From Bulleidia sp. zg-1006 (GTDB taxonomy: Bacteria; Bacillota_I; Bacilli_A; Erysipelotrichales; Erysipelotrichaceae), in the NCBI RefSeq assembly GCF_016812035.1, contig NZ_CP069178.1, positions 372,001-436,000 on the forward strand: a DNA stretch of 64,000 nucleotides, written 5' to 3'. Shown piece after piece: positions 1 to 64,000 of the stretch. The position numbers and the translations under genes are program-made. Numbering within the stretch: position 1 is the first letter of the stretch; each line of letters opens with the position of its first letter. The notes beneath the pieces were generated by a model that worked only from the letters and a program-made list of their open reading frames with translations, was not told the DNA's origin and did no database searches.

Positions 1-1265
1 TTGACTTTGTCGAAGTTCCTAATCAAGCAATTCAAGACTATGAAACAAGCTTTACTTTAGAAAATGAAAAAGCAATCGTGCATTATTCAGTAAGACAAAA
101 TAGTGATTGTGATGTCCTTGTGACTTTATTTGATGCTGGTGGAAAAGAAGTTTCTAAAGCAAAAGGAGAAAAAAGCGAGTTGGTTGTTGACCAACCAATA
201 CTTTGGCAACTTCGAAATGCGTATTTATATACCTTACAAATACAATTAGTAAAAGAGGATACCATAATAGATGAATATAGTCGTCCATTAGGAATTCGTA
301 GCATTGAAATTAAAGGTGAAACAATCCTTCTAAATGGCAAGAAGATTTATCTAAAAGGCTTTGGTAAGCATGAAGATGCGGAAGTCTTTGGTCGTGGTTT
401 CAATTATCCAATAATCAAAAGAGATTTTGAATTGATGAAGTGGTCTAATGCGAATAGCTTCCGTACATCACATTATCCTTATGCAGAAGAATGGTATGAT
501 TTTGCGGATCAAGAAGGGTTTTTAATCATGGATGAAGTTCCGGCTGTCGGTATGATGCGTTCAACTAGAAATGCTGTCGATGCCGGATCTGGAAAAGTAA
601 CAAATTTCTTTCAAACCGATACGGTGCCGGCTTTATTAAAAAATCATTTAATGGCTGTTGAAGAAATGATACAAAGAGATAAAAATCATCCCTCCGTTAT
701 TGCGTATAGCTTATTCAATGAACCGGAAACTACAACGAAAGAATCATATGAGTATTTTAAGAAAGTTTTTGAATTTGCTAGAAGCTTGGATAAAACCAGA
801 CCTTTAACAGGTGCTTTTGAAAAGAACTCTGCTCCGGAATTGGATTATTGTCATGAGCTATGTGATTTTATTTGTTTAAATCGTTATTATGGTTGGTATA
901 TTTCCGGTGGTGCTGAAATGGAAGATGCGGAGGTTAAATTTAGAGATGAAATGAATCGTTGGCAAGCTAAAAAGTTAAATAAACCATTTGTCTTTACCGA
1001 ATTTGGTACAGATACACTTGGTTCTGAACATAAGTTACCATCGGTAATGTGGAGTCAAGAATACCAAAACGAGTATTACCAAATGAACTTTCAAGTTTTT
1101 GATGATTATGAATTTGTGCAGGGAGAATTAACTTGGAATTTCGCGGACTTCCAAACAGGAGAAGGAGTTTTCCGTGTGAATGGTAACAAGAAAGGTGTGT
1201 TTACCCGCAATCGTCAGCCGAAAGAAGTTGCTTTCATTCTTAAAAAACGCTGGGAAGAGAAATAG
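1..1265 (+). CDS. uidA: beta-glucuronidase (GH2), 5'-truncated by window edge
   Basis: Hydrolyses beta-D-glucuronides to glucuronic acid, feeding the uxaC/uxuB/uxuA route next door. The frame is open from base 3, so the true start lies outside; 420 residues are present and about 180 N-terminal residues (sugar-binding domain) are missing compared with the roughly 600-residue family. The TIM-barrel core is complete: acid/base Glu in the FNEP motif (codon 720-722), nucleophile Glu in TEFGTDT (codon 999-1001), and the C-terminal NGNKKG motif, whose Asn and Lys recognise the glucuronate carboxylate in characterised enzymes. The active-site loop after VPAVG is as long as in the E. coli enzyme (a Loop-1 type). 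It ends at a hairpin shared with the opposing AraC-type gene. No signal peptide can be judged. Confidence 0.93.
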   Translation, partial: DFVEVPNQAIQDYETSFTLENEKAIVHYSVRQNSDCDVLVTLFDAGGKEVSKAKGEKSELVVDQPILWQLRNAYLYTLQIQLVKEDTIIDEYSRPLGIRSIEIKGETILLNGKKIYLKGFGKHEDAEVFGRGFNYPIIKRDFELMKWSNANSFRTSHYPYAEEWYDFADQEGFLIMDEVPAVGMMRSTRNAVDAGSGKVTNFFQTDTVPALLKNHLMAVEEMIQRDKNHPSVIAYSLFNEPETTTKESYEYFKKVFEFARSLDKTRPLTGAFEKNSAPELDYCHELCDFICLNRYYGWYISGGAEMEDAEVKFRDEMNRWQAKKLNKPFVFTEFGTDTLGSEHKLPSVMWSQEYQNEYYQMNFQVFDDYEFVQGELTWNFADFQTGEGVFRVNGNKKGVFTRNRQPKEVAFILKKRWEEK

Positions 1266-1268
1266 AAA

Positions 1269-1303
1269 AAAGTGCTTTACTTAAAAATTGTAAGGCACTT
1301 TTT
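1269..1303 (+). terminator. bidirectional terminator between uidA and araC-type gene
   Basis: A 12-bp stem (1269-1280 with 1290-1301, one G-U pair) with a 9-nt loop is followed by T residues on the + strand. An A-run at 1266-1271 gives a U-tract on the - strand. It sits between two convergent stop codons, so it can serve both genes. Confidence 0.8.
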
Positions 1304-2198
1304 AATGCGATTTTTTCTCTAAACGAATAGGATCTTGAATGTATACTTTTTGGAATTCTTTGGGGGATAAGTGGTATTCTTTTCGGAAAGCTCTAAAGAA
1401 GCTGGAGTAATCACTAAATCCACTTTCTTTGAAAGCTTCTTTAATTGAAGCACCGGAAATCATTAAAGATTTAGCTTTTTCTAAGCGCTTTTTTAAGATG
1501 TATTGATGAATGGAAATGCCAACAGTTTCCTTGAAAAAATGAGAAATATAATACTTAGACACAAAGAAATGATTGGCTAACTCATCCAGACTTAAATTAT
1601 CTTCTAAATTTTGTTCAATATAGGAAATGATATTTTGAAATAAATCATCACTTTCATTCAGAATGGAAGGATTAACAGTTTCGTACGCTAAGCGCGATAA
1701 AGTTAGTAATAGGTCAAAAACCCCAAGCGCTAACATTCCTTCTTCCGCAAAGCGATGAGAATGAATTTCTTCTAAACAACGTAAAAATTTCGTATGAATT
1801 AAGGAAATATCAGAATTGCTAAAATGAAAACTAAAACGATTGGTTTCTTTTAAGTAGCGAGGAAGGAAGTCAATTTCAGGAAAAATCTTTTCATATTTTT
1901 CCATAAAACTAGGATTTAACCAAAAAATAAAACGTCGATAAGGTAAGTCTGGATTAACGTTCACGATACGATGCTTTTGACCGGCCGGAACAACCACAAC
2001 ATCAGTCTTTGTTAAGGGAAGAACAACACCATCAATATCTAAATAAATATCACCTTCTAAAGGGAGGTAAATTTCATAATAACTATGACGATGTAACTCC
2101 ACCGGCTCAAATTTTTCATCTGAATAATAGTAAAGCTCAAAATCTTGATTAACCATAAACTGGCGATAGGTAAAGCTAGATCTAAATTTCTTCTTCAT
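1302..2198 (-). CDS. AraC-family transcriptional regulator
   Basis: A 298-residue one-component regulator. The N-terminal half is a cupin-like sensor domain (ELHRHSYYEIYLPLEGD around residues 34-50, then VVVPAGQKH). The last 100 residues form the double helix-turn-helix of the AraC family (LSLDELANHFFVSKYYISHFFKE, then GFSDYSSFFRAFRKEYHLSPKEFQK). It lies between uidA and uxuA, divergent from uxuA, so it is likely the local activator responding to a glucuronide or hexuronate; the ligand is not readable from sequence. The uxuA promoter has a good -10 and a poor -35, which fits activator dependence. Confidence 0.9.
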   Translation of the reverse strand: MKKKFRSSFTYRQFMVNQDFELYYYSDEKFEPVELHRHSYYEIYLPLEGDIYLDIDGVVLPLTKTDVVVVPAGQKHRIVNVNPDLPYRRFIFWLNPSFMEKYEKIFPEIDFLPRYLKETNRFSFHFSNSDISLIHTKFLRCLEEIHSHRFAEEGMLALGVFDLLLTLSRLAYETVNPSILNESDDLFQNIISYIEQNLEDNLSLDELANHFFVSKYYISHFFKETVGISIHQYILKKRLEKAKSLMISGASIKEAFKESGFSDYSSFFRAFRKEYHLSPKEFQKVYIQDPIRLEKKSH

Positions 2199-2269
2199 AC
2201 ATTCATTTTATCGCAATTTTTACAATATGAATAACAATGACTTCAATCGGAATAAAAAAGCATGAAATT

Positions 2270-2275
2270 TATAAT
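2270..2275 (+). promoter_or_regulatory. -10 element of the uxuA operon promoter
   Basis: A perfect TATAAT lies 27 nt before the uxuA start in the 103-bp gap between divergent araC-type and uxuA genes. At 17-nt spacing the -35 position reads TCGGAA, a weak match. A weak -35 beside an AraC-type gene suggests an activator-dependent promoter. No clear operator repeat was identified. Confidence 0.5.
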
Positions 2276-2301
2276 AAATTCAAAGAAAAGAGGGACTTTA
2301 C

Positions 2302-3375
2302 GTGGAAATGACATTACGTTGGTATGGTAGTGCTTACGATACCGTTACTTTACAAGAAATACGCCAAATTCCGGGGGTAAAAAGCGTTATTACAACTTTA
2401 TATAATAAACAGCCGGGAGAGCTTTGGACTCAGGAAGAAATCCATGCTTTAAGAGAAGAGGTAGAGGCTTCAGGATTGAAAATTTCCGGTATTGAAAGTG
2501 TCAATGTTAGTGATGCAATTAAAACTGCTAGTGCTGAACGGGAACACGATATTGAAACTTACATCGAAACTCTTCGTAATTTAGGAAAAGAAAATATTCA
2601 CATGGTTTGTTATAACTTTATGCCGGTTTTTGATTGGACGAGAACGGAGCTGGCTCGTAAAAGGGAAGATGGCTCAACGGTTTTAGCCTATACGCAGAAA
2701 GCAGTGGATAATCTTGTGCCAGAAAAAATGTTTGCGTCTATTGTGGATGATATGAACGGTACGGTTATGCCCGGTTGGGAACCTGAACGCATGGCAAAAG
2801 TGAAAGAATTATTTGCCCTTTATAGAAATATGGATAACGAGACGTTATTTGAAAATTTAGTGTATTTCTTAAAAGCAATTATGCCAGTATGCAATGAATA
2901 CGATATTAAGATGGCCATTCATCCAGATGATCCGGCTTGGTCGGTCTTTGATTTACCAAGAATTATCATCAATCAAGATAATTTGTTGCGCTTAATGAAG
3001 ACGGTAGATGATGTACACAACGGGGTGACTTTCTGTACAGGTTCTTTAGGAACTAGTCTAAAGAATAATTTGCCGGCGATGATTCACTCTTTGAAAGGAA
3101 GAATACACTTTGCTCACATCCGTAATTTAAGATTTCATTCACAAGATGATTTTGAGGAAGCGGCTCACTTATCGAGTGATGGTACTTTTGATATGTATGA
3201 AATCGTGAAAGCTCTTTATGAAACGGGATTTAGTGGACCAATTCGTCCGGATCATGGTCGCATGATTTGGAATGAGAAAGCAATGCCCGGCTATGGTTTG
3301 TATGATCGTGCTTTGGGTGCTACCTATATCAATGGTTTATGGGAAGCAATTGAAAAAAGTGAAAAGGGAGAATAG
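2302..3375 (+). CDS. uxuA: mannonate dehydratase
   Basis: Dehydrates D-mannonate to 2-keto-3-deoxygluconate (KDG), third step of glucuronate catabolism. At 357 residues it has the usual Firmicutes length. The GTG start gives MEMTLRWYG, the normal N-terminus of the family, with an AGAGGGA ribosome binding site 9 nt upstream. Family features include CYNFMPVFDWTRT near residue 103, the metal-site segment KMAIHPDDP and HFAHIRNLRF with RPDHGRMIW near the end. It is first gene of an operon with uxuB, an aldolase fragment and uxaC; the stop codon overlaps a possible GTG of uxuB. Confidence 0.96.
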   Translation: MEMTLRWYGSAYDTVTLQEIRQIPGVKSVITTLYNKQPGELWTQEEIHALREEVEASGLKISGIESVNVSDAIKTASAEREHDIETYIETLRNLGKENIHMVCYNFMPVFDWTRTELARKREDGSTVLAYTQKAVDNLVPEKMFASIVDDMNGTVMPGWEPERMAKVKELFALYRNMDNETLFENLVYFLKAIMPVCNEYDIKMAIHPDDPAWSVFDLPRIIINQDNLLRLMKTVDDVHNGVTFCTGSLGTSLKNNLPAMIHSLKGRIHFAHIRNLRFHSQDDFEEAAHLSSDGTFDMYEIVKALYETGFSGPIRPDHGRMIWNEKAMPGYGLYDRALGATYINGLWEAIEKSEKGE

Positions 3376-3377
3376 TG

Positions 3378-4997
3378 ATGGAATTAAATCGTCAATCTTT
3401 AAAAGAGAAATCTTTTTGGCTAGATAGAGGCTATGAGCTTCCTCAATTTAATTTAGAAGAAGTCATATCCGAAACAAAAGAAAATCCGGAATGGATTCAT
3501 TTTGGTGCAGGAAATATTTTTCGTGCTTTTCAAGCCAATTTAATGCAAAAATTATTGAACAAAGGTCTTGTAAAAACAGGCTTAGTGGCAGTCGATGGTT
3601 TTGATTATGAAATCATTTCAAAACAATATCATCCCCATGATAATTTATCGGTTTTAGTTACTTTAAAAGCAGATGGAAAAGTAGAAAAAACAGTGATTGC
3701 CTCGATTGCTAATACAGCTATCTTGGATTTTTCAAATAAAGTAGAAATTGAAAATTTAAAGAGAATGTTTTCTAAGGATAGCTTAAAGATGGCTTCTTTT
3801 ACCATTACAGAAAAGGGGTATAGCTTAGTTAATGGTGATGGTCACTATATTCCAAATGTCTTAGCGGATTTTAAACAACATCCATTTCAAGCAAGAAGCT
3901 ATATTGGAAAAGTAACGGCTTTATTATTTACTAGATATCAAGCTAATCAAAAGCCTATTGCAATGGTATCGATGGATAATTGTGCACATAATGGCGATAA
4001 ATTATATAAGACTGTCCATACATTCGCAAAAGAGTGGGTTTCTAATCACATTGTGGAAGAGGGATTTTTGGCTTATATTGAAGATAACTCCAAAGTTAGC
4101 TTCCCTTGGACAATGATTGATAAGATTACTCCAAGACCTGATGCAAGTGTGGAAAAGATATTGAAAGAAGATGGTTTGAATTTAGCCCCAGTCATCACAT
4201 CAAAGGGCTCCTATGTGGCACCATTTGTGAATGCAGAAGAGACAGAGTATTTGGTGATTGAAGATCGTTTCCCAAATGGTAAATTACCTTTAGAACAAGT
4301 TGGTGTGGTGTATACCAATCGCGAAACAGTGGAAAAGGTTGAACAAATGAAGGTTTGTACTTGTTTAAATCCTTTACATACTGCTTTAGCCGTTTATGGA
4401 TGCCTGCTTGGTTTCCATAAAATTAGCGATGAAGTGAAAGATGGAGATTTGTTAGAATTGATTAAGAGAATCGGCTATGTAGAGGGCTTACCGGTAGTTG
4501 TTCATCCCGGTGTTTTAGATCCAAAAGAGTTTATTGACACGGTTATTGATATTCGCCTTCCCAATGTATTTATGCCTGATACCCCACAACGCATTGCAAC
4601 AGATACTTCACAAAAATTAGCGATTCGCTTTGGTCAGACTATTAAAACGTATCTATCCCAAGGTAAAGATACTTCTTTATTATTTGGTATTTCTTTAGTG
4701 ATTGCCGGTTGGTTACGCTATCTACTAGCGAGAGATGATGAAGGTAATCCAATGGAATTAAGCGATGATCCTTTACTAAAGATAATGCAAGAGAAGCTAA
4801 GTGTATTAAATAAAGATAATGTATCTTCCGTTTTAGAACCGATTTTAAAAGATCAATCTTTATTTGGAGTGGATTTAGTGAAAGCCGGCTTATCAAATCG
4901 TATTATTTCTTATTTTATCGATATGCAAGAAAAAGGTCATGTTCGTTCTGTATTACATAAAACAATGGAGGAATTAAGAAATGAAATCAATTGTTGA
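3378..4997 (+). CDS. uxuB: fructuronate reductase (mannitol dehydrogenase family)
   Basis: NAD-dependent oxidoreductase that reduces D-fructuronate to D-mannonate. The product is 539 residues, typical of the long Firmicutes form. An N-terminal Rossmann-type segment (WIHFGAGNIFRAFQANLMQ) is followed by the SMDNCAHNGDK and the helical C-terminal parts of the polyol dehydrogenase family. Two starts are possible, GTG 3375 and ATG 3378; ATG is preferred because GGGAG at 3366-3370 then has proper spacing. It is immediately downstream of uxuA and overlaps the aldolase fragment by 17 nt, so translation is probably coupled. Confidence 0.93.
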   Translation: MELNRQSLKEKSFWLDRGYELPQFNLEEVISETKENPEWIHFGAGNIFRAFQANLMQKLLNKGLVKTGLVAVDGFDYEIISKQYHPHDNLSVLVTLKADGKVEKTVIASIANTAILDFSNKVEIENLKRMFSKDSLKMASFTITEKGYSLVNGDGHYIPNVLADFKQHPFQARSYIGKVTALLFTRYQANQKPIAMVSMDNCAHNGDKLYKTVHTFAKEWVSNHIVEEGFLAYIEDNSKVSFPWTMIDKITPRPDASVEKILKEDGLNLAPVITSKGSYVAPFVNAEETEYLVIEDRFPNGKLPLEQVGVVYTNRETVEKVEQMKVCTCLNPLHTALAVYGCLLGFHKISDEVKDGDLLELIKRIGYVEGLPVVVHPGVLDPKEFIDTVIDIRLPNVFMPDTPQRIATDTSQKLAIRFGQTIKTYLSQGKDTSLLFGISLVIAGWLRYLLARDDEGNPMELSDDPLLKIMQEKLSVLNKDNVSSVLEPILKDQSLFGVDLVKAGLSNRIISYFIDMQEKGHVRSVLHKTMEELRNEINC

Positions 4998-5184
4998 TAC
5001 GTTTGAAAAAGTCGGTATTGTTCCAGCTGTGGTCATTGATGACCTGGAAGAGCTTCGTCCTTTGACTAGAGCACTTTTAAATGGTGGTTTACCTTGTGCA
5101 GAAGTGACTTTGCTTGAAAGTATAAGTGCTAGCCATAATGGTGGGAAAGCTTTAATGAATGGAAATGGAAGGGTTCAACGATGA
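4981..5184 (+). pseudogene. eda: truncated KDPG aldolase (N-terminal fragment)
   Basis: Only 67 residues, compared with about 210 for KDPG/KHG aldolase. The first 45 residues match the family (IVPAVVIDDLEEL, then ALLNGGLPCAEVTL, which carries the Glu aligned with the active-site Glu of the AEVT/LEVT motif). After that the sequence diverges (LESISASHNGGKALMNG) and stops at TGA 5182-5184, overlapping the uxaC start. The Schiff-base lysine and the rest of the barrel are absent. It keeps a good GGAGG ribosome binding site at 4967-4971, so the relic is probably still translated and may serve mainly to couple translation to uxaC. An internal deletion is the simplest explanation. Confidence 0.8.
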
Positions 5185-6575
5185 ATTGTTTTTTAGGTAA
5201 AAATTTTTTATTAACAACTGAAACAGCAAGACGTCTATTTCATGAAGTAGCCAAACAAGAACCGATTATTGATTATCATTGTCATTTAAGCTCCCAAGAA
5301 ATTTATGAAGATAAAAAGTTTGAAAATATTAGTGAAGTATGGCTTGGCAGTGACCATTATAAATGGCGTTTAATGAGAGCGAATGGTGTTCCTGAGCAGT
5401 TTGTATCAGGAAATGGTGATGCGCACCAGAAGTTTCTTTATTGGGCTTCTACTTTGGAAAAAGCGATCGGTAATCCATTGTATTCGTGGTCACATTTGGA
5501 ATTGAAACGATACTTTGGTTATGAGGGTATATTGAATGCAAAGACAGCCGAGGAAGTTTGGCAATTATGTAATGAAAAAATTAAGTGTATGTCAGCTCGC
5601 CGATTGATTTTGGATTCTAAAGTGGAGGTTTTGTGTACGACGGATGATCCGGTGGATTCCCTAGAGTGGCATGAAAAATTGAAAGCAGACACTTCCTTTC
5701 AGACACGAGTTTTACCTGCTTGGCGTCCTGATCGAGCAATGGCTATTGAAAAATCGGATTACTTGGATTATATGAGTCAATTAAGTGAAGCTTCTGGAAT
5801 GTCAATTGATACGTTTGAGGACTTAAAGAAAGCCCTATCTTTGCGTTTGGATTATTTTGAAGCACATGGTTGTCGTGTATCAGATCATGGCTTGGATTAC
5901 GTTCCTTATGTGGAAAATGCAGATGATAAAGCTTATTCCATATTCTTTAAGAAGAAATTCAATGAAGTTTTGGATAGTCAAGAGGTACACACTTTCTATG
6001 TTGCTTTATTGAAATTCTTATCAAAGGAATATAAACGAAGAAACTGGGTGATGCAACTACACTTCGGCGTAAGTCGTAATAATAATCACCGTTTATTTGA
6101 AAGGGCCGGTGCTGATGTTGGAGGTGATCACATTGGTGCTAAGGTGCCTTTGGATCAGTTATCTAAGTTCATCAATTCTTTGGTGGAAGAAGATTGTCTT
6201 CCTAGGCTAATCGTCTATTCTTTAAATCCAAATGATAATACCATCATTGATACAATATTAGCTTCTTTCCAACAAGAAGGAGTGGCCAGTTATCTGCAAC
6301 ATGGTGCCGCTTGGTGGTTTAATGATTCTTTGAATGGAATGACCAAGCAAATGAAAGAGTTGGCAGCGAATGGATTGCTGGGAAATTTTGTGGGAATGTT
6401 GACGGATTCGAGGAGTTTCTTATCCTATGCACGCCATGAATATTTTCGAAGAGTTTTATGTAAGTACATTGGTGAAGTTGTGGAATTGGGTGAGTTTCCA
6501 AATGATGAGGAAGCTTTAAGTCAATTGATTAAAGATATTTCTTACAATAATGTAAAACGATATTTCGGATTTTAA
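5181..6575 (+). CDS. uxaC: glucuronate isomerase
   Basis: Isomerises D-glucuronate to D-fructuronate (and galacturonate to tagaturonate), the entry step of the pathway. The 464-residue length fits the family (E. coli about 470). It belongs to the amidohydrolase fold: the HxH metal motif is in IIDYHCHLSSQEI (about residue 33), and the family segments DDPVDSLEWH, LPAWRPD, MQLHFGVSRNNN and GMLTDSRSFLSYARHEYFRR are all present. The ATG overlaps the stop of the aldolase fragment (ATGA). A strong terminator follows directly, closing the operon. Confidence 0.96.
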   Translation: MNCFLGKNFLLTTETARRLFHEVAKQEPIIDYHCHLSSQEIYEDKKFENISEVWLGSDHYKWRLMRANGVPEQFVSGNGDAHQKFLYWASTLEKAIGNPLYSWSHLELKRYFGYEGILNAKTAEEVWQLCNEKIKCMSARRLILDSKVEVLCTTDDPVDSLEWHEKLKADTSFQTRVLPAWRPDRAMAIEKSDYLDYMSQLSEASGMSIDTFEDLKKALSLRLDYFEAHGCRVSDHGLDYVPYVENADDKAYSIFFKKKFNEVLDSQEVHTFYVALLKFLSKEYKRRNWVMQLHFGVSRNNNHRLFERAGADVGGDHIGAKVPLDQLSKFINSLVEEDCLPRLIVYSLNPNDNTIIDTILASFQQEGVASYLQHGAAWWFNDSLNGMTKQMKELAANGLLGNFVGMLTDSRSFLSYARHEYFRRVLCKYIGEVVELGEFPNDEEALSQLIKDISYNNVKRYFGF

Positions 6576-6580
6576 TGATA

Positions 6581-6602
6581 AAACAGGCGTTGCCTGTTTT
6601 TC
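6581..6602 (+). terminator. terminator of the uxu operon
   Basis: An 8-bp perfect stem (AAACAGGC with GCCTGTTT, 6581-6588 and 6592-6599) with a 3-nt loop is followed by T residues, 5 nt after the uxaC stop. Confidence 0.85.
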
Positions 6603-6651
6603 ATATGGTCAAAGCGAAAGGAAAGTAAGAGTTTATGATATAATCTTGAAT

Positions 6652-7104
6652 ATGAAAAAGAAAGAGATTTATATCATTGCCATACTGGCTTTATTCGCTC
6701 TTGGTTTACTTGGATTTATGAAATTTAGAGAGCATTCAGTGATTAAAAAAAATGAAACAACAACTGCACCCCAACCAAAAGAAAATAAATCAAAACAAGA
6801 TATGGGCTTAACGAAGCCAACAACGAAAGCCAAAGGAAAATGGGTTGGTATTGTTCATCGCCGTAAGGTCATCCAATGGTTTGATTCAGGGATTGATGGA
6901 AGCTATGTTGTTAAAGGGGATTATGGTAAGTTTGGTGTGGAAGTGAAAAATGGAAAATGGCATGCGCATGAAGTGGATTGTCCAAATCATCTTTGTGAAA
7001 AGATGGGTTGGGATGATGGTGGCTCATTGTATCCAATTTCTTGTATTCCGAATGGTATTTATGTTGGAACAAGTGAATGGATAGAAAGTTATGTGAATTC
7101 ATGA
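6652..7104 (+). CDS. NusG domain II-containing membrane-anchored protein
   Basis: A 150-residue protein with one N-terminal membrane segment (IYIIAILALFALGLLGFM), a Lys/Pro/Thr-rich linker to about residue 60, and a C-terminal NusG_II-type beta domain ending VDCPNHLCEKMGW...SCIPNGIYV, with conserved Cys residues. Such proteins commonly sit beside Gx transporters, as here (4-nt overlap). Biochemical role is unknown. The start is ATG 6652; an upstream TTG at 6646 is unlikely, because an extended -10 (TGATATAAT, 6636-6644) lies only 7 nt from the ATG, so the message is probably leaderless. Confidence 0.75.
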   Translation: MKKKEIYIIAILALFALGLLGFMKFREHSVIKKNETTTAPQPKENKSKQDMGLTKPTTKAKGKWVGIVHRRKVIQWFDSGIDGSYVVKGDYGKFGVEVKNGKWHAHEVDCPNHLCEKMGWDDGGSLYPISCIPNGIYVGTSEWIESYVNS

Positions 7105-7607
7105 ATCGTCCTAATCAAACAAGGCATTTTACAGTGTTAGCTTTATTGGTTGCTATGGCTATTACCGTAAATTTGTTGGAAACAGCGATGATTCCACCAA
7201 TTGCAGGGGTATTTCGTATTGGTTTAGCGAATATTATTGCTTTAGTAGCGATGAAGATACTGGGTATTAAAGAAATGCTAATTGTGAATACGATGCGTGT
7301 TTTCATAGGAACTTTAATGAGTGGTACTTTCTTAGGTTCTAATTTCTGGATTAGTTTTGGGGGTGTTCTTTCCTCAAGTATCATCTTGATTGTGTGTGAT
7401 TATATGCAATCCAGCTTGTTATTTACTTCTGTTTTAAGTGCAATAGCGCATTCTGTCGGGCAAGTGATGATCGTTATGTTTTTTTATGATCAACGGCTGA
7501 TTCTAGTTATTTTGCCTTATTTCTTATTATTATCTATTCCTACTGGATTATTGACTGGTTATATCTCTAAGTTAGCTATCCAAAGAGTGAAACCAATGCG
7601 TGCTTAG
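7101..7607 (+). CDS. Gx transporter family integral membrane protein
   Basis: A 168-residue polytopic protein with about five hydrophobic segments, of the Gx_transp family (often named heptaprenyl diphosphate synthase component I in databases). Matching family features are ALLVAMAITVNLLE, the motif FRIGLANIIALVAMKILG and NTMRVFIGTLMSGTFLG. The family resembles S-components of ECF transporters; substrate is unknown. ATG 7101 overlaps the stop of the preceding gene; ATG 7077 is also possible, but neither has a clear ribosome binding site, so coupling favours 7101. Confidence 0.75.
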   Translation: MNRPNQTRHFTVLALLVAMAITVNLLETAMIPPIAGVFRIGLANIIALVAMKILGIKEMLIVNTMRVFIGTLMSGTFLGSNFWISFGGVLSSSIILIVCDYMQSSLLFTSVLSAIAHSVGQVMIVMFFYDQRLILVILPYFLLLSIPTGLLTGYISKLAIQRVKPMRA

Positions 7608-7625
7608 GTTCAACCTAAGCTTTTT
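7602..7625 (+). terminator. terminator after Gx transporter gene
   Basis: GCTTAGG at 7602-7608 pairs with CCTAAGC at 7614-7620, followed by TTTTT. The stem overlaps the stop codon of the Gx gene and abuts the 3' end of the convergent NERD gene. Confidence 0.8.
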
Positions 7626-8655
7626 ACTTCTCATGATAAGACTTTGTTGCATTATTCAAACATTGAATAATGATTTCACCATGCCTTTTCACTCGGATGG
7701 GACTTAAAATATGGGCTTGTTGAAGTTCTTTCATTGTCGTAGGTTTAACCTCTAGTATCCTATCCAATTCATCATTGGTGAAAATGTAATAAGCAGGCAC
7801 ACGGAGATCATTGGAACGTTTTTTTCTAAATTCCAACAAGATGTTTTTAAATTCTTCTGTACTTAGTGTATGGCATAGGTCATACTTATCTTGATAAAAT
7901 TTATAATAATCCACTGTTTCAGAGCTGGTAAATCGAAGATAAGCTTGGGCTCTTTGTTCCATAGACTTTTGAGTATTAAATAAATCATCACTTTTCTTAT
8001 GCCGGAGATCATACTCTAGTTGTCGAACGAGAGCATCAGCTCTTAAAATTTTATATTTCATTTCTTTTGGGGCTTTAGAAGTGTTTAAGATGGTTTCTTG
8101 ATTTGTTGCGACCACCAATACCCGACGATAGTATTCAAAACATTGGGAGGTTAATATTTTTTCGAGAGAAGATGCGTTCTTTTCCCAGATTTTCCGAAGC
8201 ACTGCTCTTTGAGCTTCAACTTGTCTTAAAGGAGAATACATACCTTTTTTGATTCTTTTACCTTTGATATTTAACTCACGAATAAAATCGCCCTTATCAT
8301 TGACAGTGATATTGCCTACTAAATTTTTGCATTCGACATAATAGGTGAATATAGGAGTGATAATGACATAATCAATTTGAGCGCTTAAATCTTCGTGTTG
8401 AACTTTGATATCCCGTAGAACATACATCCCAATGTTGGCTCTTTTTAATTGATAAGCCACTTCATTTTCACCATTCAAACCTTGCTTAATAGTAAATAAT
8501 TCACTTAATAAATCTTCATTGTTTGGATATTCATTATTTAATTTTTGCAAAGCATCGTATCGATCTTGCAAATCACTATTTTCTTTACAAAAAATTGTCT
8601 CTTTAAATCGAAAAGTGTTCGTTATTGAACGAACAATATTATCAAGAAGTGCCAT
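7624..8655 (-). CDS. NERD domain protein with C-terminal HRDC-like domain
   Basis: A 343-residue protein. The NERD (nuclease-related) domain occupies about residues 50-170: GLNGENEVAYQLKRANIGMYVLRDI, then DYVIITPIFTYYVECKNLVGNI, holding the D and ExK pattern of the restriction-endonuclease-like fold. The C-terminus (residues about 265-335, RVPAYYIFTNDELDRI) resembles an HRDC nucleic-acid-binding domain. NERD-HRDC combinations occur in Firmicutes but no defined role is known. The start is ATG 8655: it has AAGGAAAC upstream and a TATAAT at 8685-8680, which would lie inside the gene if the farther ATG at 8703 were used. Confidence 0.75.
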   Translation of the reverse strand: MALLDNIVRSITNTFRFKETIFCKENSDLQDRYDALQKLNNEYPNNEDLLSELFTIKQGLNGENEVAYQLKRANIGMYVLRDIKVQHEDLSAQIDYVIITPIFTYYVECKNLVGNITVNDKGDFIRELNIKGKRIKKGMYSPLRQVEAQRAVLRKIWEKNASSLEKILTSQCFEYYRRVLVVATNQETILNTSKAPKEMKYKILRADALVRQLEYDLRHKKSDDLFNTQKSMEQRAQAYLRFTSSETVDYYKFYQDKYDLCHTLSTEEFKNILLEFRKKRSNDLRVPAYYIFTNDELDRILEVKPTTMKELQQAHILSPIRVKRHGEIIIQCLNNATKSYHEK

Positions 8656-8760
8656 AGTATCTGTTTCCTTAACTAAATTATTATACAATGAAACGCTACG
8701 CATTATTTGAAGTTATGGATAATATATTTTGTATTTTCTTGTTAAAACCAAATTTTATTT

Positions 8761-9366
8761 TTATAACCAACTAATTTTCGATTCGGTTCTATTTCTAATA
8801 CGCTTAATATTTTCCTTATGACGATAAGCAACGAATAACCAAAGCACAAATAAGGGAAGTTGAATGGAAATAGGTTCTTTTAAGAGAATGCTCATGACAC
8901 CAGCCGAGAATAAAGCTACTAAAGAAGAAAGAGAAACCATCTTGGATAGATAGAGAGTGATTAAAAAGATAGCCAATGGTGTAGCGAATAAGCCTAAATA
9001 TTCACCCTTATGAAACAAACAAATGCCAAGTAAGAAACCAAAGCCGGTCGCTACCGCCTTACCCCCTTTAAACTGGGCAAAGATTGGGAAACAATGTCCT
9101 AAACAACAAGCAAGACCAGAGAGAATAAGAACTTCAGGGGCGAAATAATAACTCAGTAACATAGCCGGAACAGCCTTTAAGGCATCTAAAACAATAACGG
9201 TAACACCAGCTTTTTTTCCTAAAACACGCCCGGCATTAGTGCCCCCCAGATTACCCGAACCTTGGTTACGAATATCGGTGTGATAGAACACTTTTCCGAT
9301 GACTAAGGCCCAGGGAATAGAGCCTAATAAATACGCTACTATACAAACAATCATATTATTGAACAT
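8761..9366 (-). CDS. plsY: acyl-phosphate:glycerol-3-phosphate acyltransferase
   Basis: Membrane enzyme that transfers the acyl group from acyl-phosphate to glycerol-3-phosphate to make lysophosphatidic acid. The 201-residue length and five-helix pattern are typical. Three family motifs are visible: GSIPWALVIGK, then GSGNLGGTNAGRVLGKKAG, and GHCFPIFAQFKGGKAVAT. It is divergent from parE, the conserved arrangement in many Firmicutes. The start has AGGAGA upstream on the minus strand. Confidence 0.96.
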   Translation of the reverse strand: MFNNMIVCIVAYLLGSIPWALVIGKVFYHTDIRNQGSGNLGGTNAGRVLGKKAGVTVIVLDALKAVPAMLLSYYFAPEVLILSGLACCLGHCFPIFAQFKGGKAVATGFGFLLGICLFHKGEYLGLFATPLAIFLITLYLSKMVSLSSLVALFSAGVMSILLKEPISIQLPLFVLWLFVAYRHKENIKRIRNRTESKISWL

Positions 9367-9467
9367 AGTCCATCTCCTGTGAATGTGTTTTTAGTATATA
9401 CCATGTGTTCTATCACTTCAAAAAAAGTGTGAAAATTAGTATAATAAAAAGACTGTTAGGAGAACAA

Positions 9468-11384
9468 ATGGCGAATAAATACACTGATGATAGTATACAA
9501 GTTTTAGAAGGTTTAGAGGCAGTTCGTAAAAGACCGGGTATGTACAGTGGTTCTACCGATTCTCGTGGTTTGCACCATTTGATTTGGGAAATTGTCGATA
9601 ATGCGATTGATGAAGCACTCAATGGTTTTGGTAAGGAAATTCAAATCACTTTAGAAAAAGATGGTTCAGTGAGTGTGGAAGACCATGGTCGTGGTATGCC
9701 TACGGGTATGCACGTTTCAGGAATACCGACCATTCAAGTAATCTTTACCATTCTTCATGCCGGTGGTAAATTCACTAGTCAAGGTGGTTATAAGACAGCC
9801 GGTGGTTTGCATGGAGTTGGGGCTTCGGTTGTGAATGCTTTAAGTGAATGGTTAACGGTGGATTCTTTCCATGATGGTGAACATGTTCGGATGACTTTTA
9901 ATAGAGGAAAAGTCGCTTCTGAATTGGAGAAGATAGGCAAGACCAATAAGACGGGAACGATTGTTCGTTTTAAACCAGATCCAACTATTTTTCATGTAAT
10001 AAATTTCCATTTTGAACAAGTGGCGGAAAGAGCACGTGAAGAAGCTTTCTTATTATCCGGTATTTCAATGGTTGTAGAAGATAAACGAGAAGGTAAAGAG
10101 GCACGGGAAGTTTTTTCTTATGAAGATGGCTTGGTTGCTTTCTTAGAATATTTACATGAAGATCGTCGGGTAATGATGGAACCGGTGAAGTTTGAAGGAA
10201 AATATCAAGGAATCGATGTATCCTGTATCTTTCAATACACCGATGATTACCAAGAAAATACGTATAGCTACGCTAACCTAGTGCACACAAGGGACGGGGG
10301 AAGCCATGAGATTGGCTTTAAAGGGGCTTTCACAAAAGCCATGAATGAATATGCCCGTAAATATGGTTTGCTTAAAACAAAGGATAAAAATTTAGATGGT
10401 TTGGATGTTCGAGAAGGATTAACGACGGTTATTTCGGTTCGTGTTCCAGAAGATTATTTGGAATTTCAAGACCAAGTAAAAAGTAAATTAACCACTCCAT
10501 TAGTTAAGACAGCGGTTGAAAGTGTGGTTTCTGAGAAACTTAGTTTCTGGCTTGAAGAGCATCGCAGTGCGGCCGATGATTTGGTTAAGAAGATAATTCG
10601 TGCTCAACAAGCGCGTGAAGCGGCTCGTAAAGCGAAAGAAAATGTTCGCAAAGGAAAGAGCTTAGGAAAAGGAGAAAAGGTTTTATCGGGAAAATTAGCC
10701 CCGGCCCAAACCAAAGATTCTAAAATCAAAGAACTCTTTTTGGTCGAAGGAGATTCAGCCGGTGGTTCAGCAAAACAAGGTCGTGATTCTCATTACCAAG
10801 CTATTTTGCCTTTGCGTGGTAAGGTTTTGAATACCGAACATGTATCATTAGCTGAAATTGAAAAGAATGAAGAGCTAAATACATTGATTTATACCCTTGG
10901 TGCCGGTGTTGGTAAAGAATTCACAGTGGAAGATGCGAATTATGGCAAAGTTATCATTATGACCGATGCGGATGATGATGGATCTCATATTCAAATTCTT
11001 TTATTGACCTTCTTCTTCCGTTATATGCGACCTCTTGTGGAAAAGGGTATGGTATACATTGCCTTACCACCTTTGTACAAGGTTAGTAAAGGAAAAGAAA
11101 TTCAATACTGTTATAGTGATGAAGAATTAGAAGAATTAAAGTCCAAACTTGGTAAGGTGGAAATCCAACGCTATAAAGGTTTAGGGGAAATGAATGCGAC
11201 GCAACTTTGGGATACAACCATGGATCCGGCCCATCGTACATTGATTCAAGTCAATATTGATGATTTATTGATGGCAGAAAAGAGAGTATCAATGTTGATG
11301 GGAAATAAGCCGGAATCACGTCGTCATTGGATTGAAGAGAATATTCAATTCACATTAGAAGATAACTTTAAGGGAGAGATGTAA
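9468..11384 (+). CDS. parE: DNA topoisomerase IV subunit B
   Basis: The ATPase subunit of topoisomerase IV, which decatenates daughter chromosomes. The 638-residue protein starts MANKYTDDSIQVLEGLEAVRKRPGMY, with the GHKL ATPase (EIVDNAIDEALNG; GRGMPTGMH; GGLHGVGASVVNAL) and the TOPRIM domain (EGDSAGGSAKQGRD; DADDDGSHI). I choose ATG 9468, which has TTAGGAGA 4 nt upstream and a TATAAT at 9440-9445; the frame continues upstream to 9405 but that would cover the promoter. Adjacency to parC, with a 1-nt overlap, identifies it as parE rather than gyrB. Confidence 0.95.
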   Translation: MANKYTDDSIQVLEGLEAVRKRPGMYSGSTDSRGLHHLIWEIVDNAIDEALNGFGKEIQITLEKDGSVSVEDHGRGMPTGMHVSGIPTIQVIFTILHAGGKFTSQGGYKTAGGLHGVGASVVNALSEWLTVDSFHDGEHVRMTFNRGKVASELEKIGKTNKTGTIVRFKPDPTIFHVINFHFEQVAERAREEAFLLSGISMVVEDKREGKEAREVFSYEDGLVAFLEYLHEDRRVMMEPVKFEGKYQGIDVSCIFQYTDDYQENTYSYANLVHTRDGGSHEIGFKGAFTKAMNEYARKYGLLKTKDKNLDGLDVREGLTTVISVRVPEDYLEFQDQVKSKLTTPLVKTAVESVVSEKLSFWLEEHRSAADDLVKKIIRAQQAREAARKAKENVRKGKSLGKGEKVLSGKLAPAQTKDSKIKELFLVEGDSAGGSAKQGRDSHYQAILPLRGKVLNTEHVSLAEIEKNEELNTLIYTLGAGVGKEFTVEDANYGKVIIMTDADDDGSHIQILLLTFFFRYMRPLVEKGMVYIALPPLYKVSKGKEIQYCYSDEELEELKSKLGKVEIQRYKGLGEMNATQLWDTTMDPAHRTLIQVNIDDLLMAEKRVSMLMGNKPESRRHWIEENIQFTLEDNFKGEM

Positions 11385-13876
11385 TGGCCAGGAAAAAAGA
11401 ATGGATGGATCACACCCGTTATTTAAACCAACGCTTAGAAGATATTATGGGCGCTGGTTTTGGTCGTTATGCGAAATACATCATCCAAGAAAGAGCGTTA
11501 CCAGATGCACGGGATGGTTTAAAACCAGTGCAGAGGAGAATTTTATACGCTATGTATAACGATGGAAATACCTATGATAAGCCTTATCGTAAGTCGGCTA
11601 AGACAGTTGGTTTAGTTATTGGTAATTATCATCCCCATGGAGACACTTCCGTCTATGATGCGATGGTTCGTATGTCACAAGATTGGAAAGTACGAATGCC
11701 TTTTATTGATATGCACGGGAATAATGGTTCTATTGATGATGATCCGGCCGCAGCGATGCGTTATACCGAGGCTCGTTTAGCGAAAGTAAGCCAAGTCATG
11801 GAAGAAGATTTGGATAAAAATACGGTTGAAATGAGTCCGAACTTTGATGATACCGATGTTGAACCAACGGTTTTACCAGTCGCTTTTCCAGTGATGCTCG
11901 TGAATGGGGCAACGGGAATTGCGGCAGGCTATGCAACGAATATGCCTTCACATAACATTAATGAAGTGGTGGATGCGACGATTTATCGTATCCAAAATCC
12001 TGATTGTGAACTAAAGGATGTCATGGATATTATTCCCGGACCAGATTTTCCAACTGGTGGAATTGTCCAAGGAGAAGAAGGAATTCGCGCAGCTTTTACA
12101 AGCGGTAAAGGGCGTATTGTTGTACGGGCTAAAACAGAAATCATCCAAGAAAAGAATTTTCAACAAATCATCATCACTGAAATACCTTATGAAGTTGTTA
12201 AGGCTAATTTAGTGAAAAAGATGGATGAAATTCGCGTATCAAAAGAAGTCGATGGCTTAATGGATGTGCGGGATGAATCGGATCGAAATGGTTTGCGTAT
12301 TGTGGTGGATGTTCGTAAGGATGCCGATGCAAATTTAATCTTGCAATATTTCTTTAAAAATACGGATTTGCAAGTCTACTATAACTACAATAATGTAGCG
12401 ATTATTAAAGAAACTCCAGTTCAAGTGGGGTTATTGAAGCTTTTAGATGCATTTATTGTATTCCGTAAAGAAGTGGTTTTACGAAGAGCACGCTTTGAGT
12501 TAAATAAAATGGAAGCTAGAGTGCATATCATTGAGGGCTTAATCAAAGCTGTTTCTATCTTGGATGAGGTGATTGCGATGATTCGTGCTTCCAAAGATAA
12601 AGCCGATTCTAAGCGTAACTTAATAGCAAACTTCGGTTTTGATGAAATACAAGCCGAAGCAATTGTGTCTTTGCGTTTATATCGTTTAAGCAATACTGAC
12701 ATTGTGTCTTTGAGAAATGAATTTGCGCAATTGGTGAACCAAATCGAAGAAACAAAATCTATTTTGGAAAATGAAGCCGTGTTGAACCATTTGATGATTC
12801 AAGAATTACGCAAAGTGAAAGAAGAGTATGGGGATGCACGTCGTACGAAGATAGAAGCTGAAATTGATGAAATTAATATTAGTAAAGAAGCGATGATTGC
12901 AAGTGAACAAGTGATGTTGACAGTGTCGAAAGATGGCTATTTAAAACGTGTGTCTTTGCGTTCCTTCAATGCGGTTCGTGATCAAGAAACCGGCTTAAAA
13001 ACAGGCGATCAATTGATTGGTCAAAAAGAAGTGAATACGTTAGATACAGTCTTATTATTGACATCACTTGGTAACTATGCGATGTTACCAATCTGGCAAA
13101 TTGATGATGAAAAATGGAAGGATATTGGTAGTCATTTAAATAAATTTGTGCGGGTTAATTCGGAAGAAAAGATTGTATCTGCGATTGTTGTGAAAAGCTT
13201 TGATTCTTATGCTTGGATTACTTTAGTTACCAAAGGCAATAAGATCAAAAAGACCAGATTATGCGATTGGAAAGTGGAAAGAACTTCACGTTTATTTAAA
13301 GCTATTAATTTAGAAGCGAATGATGAAGTTTGTGCGGCTTTTATGACCTATCAAAATCAAGAAGTGGTTGTGTTGACGAAGGATGGGTATGCTTTGCGTA
13401 TGCCACAAGACCAAATTCCCGAAGTAAAAACTTCTAAGGGTGTGCAAGCTATGAAAGTGGCTGAAGAGGATGAAGTGGTTTATGCGACAAGCGTCCATGT
13501 TGGTGAAAATCTATTATTCATGACCAATGCCTTACAAGCGAAACGCATTCATTTAGAAGAATTACGCTTAAGTGGAAGAGCGAAGAATATGGGAGAAAGG
13601 ATTTGTAAAAAGAACAAGTCCAATCCATCTTGCTTGTTATATGTCTTAGCGGTGAAAGCGAGTCAGGACTTAGAATTTGGTGGACCATTGAAACAAGTAT
13701 TATCGACTACCGATATTCCATTTAAAGAAAAAGAAGTGGGTTTTAGTGCTTTATCACTAGATAAAGATTATTATTTAAAGTTGGGCATTCAAGAAGCGCT
13801 CATTGAGGATGAACCGGAAGTGCAAAAAGACCAAGTTTCTTTTCAACAATTAGGTTTGTTTGAGGTGGAAGAATGA
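11384..13876 (+). CDS. parC: DNA topoisomerase IV subunit A
   Basis: The DNA cleavage/religation subunit, 830 residues. The catalytic Tyr is in AAMRYTEARL (about residue 123), and quinolone-region sequence GNYHPHGDTSVYDAMVRMSQ precedes it. The C-terminal third is the beta-pinwheel DNA-wrapping domain and lacks a recognisable GyrA box, supporting ParC. The final 45 residues are an acidic tail. The gene overlaps parE by one base and yqeH by four bases, so this operon continues into ribosome-assembly genes. Confidence 0.94.
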   Translation: MARKKEWMDHTRYLNQRLEDIMGAGFGRYAKYIIQERALPDARDGLKPVQRRILYAMYNDGNTYDKPYRKSAKTVGLVIGNYHPHGDTSVYDAMVRMSQDWKVRMPFIDMHGNNGSIDDDPAAAMRYTEARLAKVSQVMEEDLDKNTVEMSPNFDDTDVEPTVLPVAFPVMLVNGATGIAAGYATNMPSHNINEVVDATIYRIQNPDCELKDVMDIIPGPDFPTGGIVQGEEGIRAAFTSGKGRIVVRAKTEIIQEKNFQQIIITEIPYEVVKANLVKKMDEIRVSKEVDGLMDVRDESDRNGLRIVVDVRKDADANLILQYFFKNTDLQVYYNYNNVAIIKETPVQVGLLKLLDAFIVFRKEVVLRRARFELNKMEARVHIIEGLIKAVSILDEVIAMIRASKDKADSKRNLIANFGFDEIQAEAIVSLRLYRLSNTDIVSLRNEFAQLVNQIEETKSILENEAVLNHLMIQELRKVKEEYGDARRTKIEAEIDEINISKEAMIASEQVMLTVSKDGYLKRVSLRSFNAVRDQETGLKTGDQLIGQKEVNTLDTVLLLTSLGNYAMLPIWQIDDEKWKDIGSHLNKFVRVNSEEKIVSAIVVKSFDSYAWITLVTKGNKIKKTRLCDWKVERTSRLFKAINLEANDEVCAAFMTYQNQEVVVLTKDGYALRMPQDQIPEVKTSKGVQAMKVAEEDEVVYATSVHVGENLLFMTNALQAKRIHLEELRLSGRAKNMGERICKKNKSNPSCLLYVLAVKASQDLEFGGPLKQVLSTTDIPFKEKEVGFSALSLDKDYYLKLGIQEALIEDEPEVQKDQVSFQQLGLFEVEE

Positions 13877-14919
13877 AGTGCATAGGCTGTGGGGCTAAGT
13901 TGCAAGATGAGTGTCCAAATGAGGTCGGTTATAGTCCAAAAAAAGAAGTTTTGTATTGCCAAAGATGTTTTCGTTTAAGGCACTATGATGATCCTGTCTA
14001 TTCCAAACGCTTTGGTATTGATTCAAGGCTTGTCTTTCAACAAATTCAGAAACAAGAAGGTATTTTGATTTGGGTTGTGGATTGTTTTTCTATGGAAGAA
14101 AGCTTGGAACAGGACTTTGTTCAACAGCTTCAAGATCGAGAAATCATTCTTATTCTTAGTAAGAGAGATGTATTGCCAGCTGAAATCAATGAAGAAAAAA
14201 TAGCGAAAATGATGATTGAAAAAATTCATCAAAAACATCTTCCTATAAAAAAGCTATTCTTCCACTCAGCGAAGGTGGATTTAGGGAAAGAGGAACTGTT
14301 GGTGTATTTACATCAGTACCCTCCAGGAACAAATTTTATTTTTATGGGTTTAGCCAATGCGGGTAAGAGTTCTCTATTAAATCAATTGTTAGAAACAGAA
14401 GCTTTAACCGCTTCTCGTTATCCTGGAACAACGTTGGAATTTTTAAAATTAGAAAAAGATGGCTATACCTTTATTGATACACCAGGGATGGAAGTAAAGG
14501 CTTCTTATCTCATGGAAGTCAATGAGTTAGATTTGAAAAAGTTACTTCCAAGCAAGACCTTAGTGGCTCGTAATTATCAACTATATAGTAATCAGAGCTA
14601 TTTTATTGGGGCTTTGTTTCGGATTGATTTAAAGACGAGCGATAAAGCTTCTCTAGCTTTCTATTTTCATGAGCAATTAATCATTCATCGAACAAAACTA
14701 GAACAGGCAGATGATTTATATCAGCGTCAAAAAGGTAAGGATTTAAAGCCTTGTTTCAATAAAGATTTAAGTGAAGAAAAGATTATCCTAAAAGGAAAAG
14801 AAAAGTTGGACATTGTCTTGCCGGGTCTTGGTTGGATTTGTCTATCAGGTTATTTTCAACAGATTAAACTTCACTTACCAAAAGGGATTGAAGTATATAC
14901 TAGAAAGGCAATTTTATGA
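13873..14919 (+). CDS. yqeH: ribosome biogenesis GTPase YqeH
   Basis: A circularly permuted GTPase needed for 30S subunit assembly in related bacteria. The 348-residue protein begins with a zinc finger (CIGCGAKLQ...CQRCFRLRHY), followed by G4 (LSKRD, about residue 97), G1 (GLANAGKSSLLN, about 159) and G3 (DTPG, about 203) in permuted order. ATG overlaps the parC stop (4 nt). It is slightly shorter than the roughly 366-residue B. subtilis protein. Confidence 0.93.
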   Translation: MKCIGCGAKLQDECPNEVGYSPKKEVLYCQRCFRLRHYDDPVYSKRFGIDSRLVFQQIQKQEGILIWVVDCFSMEESLEQDFVQQLQDREIILILSKRDVLPAEINEEKIAKMMIEKIHQKHLPIKKLFFHSAKVDLGKEELLVYLHQYPPGTNFIFMGLANAGKSSLLNQLLETEALTASRYPGTTLEFLKLEKDGYTFIDTPGMEVKASYLMEVNELDLKKLLPSKTLVARNYQLYSNQSYFIGALFRIDLKTSDKASLAFYFHEQLIIHRTKLEQADDLYQRQKGKDLKPCFNKDLSEEKIILKGKEKLDIVLPGLGWICLSGYFQQIKLHLPKGIEVYTRKAIL

Positions 14920-15209
14920 TATTAACTCCTAAACAAAAAGCGTATTTGCGTTCTTTAGCACAAACAGATAAAGCGAAATTTCAATGTGGAAAAGATGGTT
15001 TATCCAATACGTTTATTGAATTAATTCAAAATGCGTTTCATACGCGTGAATTATTAAAAATTCATGTTCTGAAAGGATTAGAAGTGGATTTAAAAGAATT
15101 AGCTTTTGATATTGCCCGCTATACAAAATCAGAAGTGGTTCAAATTATTGGTCGTCAGATTGTGCTATATAAGCCAATGAAAACACCTAGAATCGGATTA
15201 CCAAAATGA
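14916..15209 (+). CDS. yhbY: YhbY-type CRM-domain RNA-binding protein
   Basis: A 97-residue single CRM domain protein associated with pre-50S ribosomal subunits. Family features: LTPKQKAYLRSLAQ at the N-terminus, FQCGKDGLSNTFIE (the GxxG-like loop is GKDGLS), and the ending IIGRQIVLYKP. It overlaps yqeH and the next gene by 4 nt each, so it is translationally coupled inside the parE-nth operon. Confidence 0.92.
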   Translation: MILTPKQKAYLRSLAQTDKAKFQCGKDGLSNTFIELIQNAFHTRELLKIHVLKGLEVDLKELAFDIARYTKSEVVQIIGRQIVLYKPMKTPRIGLPK

Positions 15210-16024
15210 AAGAACTCATCGCTAGCTTTGATCCTATTTCTTTAAAAGACTTTTTAAAGCTTAGAAAGATGGCAAAAAAAGAAAGGTTAGTTCTATCTTG
15301 TTTCCAAGAAGGTAAGCTATCTTTTGCGTATCGTTTGGAATTATTAAGAATGGTCTTTCAGGCTGTTAAAAAGATAGAAATCGTGGATAAACTTCAACAG
15401 CCAATAAAATACAATTGCCAAGATGAACAAGCTATTCAAAGTGGCAAATTTTATTTAGTACCGGCTTGTATTCGCAAAAATCTGATTGAACAAAATGCCT
15501 TTGCTAAAGAAATATTGCTAGCTCATTTAAAGCCCAAACGAGTCGCGCATTCTTATTCTGTTGCGAAAGTGTGCCAAGCTTTAGCGCATCAACATCATTT
15601 GGATGAAAAGAAAGCGTATTTAATGGGTTTGTGGCATGATATTTGTAAGGATGAAGAGCATCAAGAAGAAAAAATGGCTTATTATTATCCCTATAAACAA
15701 GTACCAAGTTGGACCATTCATGGTTATTTAGGAGCTAAGTGGCTAAAGGAAAATTTAGGTATTCAAGATAAAGATATTTTAAGAGCCATTCAACGTCATG
15801 CTCGAGGGGAACTAGGTAAAACAGCTTATGACCATATCTTATATATTGCTGATAAGATTGAACCTTTGAGAAATTATGACACTAGTGAAGAAGAACAACT
15901 GGCGAAACAAGATTTAAAGAAAACTGTAAAATTGATTTTATACAAGCAGAAATTATTTTTAGAAAGGAACCAGGATGGACACATTAAAAGCGATTTTAAC
16001 TTTTTTAGAAACCAAACCAGCTGA
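15206..16024 (+). CDS. yqeK: YqeK-type HD phosphohydrolase with degenerate NadD-like N-terminus
   Basis: A 272-residue two-part protein. Residues about 100-265 are a YqeK HD domain (Ap4A hydrolase family): KRVAHSYSVAKV, LWHDICKDE (the HD pair), IHGYLGAKWLKE, AIQRHARGE and ILYIADKIEP. Residues 1-95 resemble a shrunken nicotinate-nucleotide adenylyltransferase: ASFDPISLKDFLKLRKMA corresponds to the GSFDPxHxGH nucleotide-binding site, but both His residues and the Gly are lost, and the domain is about half length. The NadD half is therefore predicted inactive. It lies between yhbY and rsfS, where nadD and yqeK normally sit. Confidence 0.82.
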   Translation: MKELIASFDPISLKDFLKLRKMAKKERLVLSCFQEGKLSFAYRLELLRMVFQAVKKIEIVDKLQQPIKYNCQDEQAIQSGKFYLVPACIRKNLIEQNAFAKEILLAHLKPKRVAHSYSVAKVCQALAHQHHLDEKKAYLMGLWHDICKDEEHQEEKMAYYYPYKQVPSWTIHGYLGAKWLKENLGIQDKDILRAIQRHARGELGKTAYDHILYIADKIEPLRNYDTSEEEQLAKQDLKKTVKLILYKQKLFLERNQDGHIKSDFNFFRNQTS

Positions 16025-16319
16025 ACAGATACAAGTTATTGATATGCGTGGTGTCTGTTCATATACCGATTATTTTGTGATTGTGACAGCGAAGAATCCA
16101 CGTCATTTATTGTCTTTATTAAACGATTGTGAAAAGGAATTGGATCGATTGGGACAAGGCTATCATCGGGAAGGTGAAAATGGCAGTTCTTGGTTATTAT
16201 TAGATGCGAAAGACTTTATGATTCATTTCTTTTTGGAAGAAAGTCGTCGCCAATATCGCTTGGAAGCCCTTTGGGCAGATCAGCCACAATATCGTATGGA
16301 AGAAATGTTAGTGAAGTAG
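15975..16319 (+). CDS. rsfS: ribosomal silencing factor RsfS
   Basis: A 114-residue factor that binds ribosomal protein uL14 and blocks subunit joining during starvation. Family motifs: IQVIDMRGVCSYTDYFVIVTA and the ending WLLLDAKDFMIHFF followed by YRLEALW. The ATG at 15975 has AAAGGA 8 nt upstream. The gene overlaps the 3' end of the yqeK gene by 50 nt in another frame, an unusually long overlap, but the start matches the normal N-terminus. Confidence 0.94.
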   Translation: MDTLKAILTFLETKPAEQIQVIDMRGVCSYTDYFVIVTAKNPRHLLSLLNDCEKELDRLGQGYHREGENGSSWLLLDAKDFMIHFFLEESRRQYRLEALWADQPQYRMEEMLVK

Positions 16320-16331
16320 AAGGAGTTAGCT

Positions 16332-16862
16332 ATGGAGTGGTATGAACAACCTTATTTCCAGCATCGCGATTGGATATTGAGTCATTTAGAAGAACTAAAT
16401 TTAAATGAGAAAGAAAGTTTACTTGTTTTAATCTTGGATTTTTTGAATGAACATGATCAATTTATTAGCTTAGCTCAGTTAGGTAAGAAACTGAATGAAA
16501 CGGAAAGTGAAGTTGAGCAACAATTAAGCTCCTTAATGGAAAAAGGTTATTTGGAAATAGGTAGTTCAAAAGCAGGACCGGTCTTTGATTTAAAAGGGCT
16601 GTTCTTATTTGACCAACAAAAGGAAGAAATTAAGAGTGATTTGTTTTCAATTTTTGATCAAAATTTTAATCGTCCTTTATCCACAACGGAGCTTCAAAAG
16701 CTTTCTGATTGGCAAAAAACCTATGATCCAAAGGTTGTTCTTTGGGCTTTAAGAGAGGCTTTGATTAATGAGAAAGTTTCTTTTCCTTATATTGAAACTT
16801 GTATCTTATCGGCTTATAACGATGCGGTTAAGTTAAGAGAAATCATTGAGGGAAAGCGATGA
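16332..16862 (+). CDS. dnaD: DnaD-like primosomal protein
   Basis: A 176-residue protein with an N-terminal winged-helix part (NEKESLLVLILDFLNEHD...LAQLGKKLN) and a C-terminal DnaB2/DnaD helical domain (FDQNFNRPLSTTELQKLSDWQ...VVLWALREALINEKVSFPYIE). The B. subtilis homologue helps load replicative helicase. It is shorter than B. subtilis DnaD (232). The pairing dnaD-nth is conserved in Firmicutes, which supports the call; ATGA overlap with nth. Confidence 0.82.
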   Translation: MEWYEQPYFQHRDWILSHLEELNLNEKESLLVLILDFLNEHDQFISLAQLGKKLNETESEVEQQLSSLMEKGYLEIGSSKAGPVFDLKGLFLFDQQKEEIKSDLFSIFDQNFNRPLSTTELQKLSDWQKTYDPKVVLWALREALINEKVSFPYIETCILSAYNDAVKLREIIEGKR

Positions 16863-17500
16863 AGAACCTACCGGCCTTAAAGATTATCGAGGAGTTGGAA
16901 AAGCTATTTCCAGAAGCGAAAGGGGAATTGAATTCACGGAATACCTATGAGCTTTGTGTAGCGGTTATCCTTTCTGCTCAAAGTACCGATGTTTCCGTCA
17001 ATCAGGTAACACCAGCTTTATTTGAAGCTTATCCAACATTAGAATCTTTAGCGAAAGCAGAGCTCAACGATGTGGAAAGCTATATTGCCCGTTTGGGTTT
17101 GTATCGAGCAAAAGCGAAAAATATCATTGGTTTTGCACAAGTGGTGATAGAACGATTTGATGGTGTGATTCCTTCTTCTATGGAAGATTTGACTTCATTA
17201 CCGGGTGTGGGAAGAAAGTGTGCCAATGTGATTCAAGGAGAATGCTTTCATTTACCATCCTTGGCGGTGGATACGCATGTATCTCGAATTGCGAAGCGTT
17301 TGGGTTTGGCTTATCAAAAGGATTCAGTTGCGGTCATTGAACGGAAGTTAAAAAAGAAACTACCTAAAGAAAAATGGACAAAAGCTCATCATCAAATGAT
17401 TTTCTTTGGTCGTTATTTATGTCAAGCGAGAAAGCCCCGGTGTTATCGCTGCCCCTTTGTGGAACATTGTCATGAGAAGAATAAGAATTTAATTGCTTAG
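16859..17500 (+). CDS. nth: endonuclease III
   Basis: DNA glycosylase/AP lyase that removes oxidised pyrimidines. 213 residues with the helix-hairpin-helix LPGVGRKCANVI (catalytic Lys in this loop), catalytic Asp in LAVDTHVSRIAKRLGL, and the C-terminal [4Fe-4S] cysteine set C-x6-C-x2-C-x5-C (CQARKPRCYRCPFVEHC). Last gene of the parE-led operon. Confidence 0.96.
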   Translation: MKNLPALKIIEELEKLFPEAKGELNSRNTYELCVAVILSAQSTDVSVNQVTPALFEAYPTLESLAKAELNDVESYIARLGLYRAKAKNIIGFAQVVIERFDGVIPSSMEDLTSLPGVGRKCANVIQGECFHLPSLAVDTHVSRIAKRLGLAYQKDSVAVIERKLKKKLPKEKWTKAHHQMIFFGRYLCQARKPRCYRCPFVEHCHEKNKNLIA

Positions 17501-17556
17501 AAATATTTTTATTTTTCATATAAACCAGTTAGAATAGTTAAAAATGGAGGTAGAAG

Positions 17557-18450
17557 ATGGAAAGCTATGTATTGAGCATGGAAACAGCGGCTGATGTTAG
17601 TCGAGAATATTTGGAAAGTAGAAATATATCAAGTCTTTCTTTTCATTACAGTTTGGCTGATAAGTTATATACAGATGATTTTGGCGAAACTTTAAGCATT
17701 AGGGATTTTTATGAGGCCATGCGTCAAGGAGAAATGACACGCACTTCACAAATTCCAAATGGGGAATACGAGGCTTATTTCCGCTCGTTTTTAGAAAAAG
17801 GATTGGATGTCATTCATGTTTGTTTATCATCGGGCTTATCGGGTACTTACAATGGGGCTTGTATGGTGGCGGAACAGCTAAGAGAAGAATTTCCTGACCG
17901 TAAGCTTTTCGTTATTGATAGTTTATGTGCTTCAAGTGGAATTGGTTTATTGGTTGATCAGATGGCGAATGAAAGAGATGCCGGTTGTTCGATAGAAGTG
18001 TTAAACGAGTATGCTTTAAAGACACGTTATTTAGTTGAATTATGGTTCTTCTCCGGTGATTTAACGTATTTTATTCGGGGTGGTCGTATTTCTAAGACCG
18101 CCGGAACAATTGGAAATATGTTACACATTGAGCCATTGATGAGTGTTGGAGCCGATGGTAAATTGAAAGTTCGTAAAAAGATTCGGGGCAAGAAGAAGAC
18201 TTTAGCGGCTTCTTTAGAGATGGTGCAAAAGTATGGTGATGCTGAACAAAAAACAATTTTTATTTCTAATGCGGATTGCTTAGAAGATGCGAAAATGCTT
18301 GCAGGAATGTTAGAAGAAGCATATCCGAGTGTTCAAATTCATCATTTTGATATTGGAACAACCATTGGTTCACATACTGGACCAGGTACGGTAGCGTTCT
18401 TCTTTATGGGGAAGGATCGTCGTGAGGTTGAATTGGATTTTAACAACTAG
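17557..18450 (+). CDS. DegV family fatty-acid-binding protein
   Basis: A 297-residue DegV protein, a family that binds fatty acids and in some species (FakB) presents them to FakA kinase. Typical segments: TSQIPNGEYEAYF near residue 60, CLSSGLSGTYNGACMVAE, VIDSLCASSGIGLLVDQM, and RGGRISKTAGTIGNMLHIEPLMSV. GGAGG lies 7 nt before the ATG, and a TAGAAT -10 at 17529-17534 suggests its own promoter. No fakA is in the window. Confidence 0.9.
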   Translation: MESYVLSMETAADVSREYLESRNISSLSFHYSLADKLYTDDFGETLSIRDFYEAMRQGEMTRTSQIPNGEYEAYFRSFLEKGLDVIHVCLSSGLSGTYNGACMVAEQLREEFPDRKLFVIDSLCASSGIGLLVDQMANERDAGCSIEVLNEYALKTRYLVELWFFSGDLTYFIRGGRISKTAGTIGNMLHIEPLMSVGADGKLKVRKKIRGKKKTLAASLEMVQKYGDAEQKTIFISNADCLEDAKMLAGMLEEAYPSVQIHHFDIGTTIGSHTGPGTVAFFFMGKDRREVELDFNN

Positions 18451-18467
18451 GTATTCTAGTTGTTTTT
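18442..18467 (+). terminator. terminator after degV
   Basis: A 9-bp perfect stem (AACAACTAG at 18442-18450, CTAGTTGTT at 18456-18464) overlaps the degV stop codon and runs into a T-tract. Confidence 0.85.
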
Positions 18468-18509
18468 CATGAAAATGAATGAAAGTTATACTATTGGAAA
18501 AGGGGAATT

Positions 18510-18686
18510 ATGAAATTACCAGAGAATTGGCAAGAATATAGTCATTTAGAACAAGCAAAATGGTTTCTAAAATACGCAGTGAAATATCAACGAGAAGGGG
18601 AAATTAGAGGTTTATTGGAAGATATAGAGCCAGAAGTTAAGGAAGCCTATGAAAAGTTTTTAAATGCAGGTGGATATAACTTCTAA
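18510..18686 (+). CDS. small hypothetical protein (58 residues)
   Basis: Not recognised. The reading frame begins MKLPENWQEYSHLEQAKWF and ends in AGGYNF. Charged residues dominate, no membrane segment is visible, and a helical cytosolic protein is likely. A strong AAAAGGGGAA ribosome binding site precedes the ATG and a TATACT -10 lies at 18487-18492. A hairpin with T-rich end (18759-18778) follows after about 70 nt, so it looks like a free-standing small gene between degV and a minus-strand small gene. Confidence 0.6.
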   Translation: MKLPENWQEYSHLEQAKWFLKYAVKYQREGEIRGLLEDIEPEVKEAYEKFLNAGGYNF

Positions 18687-18772
18687 AATTTTAGTTGCTT
18701 TATTAGTACCCTTATTTGGGACACGGGCATGGTTTTGTATGGGATGTTGGTTTAAAAAAGATAGGCCTTAGC

Positions 18773-18910
18773 CTATCGAATTTTAGAGTTATTTAGGATG
18801 GTAATGGCACCGTCCTTTTCTTTTCTTTGAAGTGCTTGTAAACCTTTTTTATCGGTATATTCAGTTACAATACTTTGAATTTTTGTTTCTTGATAACGCA
18901 CTAAAAACAT
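18773..18910 (-). CDS. small hypothetical protein (45 residues)
   Basis: Not recognised. The product begins MFLVRYQETKIQSIVTEY and ends in ITILNNSKIR; it is basic and has no membrane segment. Support for a real gene is a consensus AAAGGAG ribosome binding site 8 nt before the ATG on the minus strand and an upstream TATACT -10 at 18968-18963 with TTGCAT about 16 nt before it. The stop lies in a palindrome (GATAGGC/GCCTATC) that can act as terminator for both strands. It is too short for routine gene callers. Confidence 0.6.
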   Translation of the reverse strand: MFLVRYQETKIQSIVTEYTDKKGLQALQRKEKDGAITILNNSKIR

Positions 18911-19006
18911 CTTAATGCTCCTTTCTACTATTTTTAATAAAAATAAAACGTTCGCTTTATTAAGTATAATGACTTCTTTTTAGAATGCAATAGGAATGCT
19001 CAAAAA

Positions 19007-19025
19007 AGGATACTTCAAGTATCCT
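19007..19025 (-). terminator. terminator of the recU-pbp1 operon
   Basis: On the minus strand, AGGATACT (19025-19018) pairs with AGTATCCT (19014-19007) with a 3-nt loop, followed by a T-run (19007-19002). It overlaps the 3' end of the pbp1 gene. Confidence 0.8.
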
Positions 19026-21699
19026 AATTTAATCCATAGACATAAAGAATGACGGATGATCCCTTATCAATTTGCGTGCCTGCAATATTTTGTCCACTTG
19101 TATCGACGATTTTTTCAACCAATCCCCATTGGGAAGCGTCTGATGTTTTAGTGCTTCTTGTTTCAAGACGAATATTATTCGCCTTTGCCCAAGCGGTATA
19201 ATCCGTTGCTTTAGAAGAGGATGGTACTAAGGTTAAGTCTCTTGGTGTTTTAAAGATAGCACAAGCTTCATTTGAATTGATATTAATCTTCTTATAGCCA
19301 TAATATCCACAGACTTGAGTATCCGTATTCGCTGCCAAGCCACTAATCTTCTGTTGCAATGTTTCCTTAGAGGATTGAATTTCTTGGATGGTCTTACCAT
19401 TTTGAACAATCCGTGCTTTATAGACAACCGGACCAGTTAAGGAGCGAATATCTAAGCTGTCATTACCAACCTCATTTAAAGCTTTCGCATCTGGATAAGA
19501 AGCCCAATTAAAGCTCATCGTATGGTCGGGATTGTATGTAACATTGAAGCCGGCGATATTTTGTAGATGACCAATCATCTCTTCGGCAGTCTTTAATTTT
19601 TCAAATTCTTTACGAATATAACCAGTTGTGATTAACTCACTTGGTAAATGACTACTTGGGGCAACGTAAGGGAAGATACCGCGCACAAACTTAACGGTTG
19701 AAACATCCCTTGATCTTTTGACACCGGATGGTTTCTTATCACGGTGTAAGACATCCAATAGCTTGGAATTGATACGACCGGGTATGTTTTGATTGACAAT
19801 GGAACTTGTCACATACGATAGCTTACCCTTTTCAGCTGAATTGAAACCAATCCAAACAGCTGAGGTATATTGGCTTGTTTCAGCAACCATCCATTTATCT
19901 TTCTGAGCCAGCTTTGGAATACCATATTGCAAACCATCGCTACCCCAGTCGGTTGTCCCTGTCTTCGCATAAACAGGATAAGAACGCTTCAATATCTGCA
20001 TGTAGTTGTATACATCTGATTTGGAAACATTAGTTTCCATTAAGTAAGCTGTCATATAGGCGGCGGCTGAAGAAATCACTTGTTCTTTTTGGAAGTTAGC
20101 TTTGTAATCCGCTTTATCACCATTACGGAAATGGATGCTTGTGATAGTATGGGGCTTAATGTAATTACCGCCATTCATCATAATGGCATGTGCGGCAGCC
20201 AATTGTTCGGCAGTAACACGCATTGATCCACCACCAATCGCATAACTGATACCAACCTCATCTTTGTTGAAACCTTTAAAATGCAATTGATCAACTAAGT
20301 AATTTTGAATACGCTTCAATCCACTTTTATCTTGCACCGCTTGGAAAGCTTGGATGGCTGGCGTATTTAAAGACCAGTTCAACGCTTTCTTCAAGTTAAC
20401 ACGACCAAAGTACTTACCATTCGCATTACGATAGGTCCAGTTTCCATATTTAACAGGCTTATCCACGAGTTCATGACCGGTGGACCAACCTAAATCTTCA
20501 AAAGCTAACGCATAATCCAAGAACGGCTTTACCGCAGAACCCGGTTGATTGTATTGTTGGGTGGCTCGATTTAACAATTGAGAACCACCTTTACTCCAGT
20601 TACGACCACCACCAATTGCTACGATTTCACCGTTTTGGTTATTGATAGAAATACCACAGACTTCCAGACGATCATGTAAGCGAATACCCGATTCTTTGTT
20701 TGCTTGAATGCGTTCGTATAAGGCTTGTGTCTTTTGGTCTAAAGAGGTATGAATTTCCATGGCCGTACTTAATGGATCTTGCCCCGTCACTTCTTGAGCT
20801 TCCTTTAAGGCCGCATCAATATAAGCTTGATTCGCATTACCGGTTGGTAAAGTCTTTTTCGCATCAATCAATAAATCCTCAACCTTAATACTCTTTGCTA
20901 ATTGACATTCTTTTTTAGAAATATAACCATGGTAAGCCATTAAATCTAAGACAGTATTGCGACGTTTCGTCGCTCGATCTAAGTAGTTATGAGGATCATA
21001 ACTATAGGGTGAGTTGACAATACCAGCCAATAAGGCGGATTCAGAAGTATTTAATTCACTAACATTTTTACCGAAATATTGACGGGATGCCTTTTGCACA
21101 CCACGGATATTACCAATACCACCAAAGTTCATCTTATTTACATACATCGTGAAAATGTCCTTTTTACTAGAATTATTTTCTAATTTTAAAGCTAGAGCAA
21201 TTTGTTGAATTTTGTAATCAATACTTTGGGTGTAGGTTTTCCCTGTTTCATCGTTAACAAAGTAGCTTAGCTTGACTAACTGCATCGTGAACGTAGAGCC
21301 ACCTTGCATATTGCCACGAAGAATGGTTTCAATAATAGACTTGGTGAAACGAGGTGCATCGAAACCGTTATGGACGAAGAAACGAGAGTCTTCGACCGAT
21401 AAGAAGGCATCGACTAAAGAAGTTGGTAGTTGATCATACGTAACATTTTCACGCAACTGATTTCCAACGTCAGCAATCTGTTTTCCTTCTCGGTCATAAA
21501 TCAAAGTACTTTGACTGGTACTAAATTTTTCTAACTTGAAGGAAGGGGTACGATGAAGGGTAGAATTCACCATCGTGACACCAACTAGACCAATGACCAG
21601 TTCAATTCCTAAGATGATGGCCATTAAAGTGTTTGCAATCTTTAGACCATGGTAACGGCGCTTACCATGAGGTTTTCCTTTGGGTTGTTTTTCTTTCAC
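19024..21699 (-). CDS. class A penicillin-binding protein (PBP1a type)
   Basis: Bifunctional peptidoglycan synthase of 891 residues. Order: basic cytoplasmic tail and one membrane helix (about residues 25-45); glycosyltransferase domain with EDSRFFVHNGFD and GGSTFTMQLVK (the usual GGSTITQQ variant); transpeptidase domain with SAVK (active-site Ser, about residue 391), SLN and KTGTTDWGSD (about 585). The last 65 residues (PSSSKATDYTAWAKANNIRL...SSVILYVY) look like a single PASTA-type domain. It follows recU by 5 nt, the classical recU-ponA arrangement. Confidence 0.93.
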   Translation of the reverse strand: MKEKQPKGKPHGKRRYHGLKIANTLMAIILGIELVIGLVGVTMVNSTLHRTPSFKLEKFSTSQSTLIYDREGKQIADVGNQLRENVTYDQLPTSLVDAFLSVEDSRFFVHNGFDAPRFTKSIIETILRGNMQGGSTFTMQLVKLSYFVNDETGKTYTQSIDYKIQQIALALKLENNSSKKDIFTMYVNKMNFGGIGNIRGVQKASRQYFGKNVSELNTSESALLAGIVNSPYSYDPHNYLDRATKRRNTVLDLMAYHGYISKKECQLAKSIKVEDLLIDAKKTLPTGNANQAYIDAALKEAQEVTGQDPLSTAMEIHTSLDQKTQALYERIQANKESGIRLHDRLEVCGISINNQNGEIVAIGGGRNWSKGGSQLLNRATQQYNQPGSAVKPFLDYALAFEDLGWSTGHELVDKPVKYGNWTYRNANGKYFGRVNLKKALNWSLNTPAIQAFQAVQDKSGLKRIQNYLVDQLHFKGFNKDEVGISYAIGGGSMRVTAEQLAAAHAIMMNGGNYIKPHTITSIHFRNGDKADYKANFQKEQVISSAAAYMTAYLMETNVSKSDVYNYMQILKRSYPVYAKTGTTDWGSDGLQYGIPKLAQKDKWMVAETSQYTSAVWIGFNSAEKGKLSYVTSSIVNQNIPGRINSKLLDVLHRDKKPSGVKRSRDVSTVKFVRGIFPYVAPSSHLPSELITTGYIRKEFEKLKTAEEMIGHLQNIAGFNVTYNPDHTMSFNWASYPDAKALNEVGNDSLDIRSLTGPVVYKARIVQNGKTIQEIQSSKETLQQKISGLAANTDTQVCGYYGYKKININSNEACAIFKTPRDLTLVPSSSKATDYTAWAKANNIRLETRSTKTSDASQWGLVEKIVDTSGQNIAGTQIDKGSSVILYVYGLN

Positions 21700-21704
21700 A
21701 ATAT

Positions 21705-22289
21705 TTACCTCTTTTCAAAATATAACTGATCAACGACTTTTAAATAATCGACAGGGTTCACATAATTTCCTTGGATTAGCAGAGCATTTTCTATAAACCA
21801 TTGATATGGTATGGAAGAACGCATCGCTATCTGGTAAAAGTGTATCATTTTTTCGGCAGGGACTAAATAGGTTTCTTCCAGACTAGTCCAGCGAATAATG
21901 AAGAAGCCAATACCACCATGATATAAAACTTCTTTTAAGTGGCGAATTTGGTGAGGATGCACTAATTTTAAAGGAAAGCAAGTTTTGTTTTTACTTTCTT
22001 TGGCTTCAAAATCAATGTACCGACCACGATAGACACCATTGTAGTCCGTTGTGGAAGCTTGACGAAAATAAGCTTCGGTGATTTTGACAGCACTTCGCTT
22101 TGGATAATCCACTTTCACAATCTGAATTGGCGTTGGTTTTTTATGAATTACCGCCATTTTAGAACTTAAGTAATATTCGTTGGAACGGTTGATTTCACTT
22201 TCTAATTCCATACCACGATTGGAGGTGGAATGAGGGCTTGTTTCTAAAGCACCACTTATTTTTTTGCCATTTGGATATTTAATCATCAT
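21705..22289 (-). CDS. recU: Holliday junction resolvase RecU
   Basis: Structure-specific endonuclease of 194 residues that resolves recombination intermediates. Family motifs: NRGMELESEINRSNEYYLSS, TDYNGVYRGRYIDFEAKES (the D and ExK catalytic set) and GGIGFFIIRW. It is the first gene before pbp1. On the minus strand TATAAT (22303-22298) lies only 8 nt before the ATG, with no ribosome binding site between them, so the message is likely leaderless or nearly so. A second ATG follows immediately at 22286. Confidence 0.93.
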   Translation of the reverse strand: MMIKYPNGKKISGALETSPHSTSNRGMELESEINRSNEYYLSSKMAVIHKKPTPIQIVKVDYPKRSAVKITEAYFRQASTTDYNGVYRGRYIDFEAKESKNKTCFPLKLVHPHQIRHLKEVLYHGGIGFFIIRWTSLEETYLVPAEKMIHFYQIAMRSSIPYQWFIENALLIQGNYVNPVDYLKVVDQLYFEKR

Positions 22290-22374
22290 GTAAAGATATT
22301 ATACTAAATTTTTCTTCGTGATTGAATTTCATAGTAGACAACCTTATAATATAAAGACATTAGGGGAGGTTTTT

Positions 22375-22701
22375 ATGGCAAAACCATTTCATTTAGATCC
22401 AATCGCTATTGTTGAAAAGCGCTTTGATATTGACTTCAAAGGCTATAACGCTTATCAAGTCGATGGCTTCTTTGATTTAGTGATTAAAGATTACCAAACC
22501 TATGAGCGTCTTTTACAACAAGCGAATGAACGGCTTCAGGATTTGGAAAGAACCAATGCTTCTTTAAGGGCAAAGTTAATTGACTTAGAAGGTCGCTTAA
22601 AGGTTCAGGAAGCTTCGGAAGAAAATTTACCGACCGGCATGACAAATGTTGATGTTTTGAAGCGTTTGTCCCGCTTGGAAAAAGAGGTATTCCGTAAATA
22701 A
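22375..22701 (+). CDS. gpsB: cell division protein GpsB (DivIVA domain)
   Basis: A 108-residue coiled-coil protein that links PBP1 to the divisome in Firmicutes. The N-terminal DivIVA domain contains IVEKRFDIDFKGYNAYQVDGFFDLVIKDY, followed by a coiled coil (residues about 45-80) and a short C-terminal helix. GGGGAGG at 22363-22369 fixes the start at ATG 22375. The set recU/pbp1 divergent from gpsB and then rnpB is conserved with B. subtilis. Confidence 0.9.
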   Translation: MAKPFHLDPIAIVEKRFDIDFKGYNAYQVDGFFDLVIKDYQTYERLLQQANERLQDLERTNASLRAKLIDLEGRLKVQEASEENLPTGMTNVDVLKRLSRLEKEVFRK

Positions 22702-22705
22702 AGAT

Positions 22706-23055
22706 TGTGTATACAGAAGGCAGTCGCTGCCTTTTTAGGTAGAGGAAAGTCCATGCTCGCACCATCTGCGATGATGGTAGTGTTTGTGCTGATCGAATCA
22801 ATAAGGTCAGGTATCTTCGGATAACGGCGGAGCAATATAGTCTAAGGATTTATCTATGACTTGAGCCCTTAAGGTGTCACAGTGACGTAGTTCTTTTTGA
22901 AAGAAAAGAAGTGGAACGAGATAAACCCCACAAGCGAGAAACCCAAATTTGGTAGGGGAATTTTCAACTTTGAATTGAAAAAGAAGGAAGGTAGAAATAC
23001 AGATAAATGGCTGCACTGGCAACAGGACAGAACATGGCTTATGCATGTATACAGA
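22706..23055 (+). ncRNA. rnpB: RNase P RNA, Bacillus type (class B)
   Basis: Catalytic RNA of RNase P, about 350 nt. Conserved blocks are visible: GAGGAAAGTCCATGCTCGC from 22742, CACAGTGACG near 22878, GTGGAACGAGATAAACCCC, then GAGAAACCCAAATTTGGTAG, and ACAGAACATGGCTTA near 23027-23041. P1 is formed by TGTATAC (22708-22714) with GTATACA (23047-23053). The sequence between the blocks matches the B rather than the A type. Ends are inferred from P1. A terminator follows at once. Confidence 0.93.
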
Positions 23056-23079
23056 AAAGAGGAGTTGCCTCCTCTTTTT
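23056..23079 (+). terminator. rnpB terminator
   Basis: AAAGAGGAG (23056-23064) pairs perfectly with CTCCTCTTT (23069-23077) around a 4-nt loop, followed by T residues. Confidence 0.88.
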
Positions 23080-23120
23080 GTTTGGGGATTATGGTATAAT
23101 GAGCAAGGAAAAGGAGTTTT

Positions 23121-23714
23121 ATGAATTTACCAAATCGTTTAACTATATTTCGAATTATTTTAATTCCTGTAATTGTTTTGATTTATTTATTTCCTTATGC
23201 CAAGTTTGGTATTGAAGTTCCATCTTACATGGTGGCGGATGTCTCGATTAGTTTAATTAATATCATTTGTTTAATTGTGTATGTGATGGCGGCTATAACG
23301 GATGCCTTGGATGGTAATTATGCTCGTAAACATCATATGATTACAACTTTTGGTAAATTTGCGGATCCCATTGCGGATAAGTTATTAACCACAACTATGT
23401 TCTTATTGTTTGTTTCGAGGGGAATTATTCCTGTTATTCCAGTGATTTTAATGATGGCTCGCGATACGGTTGTGGATGGTGCAAGAATGATTGCGTCCAG
23501 TAATGGTAAAGTAGTGGCGGCTGGCACGATGGGTAAGTTAAAGACGGTATTACAAATGATAACTGTAGCTTTGATTCTTTTGAATAACTTACCATTTGAA
23601 GTCTTTCATTTACCGGTTAGTATTGTTTTATTATGGTTTTCTGCCTTTGTGTCTATTTTATCCGGTATTCAATACTTAAATCAATTGAAAGACGATATTT
23701 TTGAAACAATTTAA
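23121..23714 (+). CDS. pgsA: CDP-diacylglycerol--glycerol-3-phosphate 3-phosphatidyltransferase
   Basis: Membrane enzyme that makes phosphatidylglycerol-phosphate from CDP-diacylglycerol. 197 residues with several membrane helices and the CDP-alcohol phosphotransferase signature D-x2-DG-x2-AR-x8-G-x3-D-x3-D (from DALDGNYAR through GKFADPIAD, about residues 62-84). A TATAAT at 23094-23099 and AAAGGAG before the ATG show its own promoter. Upstream of recA, as in many Firmicutes. Confidence 0.95.
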   Translation: MNLPNRLTIFRIILIPVIVLIYLFPYAKFGIEVPSYMVADVSISLINIICLIVYVMAAITDALDGNYARKHHMITTFGKFADPIADKLLTTTMFLLFVSRGIIPVIPVILMMARDTVVDGARMIASSNGKVVAAGTMGKLKTVLQMITVALILLNNLPFEVFHLPVSIVLLWFSAFVSILSGIQYLNQLKDDIFETI

Positions 23715-23759
23715 AAGGAAATTCAATCCTTTCGGTAATATAAAAACTAGGAGGCTATT

Positions 23760-24800
23760 ATGGCGGAAAAGAAAGCAGTAATGACTGATAATAAAAAAGA
23801 TGCACTTCTTCAAGAGGCTTTAAAAACAATTGAAAAAGAATATGGTAAAGGTTCCATCATGCGTTTGGGTGATCGGGCAGATGTTTCGATTGATGCACTG
23901 CCATCGGGCTCGCTTGCTTTGGATAAGGCCTTAGGAATCGGTGGTTATCCAAAAGGGAGAATTATTGAGATTTATGGTCCTGAATCTTCCGGTAAGACGA
24001 CATTGGCTCTGCATGCGATTGCGGAATGTCAGAAACAAGGCGGTTGTTGCGCCTTTATTGATGCTGAAAATGCGATTGATCCGCAATATGCGGCTAAACT
24101 GGGGGTTGATATTGAAAAACTGATCCTATCACAACCGGACTCTGGTGAACAGGCCTTGGAAATCACCGAAATTTTAATTAAGTCAGGCGGTATTGATTTG
24201 GTTGTGATTGACTCAGTAGCCGCTTTAGTTCCACAAGCTGAATTGGATGGTGAAATGGGGGATGCCTCGGTTGGTTTACAAGCTCGTTTGATGTCCAAAG
24301 CAATGCGTAAGCTAGCCGGTGCAATGAACCGTTCAAATACAACAGCTATCTTTATCAACCAATTGCGTGAAAAAGTGGGTGTTCTATTTGGTAGCCCGGA
24401 AACGACTCCGGGTGGGCGTGCACTTAAGTTCTACGCTTCCGTTCGTTTAGATGTTCGCAAAGGGGAGGCTTTAAAGAGTGGTACCGATGTGGTTGGTTCA
24501 GCAACGAAAATTAAAGTGGTTAAGAATAAAGTAGCTCCACCATTTAAAATGGCAATTGTCAATATGATTTTTGGGGAAGGTATTTCACATATAGATGAAG
24601 TCATTAATTTAGCGGTTGAATACGATATTATTGATAAAGCAGGGGCTTGGTTCTCGTATGAGGGAGAAAAGATTGGTCAAGGCTTTCATGCGGTGCGTGA
24701 TTTCTTGAAATCTCATCCAGAATTAGATACGAAAATTAGTGAACAAGTGAAGGAAAAATTATTCCCAAGCGAGTATAAAGAAACACAAGCAGAAGAATAA
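23760..24800 (+). CDS. recA: recombinase RecA
   Basis: 346-residue recombinase/SOS coprotease. Walker [10 protein letters not shown] (about residue 75), Walker [11 protein letters not shown], the L2 loop and the RecA signature ALKFYASVR are all present. AGGAGG lies 6 nt before the ATG. I see no LexA-type operator in the 45-nt gap to pgsA, so SOS control of this copy cannot be claimed from sequence. Confidence 0.98.
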
Positions 24801-24812
24801 CTTCTGCTTTTT
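24788..24812 (+). terminator. recA terminator
   Basis: AGCAGAAG (24788-24795) and CTTCTGCT (24801-24808) form a perfect stem around the stop codon, followed by TTTTTA. Confidence 0.82.
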
Positions 24813-24830
24813 ATTCAGAAAGGGGCTTTT

Positions 24831-26306
24831 ATGAAGTTGGTGGATTTATTGGATTTGAATTATCAGTTATACCGTACAATCAAAGGTTCTATTCAAGATA
24901 TAAATATTGAATATCTATCGCAAGATTCACGTGATATACAAAAGAATACTTTGTTCTTTTGTGTACCGGGAGCAGCTTTTGATGGGCATCAGTTCGCAAA
25001 AATAGCAGAGGAAAAAGGAGCGGTTTGTTTGATTGCTTCTAAACCGGTGGATGTACAAATTCCGATTATTTATGTCGAAGATGTTGTTCGAACGATGGCT
25101 TTTTTAGCCATGCGTTTTTACCATAATCCAAGTAAAGAAATAACATTGATTGGGGTAACAGGCACCAATGGTAAAACCACGACAACGCATATCATCCGTC
25201 ATTTGTTTGAAAAGAATAAACAAGTCTGTGGGATGATTGGTACCAATGGTATTTGGTATCAACAAGAACACATTTATAGCCCTAATACAACTCCTGATGC
25301 TCTTACTTTACAAAAGAGTTTAGCCAAGATGAAGAAGGCCGGGGTATCGTTTTGTACCGCCGAGGTATCTTCACATGCTTTGGTGATGGGTCGTGTTCAA
25401 CATGTGGATTTTAAAGTAGCTGTGTTTACGAATTTAACTCATGAACACTTAGAAACACATCATACGATGAGTGAATATTGTATGGCAAAAAGTCTATTGT
25501 TTGCTCAACTGGGTTCGGGAAATGATAAAAAAGTCGCTATTTTGAATAAAGATGATGCTTACGCAAAGGAAATAGCGAATCGTTGTAATGCGATGATTTG
25601 GTATTATAGTACGAAAGATTCTAGTGCTGAATTTTATGCAAAGGATATTCAGTATTCGGCAACAAGCACTTCGTTTATATTGGTATTCCAAGGTCGTGAA
25701 TATCTTATTCAGTCTGGCTTAATTGGTGAATTTAATGTACAGAATGTTTTAGCGGCTTTAGCGACGTATTATGCAGTTCATAGAAACTTAGAATTAGCGA
25801 TTGAAGCTTTAAAGAGCTTTAAGGGTGTAGAAGGTCGTATGCAACGAGTTGAAAATAGCTTAGGTATTCATGCAATTGTCGACTTTGCCCATACACCAGA
25901 TGGACTAGAAAAAGCCATGACTGCTTTGAAAGAAATTGAACACACAAGGATTATTACGATGATTGGTCATGATGGTGGTAATCGTGATAACTCTATTCGT
26001 CAAGATTTAGGTCGAATTGCTTTAGAACATAGTGATTATGTTGTGTTTACTTCAGAAAATCCTCGTGATGAAAATCCGATGAAGATTATGAATGAAATGG
26101 TCAAGGGCTCAGATAAGAAGAATTATGAATTTGTGGTGGACCGTCATGAAGCCATTGATCAAGTGGTATCCTTAGCCAAAAGGGGTGATATTCTTTTCTT
26201 TGCGGGGAAGGGACATGAACCTTATCAACTTATCAAGCGAGAAAGAATTCCATTTAATGAAGTGCAATTTGTAAAAGAAGCTTTGGAAAAAAAGGCACAT
26301 GAATAA
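24831..26306 (+). CDS. murE: UDP-N-acetylmuramoyl-tripeptide synthetase (MurE family)
   Basis: Adds the third amino acid to UDP-MurNAc-L-Ala-D-Glu in the cytoplasm. 491 residues: N-terminal UDP-binding domain (YLSQDSRDIQKNTLFFCVPG), the ATP loop GVTGTNGKTTTTH (about residue 108) and C-terminal ligase domain. The substrate-specificity site reads ENPRDENP, where meso-DAP enzymes usually have DNPR; the Arg suggests DAP, but the first residue differs, so the amino acid added (DAP or Lys) stays open. AAAGGGG precedes the ATG; 8-nt overlap with the next gene. Confidence 0.92.
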   Translation: MKLVDLLDLNYQLYRTIKGSIQDINIEYLSQDSRDIQKNTLFFCVPGAAFDGHQFAKIAEEKGAVCLIASKPVDVQIPIIYVEDVVRTMAFLAMRFYHNPSKEITLIGVTGTNGKTTTTHIIRHLFEKNKQVCGMIGTNGIWYQQEHIYSPNTTPDALTLQKSLAKMKKAGVSFCTAEVSSHALVMGRVQHVDFKVAVFTNLTHEHLETHHTMSEYCMAKSLLFAQLGSGNDKKVAILNKDDAYAKEIANRCNAMIWYYSTKDSSAEFYAKDIQYSATSTSFILVFQGREYLIQSGLIGEFNVQNVLAALATYYAVHRNLELAIEALKSFKGVEGRMQRVENSLGIHAIVDFAHTPDGLEKAMTALKEIEHTRIITMIGHDGGNRDNSIRQDLGRIALEHSDYVVFTSENPRDENPMKIMNEMVKGSDKKNYEFVVDRHEAIDQVVSLAKRGDILFFAGKGHEPYQLIKRERIPFNEVQFVKEALEKKAHE

Positions 26307-26736
26307 ACTTAAAGTCATTAATTATCTTCTAACAGCTTTCTTTGTGTTGTTAGCAGGTTGGTTGCTATATCTATTCAGTCAACAAAGCTTTAAAAAGCTA
26401 ATTGTATATGTTTTATTATCCGTTATAAATTTAGGTATTGTGACCTTGATTCGTAAAGTAGTGAATAAGAATCGACCGGAGAAAAATTTGCTAGATAAGC
26501 AGAAGCAAGGGGAAGCTTGGCCTTCTAGGCATAGCTACTCAGCTTTTTATGTCATCTTTTCTTCTTGGTTTATGTTTCCAACTTGGTTAAGTGTTTTTTT
26601 GTTTTTCCCGGCTATTTCTTTAGCTATTTTAAGAGTAAAATCCAAAGTGCATGATTATCGGGATATTTTATCCGGCATGAGCTTAGGCATAATCAGTGGT
26701 ATCCTTGTTGCTTATATTGTTCAAAAACTATTTTAA
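26299..26736 (+). CDS. PAP2-family membrane phosphatase
   Basis: A 145-residue integral membrane protein of the PAP2 superfamily, which includes undecaprenyl-pyrophosphate and lipid phosphatases. The three motifs are visible: RKVVNKNRP (about residue 52), PSRH (about 74, where PSGH is usual) and RVKSKVHDYRD (R-x5-H-x3-D, about 114). Four hydrophobic segments. The start overlaps murE by 8 nt, so a cell-wall lipid-carrier role is plausible but inferred from position. Confidence 0.78.
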   Translation: MNKLKVINYLLTAFFVLLAGWLLYLFSQQSFKKLIVYVLLSVINLGIVTLIRKVVNKNRPEKNLLDKQKQGEAWPSRHSYSAFYVIFSSWFMFPTWLSVFLFFPAISLAILRVKSKVHDYRDILSGMSLGIISGILVAYIVQKLF

Positions 26737-26788
26737 CCGTATAATAGAAAAGACGAGAAGAATAACGTCCAACAAAGAAGGAGAACAT

Positions 26789-28384
26789 ATGAATCCAGAA
26801 ATGGTGTATTTCTTTGTGGGATTAGTCGGTTTAGCAATCGGAATCGTCGTTATGTTAATCATGAATTCAGCAGGTCTTTCTAAATCGAAAGCCGAAGCTG
26901 AACAAATCGTAAAAGATGCTCAAAACAAAGCAGATAGTGTTTTAAAAGAGGCGACTTTAGAAGCAAAAGAAAAAGCATACGAAGTACAATTAACAGCGGA
27001 GAAGGAAGCTCAACGTAGACAAGAACAATTGATTCAACAAGAGAATAAATTGTTAAGAAAAGAGGATGCGTTGCGTTTTAAGGAGAATGAAGTTCAATCC
27101 AACCAAAGAAAATGGGAAGATAAGAATCGTTCAATCGATGATAAAATGGCTAATCTTCACAAAATGGAAGAGTCTTTACAGAAACAACAGCAATCTCTTC
27201 AAGTGAAACAAGAAACATTAAATCAAAAAATACAGGAACAATCTTCTTTATTAGAGAAGATGGCACAAATGAGCCAAGCTGACGCAAAAGCGGAATTGAT
27301 GGCAAAGGTTGAAAGCCAAAGTGAAAAAGAAATTGGTGCTTATTTGCGTGATAAATTAGAAGAGGCAGAGGATAATGCACAAGCGCAAGCTCGTAACATT
27401 ATCGCTAATGCTATTCATCGCTATTCACAAGAAGAAGTAATGGAAAGAACAGTTAGTACTGTTACGCTACCAAATGAAGAGATGAAAGGACGCATCATTG
27501 GTCGTGAAGGTCGTAATATCCGTGCGATTGAACAGGCAACAGGTGTTGATTTGATTATTGATGATACACCAGATGTGATTACTTTGTCTTGTTACAATCC
27601 AATTCGTCGTGAAGTGGCTCGTCAAGCTATGGAAATCTTATTGAAGGATGGGCGTATTCAACCGGGGCGTATTGAAGAAGTGGTTGAAAAAGTCCAAAGT
27701 GAAATGGAAAATAGTATCTTCAAGATTGGTAATGAAGCCGTTTATCGTCTTGGTATTGGTAAGATGAATCGTGAGTTGATTAAGTTGGTTGGTCGTTTGC
27801 GGTATCGTTATAGCTATGGTCAAAATGGTTTGCAGCATTCCGAAGAAGTGGCACGTTTTGCCGGTATGATGGCGGCTGAATTAGGCTTAAACCAGGTGTT
27901 AGCGAAAAGAGCTGGTCTATTGCACGATATTGGTAAGGCTTTAGACTTTGAACAAGAGGGAAGTCATGTCGAATTAGGAGCGAAAGTAGCTCGTAAATAT
28001 GGTGAACATGAAATTGTTGTGAATGCGATTGAATCACACCATGGAGATGTGGCACCAACCGATATTATTTCTGTGTTGGTTGCTGCCGCTGATACGATTA
28101 GTGCAGCTCGTCCGGGGGCTCGGTATGAATCGGTAGAAGGTTATATTACTCGCTTGGAAAATCTTGAAAAGATTGCGACCAGTTATAAAGGTGTTGAAAA
28201 AGCGTATGCGATTCAAGCCGGTCGTGAATTAAGAGTGATGGTTCAACCGGAAGTGGTGGATGATGTTGCGATGGTGAAAGTGGCTCATGATATCAAGGAT
28301 CAAATTGAAAAAGAATTAACTTATCCAGGTCAAATTAAAGTGACCTTGATTCGTGAAGTTCGTGCACAAGAATTAGCGAAATAG
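26789..28384 (+). CDS. rny: ribonuclease Y
   Basis: Membrane-bound endoribonuclease that starts mRNA decay. 531 residues: N-terminal membrane helix (MVYFFVGLVGLAIGIVVMLIM), a long coiled coil to about residue 210, a KH domain (GRIIGREGRNIRAIE, about 240) and an HD domain (LLHDIGKAL, about 375). ATG 26789 is preferred since AAGAAGGAGA lies 4 nt before it and the N-terminus then begins with the family membrane anchor; the frame is open further upstream. Confidence 0.96.
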   Translation: MNPEMVYFFVGLVGLAIGIVVMLIMNSAGLSKSKAEAEQIVKDAQNKADSVLKEATLEAKEKAYEVQLTAEKEAQRRQEQLIQQENKLLRKEDALRFKENEVQSNQRKWEDKNRSIDDKMANLHKMEESLQKQQQSLQVKQETLNQKIQEQSSLLEKMAQMSQADAKAELMAKVESQSEKEIGAYLRDKLEEAEDNAQAQARNIIANAIHRYSQEEVMERTVSTVTLPNEEMKGRIIGREGRNIRAIEQATGVDLIIDDTPDVITLSCYNPIRREVARQAMEILLKDGRIQPGRIEEVVEKVQSEMENSIFKIGNEAVYRLGIGKMNRELIKLVGRLRYRYSYGQNGLQHSEEVARFAGMMAAELGLNQVLAKRAGLLHDIGKALDFEQEGSHVELGAKVARKYGEHEIVVNAIESHHGDVAPTDIISVLVAAADTISAARPGARYESVEGYITRLENLEKIATSYKGVEKAYAIQAGRELRVMVQPEVVDDVAMVKVAHDIKDQIEKELTYPGQIKVTLIREVRAQELAK

Positions 28385-28402
28385 GGCTCGCCCCTATTTT
28401 TT
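28380..28402 (+). terminator. rny terminator
   Basis: AATAGGG (28380-28386) pairs with CCCTATT (28392-28398), followed by a T-run. The T-run merges directly with the extended -10 of the miaB promoter. Confidence 0.82.
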
Positions 28403-28410
28403 GTTATAAT
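28402..28410 (+). promoter_or_regulatory. extended -10 promoter of miaB (leaderless)
   Basis: TGTTATAAT at 28402-28410 is a perfect -10 with the TGn extension. The -35 position is poor. It ends 8 nt before the miaB ATG, so transcription is predicted to begin at or within 2 nt of the start codon. Confidence 0.6.
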
Positions 28411-28418
28411 GGTAGTCT

Positions 28419-29861
28419 ATGAAAAATAAAGATTATTTGATGCCGGATTTAAAGTTGGAAAAGAAAAGAAGTTTGAAAAAAGATAATGCGACCAACTATC
28501 GTGATTTTCAAATGAGTTTAGAAGCCAATCGCTTAGGACAAGATAAAAAATATTTTGTGAAAACCTATGGTTGCCAAGCCAATGTGCGAGATGGTGAATC
28601 ACTTTCGGGAATGCTAGAAATGATGGGATTTACGTATGCCGAAGTACCAGAAAAAGCGAATGTCATCCTCTTTAATACCTGTGCTATTCGTCGCGCCGCA
28701 GAAGAAAAAGTAATAGCGGAAATTGGTAATTTAAAGTATCTAAAAAGAGAAAAACCGGATACCATTTTTGCTCTTTGCGGTTGTATGGCTCAAGAAAAAG
28801 ATGTGGTGGAAGAATTGCTTCAGAAGCATCCACAAATAGATTTGATATTTGGTACCCATAACCTGTATCGCTTTCCTTCCCTTTTACAAGAAGTAATGCT
28901 TAAGAAAATCCAAAAGGTAGAGGTGTATTCTCAAGAAGGAGAAGTAGTGGAAGCTTTACCGGTGAAAAGATCCATGTCAGCAAAGGGTTTTGTAAATATT
29001 ATGTATGGCTGTGATAAATTTTGTACCTATTGCATTGTGCCTTATACTAGAGGGAAAGAACGTTCCCGTCGCATGAAAGATATCTTGGATGAAGTTTTAG
29101 ATTTGAAACAAAGTGGGCGAAAAGAAGTGGTTCTTTTAGGACAAAATGTGAACGCCTATGGCAAAGATTTACACATGGAAGATGGCTTTACAGATTTACT
29201 AAGAGCTGTCTCTGATACAGGAATTGAGCGCATTCGTTTTTATACTTCTCATCCTAGAGATTATCATTCTTCTTTAATTGATTTAATGGCGGAAAGAAAG
29301 AATATTATGCCTTTTCTACATTTCCCTGTTCAATCTGGTTCTAACGATGTCTTAAGAAGAATGGCACGTGGGTATACAGTTGAACATTATATTTCTTTAT
29401 ACAATGAAATGATTCAAAAGGTTCCTAATATCACTTTTACCACCGATATTATTGTTGGTTTCCCGGGAGAAAGTGAAGCGGATTTTGAAAAGACCATGAG
29501 CCTTGTGGAACATTGTCAATACGATATGGCTTATACTTTCTTATATTCAGCCAGGCTGGGAACACCGGCGGCTTCTATGCCGGATTTCATTTCAAAAGAA
29601 GTTAAAAAAGAACGCTTACAACGACTAAATCAACGTTTGCGTGATATAGCGGCGGAAAAGAATAAGACTTATTTGCACAAAGTGGTAAAAGTCTTATGTG
29701 AAGGTGCTTCTAAGAAAAATAATGAAATGTATGCCGGGTATACAGAAGATAATAAATTAGTGAATTTTTCTTGTTCTTGGAATTGTCTGGATGAAATTGT
29801 GGATGTTGAGATTACAGAAACACATTCTTATACCTTGAATGGAAGAGTGTTGGAAAAATAA
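28419..29861 (+). CDS. miaB: tRNA-2-methylthio-N6-dimethylallyladenosine synthase
   Basis: Radical-SAM methylthiotransferase acting on A37 of tRNAs. 480 residues: N-terminal UPF0004 domain with its three cluster cysteines (TYGCQANVRDGE; NTCAIR; CGCMAQE), radical-SAM CxxxCxxC in CDKFCTYC (about residue 200), and a C-terminal TRAM domain. An N-terminal extension of about 45 basic/polar residues precedes KKYFVKTYGCQ, as in Bacillus MiaB. No ribosome binding site is present; see the promoter entry. Confidence 0.95.
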   Translation: MKNKDYLMPDLKLEKKRSLKKDNATNYRDFQMSLEANRLGQDKKYFVKTYGCQANVRDGESLSGMLEMMGFTYAEVPEKANVILFNTCAIRRAAEEKVIAEIGNLKYLKREKPDTIFALCGCMAQEKDVVEELLQKHPQIDLIFGTHNLYRFPSLLQEVMLKKIQKVEVYSQEGEVVEALPVKRSMSAKGFVNIMYGCDKFCTYCIVPYTRGKERSRRMKDILDEVLDLKQSGRKEVVLLGQNVNAYGKDLHMEDGFTDLLRAVSDTGIERIRFYTSHPRDYHSSLIDLMAERKNIMPFLHFPVQSGSNDVLRRMARGYTVEHYISLYNEMIQKVPNITFTTDIIVGFPGESEADFEKTMSLVEHCQYDMAYTFLYSARLGTPAASMPDFISKEVKKERLQRLNQRLRDIAAEKNKTYLHKVVKVLCEGASKKNNEMYAGYTEDNKLVNFSCSWNCLDEIVDVEITETHSYTLNGRVLEK

Positions 29862-29909
29862 GGTTAGCTACTTTATAATAAAAAAGGAGAAGATTTTTTG
29901 GAGGAAAAT

Positions 29910-31583
29910 ATGAATAATATAGTGCGTTTATTTGCACTTGGAGGTCTTGATGAAGACGGCAAGAATCTCTATGTTGTAGAAAATAATAATGATATTTTTG
30001 TGATTGAGTGTGGTCTACGCTTTCCCTTGAATGGGGATAGCTTAGGTATTGAAATGATTGTTCCCGATGTAAGTTATCTGGTTGAAAATAAAGATCGAGT
30101 GAAAGGGGTTTTCTTAACCCATGGTCATGATGATGTGATGGGCGGTTTACTTTACCTTTTGAAACAAATACCGGATGCTCCTATCTATACCGCTCCTTTA
30201 ACAGCTTTAATGATTGAAAGAAAACTAAAGGAAGAAGGCATAGGTAAAATCAATCTGCATCGCATTCGTCGTAATGCGAAATTCAAAGTTGGTAATACGA
30301 ATATCCGTACTTTTGGAACCATGCAATCCATCGCTGATGGCTTCGGTTTAGCCATTCAAACGGCAGAAGGCTATGTGGTGTATAGCTCTGAATTTATTGT
30401 TGACTATGATACCCATATGCCAAGCTTTGTGTTCGATATTACAAATGTGACGGATTTGGCGAAAGAAGGTGTTTTAGCTCTACTTTGTGAATCCGTTGCT
30501 GCAACGCGGGAAGGAAATTCTACTCCCCACCATCGTTTAAGTAATGTCTTAGAACCAATTATTGAAGAAAGCGAAGGACGTATTTTAATTACTGTCTTTA
30601 ATCAAAATCTCTACCGCATTATTGAAATCATAGAGTTAGCGAATAAATACAATCGTCGTGTATTCCTATACGATGAAGGATTGAAGGCTATTATGGCTGA
30701 TATGGCTAAACTTGGTTACTATCATATTCCAGCCGGCTTAGAAGTGGTGCCATCCAAATTCCATAACGAAGAAGAAAATATGATTGTTTTAGTTGGTGGA
30801 ACAGGCGATTCTATTTTTCAAAAGGTACATCGCATTGCGAATAAAGAAGATTCTGTGATTGAATTAAAGAAGAGTGATACCGTTGTGATTGCTTCTCCGG
30901 CTGTGCCTGGTACCGAACGTCTTGAAGCTTCGATGGAAAATGATTTATACAAAGAAGCCAATCGTGTTTTAACCGTTGATGCCAAACGCAACTATTCCAT
31001 GCATGCTTCTATGGAAGATTTAAAGATGATGATTTATTTGATGAGTCCGAAATACTATGTACCCGTTAAGGGTGAATATCGTCAATTGATTGCGAATGCG
31101 AATATTGCTTTGGGCATGGGCTATCAAGCGGATAAGATTGTGGTTTTAGCCAATGGTCAAGTAGCAACTTTTAGAGATGGTGTTTTAGATCAGAAATACG
31201 ATAGCGTAAAAGCCGGTGATGTCATGGTGGATGGAAAAGATAGCCTGGACGCTAGTGGTATGGTCTTAAAGGATCGTGATATTTTAAGTACTGATGGTGT
31301 TATTGTGGTGGGAGTTGTGATGAATCACCATAATAAAGAAATCATTGGTGGACCAGATGTCCAAAGTCGTGGTGTGATTTATTTAAAAGATGCGGATTAC
31401 ATTGTAAAAGAAGTGGGAAATATCCTAGAAACCACCATCAATACCATGGTGAAAGAAAAGCGTTATGATAATCTTGAAGCGCGTTCGGAAGCAAGAGAAA
31501 AGATTGCTCGTTATTTGTTGAAAGAAACAGGTAAGAGACCAATGATTTTACCAGCTATCGTTGAAATAAATATTCAAGAATAG
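29910..31583 (+). CDS. rnjB: RNase J family protein, J2-like, metal ligands lost
   Basis: A 557-residue metallo-beta-lactamase/beta-CASP protein of the RNase J family, acting in mRNA decay and rRNA maturation in relatives. The ligand motifs are degraded: HGHDDVMGG replaces HGHEDHIGG (last His to Val); MQSIAD replaces NHSIPD (His to Gln); SSEF replaces TGDF; PVKGEYR replaces PVHGEYR. It should not bind two metals, so a structural partner role, as for B. subtilis RNase J2, is likely. It precedes ftsK, as rnjB precedes spoIIIE. Start: GGAGG 5 nt before ATG 29910; TATAAT at 29874-29879. Confidence 0.88.
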   Translation: MNNIVRLFALGGLDEDGKNLYVVENNNDIFVIECGLRFPLNGDSLGIEMIVPDVSYLVENKDRVKGVFLTHGHDDVMGGLLYLLKQIPDAPIYTAPLTALMIERKLKEEGIGKINLHRIRRNAKFKVGNTNIRTFGTMQSIADGFGLAIQTAEGYVVYSSEFIVDYDTHMPSFVFDITNVTDLAKEGVLALLCESVAATREGNSTPHHRLSNVLEPIIEESEGRILITVFNQNLYRIIEIIELANKYNRRVFLYDEGLKAIMADMAKLGYYHIPAGLEVVPSKFHNEEENMIVLVGGTGDSIFQKVHRIANKEDSVIELKKSDTVVIASPAVPGTERLEASMENDLYKEANRVLTVDAKRNYSMHASMEDLKMMIYLMSPKYYVPVKGEYRQLIANANIALGMGYQADKIVVLANGQVATFRDGVLDQKYDSVKAGDVMVDGKDSLDASGMVLKDRDILSTDGVIVVGVVMNHHNKEIIGGPDVQSRGVIYLKDADYIVKEVGNILETTINTMVKEKRYDNLEARSEAREKIARYLLKETGKRPMILPAIVEINIQE

Positions 31584-31591
31584 GAGTTATT

Positions 31592-33946
31592 GTGGCAAGA
31601 AAATCAAAAGCTCAACAAGAAAAAGAATTTAATGAACAAATCACTAAGGTCGTTTTAGTTCTTGTATTAGTGGTTCTTTTAACTGTGTCCATTATGAAGT
31701 TAGGATTAGTTGGTCTTTATTTAAATCATTTACTAATATATCTTTTTGGGACATGGTATTGGATGACTTTACTTTTAGGTATTCTTTATTTTATCTTGTC
31801 CATTTTAATTCGTAAAGGTTCCATTCAGCCAAAACGAATCTTTCCGTTAATACTGTTGATGCTGGCGACTTCTTTACTAGCCACTTATCTAGTAACAAAT
31901 GATAAGCTGATTGGTTTTTCCGTTTTCAAGCAATACCTATCACTAAGCAAGAGCTTCTTTAGTGATTTCCCATTAATGAAAGTTGGTGGTGGTCTTATTG
32001 GTTATTTCTTATATGGTGTTTTATCCACTTTATTTGCAAGATTAGGTTCTTTGTTGATATTTTTCTTACTTGTTGCGATTTCAATCTTGGTATGGACCGG
32101 AACGGATGTATACAAACGGGCTTTAAAGACCATTTATCACTTCTTTGAATTACCAGAGAAAGAAGAAGAGGAAGAAATTGAAGTTGAACCAAAAGAACCA
32201 GTTAATCTTTGGAAGATGATTGATGAACATAAGAGTGCAAAGATGAAAGATATTCGTGTGGATGAAGATCCGGAAATTACACAAGATATGGATATTTTAA
32301 CGGACTACCCTAATAAAACCGGCTTTGGCATCACCATAGATGATACGGAAGAATTAGAACCGGTCTATGATGAGGTTTATGAAGAAGAAAATTTTGTTCC
32401 GGAACCAGTTCAAGAGGAAATAGAATTTGAGGATATGGCTTTAAAGAAGCCTATTGCCAATCAAAATCTGGATCATTATAAATTACCAAGTCAATCTTTA
32501 TTGGACGCAATAGGGGGAAAAGATAAGAATTTTGAAAACATTCGTGCCGCGAAAGAAAAAGCGCAAGCTCTAATGGCTATTCTAAGAAACTTTGATATAG
32601 ACGCACAATTATTGGATACCCATATTGGTCCGGCGGTAACGCAATTTGAAATACGTCCCGATCCAAATGTGAAGGTATCTAAGATTTTAGGTTTGGCGGA
32701 TAATTTGAAGATGCAGATGGCGGCGAAAGATATTCGTATTGAAGCTCCAATTCCCGGTCGTAATGCGGTTGGGGTTGAAATTCCTAATGTGAAAAGTACA
32801 GTCGTTAAGATGAAAGAGTTACTTCGTGATCAACCAGAAGGAAATAAACCATTGATTTTTTTCTTGGGTAAGGATTTATTAGGTAATTCAGTTTATTGTA
32901 ACTTAGCGAAGATGCCTCACTTGTTGATTGCCGGGGCAACGGGATCAGGAAAGTCAGTTTGTATGAATACCATTATTACTTCTTATTTATTAAGAACAAG
33001 ACCGGATGAAGTGAAGCTACTTTTGATTGATCCAAAGAAGGTTGAATTTACACCATATCAAGAAATTCCCCATTTGATAGGACCGGTCATTAATGATCCA
33101 ACCAAAGCTGCCAATGCTTTAAAGGTTATGGTGGAAGAAATGGATCAACGGTATAACATTTTTGCGAATTTGGGTGTTCGTAAGCTGGAAGACTACAATG
33201 CCTTAGTGAAGAAACAGAGTGGACTTCCTAATCCAGATGGAACGCCAGCCTTAAATCCTTTACCATACGTTGTTGTGATTGTGGATGAATTAGCAGATTT
33301 AATGACGGTGGCTGGTAAGGATGTGGAATCTTCCATTATGCGTATTACCCAATTAGGTCGTGCGGCCGGTATTCATATGATTGTCGCCACCCAACGTCCA
33401 TCGGTAGATGTTATTACGGGAGTGATTAAAGCGAATATTCCTAGTCGTATCGCATTCTCAGTTTCTAGTGCGATTGATTCAAGGACGATTCTTGATCATC
33501 AAGGAGCAGAAAGGTTACTTGGAAATGGAGATATGTTGTATCTAGCCAATGGCTCTAATGCGATTCGTCGTGTACAAGGTATTTATGTGACGGATGAAGA
33601 AGTTCAGCGCATTACAAAAGCCTGTTCTAACCAAGCTGTACCAATGTATAACGATGCTTTCTTGCGTTTGGATATGGTTGAAAATGGTAGTGATGGTACT
33701 TTGATGAAAATGGAGGAAGATCCCTTATTCAAAGAAGTAACGGACTACGTCATTGATGCACAAAAGGCGTCTACTTCTTTATTGCAAAGAAGATTTGGAA
33801 TTGGCTATAATCGAGCAGCGAGAATGATTGATGTTTTAGAAGATCATGGCATTATTGGTCCATCTCGTGGTTCTAAACCAAGAGAGGTCTTGCGTAAAAA
33901 GGAAGCTGAAACAAATCGGACTGAAACGGGAGGAATCCGTGAATAA
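31592..33946 (+). CDS. ftsK: DNA translocase FtsK/SpoIIIE
   Basis: Septum-anchored motor that moves chromosome ends during division. 784 residues: four N-terminal membrane segments (residues about 15-190), a Glu-rich linker (190-290), motor domain with Walker A GATGSGKSV (about residue 450) and Walker B VVVIVDELADL, then a C-terminal gamma winged helix (STSLLQRRFGIGYNRAARMIDVLE). GTG start with GGAGTT upstream, 8 nt after rnjB. Confidence 0.96.
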   Translation: MARKSKAQQEKEFNEQITKVVLVLVLVVLLTVSIMKLGLVGLYLNHLLIYLFGTWYWMTLLLGILYFILSILIRKGSIQPKRIFPLILLMLATSLLATYLVTNDKLIGFSVFKQYLSLSKSFFSDFPLMKVGGGLIGYFLYGVLSTLFARLGSLLIFFLLVAISILVWTGTDVYKRALKTIYHFFELPEKEEEEEIEVEPKEPVNLWKMIDEHKSAKMKDIRVDEDPEITQDMDILTDYPNKTGFGITIDDTEELEPVYDEVYEEENFVPEPVQEEIEFEDMALKKPIANQNLDHYKLPSQSLLDAIGGKDKNFENIRAAKEKAQALMAILRNFDIDAQLLDTHIGPAVTQFEIRPDPNVKVSKILGLADNLKMQMAAKDIRIEAPIPGRNAVGVEIPNVKSTVVKMKELLRDQPEGNKPLIFFLGKDLLGNSVYCNLAKMPHLLIAGATGSGKSVCMNTIITSYLLRTRPDEVKLLLIDPKKVEFTPYQEIPHLIGPVINDPTKAANALKVMVEEMDQRYNIFANLGVRKLEDYNALVKKQSGLPNPDGTPALNPLPYVVVIVDELADLMTVAGKDVESSIMRITQLGRAAGIHMIVATQRPSVDVITGVIKANIPSRIAFSVSSAIDSRTILDHQGAERLLGNGDMLYLANGSNAIRRVQGIYVTDEEVQRITKACSNQAVPMYNDAFLRLDMVENGSDGTLMKMEEDPLFKEVTDYVIDAQKASTSLLQRRFGIGYNRAARMIDVLEDHGIIGPSRGSKPREVLRKKEAETNRTETGGIRE

Positions 33947-33958
33947 GCGGATTTCTTT
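33934..33958 (+). terminator. terminator after ftsK
   Basis: AATCCG and CGGATT flank the ftsK stop codon as a short stem with an 8-nt loop, followed by a T-rich run. Confidence 0.65.
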
Positions 33959-34042
33959 TTTCTTTTGGAAGTGTTTGGCTTGATGGTCTTTTGTCTTTTT
34001 GGTATAAAATAATTGGTTAAAACAAACTGGAAAGAGGGTTGT

Positions 34043-34252
34043 ATGAGCGCAAGTGACGGCATTGTGATTCTAGTGATTGGGGCTTTAGTGGCTTGGAATA
34101 TTCGCTATGTGATAAAAAATGGTGTGGATTCTTGCAGTGGTGATTGCAATGGTGCTTGTAAGGGACACTGTAAATGGGTTGGTGATGTAGCGAAAGCACG
34201 TCGTCACATTTCTCGTATCAATAAAATTAAAGCTTTCTTCCATTTGACCTAA
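34043..34252 (+). CDS. small Cys-rich membrane protein
   Basis: 69 residues: one N-terminal membrane helix (GIVILVIGALVAWNIRYVI), then a cysteine cluster CSGDCNGACKGHC (four Cys with one His) and a basic tail. This layout resembles FeoB-associated Cys-rich membrane proteins (P12 family), which bind metal or may form clusters, but no feo gene is in the window, so that is only a resemblance. Start ATG 34043 has AAGAGGG upstream; a promoter-like TATAAA lies near 34003. A short terminator follows at 34246-34266. Confidence 0.65.
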   Translation: MSASDGIVILVIGALVAWNIRYVIKNGVDSCSGDCNGACKGHCKWVGDVAKARRHISRINKIKAFFHLT

Positions 34253-34266
34253 GAAGGTCTTTTTTT
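34246..34266 (+). terminator. terminator after Cys-rich membrane protein
   Basis: A 5-bp stem (GACCT with AGGTC) and a run of seven T residues, overlapping the stop codon. Confidence 0.65.
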
Positions 34267-34313
34267 GTGGATTTTTGATTATTTTGGTAATAAGGGAGTA
34301 CAGGAGAAAAACT

Positions 34314-34592
34314 ATGTTAAATCAATTTATGTTGATAGGTCAAATTGAAAAGATTCAGAAAAGTCCAAAAGAGGTATCGTTAAAAATTCGTGGTCGAAAA
34401 GCATTCTTGGATGAACAAGGGGAATGTAAGGAAGACCATTTTGTTATCAAGCTTTGGAAAGGAATTGAAAGAGAGTGTTTATCCATCGTTTCGGAAAATC
34501 AATTTATCGCCGCCAAAGGTCGTCTTGAAACAAATGAACATGGTGTTATTTCTTTGATAGCGGAAAAGTTAGCTTACTTTCCAATGAATTAG
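34314..34592 (+). CDS. single-stranded DNA-binding (OB-fold) family protein
   Basis: A 92-residue protein resembling one OB fold of SSB: LNQFMLIGQIEKIQKSPKE at the N-terminus, FVIKLWKGIERECLSIV in the middle and AAKGRLETNE near the end. It lacks the acidic SSB C-terminal tail, so it would not recruit SSB partners and is likely a secondary SSB-like protein. Start ATG 34314 has CAGGAGA upstream. It stands alone between the Cys-rich gene and ffh. Confidence 0.7.
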   Translation: MLNQFMLIGQIEKIQKSPKEVSLKIRGRKAFLDEQGECKEDHFVIKLWKGIERECLSIVSENQFIAAKGRLETNEHGVISLIAEKLAYFPMN

Positions 34593-34627
34593 ATATATTA
34601 TGCTAGAATAGTAGCTGAGGTGAAATT

Positions 34628-36028
34628 ATGGCATTTGATTCATTAAGTGAAAGACTAAATAAAGCATTCCGTAATCTAAGTGGTAAAGGTACGCTGAGTG
34701 ATAATAATATGGAAGAAATGCTCAAGGAGGTACGTGTTGCCTTACTTGAAGCCGATGTAAACTATGGCATTGTTAAAGAATTTTTAGACACCATTCGGGA
34801 AAAAGCCCGTGGGGAAGAAGTTTTAAAGTCCGTTGAACCTGGACAACAGTTGGTTAAGATTATTCATGATGAAATCTTGGCTTTGTTGGGTAGCGAAGAT
34901 GCTTTAATCCAATGGAAACCAAATGGTATCACAACAATTATGATGGTTGGTTTACAGGGTACCGGTAAAACAACTTCGATTGCGAAAGTAGCTAATCAAG
35001 TTCAATTGAAACAAAAACGAAAAGCGCTTTTAATTGCGGCGGATGTTATTCGTCCGGCAGCGATAGATCAGTTAAAGACATTAGGTCAAGAAATCAATGC
35101 CGAAGTCTTTAGCATGGGCGCAAGTGTTTCGGCTTTGGAAACAGTTGAAAAGGGTATGGTCTATGCGAAAGAAAAGGACTATGATACGGTCTTTATTGAC
35201 ACGGCAGGTCGTTTGCACATTGATGAAGCGTTAATGAAGGAACTGCAAGACATTAGCCAATTGGTTAAGCCGGATGAAATATTGCTGACGGTGGACGCCA
35301 TGACAGGTCAAGATATTGTGAATGTGGCGAATGCTTTTAAGGAAGCTTTGTCTTTAACCGGTTTAGTTGTTACGAAATTTGATGGTGATTCCCGTGGTGG
35401 TGGTGTTCTTTCTGTTCGTAAAATCACTGGTGTACCAATTAAGTTTGTTGGTGAAGGTGAAAAGGTGGAAGACATGGATGTTTTCCATCCTGATCGTATG
35501 GCAGACCGTATTCTTGGTATGGGTGATGTGGTCAGTTTGGTTGAAAAGGCACAAGAAAAATTAGATATGGAAGAAAATGCTCGTTTGGCAGAAAAGATGA
35601 TGAATGGGCAATTTACCATGGGTGATATGTTGAAACAGTTTGAACAAATTCAAAAGATGGGCCCGCTTGGTGGCATTATGAAGATGATTCCAGGTATGAA
35701 CCAATACGCCGGTATGTTGGATGAGGCGAAAGCGGATAAATCCATGGTGCATATGAAAGCAATCATTCAATCTATGACACCTTATGAAAGAGCCTTTCCA
35801 GATAAGATGCGGGGTAGTATGAAGAAGCGTATTGCCCAAGGTTCTGGTCGTTCTGTTGATGAAGTGAATAAGCTAATCAATCAATTCAATAAGATGAAGA
35901 AATTGATGGACGCCATGAGTGGTTTATCGCGTAGTGGTAATTTAAACGAAGATAGTTTAGAAAAGATGTTCGATACTCGTATGGGTGGTATGAATAATGC
36001 GATGAAGAAAAAAAAGTATAAATTTTAG
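34628..36028 (+). CDS. ffh: signal recognition particle GTPase Ffh
   Basis: SRP54 homologue that targets nascent membrane proteins. 466 residues: N domain, G domain with GLQGTGKTT (about residue 105), DTAGRLHIDE and TKFDGDSRGGG, and a Met-rich M domain (from about residue 330) ending in a basic tail. GAGGTGA precedes the ATG and a TGCTAGAAT extended -10 lies near 34600. The usual upstream partner ylxM is not seen here. Confidence 0.97.
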   Translation: MAFDSLSERLNKAFRNLSGKGTLSDNNMEEMLKEVRVALLEADVNYGIVKEFLDTIREKARGEEVLKSVEPGQQLVKIIHDEILALLGSEDALIQWKPNGITTIMMVGLQGTGKTTSIAKVANQVQLKQKRKALLIAADVIRPAAIDQLKTLGQEINAEVFSMGASVSALETVEKGMVYAKEKDYDTVFIDTAGRLHIDEALMKELQDISQLVKPDEILLTVDAMTGQDIVNVANAFKEALSLTGLVVTKFDGDSRGGGVLSVRKITGVPIKFVGEGEKVEDMDVFHPDRMADRILGMGDVVSLVEKAQEKLDMEENARLAEKMMNGQFTMGDMLKQFEQIQKMGPLGGIMKMIPGMNQYAGMLDEAKADKSMVHMKAIIQSMTPYERAFPDKMRGSMKKRIAQGSGRSVDEVNKLINQFNKMKKLMDAMSGLSRSGNLNEDSLEKMFDTRMGGMNNAMKKKKYKF

Positions 36029-36060
36029 CTGTCAAGGTTTTAAACTTGACAGTCTTTTTT
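36029..36060 (+). terminator. ffh terminator with embedded rpsP promoter
   Basis: CTGTCAAG (36029-36036) pairs with CTTGACAG (36045-36052), followed by a T-run. The 3' arm contains TTGACA (36046-36051), a perfect -35; 17 nt later TAGGAT (36069-36074) can serve as -10 for rpsP. Terminator and next promoter thus overlap. Confidence 0.85.
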
Positions 36061-36102
36061 ATCTTTGGTAGGATACTAGAGGATTTTAATTAGGAGGAAA
36101 TT

Positions 36103-36387
36103 ATGTCGGTTAAATTAAGATTGAAGAGAATGGGTGCTAAGAAGGCACCTCGTTACAGAATTGTGGCGGCGGATTCGCACTTTGCTCGCGATGGAAGAGA
36201 TATTGAAACCATCGGTCATTACAACCCTACAGCGCAACCTAAGGAATTGGTTGTGAATGAAGAAAAAGCTCTAAAGTGGTTAAGAAATGGTGCCCAACCA
36301 TCGGATACAGTTCGTAGTCTTCTTTCTGATAAGGGGATTATGAAGAAGTTCCATGATGAAAAAGTAGCTGCTAAGAAGAAGGCTTAA
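36103..36387 (+). CDS. rpsP: 30S ribosomal protein S16
   Basis: 94 residues with the family start [19 protein letters not shown] and the segment [15 protein letters not shown] precedes the ATG. First gene of rpsP-khpA-rimM-trmD, with a promoter overlapping the ffh terminator. Confidence 0.97.
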
Positions 36388-36389
36388 TC

Positions 36390-36638
36390 ATGACGGATTT
36401 AAAGCAAGTCCTAAGAGGTTTGATTGAACCAATGATGGATCAACCAGAAGCTTTGCGCATTGAACAAGAGAGCGATGAAAATCGTAAAGAGGTCGTTTTA
36501 AAGGTTTATGCTAATCGTTCGGATATTGCTCGTTTGATTGGTCGTAAAGGAGCGATGGCTAGCTCTCTTAGACAAGTGATGTCTATCTCTTCTCATAGTG
36601 ATCACCGTCACATTGTTATCAAGTTTGAACAAGATTGA
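36390..36638 (+). CDS. khpA: KH-domain RNA-binding protein KhpA
   Basis: 82-residue single KH domain protein (GxxG loop in IGRKGAMAS, about residue 53) that in Firmicutes pairs with KhpB/Jag and affects envelope and division genes. Its place between rpsP and rimM is conserved. A hairpin terminator overlaps its 3' end. Confidence 0.92.
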   Translation: MTDLKQVLRGLIEPMMDQPEALRIEQESDENRKEVVLKVYANRSDIARLIGRKGAMASSLRQVMSISSHSDHRHIVIKFEQD

Positions 36639-36663
36639 AGAATGCGACTTGCATTCTTTTTTC
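36639..36663 (+). terminator. intra-operon terminator/attenuator between khpA and rimM
   Basis: AAGAATGC (36639-36646) pairs perfectly with GCATTCTT (36652-36659) around a 5-nt loop, followed by a six-T run. The rimM start is only 12 nt beyond, with its AAGGAGG right after the T-run. No new promoter fits between, so the hairpin probably lowers expression of rimM-trmD relative to rpsP. Confidence 0.7.
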
Positions 36664-36674
36664 TAAGGAGGCTT

Positions 36675-37172
36675 ATGAAAAAAATTCAAGTTGGATATAT
36701 TCAAAATACCCATGGTATTAAAGGAGAGTTAAAAATTCGACCAGAAACAGATTTTCCAAAGGTTCATTTTAAAAAAGGAAAAAAACTTTATTTAAATGGT
36801 CAAAAAGAATTAGAAATCGCTTCTAGTCGTCTTCAAAAAGAACTTTATTTAATTCAATTTGTTGGTTATGAGGATATTAATTTAGTACAAGACTGGAAGG
36901 GTAGAAATCTCTTCATTGATGAAAGTAATCAAGTTCCATTAAAAAAAGGAGAGTTTTATCGCTCGGAATTGGTTGGATTAAAGGCTATTTCTGAAAAAGG
37001 AGATATCATTGGTACGATTACAGCCATTGAAGAAACTCTTGGTGCACAAAATAATTTACGTATTAAAACAAATAATAAAGAAGTTTTATATCCTTTTATT
37101 CCAAACTTTATTGATCATGTTAGTTTAGAAGAAAAGAAAGTGTATCTAAATCACTGGGAGCAATTTCAATGA
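36675..37172 (+). CDS. rimM: 16S rRNA processing protein RimM
   Basis: 165-residue 30S maturation factor that binds S19. Family features: VGYIQNTHGIKGELKIRPETDFP at the N-terminus and PFIPNFIDHVSLEEKKVYLN at the end (PRC-barrel). ATG 36675 with AAGGAGG 5 nt upstream is chosen over an in-frame start at 36642 that would fall in the attenuator hairpin. Overlaps trmD by 4 nt. Confidence 0.94.
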   Translation: MKKIQVGYIQNTHGIKGELKIRPETDFPKVHFKKGKKLYLNGQKELEIASSRLQKELYLIQFVGYEDINLVQDWKGRNLFIDESNQVPLKKGEFYRSELVGLKAISEKGDIIGTITAIEETLGAQNNLRIKTNNKEVLYPFIPNFIDHVSLEEKKVYLNHWEQFQ

Positions 37173-37852
37173 AAATTAGTATTATTTCTTTATTTCCAGA
37201 AGTATTCTCTACTTATTTCGATTGTTCTATTTTAGGAAGAGCCCAAGAAAAAGGTTTTGTGGAAATAGAGTATATTCAACTAAGAGATTTTGGTAAAGGC
37301 GTGCATCGCTCAGTTGATGATCGTCCTTTTGGTGGTGGTAAGGGACAGCTTATTCAGTGTGAACCGGTTTTAAAAGCCATTCGTTGTGTTCAAAAAGAAG
37401 ATAGTAAAATTTATTTATTGGCACCTAGCGGTTGCCTTTTTAATCAAAAAAAAGCTCATGAAATGGCTTCTTGTTCGCATATTATTCTTGTTTGTGGACA
37501 TTATGAGGGCTTTGATTATCGCCTTGAAGAATATTGTGATGGTGTTTTTTCAATTGGTGACTATGTGCTAAGTGGAGGAGAATTAGCCGCAATGGTCATT
37601 ACGGATGCAATAGTACGTTTATTACCAGGAGTGATTAGTGAGGGCAGTACGAAAGAAGAATCGTTTGAGAATGGTTTATTAGAATATCCACAATACACAC
37701 AACCGGCTATCTTTGAAGAAAAAGAAGTTCCGGAAGTATTGCGAAGCGGGAACCATGCAAAAATTGATATCTATCGGAAAGAACAGGCGCTTTTAAGAAC
37801 AAAAAAAATGAGACCGGATTTGTACGAAGCTTATCAAAAGAAGGAAAATTAA
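37169..37852 (+). CDS. trmD: tRNA (guanine-N1)-methyltransferase
   Basis: Methylates G37 of tRNAs with S-adenosylmethionine. 227 residues; SPOUT trefoil-knot motifs LVCGHYEGFDYRLEE and SIGDYVLSGGELAAMV (about residues 110-145), and the conserved RSVDDRPFGGGKGQ near residue 50. Its 3' end overlaps the convergent DUF1836 gene by 4 nt. Confidence 0.97.
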   Translation: MKISIISLFPEVFSTYFDCSILGRAQEKGFVEIEYIQLRDFGKGVHRSVDDRPFGGGKGQLIQCEPVLKAIRCVQKEDSKIYLLAPSGCLFNQKKAHEMASCSHIILVCGHYEGFDYRLEEYCDGVFSIGDYVLSGGELAAMVITDAIVRLLPGVISEGSTKEESFENGLLEYPQYTQPAIFEEKEVPEVLRSGNHAKIDIYRKEQALLRTKKMRPDLYEAYQKKEN

Positions 37853-37868
37853 TCCTTCTTTTCTTTTT
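37836..37868 (+). terminator. bidirectional terminator between trmD and DUF1836 gene
   Basis: AAAAGAAGGA (37836-37845) and TCCTTCTTTT (37853-37862) form a perfect 10-bp stem around both stop codons; T-rich on the + side and A-rich before it for the - strand. Confidence 0.75.
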
Positions 37869-38292
37869 GGAAGTCATTTAATAAAACGATATGATAAGTA
37901 ACAGCTAAAGCCAAATGGTCTAAAGTATCGCTTGTTTTTTTTGAGCTAGGAATGGATTGAGATAGATGGAAGAGAAGGGAAGTACGAAAGTTTTCATAGA
38001 GTTCTTTTGTATCTAAACGATTCTCTTTTAAGAATTGAGCGATATTTTCAATTGAAATCACATTCTTACATAGGGCAATGAAATATAAAGTCGCAATTTG
38101 ATCTTGCGTGTATTGCTTCTTAGTGGCTCTTTCAATCAGTTTTTTCTTGGCGTAATTGGAAATCATAGAAGGCGTTATCAATAGACTAGGATAATTTTCA
38201 AAAGAGGAATTGATAAGCTTCGCTATTTGTTCTAAGTAAAGACCAACGTTTGGTATTTGATTGTATTCCGGTAAAAATAATGACTTGTTCAT
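37849..38292 (-). CDS. DUF1836 domain protein
   Basis: A 147-residue protein of the DUF1836 family, whose N-terminal half looks like a MerR-style winged HTH: LLITPSMISNYAKKKLIERATKKQYTQDQIATLYFI. This suggests DNA binding, perhaps a regulator, but no function is established. It is divergent from the hemolysin III gene, and the 101-bp gap between them contains TTGACA (38345-38350) with TAGTAT 17 nt later for the + strand gene. Confidence 0.75.
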   Translation of the reverse strand: MNKSLFLPEYNQIPNVGLYLEQIAKLINSSFENYPSLLITPSMISNYAKKKLIERATKKQYTQDQIATLYFIALCKNVISIENIAQFLKENRLDTKELYENFRTSLLFHLSQSIPSSKKTSDTLDHLALAVTYHIVLLNDFQKEKKD

Positions 38293-38344
38293 ACCTTGAT
38301 TATAAGGGTTTTATAAAATTATTCAAACAGTTTAATAATAATCG

Positions 38345-38373
38345 TTGACAAGATTTTAAATAACCGATAGTAT
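38345..38373 (+). promoter_or_regulatory. promoter of hemolysin III family gene
   Basis: A perfect TTGACA (38345-38350), 17-nt spacer and TAGTAT (38368-38373), ending 20 nt before the gene. It lies in the gap shared with the divergent DUF1836 gene, a possible target of that protein. Confidence 0.6.
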
Positions 38374-38393
38374 AACTTTTAGGAGGTCCTGAT

Positions 38394-39047
38394 ATGAATG
38401 AAATGAACTTTTTCAAAGTAAAAGATAAGTATTCAGCTCTTACACATTTGATTGGCTTTCTTTTATCTTTAATTGCGACTCCTATTTTATTGATTCGTGC
38501 CGCAAGTCATCAAGTTAGTATGCGAATATTAGTGACTTTAGCTATCTTCATGGCAACGATGGTTTTACTCTATGGTGCAAGTACTACGTATCATTCTTTT
38601 CATTTAGAAAGAAAAAAAGAACTAATTTTAAAAAGAATTGACCATATTTCCATTTTCTATTTAATCGCCGGCTCTTATACACCATTATGCCTAGGTGTTT
38701 TTTATCCTGAAACGAGGCATTTAGGAATCAGCATTTGGCTTTTAGCGATTGTTGGAACAGTTTTTAAAATGTTTTGGGTAACTTGCCCAAAGTGGGTATC
38801 ATCTATTTTGTATTTGGGAATGGGCTGGATTTCGGTTCTACTCATTCCAATGATACGAAATCAATTTGGTAGGATGGCATTCTTTTGGTTGTTACTAGGT
38901 GGTATCTTTTATAGTATTGGAGCTTATTTATACGCTTTAAAAAAGCCCCTTGGAACCAAAGAATTTGGCAATCATGAAATCTTTCATGTTTTAGTGATGC
39001 TAGGATCGTTGTGCCATTACCTACTTATGTTCTATTTTGTGGCATAA
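38394..39047 (+). CDS. hemolysin III family membrane protein (TrhA/YqfA)
   Basis: 217-residue, seven-helix protein of the PAQR/hemolysin III superfamily. Conserved residues include the ALTHLIGF segment near residue 15, STTYHSF (about 62), KRIDHISIFYLIAGSYTP (about 81) and the C-terminal HEIFHVLVMLGSLCHY with three His, the probable zinc site. In bacteria the family affects membrane lipid homeostasis. AGGAGG precedes the ATG. Confidence 0.9.
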   Translation: MNEMNFFKVKDKYSALTHLIGFLLSLIATPILLIRAASHQVSMRILVTLAIFMATMVLLYGASTTYHSFHLERKKELILKRIDHISIFYLIAGSYTPLCLGVFYPETRHLGISIWLLAIVGTVFKMFWVTCPKWVSSILYLGMGWISVLLIPMIRNQFGRMAFFWLLLGGIFYSIGAYLYALKKPLGTKEFGNHEIFHVLVMLGSLCHYLLMFYFVA

Positions 39048-39048
39048 T
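39040..39048 (+). promoter_or_regulatory. extended -10 before the truncated GNAT gene
   Basis: TGGCATAAT (TGn plus CATAAT) ends 6 nt before ATG 39055 and overlaps the stop codon of the preceding gene. No ribosome binding site separates it from the ATG, so a leaderless message is predicted. Confidence 0.5.
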
Positions 39049-39054
39049 GAGGGT

Positions 39055-39270
39055 ATGAAATTAGAAATGAGAAAAAATCGAGCTATTTTACTCGATGATA
39101 AAAAAGTAGTTGGTTATTGTTCTTATGTAGAAGAAGGGGATGTATGGAAGATTGACCATACGGTTGTTGAAGAAGCTCGTAAACAGGGTAAAAGGATTGT
39201 ACCTGTTTGTTCATATGCAATTCATCAATTTGAAAAGCACGAAAGCTTACAGGATGTATTAAAGGGTTAG
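39055..39270 (+). CDS. YjdJ-type GNAT acetyltransferase-like protein lacking motif A
   Basis: 71 residues resembling small GNAT proteins of the YjdJ/Acetyltransf_CG type (normally about 90-95): KIDHTVV, then IVPVCSYAIHQFEKHESLQDV at the C-terminus. The segment in between that should carry the acetyl-CoA binding R/Q-x2-G-x-G/A loop and its helix is missing: HTVV runs directly into EEARKQGK, equal to an in-frame loss of roughly 20 codons. The protein is therefore unlikely to bind acetyl-CoA. The start is ATG 39055; an in-frame ATG at 39037 lies before the -10. Confidence 0.7.
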   Translation: MKLEMRKNRAILLDDKKVVGYCSYVEEGDVWKIDHTVVEEARKQGKRIVPVCSYAIHQFEKHESLQDVLKG

Positions 39271-39284
39271 CCTAGCTAACCCTT
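39261..39284 (+). terminator. bidirectional terminator between GNAT-like and unknown gene
   Basis: GGGTTAG and CTAACCC form a palindromic stem with a 5-nt loop that contains the stop codons of both convergent genes; A-run before, short T-run after. Confidence 0.7.
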
Positions 39285-39743
39285 CAGTTTTTCAATAATG
39301 TCCTTGGCTTCTTTTCGATCTAGCCATTCTAATAGACCATCTTTATTTTTCTTAAGAATAATGGCGACTCCATGGGCATCTTTATCAACTGGGGCCAAGA
39401 TAGCGAGTTGGTCATCATAACGCTCACTTGGAATTTCGGCTACGTTATAAGCAATAATGTATTGTGGTCCAAAAGCAGGAATTGGGGTGGATACCAGCAC
39501 TCTTCTTCCGTTGTAATTATCTTCCAGAGGAATACGAATCAATTTATTCGTTTCAAAGAAGATGGTATCCAAAATAGAACGATTGGTTCTTGGAATATCG
39601 ACATCCTTACAAGAGGCGTCTTTATAATAGTGCCTTAAAATCAATCTGCCGGAAACTAAAGTTGGACTATTCGTTCCATAGATGGCAACAGTGGAAACCG
39701 CATGGTGACGGAATTGAAAGTTTGTATAACTATTTTGACTCAT
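39276..39743 (-). CDS. hypothetical protein (155 residues)
   Basis: Not recognised. A soluble, beta-rich looking protein without signal peptide or membrane helix: HHAVSTVAIYGTNSPTLVSGR near the start, RVLVSTPIPAFGPQYIIAYNVAEIPS in the middle and a charged helical end (WLDRKEAKDIIEKLKG). It has normal codon use for the window and stands alone on the minus strand between two + strand genes. No functional claim can be made. Confidence 0.7.
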   Translation of the reverse strand: MSQNSYTNFQFRHHAVSTVAIYGTNSPTLVSGRLILRHYYKDASCKDVDIPRTNRSILDTIFFETNKLIRIPLEDNYNGRRVLVSTPIPAFGPQYIIAYNVAEIPSERYDDQLAILAPVDKDAHGVAIILKKNKDGLLEWLDRKEAKDIIEKLKG

Positions 39744-39823
39744 ATGATTACCTTAATTTTATCATAGCTTTAATACGTGTCTTTTTCAAGTGAAAATGGT
39801 ATATTCAAGAAGGGGAAATGATT

Positions 39824-40516
39824 GTGGAAGTACAGATACTACCCTTGTTGCAAGGGGCTAAAGAAGCAACTGGATTAGCGGTTATCATTGATGTTTTTCG
39901 AGCTTTTTCACTAGAAGCTTATATGCAAGACAAGGGAGCTAAAGTTATTTTTCCGGTGCAAAAAATTGAAGATGCGTTTGGGTTAAAGAAAAGATATCCA
40001 GAAGCTATTTTAGTTGGTGAAAGAAACGGAATTAAAGTAGCTGGTTTTGATTATGGCAATTCACCAAGTGAGCTTATTTATCAAGATTTAAGAGATAAAA
40101 TCATCATTCATACTACAAGTGCCGGTGTACAAGGATTAATAAATGCAAAAAAGGCGGATGAAATTGTGACTGGAGCATTAGTCAATGCTAAGGCTACGGT
40201 TTCCTATATTCAACAGAAAAATCATCGACATGTTTCCATTGTGCCAATGGGTTGGAATGGGGAAAGAATGAGTGAAGAGGATAATTTATGTGCGAATTAT
40301 CTGTTGGCGCTTTTAAAAGGAGAAGACTATCCTAGTTTGGAAGAAGAAATTCAAGCTCTAAAACAAAGTGAAGGAAAAAAATTCTTTGATTCAACAATGC
40401 CACAATTTCCCCAAGAAGATTTTGCGTTATGCACGAATGTCAATTATTTCCAAGGGGTTAATAAAGCTATATGGAAAGATAATCAATACCAAATGGTATG
40501 GGAGAAAATGTCATGA
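39824..40516 (+). CDS. comB: ComB-family 2-phosphosulfolactate phosphatase homologue
   Basis: A 230-residue protein of the ComB family: VIIDVFRAFS near the N-terminus, LVGERNGIKVAGFDYGNSPSE (about residue 65), TTSAGVQGLINAKKADE and the C-terminal FALCTNVN. ComB removes phosphate from 2-phosphosulfolactate in coenzyme M synthesis; in bacteria without coenzyme M the true substrate is unclear. GTG 39824 is preferred, since AAGGGGA at 39810-39816 is too close to ATG 39818. ATGA overlap with the HAD gene. Confidence 0.8.
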   Translation: MEVQILPLLQGAKEATGLAVIIDVFRAFSLEAYMQDKGAKVIFPVQKIEDAFGLKKRYPEAILVGERNGIKVAGFDYGNSPSELIYQDLRDKIIIHTTSAGVQGLINAKKADEIVTGALVNAKATVSYIQQKNHRHVSIVPMGWNGERMSEEDNLCANYLLALLKGEDYPSLEEEIQALKQSEGKKFFDSTMPQFPQEDFALCTNVNYFQGVNKAIWKDNQYQMVWEKMS

Positions 40517-41292
40517 AACAAAAAGTATTTTTCTTTGATATAGATGGCACTTTGACGGATGAGCGAACACATCAAGTGGTTCCCAGTGCCAAAGTAGCTA
40601 TTCAATACTTGCAAGAAGTTGGTCATTTTGTGGCGATTGCGACAGGTCGTATGCACTATAAAACAGTGGATATTGCTAGGGAGCTAGGAATTCATCATTT
40701 TGTTTGTGGAGGAGGTGGTTGTCTTGTTTTAAACGATGAAATTCAATGCGATGAAAGGTTAAATGATGAACTGGTTCAAGCGTATTTAAAACAAGCGGAT
40801 ACCAATCAAATGGGTTATCTTTTATTAAGAGAAGATAATGATAGTGTGGAAATGAAAGATTTTCGCTTTTTAGAACAGGCCGGTTTTCGTAAAGAACTAA
40901 CGACTTACCACTATCGACCAAGACTAGATGTTTCTAATTTAAAAGATACCTATAAAATTTATCTAGCTGTTCGACAAGAAAATGAGAAGAAATATCCATG
41001 GATTGAAAGCTTAGGTCATTTGCGGATGACAAAGGATTATATCGTTGTTCAATACGATAAGAAGAATGAAGGTATTCGTAAGTTATTAGCGATCATTCAA
41101 GCTGATTTGAATCAAGTCGTTGTCTTTGGGGATGGTAATAATGATAAGGTGATGTTTGAACCGGAATACTTTAAAGTGGCGATGGGTAATGGTGAGCCAT
41201 CATTAAAAGATATGGCGGATTATGTAACGGATAATTCCTATGACGATGGTATTTATAAAGCTTGCGAGTACTTTGGTTGGTTTGAAAAATAA
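40513..41292 (+). CDS. Cof-type HAD hydrolase
   Basis: A 259-residue sugar-phosphate-phosphatase-like HAD protein (type IIB cap). Motif I FDIDGTLTD (residue 7), motif II ATGRMH, and motif IV VFGDGNNDKVMFE. ATG 40513 has GGGAG 9 nt upstream, while the farther ATG 40498 is upstream of that site. It is coupled to comB by a 4-nt overlap, so the pair may act on one phosphorylated metabolite. Confidence 0.88.
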   Translation: MKQKVFFFDIDGTLTDERTHQVVPSAKVAIQYLQEVGHFVAIATGRMHYKTVDIARELGIHHFVCGGGGCLVLNDEIQCDERLNDELVQAYLKQADTNQMGYLLLREDNDSVEMKDFRFLEQAGFRKELTTYHYRPRLDVSNLKDTYKIYLAVRQENEKKYPWIESLGHLRMTKDYIVVQYDKKNEGIRKLLAIIQADLNQVVVFGDGNNDKVMFEPEYFKVAMGNGEPSLKDMADYVTDNSYDDGIYKACEYFGWFEK

Positions 41293-41331
41293 TCCCTTGG
41301 CAAAGGTTTACTTTTGTGCTAACCTAATTAG

Positions 41332-41406
41332 GCACTATGTGCGTCTAGGTTCCGCTGACAAAAGGTCATGAACCAATATAGATATTTGTCGGAAAAGGAG
41401 AAAAAG
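41332..41406 (+). promoter_or_regulatory. structured rplS leader (L19-leader-like)
   Basis: A TTGGCA (41297-41302)/TGCTAACCT (41317-41325) promoter places the transcript start near 41332. The leader begins with a GCAC/GTGC hairpin (about 41332-41342) and then folds as GGTTC (41348-41352) with GAACC (41370-41374) around an inner TGAC/GTCA stem (41356-41359, 41365-41368). Its position and shape fit the known ribosomal L19 leader of Firmicutes, which is thought to allow L19 autoregulation. Confidence 0.55.
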
Positions 41407-41757
41407 ATGAATTTAAATTTAGTTGACAAGATTACAAAGTCGCAAATGCGCGATGATGTTCCTGAATTCCGTTCCGGTGATTCAGTTAAAGTTCATGTTC
41501 GTATTCGTGAAGGTGAAAAATCTCGTATTCAGATTTTTGAAGGTGTTGTAGTGGATCGTTCCAATGGTGGAATTGGGGCTACTTTCACTGTTCGTAAGAT
41601 TTCCAATGGTGTTGGTGTACAACGTACATTCCCTGTACATTCTCCAATCATTGAACAGATTGAAGTTATTCGTTTGGGTAAGGTGCGTCGTGCTAAGTTA
41701 ACTTATCTTAAGGGTAGATCGGCTAAGAACGCTCGTATCAAAGAACGTCGTCGTTAA
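41407..41757 (+). CDS. rplS: 50S ribosomal protein L19
   Basis: 116 residues. [13 protein letters not shown] start, [50 protein letters not shown] and a basic end. ATG 41407 has AAAGGAG 7 nt upstream; an upstream in-frame ATG at 41368 is inside the leader hairpin and is rejected. The rplS-lepB-rbgA-rnhB order is conserved in Firmicutes. Confidence 0.97.
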
Positions 41758-41767
41758 GAAACTTAGG

Positions 41768-41799
41768 AAAGAGAAAGAGCTTACTTTCTCTTTTTTTGT
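41768..41799 (+). terminator. rplS terminator
   Basis: AAAGAGAAAG (41768-41777) pairs with CTTTCTCTTT (41784-41793), followed by T residues. Confidence 0.85.
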
Positions 41800-41824
41800 G
41801 ATAGAGTAGTAGAGGAGTTAGTCT

Positions 41825-42382
41825 ATGAGTGAAAATAAAAAAAGAAGAAAATTAAAAAAAGAAGTTGTCTTATTTTTTCGAGATGTGATTATCTCTTTTA
41901 CCGTAGTAATGGCATTGATGCATTTTGTGTTTCGACCAATTCAAGTTAAGGGTCGATCTATGTATCCAACTTTAGAGGATGGAGCCTATGGTTTTTCCAA
42001 TACCATCGGCTTACATTTTGGTCGTTTAAAACGCTTTGATGTGGTAATTTTGTACTTACCAGAAAGAAAAGAATATATTGTGAAACGCATTGTTGGTTTA
42101 CCTGGTGAAATCATTGAATATAAAAATTCTAAATTACTAATCAATGGAAAAGAAGTAGAGGAATCTTTCTTGAATCATTCCTACCGTAAGCAATATGGTG
42201 AACTATTCACTTCGGATGTTCCAGAACAAACCATTCCTGACAATCATTATTTTTGTTTAGGAGATAATCGACCAAACTCTTCCGATTCACGTGTGTATGG
42301 ATCATTTGCGAAATCACAAATTGTGTCTAAGGGTGCTTTTATTCTTTATCCATTCTCTAATTTTGGGGTGAAATCATGGTAA
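41825..42382 (+). CDS. lepB: signal peptidase I
   Basis: Membrane serine protease that removes signal peptides. 185 residues: one N-terminal membrane helix (DVIISFTVVMALMHFVF), catalytic Ser in GRSMYPTL (about residue 44), catalytic Lys in YIVKRIVGLPGE (about 84), and box E GDNRPNSSDSR. GAGGAG precedes the ATG. Overlaps rbgA by 7 nt. Confidence 0.95.
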   Translation: MSENKKRRKLKKEVVLFFRDVIISFTVVMALMHFVFRPIQVKGRSMYPTLEDGAYGFSNTIGLHFGRLKRFDVVILYLPERKEYIVKRIVGLPGEIIEYKNSKLLINGKEVEESFLNHSYRKQYGELFTSDVPEQTIPDNHYFCLGDNRPNSSDSRVYGSFAKSQIVSKGAFILYPFSNFGVKSW

Positions 42383-43233
42383 ATATTCAATGGTATCCAG
42401 GTCATATGGAAAAAGCCCGTCGTGAGATGAGTGAAAAAATGAAAGTGGTTGACATGGTGATTGAATGCCGTGATGCACGCATCCCATTGGCTTCCAAAAA
42501 TCCTTTGATTGATCAATTGGTCGGGCAAAAGCCGCGGCTAATTTTATTAACGAAAACCGATTTAGCAGATCCCATGAAAACAAAGGAATGGATTTCTTAC
42601 TTTAATCAAGAAAACCAAAAAGCGATTACGGTAAATCTAAAAAAAGGTCAGGGTTTCCAAAAAGAAATCATTGTGGCGTGTTTAGAGTTAAATAGAAAAA
42701 GGCGTGATAAACAAAGAAGTCGTGGTATTGAGCCGAGAGCTATTCGAGCGATGGTTTGTGGTATTCCAAATGTTGGAAAAAGTACATTAATCAATCGAAT
42801 TTCCGGTAAAAATCGTTTAGAAGCCGCCAATCGACCAGGTATAACTCGTTCTTTGACTTGGCTTCATGCAGATAGGGAATTAGATCTTTTGGATACACCA
42901 GGTGTTTTATGGCCAAAGTTTGAAGATCAAAAGGTGGCTTCTTTATTAGCGGTATTGGGTTCAATCAATGAAGATATTTTAGATCCAAAATTTATTGCGA
43001 TGGATGCCATTCGTTCTATCCAAGAAGGCTACCCTCATTTTTTTACTCAAGCCTACGCTATTCAAGAAGACATGAATCCCAATCAAGTTTTAAAAGCAAT
43101 AGCGGAAAAAAGAGGCTTTAAGCTAGAAGGAGATGTGCTTGATACTAAACGGGCTGCGCAATCGTTTATTTACGATTTGCGTAAAGCTAAGTTTGGTGGT
43201 ATTAGTTTGGAGAGTGTTCATGAAGGTATGTAG
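42376..43233 (+). CDS. rbgA: ribosome biogenesis GTPase YlqF/RbgA
   Basis: 285-residue circularly permuted GTPase for late 50S assembly. The QWYPGHMEKARREM N-terminus is the family signature; G4 LLTKTDL (about residue 56) precedes G1 GIPNVGKSTLIN (about 130) and G3 DTPGVLWP. The C-terminal ANTAR-like helical domain follows. Overlaps lepB (7 nt) and rnhB (14 nt). Confidence 0.95.
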   Translation: MVNIQWYPGHMEKARREMSEKMKVVDMVIECRDARIPLASKNPLIDQLVGQKPRLILLTKTDLADPMKTKEWISYFNQENQKAITVNLKKGQGFQKEIIVACLELNRKRRDKQRSRGIEPRAIRAMVCGIPNVGKSTLINRISGKNRLEAANRPGITRSLTWLHADRELDLLDTPGVLWPKFEDQKVASLLAVLGSINEDILDPKFIAMDAIRSIQEGYPHFFTQAYAIQEDMNPNQVLKAIAEKRGFKLEGDVLDTKRAAQSFIYDLRKAKFGGISLESVHEGM

Positions 43234-43822
43234 TAATAAATATGAAAAAGAAGCATGGGCTTCTTTGAAAAGTGTAGTTGGCATCGATGAAGCGGGAAGA
43301 GGACCTTTGGCTGGTCCACTTTTTGTGGCGGGGGTTATTTTTCCAATTGGTTATATGAATGAAGAAATCTATGATTCCAAAGCCATTTCGGAAAAGAAAA
43401 GGGAGCGATTATTTCAACAAATTCAACAAGATGCTAATTGGTTTAAGATTGTCGAAGTACCAATTGAAGTGATTGATGAAAAAAATATTTATCAGGCAAC
43501 GAAAGATGCTATGTTGGAAATCGCTCAAATGGCAACTTGTGATATTGTCTTAACGGATGCGATGCCATTAGATATGACGAAAGAAGTGCATTCTTTAATT
43601 AAGGGTGACCAAAAATCCATTTCCATTGCGGCGGCTAGTATTCTAGCAAAAGTTAGTCGTGACCATGTGATGCTTGCATTAGACCAAAAATTTCAAGGTT
43701 ATGGATTAGCCGGGAATAAAGGCTATCCAACCAAGGAACATTTAAATGCTTTAAAAACATTGGGTGTTACTGAAATTCACCGAAGAAGTTATGGACCTGT
43801 AAAGAAAATAGCAGGGGAATAA
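43220..43822 (+). CDS. rnhB: ribonuclease HII
   Basis: 200-residue enzyme that cleaves RNA in RNA-DNA hybrids. Catalytic residues: the DEAGRGPLAGP motif (Asp-Glu), VLTDAMPLD and AAASILAKVSRDHVM. Start ATG 43220 with GGAGAG 6-8 nt upstream; it overlaps the end of rbgA. Confidence 0.95.
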   Translation: MKVCSNKYEKEAWASLKSVVGIDEAGRGPLAGPLFVAGVIFPIGYMNEEIYDSKAISEKKRERLFQQIQQDANWFKIVEVPIEVIDEKNIYQATKDAMLEIAQMATCDIVLTDAMPLDMTKEVHSLIKGDQKSISIAAASILAKVSRDHVMLALDQKFQGYGLAGNKGYPTKEHLNALKTLGVTEIHRRSYGPVKKIAGE

Positions 43823-43857
43823 TCTTCTTTTCGGGAATATCACCTTAGAGGTGGAGG

Positions 43858-44583
43858 ATGAAAAGAGAAGATATTGCTCAATATAGTTATCGTTATGCCG
43901 GAAATTGGAAAGCTATCGAACAAGCTATTCTTAAGGAAGAAGAAAACCCTTGTTATAAAGTGTATGAACCATACATTACTTATTTGGATCCGGAATATCC
44001 AGAAGAGTTTCGTCAATTAGACTATCCACCTTGGGTATTATTTTATCGTGGAAATATTCATCTTTTAAAGAAAAGAAAGATAACAATCATTGGTTCCAGA
44101 GAAATTAGTGCAAGAGGAAAATACTATACAAGACAGGTTTGTGCTAAATTAAGAAAGGACTTTGTGTTAATTTCCGGATTAGCGAAGGGTGTGGATGCAC
44201 TGGTGCATGAAAGCTGTCTACAAGATGGGCAGACCATTGCCATTATTGGTTCCGGATTAGAAACACATTATCCGGTTTGTAATGAAAAGCTCTATCAAGA
44301 ATTAAGTCAAAATCACTTGATTTTAAGTGAATGGCCAGGCTATGTGAGGGTACAAAGATTTCATTTTCCTTGGCGCAATCGTTTACTAGCCGCTTTAGGG
44401 GAAAAGATTATTGTAACGCAAGCAAAATATAAATCCGGTACGATGATTACCGTCCAAGAGGCTTTACAATTAGGAAAAGATGTGTATTGTTTACCTTACC
44501 CCCTTAATGAAGTGGAGGGTAGTGGATGTAATCAATTAATCCAAGAAGGAGCTTCTTTATACATAGAGGATGTTTTTGAATAG
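43858..44583 (+). CDS. dprA: DNA processing protein DprA, minimal form
   Basis: 241-residue Rossmann-fold DprA/Smf protein, which loads RecA onto incoming single-stranded DNA during transformation. Core motifs: ITIIGSREISARG, LISGLAKGVDALVHE, IAIIGSGLETHYP and LSEWP, then FHFPWRNRLLAAL. It lacks the SAM-like N-terminal and the C-terminal winged-helix domains of larger DprA proteins. GGTGGAGG precedes the ATG. Located before topA, a conserved position. Confidence 0.9.
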   Translation: MKREDIAQYSYRYAGNWKAIEQAILKEEENPCYKVYEPYITYLDPEYPEEFRQLDYPPWVLFYRGNIHLLKKRKITIIGSREISARGKYYTRQVCAKLRKDFVLISGLAKGVDALVHESCLQDGQTIAIIGSGLETHYPVCNEKLYQELSQNHLILSEWPGYVRVQRFHFPWRNRLLAALGEKIIVTQAKYKSGTMITVQEALQLGKDVYCLPYPLNEVEGSGCNQLIQEGASLYIEDVFE

Positions 44584-44594
44584 GAGAGAGTGAA

Positions 44595-46625
44595 ATGAAA
44601 AATTTAGTCATTGTGGAATCCCCATCGAAGTCGAAAACCATCGGGAAGTATTTAGGTAAAGACTATACCGTGGTATCGAGTAAAGGACACATTCGTGATT
44701 TGGCTACTCGTGGAAAAGATGGTTTGGGCGTGGATGTAGAAAATAATTTTGCGGCCACGTATGTAATTTCTAAAGATAAAAAAGAAATAGTTGAAGAATT
44801 AAAGAGAGAATTTTCAAAAGCCAAAAAAGTCTATCTCGCAACCGACCCAGACCGTGAGGGTGAAGCGATTTCTTGGCATTTGGCGCAAGAATTAGGCTTA
44901 GATGAAAAGGATGTAGACCGTGTTACTTTCCATGAAATCACGAAAGATGCTATCCAAAAGGCTTTTGAACAACCAAGAACGATTGATATGGATTTGGTAC
45001 ATTCGCAAGAAGCTCGTCGTATCTTAGACCGTATTATCGGTTTTAAACTATCCAAATTATTACAAAAGAAAATTCGTTCCAAGTCAGCTGGTCGTGTGCA
45101 ATCCGTTGCTTTAAAGCTCATTGTCGAAAGAGAAAAAGAAATTCAAGCTTTTAAGCCAGAAGAATATTGGACCTTAGAAGCTTTATTTGAAAAAGATAAG
45201 ATGGAGTTTGAAGCTAGTTTAGCTAAAATCCATGGTAAAAAAGCGAAAATTAGAAATGGTGAACAAGCGAATGAAGTTTATGAAGCTTGTCAAAGGGAAT
45301 TTACCATTACAAGTGTTAAATCTTCTGTTCGCAAAAGGGAACCAAAACCAGCTTTTATTACTTCTACTCTCCAACAAGAAGCTTCCACAAAATTAGGTTT
45401 TTCACCAAAAAGAACCATGTCTATTGCTCAACGTTTGTATGAAGGAATTGATATTGGTCATGGTCCTGAAGGTTTGATTACTTATATGCGTACCGATAGT
45501 ACCCGTTTATCTGATGTTTATCAAAATGCGGCAAAGAAGAAGATTGCAAGTGAGTATGGAAAGAATTATCTTGGTAAATACTATGTGAAAAACGATGCCA
45601 ATTCCCAAGATGCTCATGAGGCCATCCGTCCAACCAATGTGTTATACACGCCTGAAACAATTAAGTCTTATTTAACAACAGAACAATACAAGCTTTATCA
45701 TCTGATTTATTCTCGTGCTTTAGCTTCTTTAATGGCAGTGGCACAATATGATTCAAAAACGATTATTCTAAGTCAAAATGAGTATGATTTTTCAGTTTCC
45801 GGATCAAGCTTAAAGTTTGATGGTTATTTAAAAGTCTATGGTCCTTTTGATAGTAGTAAAGATGTTTTATTACCGGAGGTGATGGAAGGCGAAAGGATGA
45901 AAGCCAAGAAACTATCTCGTAGCCAACATTTTACAGAACCACCTTCTCGTTATACAGAAGCTAAGCTGGTGAAAGCAATGGAAGAAGATGGAATTGGTCG
46001 TCCATCTACCTATGCGACCATCATTGATACCATTGTGGCACGGGGCTATGTATCTTTAGAAAAGAGTTCGGAAAGTGCTAAAACAAAGGTCTTTAAACCA
46101 AGTGAGCAAGGGATATTAACGGCTGAGCAATTGGATCAATATTTCGCTTCTATCATCAATGTGAAATACACCGCTGGTTTGGAAAGTCAATTGGATGAAA
46201 TTGCGGATGGTCAATTGGATGAAATTGAAACCCTTCGTAAGTTTTATGAAACTTTTGAGCCTTTATTGGCGAACGCTTATGACAAGATGGAAGTTAAGGA
46301 ATTAGAAAAGGTAGGAGAAGAATGCCCTCTTTGTGGAAATGAACTTGTTTATCGAAATGGTCGTTTTGGTAAGTTTATTTCTTGTTCAACTTTCCCAACT
46401 TGCCGTTATACAAGACCTTTGGCTGAAAAGGAAAAGGAAAAACCAGAACCAATTGGCAAGGTTTGTCCTGATTGTGGTGGTGAACTTGTTAAGCGTAAAT
46501 CCAGATTTGGTACTTATTTTGTGGGTTGTTCCAATTATCCGAAGTGCCGTCATATGGAAACATTGGATGGAGAACCAATTGAATTGGAAAAGAGAACGCA
46601 TTCTGGAAAGAAGAAGCCGGCGTGA
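44595..46625 (+). CDS. topA: DNA topoisomerase I
   Basis: 676-residue type IA topoisomerase that relaxes negative supercoils. TOPRIM domain (VIVESPSKSKTIGKYL; ATDPDREGEAISWHL), catalytic Tyr in LITYMRTDSTRLS (about residue 298), and two C-terminal zinc ribbons (CPLCGNEL...CSTFPTC; CPDCGGEL...CSNYPKC) with a short basic tail. AGGAGAG precedes the ATG. Confidence 0.97.
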   Translation: MKNLVIVESPSKSKTIGKYLGKDYTVVSSKGHIRDLATRGKDGLGVDVENNFAATYVISKDKKEIVEELKREFSKAKKVYLATDPDREGEAISWHLAQELGLDEKDVDRVTFHEITKDAIQKAFEQPRTIDMDLVHSQEARRILDRIIGFKLSKLLQKKIRSKSAGRVQSVALKLIVEREKEIQAFKPEEYWTLEALFEKDKMEFEASLAKIHGKKAKIRNGEQANEVYEACQREFTITSVKSSVRKREPKPAFITSTLQQEASTKLGFSPKRTMSIAQRLYEGIDIGHGPEGLITYMRTDSTRLSDVYQNAAKKKIASEYGKNYLGKYYVKNDANSQDAHEAIRPTNVLYTPETIKSYLTTEQYKLYHLIYSRALASLMAVAQYDSKTIILSQNEYDFSVSGSSLKFDGYLKVYGPFDSSKDVLLPEVMEGERMKAKKLSRSQHFTEPPSRYTEAKLVKAMEEDGIGRPSTYATIIDTIVARGYVSLEKSSESAKTKVFKPSEQGILTAEQLDQYFASIINVKYTAGLESQLDEIADGQLDEIETLRKFYETFEPLLANAYDKMEVKELEKVGEECPLCGNELVYRNGRFGKFISCSTFPTCRYTRPLAEKEKEKPEPIGKVCPDCGGELVKRKSRFGTYFVGCSNYPKCRHMETLDGEPIELEKRTHSGKKKPA

Positions 46626-47920
46626 GGGTACGAGTAATAGGAGCTGGATTAGCTGGATGTGAAGCAAGTTATCAGTTAGCTAAAAGAGGTTTTGAAGTTG
46701 ATTTATATGAAATGAAACCAAAGAAATTTTCACCAGCTCATCGTAGTGAAAATTTTGCGGAATTGGTTTGTTCAAATAGTTTTAGAAGTGATGCCTTAAC
46801 CAATGCGGTGGGAGTGTTAAAAAATGAATTAAGAATGATGGATTCTTTCATTATGAAAGTGGCAGATGAAACGAAAATACCAGCCGGTTCGGCTTTAGCG
46901 GTGGATCGTGAACAATTTTCTTCACTAGTCACAAAACGTTTAAAAGAAATGAAGAATATCACCCTTCATTATGAAGAAATAGAAAAGTTGGATACATCTG
47001 TTCCAACGATTGTGGCTTCCGGACCTTTAAGCTCAAAAGCCATTTCAAAATCAATTCAAGACTATTTTCAAGAAAAAGACTTTTATTTTTATGATGCGGT
47101 AGCGCCAATTGTAACAGTGGATTCCATTGATTTTACGAAAGCTTATCGAAAGTCACGTTATGATAAAGGAAGTGATGATTACATCAATTGCCCGATGAAT
47201 CAAGAAGAGTTTCTGGCTTTTTATCAGGCTGTTATAACAGCCGAAACAGCCGAAACACATGACTTTGAAAAAGAGCTTTATTTTGAAGGCTGTATGCCTT
47301 TTGAAGTCATGGCAAAAAGAGGTATGAAAACCTTATTGTTTGGACCAATGAAACCAGTTGGTTTAAAGCAAGAAGGAAAAGAAAAACCATATGCAGTAGT
47401 GCAATTAAGACAAGATAATGCGACTTCCTCTTTATACAATATAGTTGGCTTTCAAACACACTTGAAATGGTCTGAACAAAAGAAAGTAATTCATCTAATC
47501 CCAGGATTAGAGAAGGCTGAAATTGTTCGTTATGGTGTGATGCATCGAAATAGTTATATTAACTCACCAAAGTATTTAGAAGATACCTATCGTGTTTCAA
47601 GGGAGAAATACGTATTCTTTGCCGGACAAATGACGGGTGTTGAGGGTTATATTGAATCTTGTGCCAGCGGCTTTGTGGCAGCGGTTAATATGGTGCAAAT
47701 TTTGCAGGGTAAAGAAGAAATTCATTTTGGTCAAGGGACGATGATTGGTGCTATGGCACACTATATATCCCATGCTTCACAAAGTAATTTTCAACCAATG
47801 AATGCGAATTTTGGTATCATGAACTTGGAAAAGATTGTTAAAAAGAAAGAAAAGAAGGAAGCTTACGCACCACAATCCGTGGCTCATATTAAAGAATTGA
47901 AAGAAAAGTATGGATTATAG
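46622..47920 (+). CDS. trmFO: methylenetetrahydrofolate--tRNA-(uracil-5-)-methyltransferase
   Basis: FAD/folate enzyme that makes ribothymidine-54 in tRNA. 432 residues with FAD-binding VIGAGLAGCEASYQLAKRG at the N-terminus, SNSFRSD, and the C-terminal GQMTGVEGYIESCASG. GTG start overlaps the topA stop; the ribosome binding site is weak, so coupling to topA is likely. The order topA-trmFO-xerC matches B. subtilis. Confidence 0.95.
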   Translation: MRVRVIGAGLAGCEASYQLAKRGFEVDLYEMKPKKFSPAHRSENFAELVCSNSFRSDALTNAVGVLKNELRMMDSFIMKVADETKIPAGSALAVDREQFSSLVTKRLKEMKNITLHYEEIEKLDTSVPTIVASGPLSSKAISKSIQDYFQEKDFYFYDAVAPIVTVDSIDFTKAYRKSRYDKGSDDYINCPMNQEEFLAFYQAVITAETAETHDFEKELYFEGCMPFEVMAKRGMKTLLFGPMKPVGLKQEGKEKPYAVVQLRQDNATSSLYNIVGFQTHLKWSEQKKVIHLIPGLEKAEIVRYGVMHRNSYINSPKYLEDTYRVSREKYVFFAGQMTGVEGYIESCASGFVAAVNMVQILQGKEEIHFGQGTMIGAMAHYISHASQSNFQPMNANFGIMNLEKIVKKKEKKEAYAPQSVAHIKELKEKYGL

Positions 47921-48803
47921 AAAATCTTTAGAATCTTTTTTAGCCTACATTCGCTTGGCAAAAACAGGTTCCAGACATACCGAAGATGCTTATCGAAGGG
48001 ATATAGAATCTTTTATTTCTTACTTAGAAGAAGAGAAAATTGACACTTGGAAGAAAGTGGATAAAAATTTCTTATTGACTTATTTCACAAATCTTCGTCG
48101 AAGAAATCGTCTTTCGAATAGTAGTTATGATCGTTATCTATCTTCACTCCGTTCGTTTTTTCGTTATTTAAATCTTTATGAGGGAATTGGGCATAATCCA
48201 ATGTCTTCTTTTAAGAATGTAAAAATAAGCCGTCCTTTACCAGAATATTTAACGGTTAATCAAGTACAAGATTTATTAGCTTCATTTGATTTGAATGATG
48301 AAAAGGGTTTACGCAATCGTTGCATTGTGGAGCTATTGTATGCTTGTGGTCTTCGTATTAGTGAATGTACCAATATTAAAGTTCGTGATATTCATTTACG
48401 AGAACGTTATGTGCGCATTATGGGTAAGGAAAGTAAAGAAAGAATGGTGCCTTTTTATGAAGATTTGGCTATTTTATTAGCGAAGTATTTGAAAGAATCT
48501 GCTTCTTTTTCTAATTTAGACCAGCCGATTTTTATGGGATTAAAAAGAAAGGCTATCTCTACTCGTTCAATTCAGTTATTATTAGAAAAGAAAGGTCGAG
48601 AATTAAATTTGCCTTTCCGACTTCATCCGCATGTGTTGCGACATAGTTTCGCAACACACTTATTAGATAATGGGGCTGATTTAAGGGTGGTTCAATCCTT
48701 ATTAGGTCATGAAAATTTAAGCACAACACAAATATACACTCATGTTTCGCAAGACACTTTAAGAAGAGTGATTGAAGAAACACATCCTTTATCACGCCAA
48801 TAG
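47910..48803 (+). CDS. xerC: tyrosine recombinase XerC
   Basis: 297-residue recombinase for chromosome dimer resolution at dif. N-terminal SAM-like DNA-binding domain (residues 1-90), catalytic Arg in CGLRISE (about 146), Lys in GKESKERMVPF, HxLRHSFATHLL, and LGHENLSTTQIYTH with the catalytic His and Tyr. Overlaps trmFO by 11 nt. The following hslV/hslU/codY of Bacillus are absent. Confidence 0.93.
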   Translation: MDYRKSLESFLAYIRLAKTGSRHTEDAYRRDIESFISYLEEEKIDTWKKVDKNFLLTYFTNLRRRNRLSNSSYDRYLSSLRSFFRYLNLYEGIGHNPMSSFKNVKISRPLPEYLTVNQVQDLLASFDLNDEKGLRNRCIVELLYACGLRISECTNIKVRDIHLRERYVRIMGKESKERMVPFYEDLAILLAKYLKESASFSNLDQPIFMGLKRKAISTRSIQLLLEKKGRELNLPFRLHPHVLRHSFATHLLDNGADLRVVQSLLGHENLSTTQIYTHVSQDTLRRVIEETHPLSRQ

Positions 48804-48815
48804 GAAGGTATCCTC

Positions 48816-49265
48816 ATGAAACGTTATTTTTTAGCTATTTTAACTTTTATCTGTGCAATTTGCTTGATTGCTTGTTCCAAAAAAGTGGGCAAAGATGAAT
48901 TTTTAGTTCAAGTATCTTTAAAGGTTCAAAATCCACCACATTCTGTTATGTTGGTGTTGACGGAAAATGGACAAATGTTGACGAAAAAGAGGGTGGAAGT
49001 GGATGTCAATCATCCGGAAAAACTTTTGTATTTTTATTTTAATCGTCAAGAATTAAAGGCACTGAAGAATATGCAAGGCTTTGCGATTCAAGCGTATTTG
49101 TTCAAGACAGATGATAGTAAAAATAATTGGAATTTAGGTAATGCGGAATCAGTGAATGGTGTGATTCAGTTTGCGCCAATTTATAGTCGTACTTATGAAA
49201 TTCTTGTCGAAGGCAATGCGAAACAAGAATTTTGGTCTTCTTGGCAAGAGGTAAAACCAAAATGA
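48816..49265 (+). CDS. hypothetical lipoprotein
   Basis: 149 residues with a lipoprotein signal peptide: MKRYFLAILTF, hydrophobic core and lipobox LIAC with the modified Cys at residue 20. The mature part is predicted beta-rich (FLVQVSLKVQNPPHSVMLVL) and ends SSWQEVKPK. No family recognised. AGGAAGG is upstream. Its stop overlaps the start of the next small gene (ATGA), making an operon with it and a nucleoside phosphorylase. Confidence 0.8.
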   Translation: MKRYFLAILTFICAICLIACSKKVGKDEFLVQVSLKVQNPPHSVMLVLTENGQMLTKKRVEVDVNHPEKLLYFYFNRQELKALKNMQGFAIQAYLFKTDDSKNNWNLGNAESVNGVIQFAPIYSRTYEILVEGNAKQEFWSSWQEVKPK

Positions 49266-49471
49266 GTTTCTTTCGTCAATTTAAAGAAGTTTTTTTCAAG
49301 AGTCGTCTAAGCAATTTTGAGAAACAAATGTTAGAACGCATTGATGCTGCGGATACCATTGAATTGAGACAAATGTATAGTGATTTAGAAAAGATGCAAC
49401 AAAGAGGAACAATTTCTGAAAAAGGTTATGCCAAGATGAAAGCTAGGTTAGAGGAGAGGTTATATTTATGA
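49262..49471 (+). CDS. hypothetical protein (69 residues)
   Basis: Not recognised. Begins MSFFRQFKEVFFKSRLSNFEKQ and is wholly helical and charged (ERIDAADTIELRQMYSDLEKMQQRG), ending ARLEERLYL; a short coiled coil or SHOCT-like oligomerisation helix is plausible from the pattern LEKMQQRGTISEKGYAKMKARL. ATGA overlap with the lipoprotein gene and 4-nt overlap with the phosphorylase gene. Confidence 0.7.
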   Translation: MSFFRQFKEVFFKSRLSNFEKQMLERIDAADTIELRQMYSDLEKMQQRGTISEKGYAKMKARLEERLYL

Positions 49472-50226
49472 TTACAAGTTCTTATCGAAAAAATTCAAAA
49501 CCAATGCTTGAACCAGCTAATTTAACGTTTCAAGGGATTGAAATCAAAAATAGTCTAGCTACTTTTTCATGGCGTTTGATAGAAGATTTATTGGTTAAAA
49601 ATCTCATTGAAGAAATTCCTGATGTTGAATATGCTTGTAATGCTTCCATGATTAGTAAAATTTATTTGTTTAAAAATAGTTCCATAGGTATTTGTCTTTT
49701 CCCGGTAGCGGCTCCGGTTGCCCATGCTGCCATGCTAGAAAATAGTGCTTTCTTTCATGTGAAGAATTGGGTGGTTTTTGGTTCTTGTGGAGGATTGGTA
49801 CCAATTCCATCTGGACATCTATTATTGATAACAGAAGCGTATCGAGATGAGGGAACGAGTTATCATTATTTAGAACCATCTGATTTTATCACTTTAACCG
49901 GCTCGTCTTTGGTGCAAGCTTTTTATGAAAAACACAATTTGCCTTATCAAACAGGAAAAATTTGGACGACCGATGCTTTTTACCGTGAAACCAAAGAAGA
50001 AATACAAGAACATATTGTCCAAGGTTGTATTGCTGTGGATATGGAAGCGAGTGCTTTACAAGCAGTTAGTCAAAGTTATGGTTTGAAGTATTATCCTTTT
50101 TTTTACACAGCCGATTCGTTAGCTGGTATAGAATATGATGCCGGAATTATCGGTCATGAAGGTGAAAAGGACATTCGTATTAAAATGACTTTGTTAGCGA
50201 AGAAATTTGTGGAAGAGATGCTGTAA
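49468..50226 (+). CDS. nucleoside phosphorylase (PNP/UDP family)
   Basis: 252-residue phosphorylase of the PNP/UDP superfamily, splitting a nucleoside with phosphate. Evidence: VVFGSCGGLVPIPSGHLLLI (phosphate-binding region), ATG-like TAEAY region EAYRDEGTSYHY, and CIAVDMEASALQAVSQSYG, the ribose-binding DMEA motif. The family resembles uridine phosphorylases, but substrate is uncertain. A terminator follows. Confidence 0.85.
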   Translation: MITSSYRKNSKPMLEPANLTFQGIEIKNSLATFSWRLIEDLLVKNLIEEIPDVEYACNASMISKIYLFKNSSIGICLFPVAAPVAHAAMLENSAFFHVKNWVVFGSCGGLVPIPSGHLLLITEAYRDEGTSYHYLEPSDFITLTGSSLVQAFYEKHNLPYQTGKIWTTDAFYRETKEEIQEHIVQGCIAVDMEASALQAVSQSYGLKYYPFFYTADSLAGIEYDAGIIGHEGEKDIRIKMTLLAKKFVEEML

Positions 50227-50248
50227 GCAGAGTCATCTGCTTTTTTAA
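50225..50248 (+). terminator. terminator after nucleoside phosphorylase
   Basis: AAGCAGA pairs with TCTGCTT around a 4-nt loop, followed by TTTT, immediately after the stop codon. Confidence 0.8.
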
Positions 50249-50332
50249 ACGTTAGAAGATGACTTTGGGCATTAAATATCTATTTTTTTGAAAGAGTGAT
50301 AAAATTATCTCCGCTTTAAAAGGGGTATTGTT

Positions 50333-50836
50333 ATGTCAAATTTAACATTGAACCAAGTGGTTAGAGAAAGCATTACGGAAGCCTTGTTTCGTTTGATGCA
50401 CAATAAAGACTTTGAGAAAATCAAGATAAAAGAGATAACGGATTTAGCCGGTGTAGGGCGTGTTTCTTTTTATCGTAATTTTGATTCGAAAAAGGAGGTT
50501 GTGATTCAACAATTGAATGCAGTCACAAAACAATGGTGTCTTCTTCATCAAGATGAATTGCAAAGATTAAAGGATTACTTACCATTATTGGAAGAATTGA
50601 AGCCTATTTTAGTGCTTTTAAAATCATCCAATGGTACAGATTTGTTGTATGACTATTTGTATGAAGCTTTATTACCACAGATGGATACAGAAAAAAGAGC
50701 TTACTTGCTTGAAATGCAGGTAGGAATGTTCTTTGGAATTATGAAGCATTGGATTCGTAATGATTTCAAGGAAAGCCAAGAACAACTTAATCATTTTTTG
50801 GCTTGTTTGGATCAATGCAACTTCCCGGAAAAATAG
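50333..50836 (+). CDS. TetR-family regulator
   Basis: 167 residues. N-terminal TetR HTH: ESITEALFRLMHNKDFEKIKIKEITDLAGVGRVSFYRNFDSKKEVVIQQL (residues about 11-60), with an all-helical ligand domain after it. AAAAGGGG precedes the ATG, and TGATAAAAT near 50299 is an extended -10. It has no obvious target gene; the nearest candidates are the phosphorylase upstream or the promoter region before rpsB. Confidence 0.88.
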   Translation: MSNLTLNQVVRESITEALFRLMHNKDFEKIKIKEITDLAGVGRVSFYRNFDSKKEVVIQQLNAVTKQWCLLHQDELQRLKDYLPLLEELKPILVLLKSSNGTDLLYDYLYEALLPQMDTEKRAYLLEMQVGMFFGIMKHWIRNDFKESQEQLNHFLACLDQCNFPEK

Positions 50837-50862
50837 CTTTTTTAAAAAGAATGGATGGATGG

Positions 50863-50903
50863 AGAATAGCATAGTTGGCAAGAGGCTTTTTCTATGCTAT
50901 TCT
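50863..50903 (+). promoter_or_regulatory. rpsB promoter inside a 12-bp inverted repeat
   Basis: TTGGCA (50875-50880), a 17-nt spacer and TATTCT (50898-50903) make a plausible promoter. AGAATAGCATAG (50863-50874) and CTATGCTATTCT (50892-50903) form a perfect 12-bp inverted repeat whose loop holds the -35 and whose right arm holds the -10. It could be the tetR terminator, a repressor operator, or both. Confidence 0.55.
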
Positions 50904-50909
50904 TTCTAC

Positions 50910-51028
50910 TGGCATCTTATGTTTTTAAGGTGTACTTCACACACAGCGGATTCATTATCCCGTGCACTTAAGTGTTGATAGTGTTAGAAACTGTGGAGGA
51001 TAACAACGGAAAGCGAGGTTAATGAAAA
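50910..51028 (+). promoter_or_regulatory. structured 5' leader of rpsB-tsf
   Basis: About 120 nt separate the predicted transcript start from rpsB. A helix AAG(G)TGTAC (50927-50935) with GTGCACTT (50962-50969), 8 pairs with one bulged G, encloses an inner GGAT/ATCC hairpin (50948-50951, 50957-50960). This suggests autoregulation by S2, as for other ribosomal leaders, but I do not match it to a named RNA family. Confidence 0.45.
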
Positions 51029-51955
51029 ATGACTGTTGTTTCAATGAAGAAAATGTTAGAGAATGGCGTTCATTTTGGTCACCAAACAAGAAAATGGAAT
51101 CCAAAAATGAAGCAATTCATCTACACAGCTAAGAATCATGTATATATCATCGACTTAGTTAAGACGCAAGAAAAATTAGATGAAGCTTACAATGCTCTAA
51201 AGAAGATTGCGGAAGATGGTGGAAAGGTATTGTTTGTTGGTACTAAGAAACAAGCCCAAGCAACTATCTTAGAAGAAGCATTACGTTCCGGTAGCTTTTA
51301 TGTTAATCAAAGATGGTTGGGTGGTATCTTAACAAACTTCCGTACAATTCAAAAATCAATTAAGAAATTATTAGAAATTGAAGAAATGGAAGCTTCCGGT
51401 GCTATCAATGTCTACAAGAAAAAGGAACAAGCGCTTCTTCTTAAGAAGAAAGACCGTTTAGAAAACTTTCTTGGTGGTATCAAGGAAATGAAGAAATTAC
51501 CGGATGCAGTTTTCGTGGTTGACCCGTTAGAAGAACATAATGCGGTTGCGGAAGCTCGTAAATTAGGTATTCCTGTCTTTGCGTTAATTGATACCAATGC
51601 GGATCCGGATATGGTGGATTATCCCATCCCATCTAACGATGATGCTTTGCGTTCTGTTAAGTTAATGGTTTCAGCTATTGCGGATGCGTTGGTAGAAGCT
51701 AAGGGTGGTGTTCTAGAAGTGGCTCACCAAGACGATGAAACAGAAGAAGACATCACGATGAAGGATGTTATTGTTGAAGTGGATCGTCAAGCCGCTGAAT
51801 ATGAAAAGAAGAGAAGACAAAAGATGGAAGAACGTCGTGCGCAAATGGCTAGCCGTCGTCAGAATGGTGAACGTCGTGTGTTCAAGAGAGATAGCGTTCG
51901 TCCAGTTGAAGCTGATAAAAAGGTAGAAGCTGAAGCTCCTAAGGAGGAAAACTAA
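51029..51955 (+). CDS. rpsB: 30S ribosomal protein S2 with long C-terminal tail
   Basis: 308 residues; S2 usually has about 230-260. Core motifs: [39 protein letters not shown] and [10 protein letters not shown]. After about residue 230 there is an extra tail of some 70 residues, first acidic ([13 protein letters not shown]) then highly basic and Arg-rich ([19 protein letters not shown]), ending acidic. First gene of rpsB-tsf with a structured leader. Confidence 0.97.
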
Positions 51956-51957
51956 TC

Positions 51958-52848
51958 ATGGCAGTTACAGCAGCTCAAGTAAAGGAATTACGTGAACTAA
52001 CGGGAGCAGGAATGCTCGATTGCAAAAATGCTTTAACAGAAACCAATGGTGATGTGCAAGCGGCGATTGACTGGTTGCGTGAACGTGGTATTGCCAAGGC
52101 ACAAAAGAAATCTGGTCGTATTGCGGCTGAGGGTTTAGCAAAGGTTGTTATTGAGGGCAATAAAGCCGTTGCCGTTGAAGTTAACTCGGAAACAGACTTC
52201 GTTGCTAAGAATGATCAATTCTTAACTTTATTGGATACAGTGGCTACAACCATCTTGCATAGTAATGCTAAAACAAATGAAGAAGCTTTAGCCTTAGCTA
52301 CTGCTGATGGTAATTTAGGTAACACCATCGTAAACGCAGTTGCAACGATTGGTGAAAATATTACATTACGTCGTTTTGAACTTGTTGAAAAAGCGGATGA
52401 TGAAGAGTTCGGTACTTATACGCATCAAGGTGGTCGTATTGTATCGGTTGTTGTGTTAAAGGGTACAGAAGATGGACAAGTGGCTAAGAATATTGCCATG
52501 CAAGTAGCTTCTATGAATCCAAGCTATATTTCTCGTGAATATATGCCAAAGGAAATCGTTGACCATGAACGTGAAATTCAAGTTCAATTATTGAACAACG
52601 ATGAATCCTTAGCAAATAAGCCTGAAAAGGTGAAGGCCGGTATTTTGGAAGGTCGTTTATCGAAGTCCTTACAAGATATGTGCTTAGTCGACCAAGAATA
52701 TTTCTTAGATACAAACTTAAAGGTAAAGGATTTCTTAAAGGAAAACCATGCTGAAGTAAGTCAAATGGTTAAATACACCGTTGGTGAAGGTATCGAAAAG
52801 AAGGAAGATGACTTCGTAGCTGAAGTGGCGGCGATGGCTAAAAACTAA
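51958..52848 (+). CDS. tsf: elongation factor Ts
   Basis: 296-residue nucleotide exchange factor for EF-Tu, full length. AAQVKELRELTGAGMLDCKNAL, then GIAKAQKKSGRIAAEGL and VEVNSETDFVAKN are signature segments. AAGGAGG precedes the ATG. A strong terminator follows. Confidence 0.97.
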   Translation: MAVTAAQVKELRELTGAGMLDCKNALTETNGDVQAAIDWLRERGIAKAQKKSGRIAAEGLAKVVIEGNKAVAVEVNSETDFVAKNDQFLTLLDTVATTILHSNAKTNEEALALATADGNLGNTIVNAVATIGENITLRRFELVEKADDEEFGTYTHQGGRIVSVVVLKGTEDGQVAKNIAMQVASMNPSYISREYMPKEIVDHEREIQVQLLNNDESLANKPEKVKAGILEGRLSKSLQDMCLVDQEYFLDTNLKVKDFLKENHAEVSQMVKYTVGEGIEKKEDDFVAEVAAMAKN

Positions 52849-52861
52849 TTTGTTTTCAATG

Positions 52862-52893
52862 AAGTAGATTTCTAAAAATGAAATCTACTTTTT
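52862..52893 (+). terminator. tsf terminator
   Basis: An 11-bp perfect stem (AAGTAGATTTC at 52862-52872 with GAAATCTACTT at 52880-52890) and T-run. Confidence 0.88.
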
Positions 52894-52913
52894 ATAGGGT
52901 TCCATTGTTTCAT

Positions 52914-53765
52914 CTATTGTTCTAAAAGATGGTATAAGAAACCCTGTCGAACACCTTCTTGGCTAACTTGGATTTCTTGGATATGAAAATGATGAATTAA
53001 AGCTAAAATCATCTTTAAACCGGGTAGGATTAAAGGCTGGCGACTTTCCGGGACATATTGTTGAATTAAAGTTCTTGTTTCTAAATCATTCTTTAAAATA
53101 TCTTGATACAATTTTTCCATATCCATTGCTTTTAGAAGTGGTGAAGTTGTATTTGGCTTTAAGACCTTAGCAATTGCACGAATGGTGCCACCAATTCCTA
53201 AAACAGGTACTTTGTGGAAGAATAAATTTGGTTTTTGATTCGTTGTTTTTTTAAGGATATCGACTAATTGGGAGATGGATTGATTTTCCCTAGCTAAACG
53301 AACACAACCTAAAGGAACAGAATACAGTTCTTTTTCTTTGTCTGCTTGATGAATGAGCTCAGTTGAACCACCCCCAATATCAAAGGCAAACCATTCTTTT
53401 AAATTTGGATGATTGTTTTCAATCGCCAAACTATCGTAATAAGCTTCTTCATCTCCCTTTAAAGCATGAATGGGATAATGGAAAGATAGTAATTCTGCTA
53501 ATAAAGCCGATTGATTTTGAATACGAGCTGGTTCTGTAATGACAATATGCACATTCTTGATTTTGTGTCCGCGAATATACTTATCATAGTAAGCCATCGC
53601 ATCATGGGCAACGCTTAATCCTTGTTGACTCATAAAACGCTCGGCATCCACGTATTGAATTAAATGGGCAGGTATGGATTCATGATAAAGGATTTCTTTT
53701 TTTTCATTATATACTTCTAAAACAATGGTGTTAGAACCTAAGTCAATAATCGCAATTGGCAACAT
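52914..53765 (-). CDS. Ppx/GppA phosphatase family protein
   Basis: 283-residue ASKHA-fold protein, like exopolyphosphatase or guanosine pentaphosphatase but without the C-terminal HD-like domain of long Ppx. Motifs: IIDLGSNTIVLEVY (phosphate 1), FAFDIGGGSTELI (phosphate 2, about residue 138), VLGIGGTIRAIAK. AAAGGAG 5 nt before the minus-strand ATG. It is inserted against the direction of the tsf/pyrH genes that are usually adjacent. Confidence 0.85.
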   Translation of the reverse strand: MLPIAIIDLGSNTIVLEVYNEKKEILYHESIPAHLIQYVDAERFMSQQGLSVAHDAMAYYDKYIRGHKIKNVHIVITEPARIQNQSALLAELLSFHYPIHALKGDEEAYYDSLAIENNHPNLKEWFAFDIGGGSTELIHQADKEKELYSVPLGCVRLARENQSISQLVDILKKTTNQKPNLFFHKVPVLGIGGTIRAIAKVLKPNTTSPLLKAMDMEKLYQDILKNDLETRTLIQQYVPESRQPLILPGLKMILALIHHFHIQEIQVSQEGVRQGFLYHLLEQ

Positions 53766-53848
53766 AGTATCTCCTTTGGTAATTTCTTTAACTATGGTAT
53801 CTCAAACGGAGGGGAATTTATAGTATAATTATGAAAAACGGAGGCAAC

Positions 53849-54562
53849 ATGTACAAACGGGTGTTATTAAAGCTAAGTGGCGAAGCCTTAGCTGGTTCAG
53901 AAAGAAACTTTGATTCGAATGTCCTTAGTCAGTTGGCGAAAGAAGTTAAGGAAGCTCATGATAAAGGAATTGAAATTGCGATTGTCGTAGGTGGTGGTAA
54001 TTTTATTCGTGGTAAGGTTGTTGCAGAGAATGGTTTTGACCGGGTTCAAGGTGATAACATGGGTATGCTAGCAACGGTGATTAACGCTTTAGCGATTCAA
54101 TCTCGTTTGGAAGATATTGGTGTGGACACACGTGTGATGACATCTATTGAAATGCAAAAAGTAGCCGAACCTTTCATTCAAAGAAGAGCGATTCGTCATT
54201 TAGAAAAAGGAAGAGTGGTCATTTTTGGTGGGGGAACGGGTTCACCTTTCTTCTCAACGGATACAACGGCTGCGTTAAGAGCATCGGAAATTAAAGCGGA
54301 TGTCATCTTAATGGCAAAAAATGGTGTTGATGGTGTCTATAATGCGGATCCTAAGAAAGATGAGTCAGCGACGATGTTTGACCATTTGAGTTATATGGAT
54401 TTATTGAACAAGAACTTACAGGTCATGGATTCAACAGCGACTAGTATGTGTAAGGATAATAATATTGAATTGATTGTCTTTAATATGAATGAAGTGGGTA
54501 ATCTTGTAAAAGCAATGAGTGGTGAAAAAATTGGTACCAGTATTACAAAGGAGGATAAATAA
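53849..54562 (+). CDS. pyrH: UMP kinase
   Basis: 237-residue amino-acid-kinase fold enzyme, UMP to [17 protein letters not shown] start, [10 protein letters not shown] and [19 protein letters not shown] 53849 is chosen because GGAGG lies 4 nt upstream, and TATAAT (53824-53829) sits so that the in-frame ATG at 53831 would be at the transcript start. Overlaps frr by 1 nt. Confidence 0.96.
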
Positions 54563-55110
54563 TGGCATACCCAATGATTGATAGTTGTAGTGTAAAAATG
54601 GATAAAGTAATGGACCATCTTCAATCAGAATTGAATATGGTTCGCACCGGCATGGCGAATGCTAAGTTGGTGGATCGGGTTGAGGTAGACTACTATGGAA
54701 CACCGACCCCATTAAACCAGATTGCCGGTATTTCGGTTTCAGAGGGGCGTACGATTGTGATTAAGCCTTACGACCCATCTTCATTAAAAGGAATTGAAAG
54801 AGCTTGTAATGAAGCGAACTTAGGCATAGCACCGCAAAACGATGGAACGGTAATTCGTTTAACCGTTCCTCAATTAACAGGAGAAACACGTAAGGAAATG
54901 ACGAAGAAGGTTGGTCAAATTGCTGAGGAAGCGAAGATTCAAATTCGTAATATCCGTCGTGATGCTATGAATATGGTTAAGAAAGATAAAGAAATGGATG
55001 AGGATATACAAAAGGATATGGAAAATGAAATCCAAAAATTAACCGATAAGTATGTCAAAAAGATTGAAGAACAAGCGAAAGCGAAGGAAGCAGAAGTCTT
55101 AAAGCTATAA
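54562..55110 (+). CDS. frr: ribosome recycling factor
   Basis: 182 residues; MDKVMDHLQSELNMVRTGMANAKLVDRVEVDYYG and the C-terminal RRDAMNMVKKDKEMDED with a helical end. AAAGGAGG lies before the ATG. Terminator follows at 55121-55146. Confidence 0.97.
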   Translation: MAYPMIDSCSVKMDKVMDHLQSELNMVRTGMANAKLVDRVEVDYYGTPTPLNQIAGISVSEGRTIVIKPYDPSSLKGIERACNEANLGIAPQNDGTVIRLTVPQLTGETRKEMTKKVGQIAEEAKIQIRNIRRDAMNMVKKDKEMDEDIQKDMENEIQKLTDKYVKKIEEQAKAKEAEVLKL

Positions 55111-55120
55111 TGAATAGGAA

Positions 55121-55146
55121 CTGGGATTTATCAATCCCGGTTTTTT
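55121..55146 (+). terminator. frr terminator
   Basis: CTGGGATT (55121-55128) pairs with AATCCCGG (55133-55140, one G-U) and is followed by six T. Confidence 0.85.
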
Positions 55147-55226
55147 AGTAAATCGGACTTGCTTAAATTCGTGTATTTCAATTAATAGATGAACAAGGTA
55201 GAATAGTAACTAGTATGGAGAATTCT

Positions 55227-55925
55227 ATGAAATCAATTAATCATATCGCTATTATCATGGATGGAAATGGTCGTTGGGCAAAAGCACAAGGTAAAATCCG
55301 TACGGCGGGTCATCTAGTGGGTGCTGAAAATGTACGAACCATCGCTATCGCCGCCAACCGATTAGGCGTAAAACACTTAACACTTTATGCTTTTTCAACA
55401 GAAAATTGGCAACGAAGTCAAGAGGAAGTGAGCTATATTATGAAATTACCAGCCATTTTCTTTAAAAAATACATGAAAGAATTTATTGACCGTGGTTTTC
55501 GTATGGAAATCATTGGTGAATTGGAACAATTACCAAAGAGTACAAAAGAAGTTTTATTAGAAGCTGAAGAAGAATCAAAACAAAATAAAGGGCTTCACTT
55601 AAGTATTTGCATGAATTATGGTGGTCAAAGTGAAACCGTGATTGCTGCTAAGCGCTATGCTAAAGCCTTACAAGAAAATCCAAAATTAGAGCTAACGATG
55701 GATAATTTTCATGAGTTTTTATTAACGAAAAACCTACCACCTGTGGATTTAATGATACGAACCGGCGGTGAAGAAAGGATTTCTAACTATTTACCTTGGC
55801 AATTGGCTTATGCGGAATTGATGTTTGTTCAAGAAAGTTGGCCGGAATTTAGTGAAGAGGTATTAAAAAATTGTATTGAAAAATATAAACATCGGAATCG
55901 CCGTTTTGGAGGTGTAAAAGAATGA
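55227..55925 (+). CDS. uppS: undecaprenyl diphosphate synthase
   Basis: cis-Prenyltransferase producing the C55 lipid carrier. 232 residues: IAIIMDGNGRWAKAQG (catalytic Asp), LTLYAFSTENWQRS, and RTGGEERISNYLPWQLAYAEL. ATG 55227 has GGAG 6 nt upstream; ATG 55215 is nearer to a TAGAAT -10 and would leave no ribosome binding site. Overlaps cdsA by 4 nt. Confidence 0.94.
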   Translation: MKSINHIAIIMDGNGRWAKAQGKIRTAGHLVGAENVRTIAIAANRLGVKHLTLYAFSTENWQRSQEEVSYIMKLPAIFFKKYMKEFIDRGFRMEIIGELEQLPKSTKEVLLEAEEESKQNKGLHLSICMNYGGQSETVIAAKRYAKALQENPKLELTMDNFHEFLLTKNLPPVDLMIRTGGEERISNYLPWQLAYAELMFVQESWPEFSEEVLKNCIEKYKHRNRRFGGVKE

Positions 55926-56713
55926 ACACTTTAATTAAGAAAACAATGTGGGCTATTGTGCTTGCTTTAATTGTAATGCCCCCATTATTAATGGGTGGTC
56001 ATTATGTGGTTGTTTTAGAAACACTAATTGCTTTAGCCTCTGCTTATGAGATTGCTTGTTTAGGGGATAAAGATTATCTGATTTTAAATACAGCTGTGAA
56101 TTTTGGCTTTATGATATTGATGGGAATGGCACCTACTTTATTTCGTATGATGGTCATAGGCGGCTTTTTATTCTTATATTTCTTATTTGCGCTAACCATT
56201 TCAAACTATACAATTGAAAAAACAGTTTATAGCTTTTCAATGTCTTTATTGGTGGGTTTGGCGATTGAGGGTCTACATAGTATTTACAGATCTTCGGGAA
56301 CTTTTGGACCAAGAATGATGATGTTTGTATTTTTTGCTTGCTATGCTTGTGATAGTTTTGCCTATATCTGTGGTTTCTTCTTTGGTAAGCATAAATTAGC
56401 TCCGAAAATTAGTCCTAAGAAAACATGGGAAGGAGCGATTGGTGGTTATTTATTTGGAGTGGCTTTCGCTTATGTTTATTCGCTTATCTTTTTAACAGAT
56501 GTTAAAAGTTGGTGGCTTATTTTGGTTTCTCTTGTGTTACCATTCGTGGCACAAATTGGTGATTTAAGTTTATCTAATGTAAAACGTCATTTTGGTATTA
56601 AGGATTTTAGTCACTTAATTCCATATCATGGTGGTATTTTAGACCGTATTGATTCACTTGTTTTCTGTTTAATGATTATGAATGGTTTATTGATTGCAGG
56701 GGGGATTGTGTAA
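55922..56713 (+). CDS. cdsA: phosphatidate cytidylyltransferase
   Basis: Membrane enzyme converting phosphatidic acid to CDP-diacylglycerol. 263 residues, about seven helices, with the signature SNVKRHFGIKDFSHLIPYHGGILDRIDS at the C-terminus and KISPKKTWEGAIGG. Overlaps uppS (4 nt) and dxr (1 nt). Confidence 0.95.
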   Translation: MNTLIKKTMWAIVLALIVMPPLLMGGHYVVVLETLIALASAYEIACLGDKDYLILNTAVNFGFMILMGMAPTLFRMMVIGGFLFLYFLFALTISNYTIEKTVYSFSMSLLVGLAIEGLHSIYRSSGTFGPRMMMFVFFACYACDSFAYICGFFFGKHKLAPKISPKKTWEGAIGGYLFGVAFAYVYSLIFLTDVKSWWLILVSLVLPFVAQIGDLSLSNVKRHFGIKDFSHLIPYHGGILDRIDSLVFCLMIMNGLLIAGGIV

Positions 56714-57861
56714 TGAAGCGGCTTGTTTTATTGGGGGCTTCCGGTTCAATTGGTGAACAAACTTTAGATGTTTTAGAACAGCACCCTAGTGAATTTGAAT
56801 TGGTGGCTTTATCCGTTGGTCATCGTTTGGATTGTTTCAAGAAGGCTATCCTAAATCATCCGGAATTAAAGGCAATTTGTGTACAAGAAGAGAAGGATGC
56901 TTTATCCTTAAAGAAAGATTATCCTCATTTGGAGGTTGTCTTTGGTGATTATGGATTAAAGACATTGAGTGAGATGGACTATGATGTGCTAGTCAATGCC
57001 TTAGTTGGTTTTGTGGGCTTTTATCCGAGTGTGTATGCTTTGGAAAGCGGTCATGATGTTGCTTTAGCGAATAAAGAATCACTAGTTGTTGGTGGCGAAG
57101 TTATTCAAACTATCTTAGAAGAAACAGGGCGAAAGTTATTTCCGATTGATTCAGAACATTCCGCTATCTTTCAATGCCTTCAAGGTGAAGATAAAAAGGG
57201 GGTTGAAAACTTATGGATAACCGCTTCGGGTGGCTCTTTCCGTCATCTAAGAAGAGATGAGTTAGAAAATGTAACGGTAAAACAAGCTTTAAGTCATCCA
57301 AACTGGACAATGGGAGCTAAGATTACAATTGATTCTGCAACGATGATGAATAAAGGCTTTGAAGTCATAGAAGCCCATTATTTATTTGGTATACCATATC
57401 ATCATATTAAAGTGGTGTTGCATCCTGAATCTATTATTCATTCGATGGTGGAATTCAAAGATCATAGCTTTATGGCTCAATTAGCTTCACCGGATATGCG
57501 TTTACCTATTCAATACGCTTTATCGTATCCAAATCGTTGGGATTTAGAAGAGGAACATCCTTTTAATCCATTTCCAGCAACGAATCTTTCTTTTCAAAAG
57601 CTGGATTTCATGCGTTTTCCTTTATTGAAATTAGCTTATGAGGCTGGTTTGAAAAAGGGAAATCAACCTATTTTGATCAATGCGGCGAATGAGGTTGCTA
57701 ATCTTGCGTTTCGAGAAGGGAATTTATCTTTCTTGGATATTGAAAACTGTATTCAAGATTGTCTAAATCATTTCCCTTTTGAAACCGTTTCAACCAAAGA
57801 GGATGTGCTTCGTATTCATCAAGAAGCCACTTCTTATTGTCAAAAAATATGGAGAAAATAA
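56713..57861 (+). CDS. dxr: 1-deoxy-D-xylulose-5-phosphate reductoisomerase
   Basis: NADPH enzyme of the MEP isoprenoid pathway. 382 residues: GASGSIGEQTLDVL, ANKESLVVGG, IDSEHSAIFQCLQG, ITASGGSFR, and SHPNWTMGAKITIDSATMMNKGFEVIEAHYLFG. Its presence shows isoprenoid precursors come from the MEP pathway, feeding UppS in the same operon. Confidence 0.97.
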   Translation: MKRLVLLGASGSIGEQTLDVLEQHPSEFELVALSVGHRLDCFKKAILNHPELKAICVQEEKDALSLKKDYPHLEVVFGDYGLKTLSEMDYDVLVNALVGFVGFYPSVYALESGHDVALANKESLVVGGEVIQTILEETGRKLFPIDSEHSAIFQCLQGEDKKGVENLWITASGGSFRHLRRDELENVTVKQALSHPNWTMGAKITIDSATMMNKGFEVIEAHYLFGIPYHHIKVVLHPESIIHSMVEFKDHSFMAQLASPDMRLPIQYALSYPNRWDLEEEHPFNPFPATNLSFQKLDFMRFPLLKLAYEAGLKKGNQPILINAANEVANLAFREGNLSFLDIENCIQDCLNHFPFETVSTKEDVLRIHQEATSYCQKIWRK

Positions 57862-58916
57862 TGAATTTAATTATCTTTTTACTTGTCCTATCGTTTATCG
57901 TTGCCATTCATGAGTTTGGTCATTTATTAGCGGCGAAAGCCTTTGGCGTATATTGTTATGAATACGCTGTTGGAATGGGACCACAACTATTAAAAACAAG
58001 AAATACGGAAACAACTTATGCGCTTCGTTTATTGCCAATTGGCGGTTTTGTGGCAATGGCCGGAGCTCCAGAGGACGATGAAAATTATGCGGATGTTGAA
58101 GTGCCGGAAGGTCGTCATTTATCGGAAAAGAAAACATGGCAACGAGTGATTGTGATGTTAGCGGGGGTTATAATGAACTTCTTGTTAGCATGGCTATTAT
58201 TTTCCATCTGTTTGGTATCCACAGGTCATTATCAGGAACAACCAAAAGCAATCATTGGTGAGGTTTTAGGAAACTCAGCAGCTAGTGAAGCCGGTTTACA
58301 AAGTGGAGATGTGATTCAAGAAATTGTGTCACCAAGTGGAAACCATGTTAAACCATATTTGTTTAGTGAAATGCCGAAGTTTGAATCGGATAAGACTTAT
58401 ACTATTTCGGTTTTAAGAAATGGAGAAGTGAAAAAAGTCACTATTCGTCCAAAATACGATGCCAAACAAAATCGTTATTGGATTGGGATTAGTGCCAAAC
58501 AAGCGCCAGTTAAGAAAGTAACGCTTTGGAATATGTGGTGGTATGGAGCTGTTACTTTTGGTGAAGTGTCCGGTTTAATGGCAAAGGTGATTATTCAGTT
58601 ATTCCAAGGAATTGGTTTACAGAGTTTATCCGGTCCAGTGGGTATCTATCAAGTCACAAGTCGTTATGCTTCGATGGGTTTAATACCACTTCTATTCTTA
58701 GTAGCACAGTTAAGCTTAAATGTCGGTATTTTTAATTTATTACCATTGCCGGTCTTGGATGGTGGGCAAATTGTGATAACTTTAATTGAAGGGGCTATTC
58801 ATCGTCCATTAAAAGAAAAATATAAGTTATGGGTAATGATGGCATGTTGGTTCATATTGATTGGACTTATGTTGTTTGTGACATGGAATGATATTTCAAG
58901 ATTATTATTTCATTAG
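57861..58916 (+). CDS. rseP: site-2 metalloprotease RseP
   Basis: 351-residue membrane zinc protease. HEFGH in IVAIHEFGHLLAAK (residue about 18), PDZ domain (residues about 125-210), and NLLPLPVLDGGQ near the C-terminus. Start ATG 57861 overlaps dxr by 1 nt, with GGAG 6 nt upstream. Processes signalling membrane proteins in relatives; target is not visible here. Confidence 0.95.
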   Translation: MNLIIFLLVLSFIVAIHEFGHLLAAKAFGVYCYEYAVGMGPQLLKTRNTETTYALRLLPIGGFVAMAGAPEDDENYADVEVPEGRHLSEKKTWQRVIVMLAGVIMNFLLAWLLFSICLVSTGHYQEQPKAIIGEVLGNSAASEAGLQSGDVIQEIVSPSGNHVKPYLFSEMPKFESDKTYTISVLRNGEVKKVTIRPKYDAKQNRYWIGISAKQAPVKKVTLWNMWWYGAVTFGEVSGLMAKVIIQLFQGIGLQSLSGPVGIYQVTSRYASMGLIPLLFLVAQLSLNVGIFNLLPLPVLDGGQIVITLIEGAIHRPLKEKYKLWVMMACWFILIGLMLFVTWNDISRLLFH

Positions 58917-58928
58917 GGGAGAGGAAAT

Positions 58929-59339
58929 ATGATTGATTTAGTGGTTATAGGACATGGAACATATGCAAAAGATGTGAAGAAGGCGGTGAAATTCTTAGGT
59001 GGTGAACTAGAAGGCTTTCATACTTTAGATTGTGAAAAAGAAACTGAATTTGAACAATATAAGACTTCTTTGGAGGTTTTATTTCAAAAAGCCGGAAATA
59101 ACATCTTGGTTTTAGCGGATATGATGGATGCTTTACCCTATCAAGCCGCAACGCAATTAGCGAAGGAATTAAGAACTTCTAAAAATATTGATGTGATTTC
59201 AGGTTTTAATTTGGGGATGGTTTTGCAAGCCAATGCTGCCAGAAGCTATGTATCCAATGTGCATGATTTAGCCATTCTAGCAAGTGATGTTGGTCATAAA
59301 CAAATCTTTGATTATGATGAAACAAACAAGGATGAATAA
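58929..59339 (+). CDS. orphan PTS EIIA component, mannose family
   Basis: 136 residues of EIIA-Man type. The phospho-acceptor His is in VVIGHGTYAKDV (residue about 9), with VLADMMDALPYQAA and SGFNLGMVLQA. There are no EIIB, EIIC or EIID genes beside it; it follows rseP by 12 nt. GGGGAGAGGA is before the ATG. A regulatory role, or service to a PTS elsewhere, is possible. Confidence 0.85.
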   Translation: MIDLVVIGHGTYAKDVKKAVKFLGGELEGFHTLDCEKETEFEQYKTSLEVLFQKAGNNILVLADMMDALPYQAATQLAKELRTSKNIDVISGFNLGMVLQANAARSYVSNVHDLAILASDVGHKQIFDYDETNKDE

Positions 59340-59374
59340 TGGATAGAGTTCTTATCTAAATATTTGTTTCAATT

Positions 59375-59460
59375 AAAAGCGATGGTCAAATTGTACCAAC
59401 CTCTAATCGTTAGATTTTTGGTCTAACTTATGGGGGTCACCTCAAATGCTTATCGCTTTT
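59375..59460. repeat. structured 86-bp element, possible IS3-family end relic
   Basis: AAAAGCGAT (59375-59383) and ATCGCTTTT (59452-59460) are perfect inverted repeats. Inside, GTTAGA (59409-59414) pairs with TCTAAC (59422-59427). Read on the minus strand from 59445, TGAGGTGACCCCCATAAGTT resembles terminal inverted repeats of IS3-family (IS150 type) elements as I remember them. No transposase is nearby. It could also be the terminator of the EIIA gene. Confidence 0.4.
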
Positions 59461-59496
59461 TAGTGTTTAAGATAGTTTCATATAATAATGGATTAT

Positions 59497-59643
59497 TTAA
59501 TTGTCATCAAATACACTCATCCAAAAATAAGGGTCGTTTTTAGGCTTATATGACCATTTCTTTTTCTTCCTCCATGGTTTTACCAACCACCATACCAGTC
59601 TAATTGGCAACAATAAAATATAAAATATTACCCACAAAATCAT
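59497..59643 (-). CDS. small Trp/Lys-rich membrane protein (48 residues)
   Basis: Not recognised. One hydrophobic N-terminal segment with MILWVIFYILLLPIRLVWW, then a strongly basic stretch (KPWRKKKKW) and an acidic end (FDDN); a single-pass protein with a cytoplasmic basic part is likely. A weak GGGGG lies about 20 nt upstream and no good ribosome binding site is seen, so translation is uncertain. It lies in an AT-rich accessory patch on the same strand as an HTH gene, which is upstream of it and ends 62 nt before. Confidence 0.45.
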   Translation of the reverse strand: MILWVIFYILLLPIRLVWWLVKPWRKKKKWSYKPKNDPYFWMSVFDDN

Positions 59644-59705
59644 ACTGTTAATCTTTTAACCCCCGGTTGCGTATCGTTAAACTCACCCATATTAGAATGT
59701 TAAAT

Positions 59706-60014
59706 TTACACCTTTTTATAATTATGGTGTTCTATTATCTCTATTCCATCTTTAGTTAATTCAAGCAATCCTAAATCAACTAAAGCTTTCACGCCAGCAC
59801 TTGTAGTTCCTAATTCTTTCGCAACTTCTGAAACACTAATTTCATATCCCATAGAAGACAATAGCTTGAATAAGTTGTCAACCCCCATGCTACCTTTCTC
59901 TTTTAGTAGGACGGCTATATTGGATTGATTTTTATAACCGTTCTCTAACGCTAATTTTTCTTGCGACCACCCTCTTGAAGCTAAAGCGTTTTTAATAGCA
60001 TTTTTATCGTTCAT
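59706..60014 (-). CDS. small helix-turn-helix protein
   Basis: 102 residues. Residues about 5-50 form an XRE/Cro-like HTH (AIKNALASRGWSQEKLALENGYKNQSNIAVLLKEKG), followed by a second helical part (SEVAKELGTTSAGVKALVDLGLLEL), possibly a second HTH. GAGGAAAATT just before ATG 60014 on the minus strand sets the start; the frame is open upstream to 60212 but without family-like sequence. A regulator or the antitoxin-like half of a lost pair is possible; no partner is seen. Confidence 0.7.
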   Translation of the reverse strand: MNDKNAIKNALASRGWSQEKLALENGYKNQSNIAVLLKEKGSMGVDNLFKLLSSMGYEISVSEVAKELGTTSAGVKALVDLGLLELTKDGIEIIEHHNYKKV

Positions 60015-60340
60015 AATTTTCCTCTTATCTGTTTGCAATTCAATAATATATTTACTAGATATTTTTTTGGGTGAATGTTGGGCTAACCCATCCCTATTAT
60101 ATTTCCACCAGGAGGGTACAACTATATAAGAATACTGAGGTGTTTTTCTATACATTGCATTCAGATATAACCGGCACAAATGATTATTCAACGTTAAAAA
60201 TACAAGAAACAATAGTGATGAATGTATTGAAGAACTAAATGGATAAATCCAATAATCTATGCAGATAGAATCATTTAGTTATTTGACGGTGGGATTGTTA
60301 AACAGTATAAAATTAGATAAATAAAAATAGGAGCGAAACC
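60015..60340. other. non-coding AT-rich gap
   Basis: This 326-bp stretch has no convincing gene. A long open minus-strand frame (to 60212) reads continuously into the HTH gene but has no ribosome binding site or recognisable protein. It includes the HTH gene promoter region and, near the end, AGGAG before the aminopeptidase. Confidence 0.5.
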
Positions 60341-61210
60341 ATGGAAATAAAAGAGGGCTATATGCCATTTAAAGACTATAAAACCTATTATCGTATGCTG
60401 GGAAATCCTAAAAAACCAACGATTGTTTTTTTACATGGTGGACCGGGATCCACACATAACTATTTTGAAGTACTCGACGGTTTAGCTGAAGAGGGATACT
60501 GTTTAGTGATGTATGACCAATTAGGTTGTGGCTTGTCTTATCTTGATCAACATCCGGAATTATGGACCATGGAAACTTGGTTAGAGGAATTAAAGGCTTT
60601 AAAAGATTATCTTCATTTAGAGGAGTTTCATTTATTAGGACAATCATGGGGTGGAATGTTAGCATTGGAATATGTACTGCATCATCAAGCAAAAGCGGTA
60701 AAATCCCTTATTTTATCAAGTACCTTAAGTTCCGCATCCCTTTGGGCAAGTGAACAACATCGTTGGATTCGTTATTTATCTATGGATGATCAAAAAGCAA
60801 TTCAAGAAGCAGAAGAAAGTGGTGATTTTTCATCGCTAGACTATCAAAAAGCCAATGAACATTTTATGAAAGCCCATTGTGGCGATACAGCCAATTCCCC
60901 TTGGTCTTGTCTGCAAAGAGAGAAGAAAAGTGGTACAGAAAGCTATCTTGTGGCATGGGGTGAAAATGAATATTGCCCAACAGGCACTTTATCTCATTTT
61001 GAAGTTAGTGATGAATTACAAAAAATCCAAATTCCAACACTCATTATTTCCGGCACAGAAGATTTATGTTCACCACTCGTTGCTAAAACAATGTTCAATC
61101 AAATTTCTAACGCAAAATGGGAGTTAGTACCCGATGCCAGACATATGGTCTTTATGGATCAATGGGAACAATATCAAAAAATTATGAAGAACTGGTTAAG
61201 ACAATTTTAA
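60341..61210 (+). CDS. pip: proline iminopeptidase-type alpha/beta hydrolase
   Basis: 289-residue S33-family enzyme that removes N-terminal proline from peptides. FLHGGPGSTHNYF (oxyanion region, about residue 28), nucleophile Ser in LLGQSWGGMLALEYV (about 104), Asp in SGTEDLCSP and His in DARHMVFMDQ. TAGGAGCG precedes the ATG. Exact substrate may differ, as the family also includes leucyl aminopeptidases. Confidence 0.87.
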   Translation: MEIKEGYMPFKDYKTYYRMLGNPKKPTIVFLHGGPGSTHNYFEVLDGLAEEGYCLVMYDQLGCGLSYLDQHPELWTMETWLEELKALKDYLHLEEFHLLGQSWGGMLALEYVLHHQAKAVKSLILSSTLSSASLWASEQHRWIRYLSMDDQKAIQEAEESGDFSSLDYQKANEHFMKAHCGDTANSPWSCLQREKKSGTESYLVAWGENEYCPTGTLSHFEVSDELQKIQIPTLIISGTEDLCSPLVAKTMFNQISNAKWELVPDARHMVFMDQWEQYQKIMKNWLRQF

Positions 61211-61249
61211 GGATTGCCTTTTCTTTTGGGAATAAAGCTTGGAGGTACT

Positions 61250-61921
61250 ATGTTAAAAAATATACCGGTGATGGAACAACCAAGAGAAAAAGCACTTCAA
61301 TATGGTCTTTCTTCCCTCAGTAACCGAGAATTGCTTGCATTACAGTTACGAACAGGCTATCGCCATCATTCTGCCTTAGAAGTGGCGGATGAAATCCTAG
61401 CTAGAGCCAATGGGATTAGTGGATTACCTCGTTTATCCAGACAAGAATTAATTCAAATCCCAGGCATTTCCCAAATCAAAGCTTTAGAGTTACTTTCCAT
61501 CTTTGAGATTGTGCGTCGATCCAGCGTCGCTAATTTGCCAAGCTTACCGAGAATTCAACATCCTTCTATTCTGTTTGATTGGTTAAAGCAAGAAATTGGA
61601 ACCAGTTTACAAGAAAAATTTCTAGTGGTTTTTTTAGCGAGTGATCAAAGAGTATTGAACTATAAAATACTTTTTGTGGGGACAATTAATGCTGCCATGG
61701 TCTTTCCACGGGAGATATTTAAAGAAGCTTTATTGTTAAATAGTCCAAACATTATTCTTGTGCATAATCATCCAAGTGGTAATTTAAAACCATCTCAAGA
61801 AGATATTTCTTTAACGCGAAGAATTAAAGAGGCGGGACAACTCATGGGGGTAAAAGTGTTGGATCATATTATTGTGACACAAAGTAATTATTTTTCTTTT
61901 GTTCAAGAAGGAATTGAGTAG
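61250..61921 (+). CDS. radC: RadC family protein (JAB/MPN+ domain)
   Basis: 223 residues. N-terminal HhH-like region (QYGLSSLSNRELLALQLRTG; QIPGISQIKALELL) and a JAB metallo-domain with HNHPSGNLKPSQED (His-x-His then D) and the upstream Glu in FPREIFKEALL. Function in DNA repair is disputed; a metal-dependent hydrolase is implied. GGAGG lies 7 nt before ATG 61250, which excludes the farther in-frame start. Confidence 0.9.
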   Translation: MLKNIPVMEQPREKALQYGLSSLSNRELLALQLRTGYRHHSALEVADEILARANGISGLPRLSRQELIQIPGISQIKALELLSIFEIVRRSSVANLPSLPRIQHPSILFDWLKQEIGTSLQEKFLVVFLASDQRVLNYKILFVGTINAAMVFPREIFKEALLLNSPNIILVHNHPSGNLKPSQEDISLTRRIKEAGQLMGVKVLDHIIVTQSNYFSFVQEGIE

Positions 61922-61927
61922 GTGATG

Positions 61928-61936
61928 TGTTAAAAT
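61928..61936 (+). promoter_or_regulatory. extended -10 before AI-2E family gene
   Basis: TGTTAAAAT (TGn plus TAAAAT) ends 6 nt before ATG 61943, with no ribosome binding site between; leaderless expression is predicted. Confidence 0.5.
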
Positions 61937-61942
61937 AAACCT

Positions 61943-63022
61943 ATGAAACAATGGAATAAAATTAAAGAATGGTTTGGTAGTGAAGGTAGTATTCGAAAAC
62001 TAGTCATTGTTGTATTAGTGTTATTGATTGTATGGCTGTTTAATTCTACCAAGACCATTTGGTTAAGTCTTGTGAGAAGTGTATGGGCTATCTTAAAACC
62101 TTTTGTGTATGGCTTTTCGATTTCCTTTATCTTTGTTCATCCAATTCACTGGTTAGAAAAGAAAAAGGTACCGAAAAATATAGCCATTTTTTTGGTGTAT
62201 GGAATCGTTCTTTTGGCTTTATTCCTTTTGATTGCCAATTTAATTCCGGTTTTAACCGTTCGTTTATCGGCTATGATTAACTCAATTATTTCGGCAGTGA
62301 ATGAGCTATATATGCGCTATAGTCACTATCTGAAGAATGATAATGATACATTAGCGGCAGTGGTACGAACAGTTATTCGTCAATTATCTAGTCTACAAAA
62401 CGTAGTGCCGGGTGTGACATCAGAATTACCATCGGTTTTTAATAAAACGATTTCCGGTGCGATTACTTTTATTTTCTCGCTTGTGATTAGTATTTTTATG
62501 TCATTTCAATGGAATTCCATTCAAGGAACTTTCGCAAAATATAGCCGAAAGATTAGTTCAACAGGACCGGAGGTGACCTTTGCGATTGCAAATGAAGTGC
62601 AAACCTATATTCACTCTTTATTGGTGTTAATGATTATTAAGATCATTGAGTATGCGATAGTGTATTCTCTATTTGGTCATCCGGATTGGTTTATTCTTTG
62701 TATTTTAACAGGCTTGGCTTTACTTGTACCATATCTTGGTCCAATGTTGGTGTATGGTTTAGCTATTCTAACAGCCGTGGGAATGCCCACAAGTCGCTTT
62801 ACTTTTTTAATTATTGTCATATTGATTTTAGCGAATGTGGATGATTATGTTATCTCGCCATTGGTTCATGCACGGAATACAGCGATAACACCACTATGGG
62901 TCTTATTCTCTATTATGGTTGGGAATACATTGTTTGGTATCATCGGTGTTATTATGGCTATTCCCGTTTATCTTGCTATCCATAAGTATTTGGAATTGCT
63001 GAAGTATAGAAAGGATAGTTGA
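61943..63022 (+). CDS. AI-2E family membrane permease
   Basis: 359-residue protein with about eight membrane segments, of the AI-2E/PerM family (export of autoinducer-2, ions or unknown substrates depending on member). Signatures: VWAILKPFVYGFSISFIFVHPI near residue 50 and LLVPYLGPMLVYGLAILTAV in the C-terminal half, then GNTLFGIIGVIMAIPVYLAI. It lies 1 nt before the next gene. Confidence 0.9.
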   Translation: MKQWNKIKEWFGSEGSIRKLVIVVLVLLIVWLFNSTKTIWLSLVRSVWAILKPFVYGFSISFIFVHPIHWLEKKKVPKNIAIFLVYGIVLLALFLLIANLIPVLTVRLSAMINSIISAVNELYMRYSHYLKNDNDTLAAVVRTVIRQLSSLQNVVPGVTSELPSVFNKTISGAITFIFSLVISIFMSFQWNSIQGTFAKYSRKISSTGPEVTFAIANEVQTYIHSLLVLMIIKIIEYAIVYSLFGHPDWFILCILTGLALLVPYLGPMLVYGLAILTAVGMPTSRFTFLIIVILILANVDDYVISPLVHARNTAITPLWVLFSIMVGNTLFGIIGVIMAIPVYLAIHKYLELLKYRKDS

Positions 63023-63023
63023 T

Positions 63024-64000
63024 ATGTGGAAAAAGTTTAGAAATATGACTTTAGTACTGGTTTTGTGTGTTTCTTTAACGCTGAGTGCTTGCCAAGCAAA
63101 AAAGAAAAAGATTGCTTATACCATTTACCCGGTTGAATATCTGTTAAAAATGTTAGGACAGGAACATTTAGACATGGTTTCTATTCAGAAAGAGAAGGCT
63201 TTAAATGTGCAATCCAGTACACGTTCAAACGATACAAATACTATTTTAAGTCAAGTGGGCATTTATTTTCATATTGGTTCTTTAGAACCTTATGGGGCTG
63301 TTTTAAAAGAAGAATTAGAGTCGCAAAGCCATTTGAAGAAGATTGATTTAAGTAATGGGAATGCGGTCTATGAGTTTGGTCGCTATCGAACAGAGCTAAA
63401 AAATGGGAAAGAAGTAACACAGGTAGAAAGCTATTATGATGATTCTTCTTTTCAATTAGTCGATACGAATAAACGGGATTTAAATCTTTGGCTAGTTCCG
63501 ATTACTATGTTATCCATGGCAAAAACTATTCATCAAAACTTAGAGGAACTCTATCCCGAGAATAAAAAACTATATGACCAACATTTAGCTTCCTTGGAAT
63601 ATGAGCTTATTAATTTAGATGCCAAGTACCAAGATTTAGCTAATCAACTAGTCAAAGAAAATAAGCGCATTGCGTTTGTGAGTGTTACGAGTAGTTTTGG
63701 GGCTTGGCAAAAAGCCTATGGTTTTGAGGTTTATCCTTTAGTTTTAAGCAAGTATGGGGTACTTCCAAATGAAGAGCAATTGGCTTTCATGGAGAAGAAG
63801 ATTAAAGAAAATAAGGTACATTATATTGTCCATGAGGAGAATCTGAGTAAAGAAATGGAAATTTTATATCAGAGGGTGAAGGAAGATTTGGATTTAAAGG
63901 AAGTTTCTTTATCGAATCTTTCTTCAAAACCATCTGCTGATAAAAAGAAACAAAAGGACTATATTTCTGTTATGTATGAAAATTACAGTCATTTAGTAAA
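63024..64000 (+). CDS. ZnuA-like metal ABC transporter lipoprotein, 3'-truncated by window edge
   Basis: The frame is open to the window end (about 325 residues seen). Signal peptide with lipobox LSAC, Cys at residue 23. The fold resembles the Zn/Mn-binding cluster A-I proteins: YTIYPVEYLLKMLGQ, LEPYGAVLKEE, LWLVPITMLSMAKTIHQNLEELYPENKKLYDQH, then VHYIVHEEN near the end. However, the metal-binding His residues expected at the HxxEP, DPHxWL and FHDAFGYF positions read as non-His (STRSNDTN, DLNLWL, TSSFGAW). The call as metal transporter component is by fold only. AAAGGA is 8 nt before ATG 63024. Confidence 0.72.
   Translation, partial: MWKKFRNMTLVLVLCVSLTLSACQAKKKKIAYTIYPVEYLLKMLGQEHLDMVSIQKEKALNVQSSTRSNDTNTILSQVGIYFHIGSLEPYGAVLKEELESQSHLKKIDLSNGNAVYEFGRYRTELKNGKEVTQVESYYDDSSFQLVDTNKRDLNLWLVPITMLSMAKTIHQNLEELYPENKKLYDQHLASLEYELINLDAKYQDLANQLVKENKRIAFVSVTSSFGAWQKAYGFEVYPLVLSKYGVLPNEEQLAFMEKKIKENKVHYIVHEENLSKEMEILYQRVKEDLDLKEVSLSNLSSKPSADKKKQKDYISVMYENYSHLV

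Follow-up and report, generated by a model that had tools for sequence, protein, structure and literature searches.

An RNase J2 gene with a rebuilt metal centre next to ftsK in Bulleidia sp. zg-1006

The window analysed here is a stretch of 64,000 nucleotides of Bulleidia sp. zg-1006 (contig NZ_CP069178.1, positions 372,001 to 436,000), whose genome is assembled as one 1.545-Mb contig. At 29910-31583, on the forward strand, lies a complete open reading frame that begins with ATG at 29910, ends with a stop at 31583 and encodes 557 amino acids; a probable ribosome-binding site, GGAGG, precedes it at 29900-29904 (+). The neighbourhood scan placed it in the gene order rny, miaB, rnjB, ftsK, with rny (RNase Y) at 26786-28384 (+), miaB at 28419-29861 (+) and a gene for an FtsK/SpoIIIE-type DNA translocase, a conserved neighbour of rnjB, at 31592-33946 (+), the successive gaps being 34, 48 and 8 bp. 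Two proposed degradosome parts, RNase Y and RNase J2, are therefore encoded in the same cluster (26786-33946). The four genes may not form a single transcript, since a terminator-like hairpin of 9 pairs, followed by a T-rich tract, is found between rny and miaB at 28378-28400. A promoter scan of 26500-34300 returned 26 sites, where shuffled sequence would give 23.9; because the count is so near to that expectation, a TTGGAA-18-TATAAT match at 29850-29879 is not taken as evidence of a promoter.

The product belongs to the RNase J family. It scored 437.8 bits with TIGR00649, above the curated cut-off of 400, and its metallo-beta-lactamase (PF00753), beta-CASP (PF22505), RMMBL (PF07521) and RNase J C-terminal (PF17770) domains all exceeded the Pfam cut-offs, in agreement with the original prediction, made from the bare sequence, of an RNase J paralogue of good length and overall sequence. 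The curated RnjA model NF047419 (cut-off 820 bits) gave 421.6 bits for the window protein, about half the cut-off, versus 702 for the J2 of B. velezensis and 832 for the second RNase J of the same genome, which passes. These are the only two RNase J genes in the genome at E <= 0.001. The second one (L001) carries all seven metal ligands and is the intact rnjA that the original prediction had proposed to look for; it shares 29% identity with the window protein over 552 alignment columns. The J2 of the nearest named relative, Bulleidia extructa W1219, is 93% identical to the window protein, and the best sequence match in the PDB is RNase J2 of S. epidermidis (3.2e-103).

A tree was built from 111 rows, 106 of them hand-picked from 283 distinct sequences and five being outgroup proteins, after removal of the ten scored columns (IQ-TREE quick, LG+C20, with SH-aLRT and no bootstraps); the partial open reading frames L207 and L280 had been dropped before the 283-row alignment. 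The tree has a 90-row J2 clade (SH-aLRT 99), which includes the annotated rnjB product of B. velezensis as well as Listeria and Cytobacillus proteins, while the 21 rows outside it, J1s and outgroups, all have the seven ligands intact. The place of the window protein in this clade, the ftsK gene downstream and the intact rnjA elsewhere in the genome identify the gene as rnjB, encoding an RNase J2 orthologue, and the profile scores and the fold described below are in line with this. A misassigned J1 is ruled out by the RnjA score below the cut-off and by the position in the J2 clade.

Residues are numbered here as in RNase J1, and replacements were identified by comparison with the J1 encoded elsewhere in this genome and with an alignment of J1s and outgroups (MAFFT). 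In RNase J, metal site one is formed by D78, H79, D164 and H390, and site two by H74, H76, H142 and D164 (PMC7864078). Alignment and translation indicate that four of these seven ligands are replaced in the window protein, one in each motif (coordinates on the forward strand): H79 by Val within the motif HGHDDVMGG (30120-30146), which keeps H74, H76 and D78; H142, a ligand of the H74/H76 site, by Gln (codon CAA, 30324-30326); the bridging D164 by Glu (codon GAA, 30390-30392); and H390 by Lys (codon AAG, 31068-31070). In the numbering of the protein itself the replaced ligands are V76, Q139, E161 and K387, and the conserved ones H71, H73 and D75. The changes reach both sites, replacing three of the four ligands of site one and two of the four of site two. 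The four altered motifs named in the original prediction (HGHDDVMGG, MQSIAD, SSEF and PVKGEYR) are all present, and its statement that every metal-binding motif is changed is right in that each of the four has one ligand replaced, but three of the seven ligands survive and D164E is a conservative exchange. The protein falls outside the class of catalytic two-metal RNase J enzymes, in which H74, H76, D78, H79, H142, D164 and H390 are all found, and also outside that of a one-metal RNase J2 with H74, H76, H142 and Asp/Glu164, residue 142 being Gln. The beta-CASP phosphate motif, RNYSMHAS (30987-31010, +), has Asn instead of H364 (N361) and Met instead of G367 (M364), while S366 and H368 are unchanged; its placement is the one on which MAFFT and the phmmer alignment to S. 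epidermidis J2 concur, and the BLAST alignment has a gap nearby. The same four ligand replacements are present in the J2 of B. extructa W1219 (L033), and this recurrence, along with the Gln142 shared by all 21 members of the genus, argues against sequencing error or chance.

The distribution of these changes was followed in the order, where J2 was scored in 144 of the 148 genomes searched (G023, G071, G039 and G060 were outside the count). The J2 label was given to the best match to the window protein having no intact signature, and the tree made without the scored columns served as an independent check. H79 was replaced in all 144 genomes (by Val in 124) and so was D164 (141 Glu, 3 Gln), while H390 was replaced in 136 (131 Lys) and H142 in 53 (47 Gln), being kept in the other 91. 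H74, H76 and D78 were conserved in 141, 142 and 144 genomes, respectively. Within the phosphate motif, H368 was kept in 144/144 and S366 in 127/144, and residue 367 was Met in 139/144. Most J2 proteins had three (88) or four (50) ligands replaced, with two replaced in 4 and five in 2. H76 was also lost in the relatives G016 and G026. Three J2 sequences (L106, L065 and L067) have Asn at position 76 on top of the four positions changed in the window protein, leaving two of the seven ligands, and in L106 and L065 residue 142 is Glu. In other genera the remaining metal site is altered at a different ligand, H74 itself being Gln in L112, L113 and L163.

A place for J2 was listed in 146 of the 148 genomes. 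The other two (G039 and G060) are not counted as members of the family that lack RNase J, given that matches to RNase Y and FtsK were absent from them as well. Two draft genomes (G145 and G021) have J2 and gave no match for J1; as the assemblies are drafts, J1 may merely fall in a gap, and if its absence were real it would count against a J2 that depends on J1. The J2 of G071 is split over two overlapping reading frames (L207), and the J1s of G071 and G106 are likewise each in two overlapping frames; these are single-contig assemblies, and frameshift errors are the probable cause.

H79 and/or H390 were lost in all 90 rows of the J2 clade. The minimum number of kept/lost changes on the tree was 4 for H79, 6 for H390, 4 for D164 and 5 for H142, with an inner branching that is to be read loosely because the tree comes from a quick run with no bootstraps and has long J2 branches. 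The 56 J1-type rows have 136 columns with an identity of 97% or more; in 174 J2 rows of the order, 39 of these columns were kept and 84 relaxed, and the other 13 had switched to a different residue that is at least 90% fixed, D164E, G367M and H390K among them. Omega between G000 and G043 was 0.022 for J1 and 0.030 for J2, rough values given a dS of 1.4-1.5; in the less saturated pair G112/G136 it was 0.015 for J1 and 0.009 for J2, and the J2 values of the five pairs with computable dS ranged from 0.009 to 0.094. Protein distances among J2s had a median of 1.37 times those among J1s (21 genomes). Because the altered residues (E164, K390, M367) are nearly fixed across the order and dN/dS, around 0.03, is close to that of J1, the term "degraded" used in the original prediction does not apply: J2 of this order is not decaying, and the rebuilding of its metal centre took place under purifying selection. 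A pseudogene or sequencing error is ruled out by the identical set in B. extructa W1219, the low omega and the order-wide fixation.

The AlphaFold2 model, obtained with 64 J2 sequences, had a mean pLDDT of 91.0 and a pTM of 0.77, with the C-terminal domain formed and low values at residues 444-451. The top Foldseek match was chain A of 9a5v, by its title an integrative RNJ2-RNJ1 model; a passage on RNJ2-RNJ1 was looked for in PMC11383924 and was not found. VIA-align ranked chains of the S. epidermidis J2 first (8yyk_C, with Z 49.7 and 2.1 A over 430 residues), and the J1 chain 6k6s_B was matched with Z 46.8; INTS9-INTS11 and CPSF73 entries were also among the fold matches. Residues reported to contact RNA in RNase J of S. 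coelicolor are F52, R267, which sandwiches the RNA, and Q311 (PMC4652760). With the numbering carried over through a Streptomyces homologue and not S. coelicolor itself, F52 is kept in the window protein, R267 corresponds to Glu256 and Q311 to Gly; in the order, 23 of 63 J2 rows have Arg or Lys at the position of R267 and none has Gln311. For J1, a contact of H368 with the 5'-terminal nucleotide has been proposed (PMC7864078), and the conservation of H368 and S366 in the J2 sequences suggests that some contact with RNA or phosphate may still be under selection.

In the order, 180 J2 loci have 900 or more bases of sequence after the gene, a set that includes some repeated places (e.g., L002 and L080); 178 of them have an ftsK gene downstream in the same orientation, versus none of 30 J1 loci. 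Among the named relatives (L033-L078), 40 of 42 have miaB upstream, and 34 of the 38 with enough flank have RNase Y there. The position before ftsK had been likened in the original prediction to that of rnjB in B. subtilis; ftsK does follow at 8 bp here, although in B. velezensis the order is dapA, rnjB, two further genes and then ftsK. Outside the Bacillota, rnj lies directly before ftsK in Collinsella (L312) and dapA lies just before rnj in Streptomyces (L307), and the rnjA of the window genome adjoins def, while the rnjA of S. aureus has a deformylase gene in its vicinity. Since rnj is found beside ftsK or dapA in Actinomycetota too, we infer that rnjB might stand at the original place of the RNase J gene, with rnjA as a moved copy that kept catalysis; the other surroundings of rnj in Vescimonas, Monoglobus and one Arthrobacter record speak against this idea.

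Taken together, we consider it probable (roughly 0.8) that the RNase J2 of the window is a non-catalytic, or nearly non-catalytic, partner of RNase J1 in a heteromer, encoded by an rnjB gene whose metal centre has been rebuilt. According to this reading J2 would no longer be an RNase J exonuclease, or would keep only trace activity; J1 would supply the active site, and J2 the dimer and tetramer surfaces that J1 needs in the J1/J2 heteromer. The D78/H79/D164/H390 site is broken across the whole order and, in the subclade of the window, the second site (H74/H76/H142/D164) is weakened too by H142Q, to at most a site of two His and one Glu. The role of structural or regulatory subunit put forward in the original prediction is the best-supported one, with a precedent in S. 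aureus (PMC3937233), with the qualification that H74, H76, D78 and E164 remain and one metal could still be held there. Besides the conserved H368 and S366, two reports temper this reading: an altered J2 site need not be dead, given the weak activity of the J2 proteins of E. faecalis (PMC5383250) and S. epidermidis (PMC7864078), and a tight J1/J2 complex is not a given, as J2 of S. epidermidis is mostly monomeric and binds J1 weakly (PMC7864078).

How much of the metal centre still functions separates the narrower readings. A tentative one, to which we give somewhat less than even odds, is that in the Bulleidia/Solobacterium-type subclade J2 has become a metal-free pseudonuclease, an inactive but obligate subunit that RNase J1 needs in order to function. 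The H79/H390 site would have been broken in J2s generally and the last site lost later through H142Q, and H76N in some relatives, so that V79, E164, M367 and K390 would now form a fixed metal-free core. A K390-E164 salt bridge perhaps replaces the metals in it, which is only a guess, since the 9 independent pairs found on starred branches support a K390/E164 coupling neither way. It seems rather unlikely that J2 is a single-metal enzyme, slowly cutting a set of RNA targets of its own as an endonuclease, with the metal on H74, H76 and E164 and the help of Gln142 or water. The near-universal retention of H74, H76 and D78 and the presence of H142 in 91 of the 144 genomes fit such an enzyme, as do the single Mn and weak endonuclease activity of S. 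epidermidis J2 (PMC7864078) and the dependence of E. faecalis J2 activity on the equivalents of H74 and H76 (PMC5383250). Against it, H142, a ligand of that very metal, is lost throughout the genus of the window, two relatives are also devoid of H76, and the RNA-sandwiching Arg and Gln311 are replaced in the window protein.

The complete conservation of H368, with S366 kept in most genomes, could also be accounted for if J2 bound RNA 5' ends through the S366/H368 pocket and passed them to J1 or shielded them from it, a role for which the contact proposed for H368 in J1 offers a basis (PMC7864078). We regard it as improbable, as the adjacent H364 and G367 are replaced, the latter by Met in nearly all genomes, and the equivalents of R267 and Q311 are lost. 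Least credible of all is that rnjB is a dispensable paralogue heading for loss. The larger protein distances of J2 and the stepwise loss of ligands on the tree would be expected of it, and it is strongly disfavoured by the low omega in all five pairs, by the presence of a J2 place in all genomes except the two in which ftsK and RNase Y matches are missing too, and by replacements that are fixed and not random. The reading of J2 as a (nearly) inactive partner of J1 accommodates these observations best.

Ligand loss in J2 as such is general, as seen in 90/90 proteins of the J2 clade, and the lack of conservation of second-site residues in J2s is already in print (PMC5383250). What is new here is its extent, i.e. 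the V79/E164/M367/K390 architecture fixed across the order and, in one subclade, a further change at the last metal site; neither this fixed pattern nor the loss of H142 was seen in the published sources covered, mostly listings and abstracts. Searches of the open-licence PMC literature found nothing on RNase J in Erysipelotrichaceae or on an rnjB-ftsK operon, and nothing relevant on RNase J as a pseudoenzyme, where a single unrelated paper was returned. The data suggest that a broken H79/H390 site is common to J2s in general, though produced by differing substitutions, and that one branch also damaged the remaining site. This branch, which lost H142, offers a natural way to ask if J2 depends on a metal or on catalysis at all, a matter that bears on why many Bacillota retain two RNase J genes. 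If the metal-free reading were true, it would provide a bacterial counterpart of CPSF100/INTS9 that evolved stepwise along a traceable tree.

In eukaryotes, CPSF100 and INTS9 are the inactive partners of CPSF73 and INTS11, proteins of the same metallo-beta-lactamase/beta-CASP superfamily, and this pairing of an active with an inactive subunit is a design similar to that of J1 and J2. Nonetheless, they are not orthologous to RNase J2, they are not known to carry the RNase J C-terminal domain and their origin is separate. Closer to the window protein is RnjB of S. epidermidis (PDB 6K6W/8YYK), its best fold match, which has also lost H79 and H390, carries D164E and keeps H74 and H76. It differs in having D78H and H79A and in retaining H142 and one Mn (PMC7864078), whereas in the window protein D78 is intact, residues 79 and 390 are Val and Lys, and H142 is gone. 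Weak endo- and exonuclease activities of this J2 were seen only at high protein concentration, and it was proposed to act as a slow single-metal endonuclease; the structure paper left open whether other J2 paralogues have a one-metal site (PMC7864078). J2 of E. faecalis is a weak but active exonuclease, and pilus expression in vivo depends on this activity; its mutants without the equivalent of H74 or H76 still bind J1 (KD 81-89 nM, versus 74 nM) (PMC5383250). In S. aureus, changing the two first-motif His of J2 to Ala allowed wild-type growth, whereas the deletion caused a strong growth defect, and its authors proposed a mainly structural role (PMC3937233). The RnjB of B. velezensis belongs to the same clade as the window protein and its gene is also near ftsK/spoIIIE, yet its signature is H74 H76 E78 N79 H142 D164 N390, and dapA takes the upstream place that miaB and rny have in the window, where ftsK comes directly next. 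RNase J1 (RnjA), in turn, shares family and domain order with the window protein and differs from it in keeping all seven ligands, as all rows of the J1 clade do.
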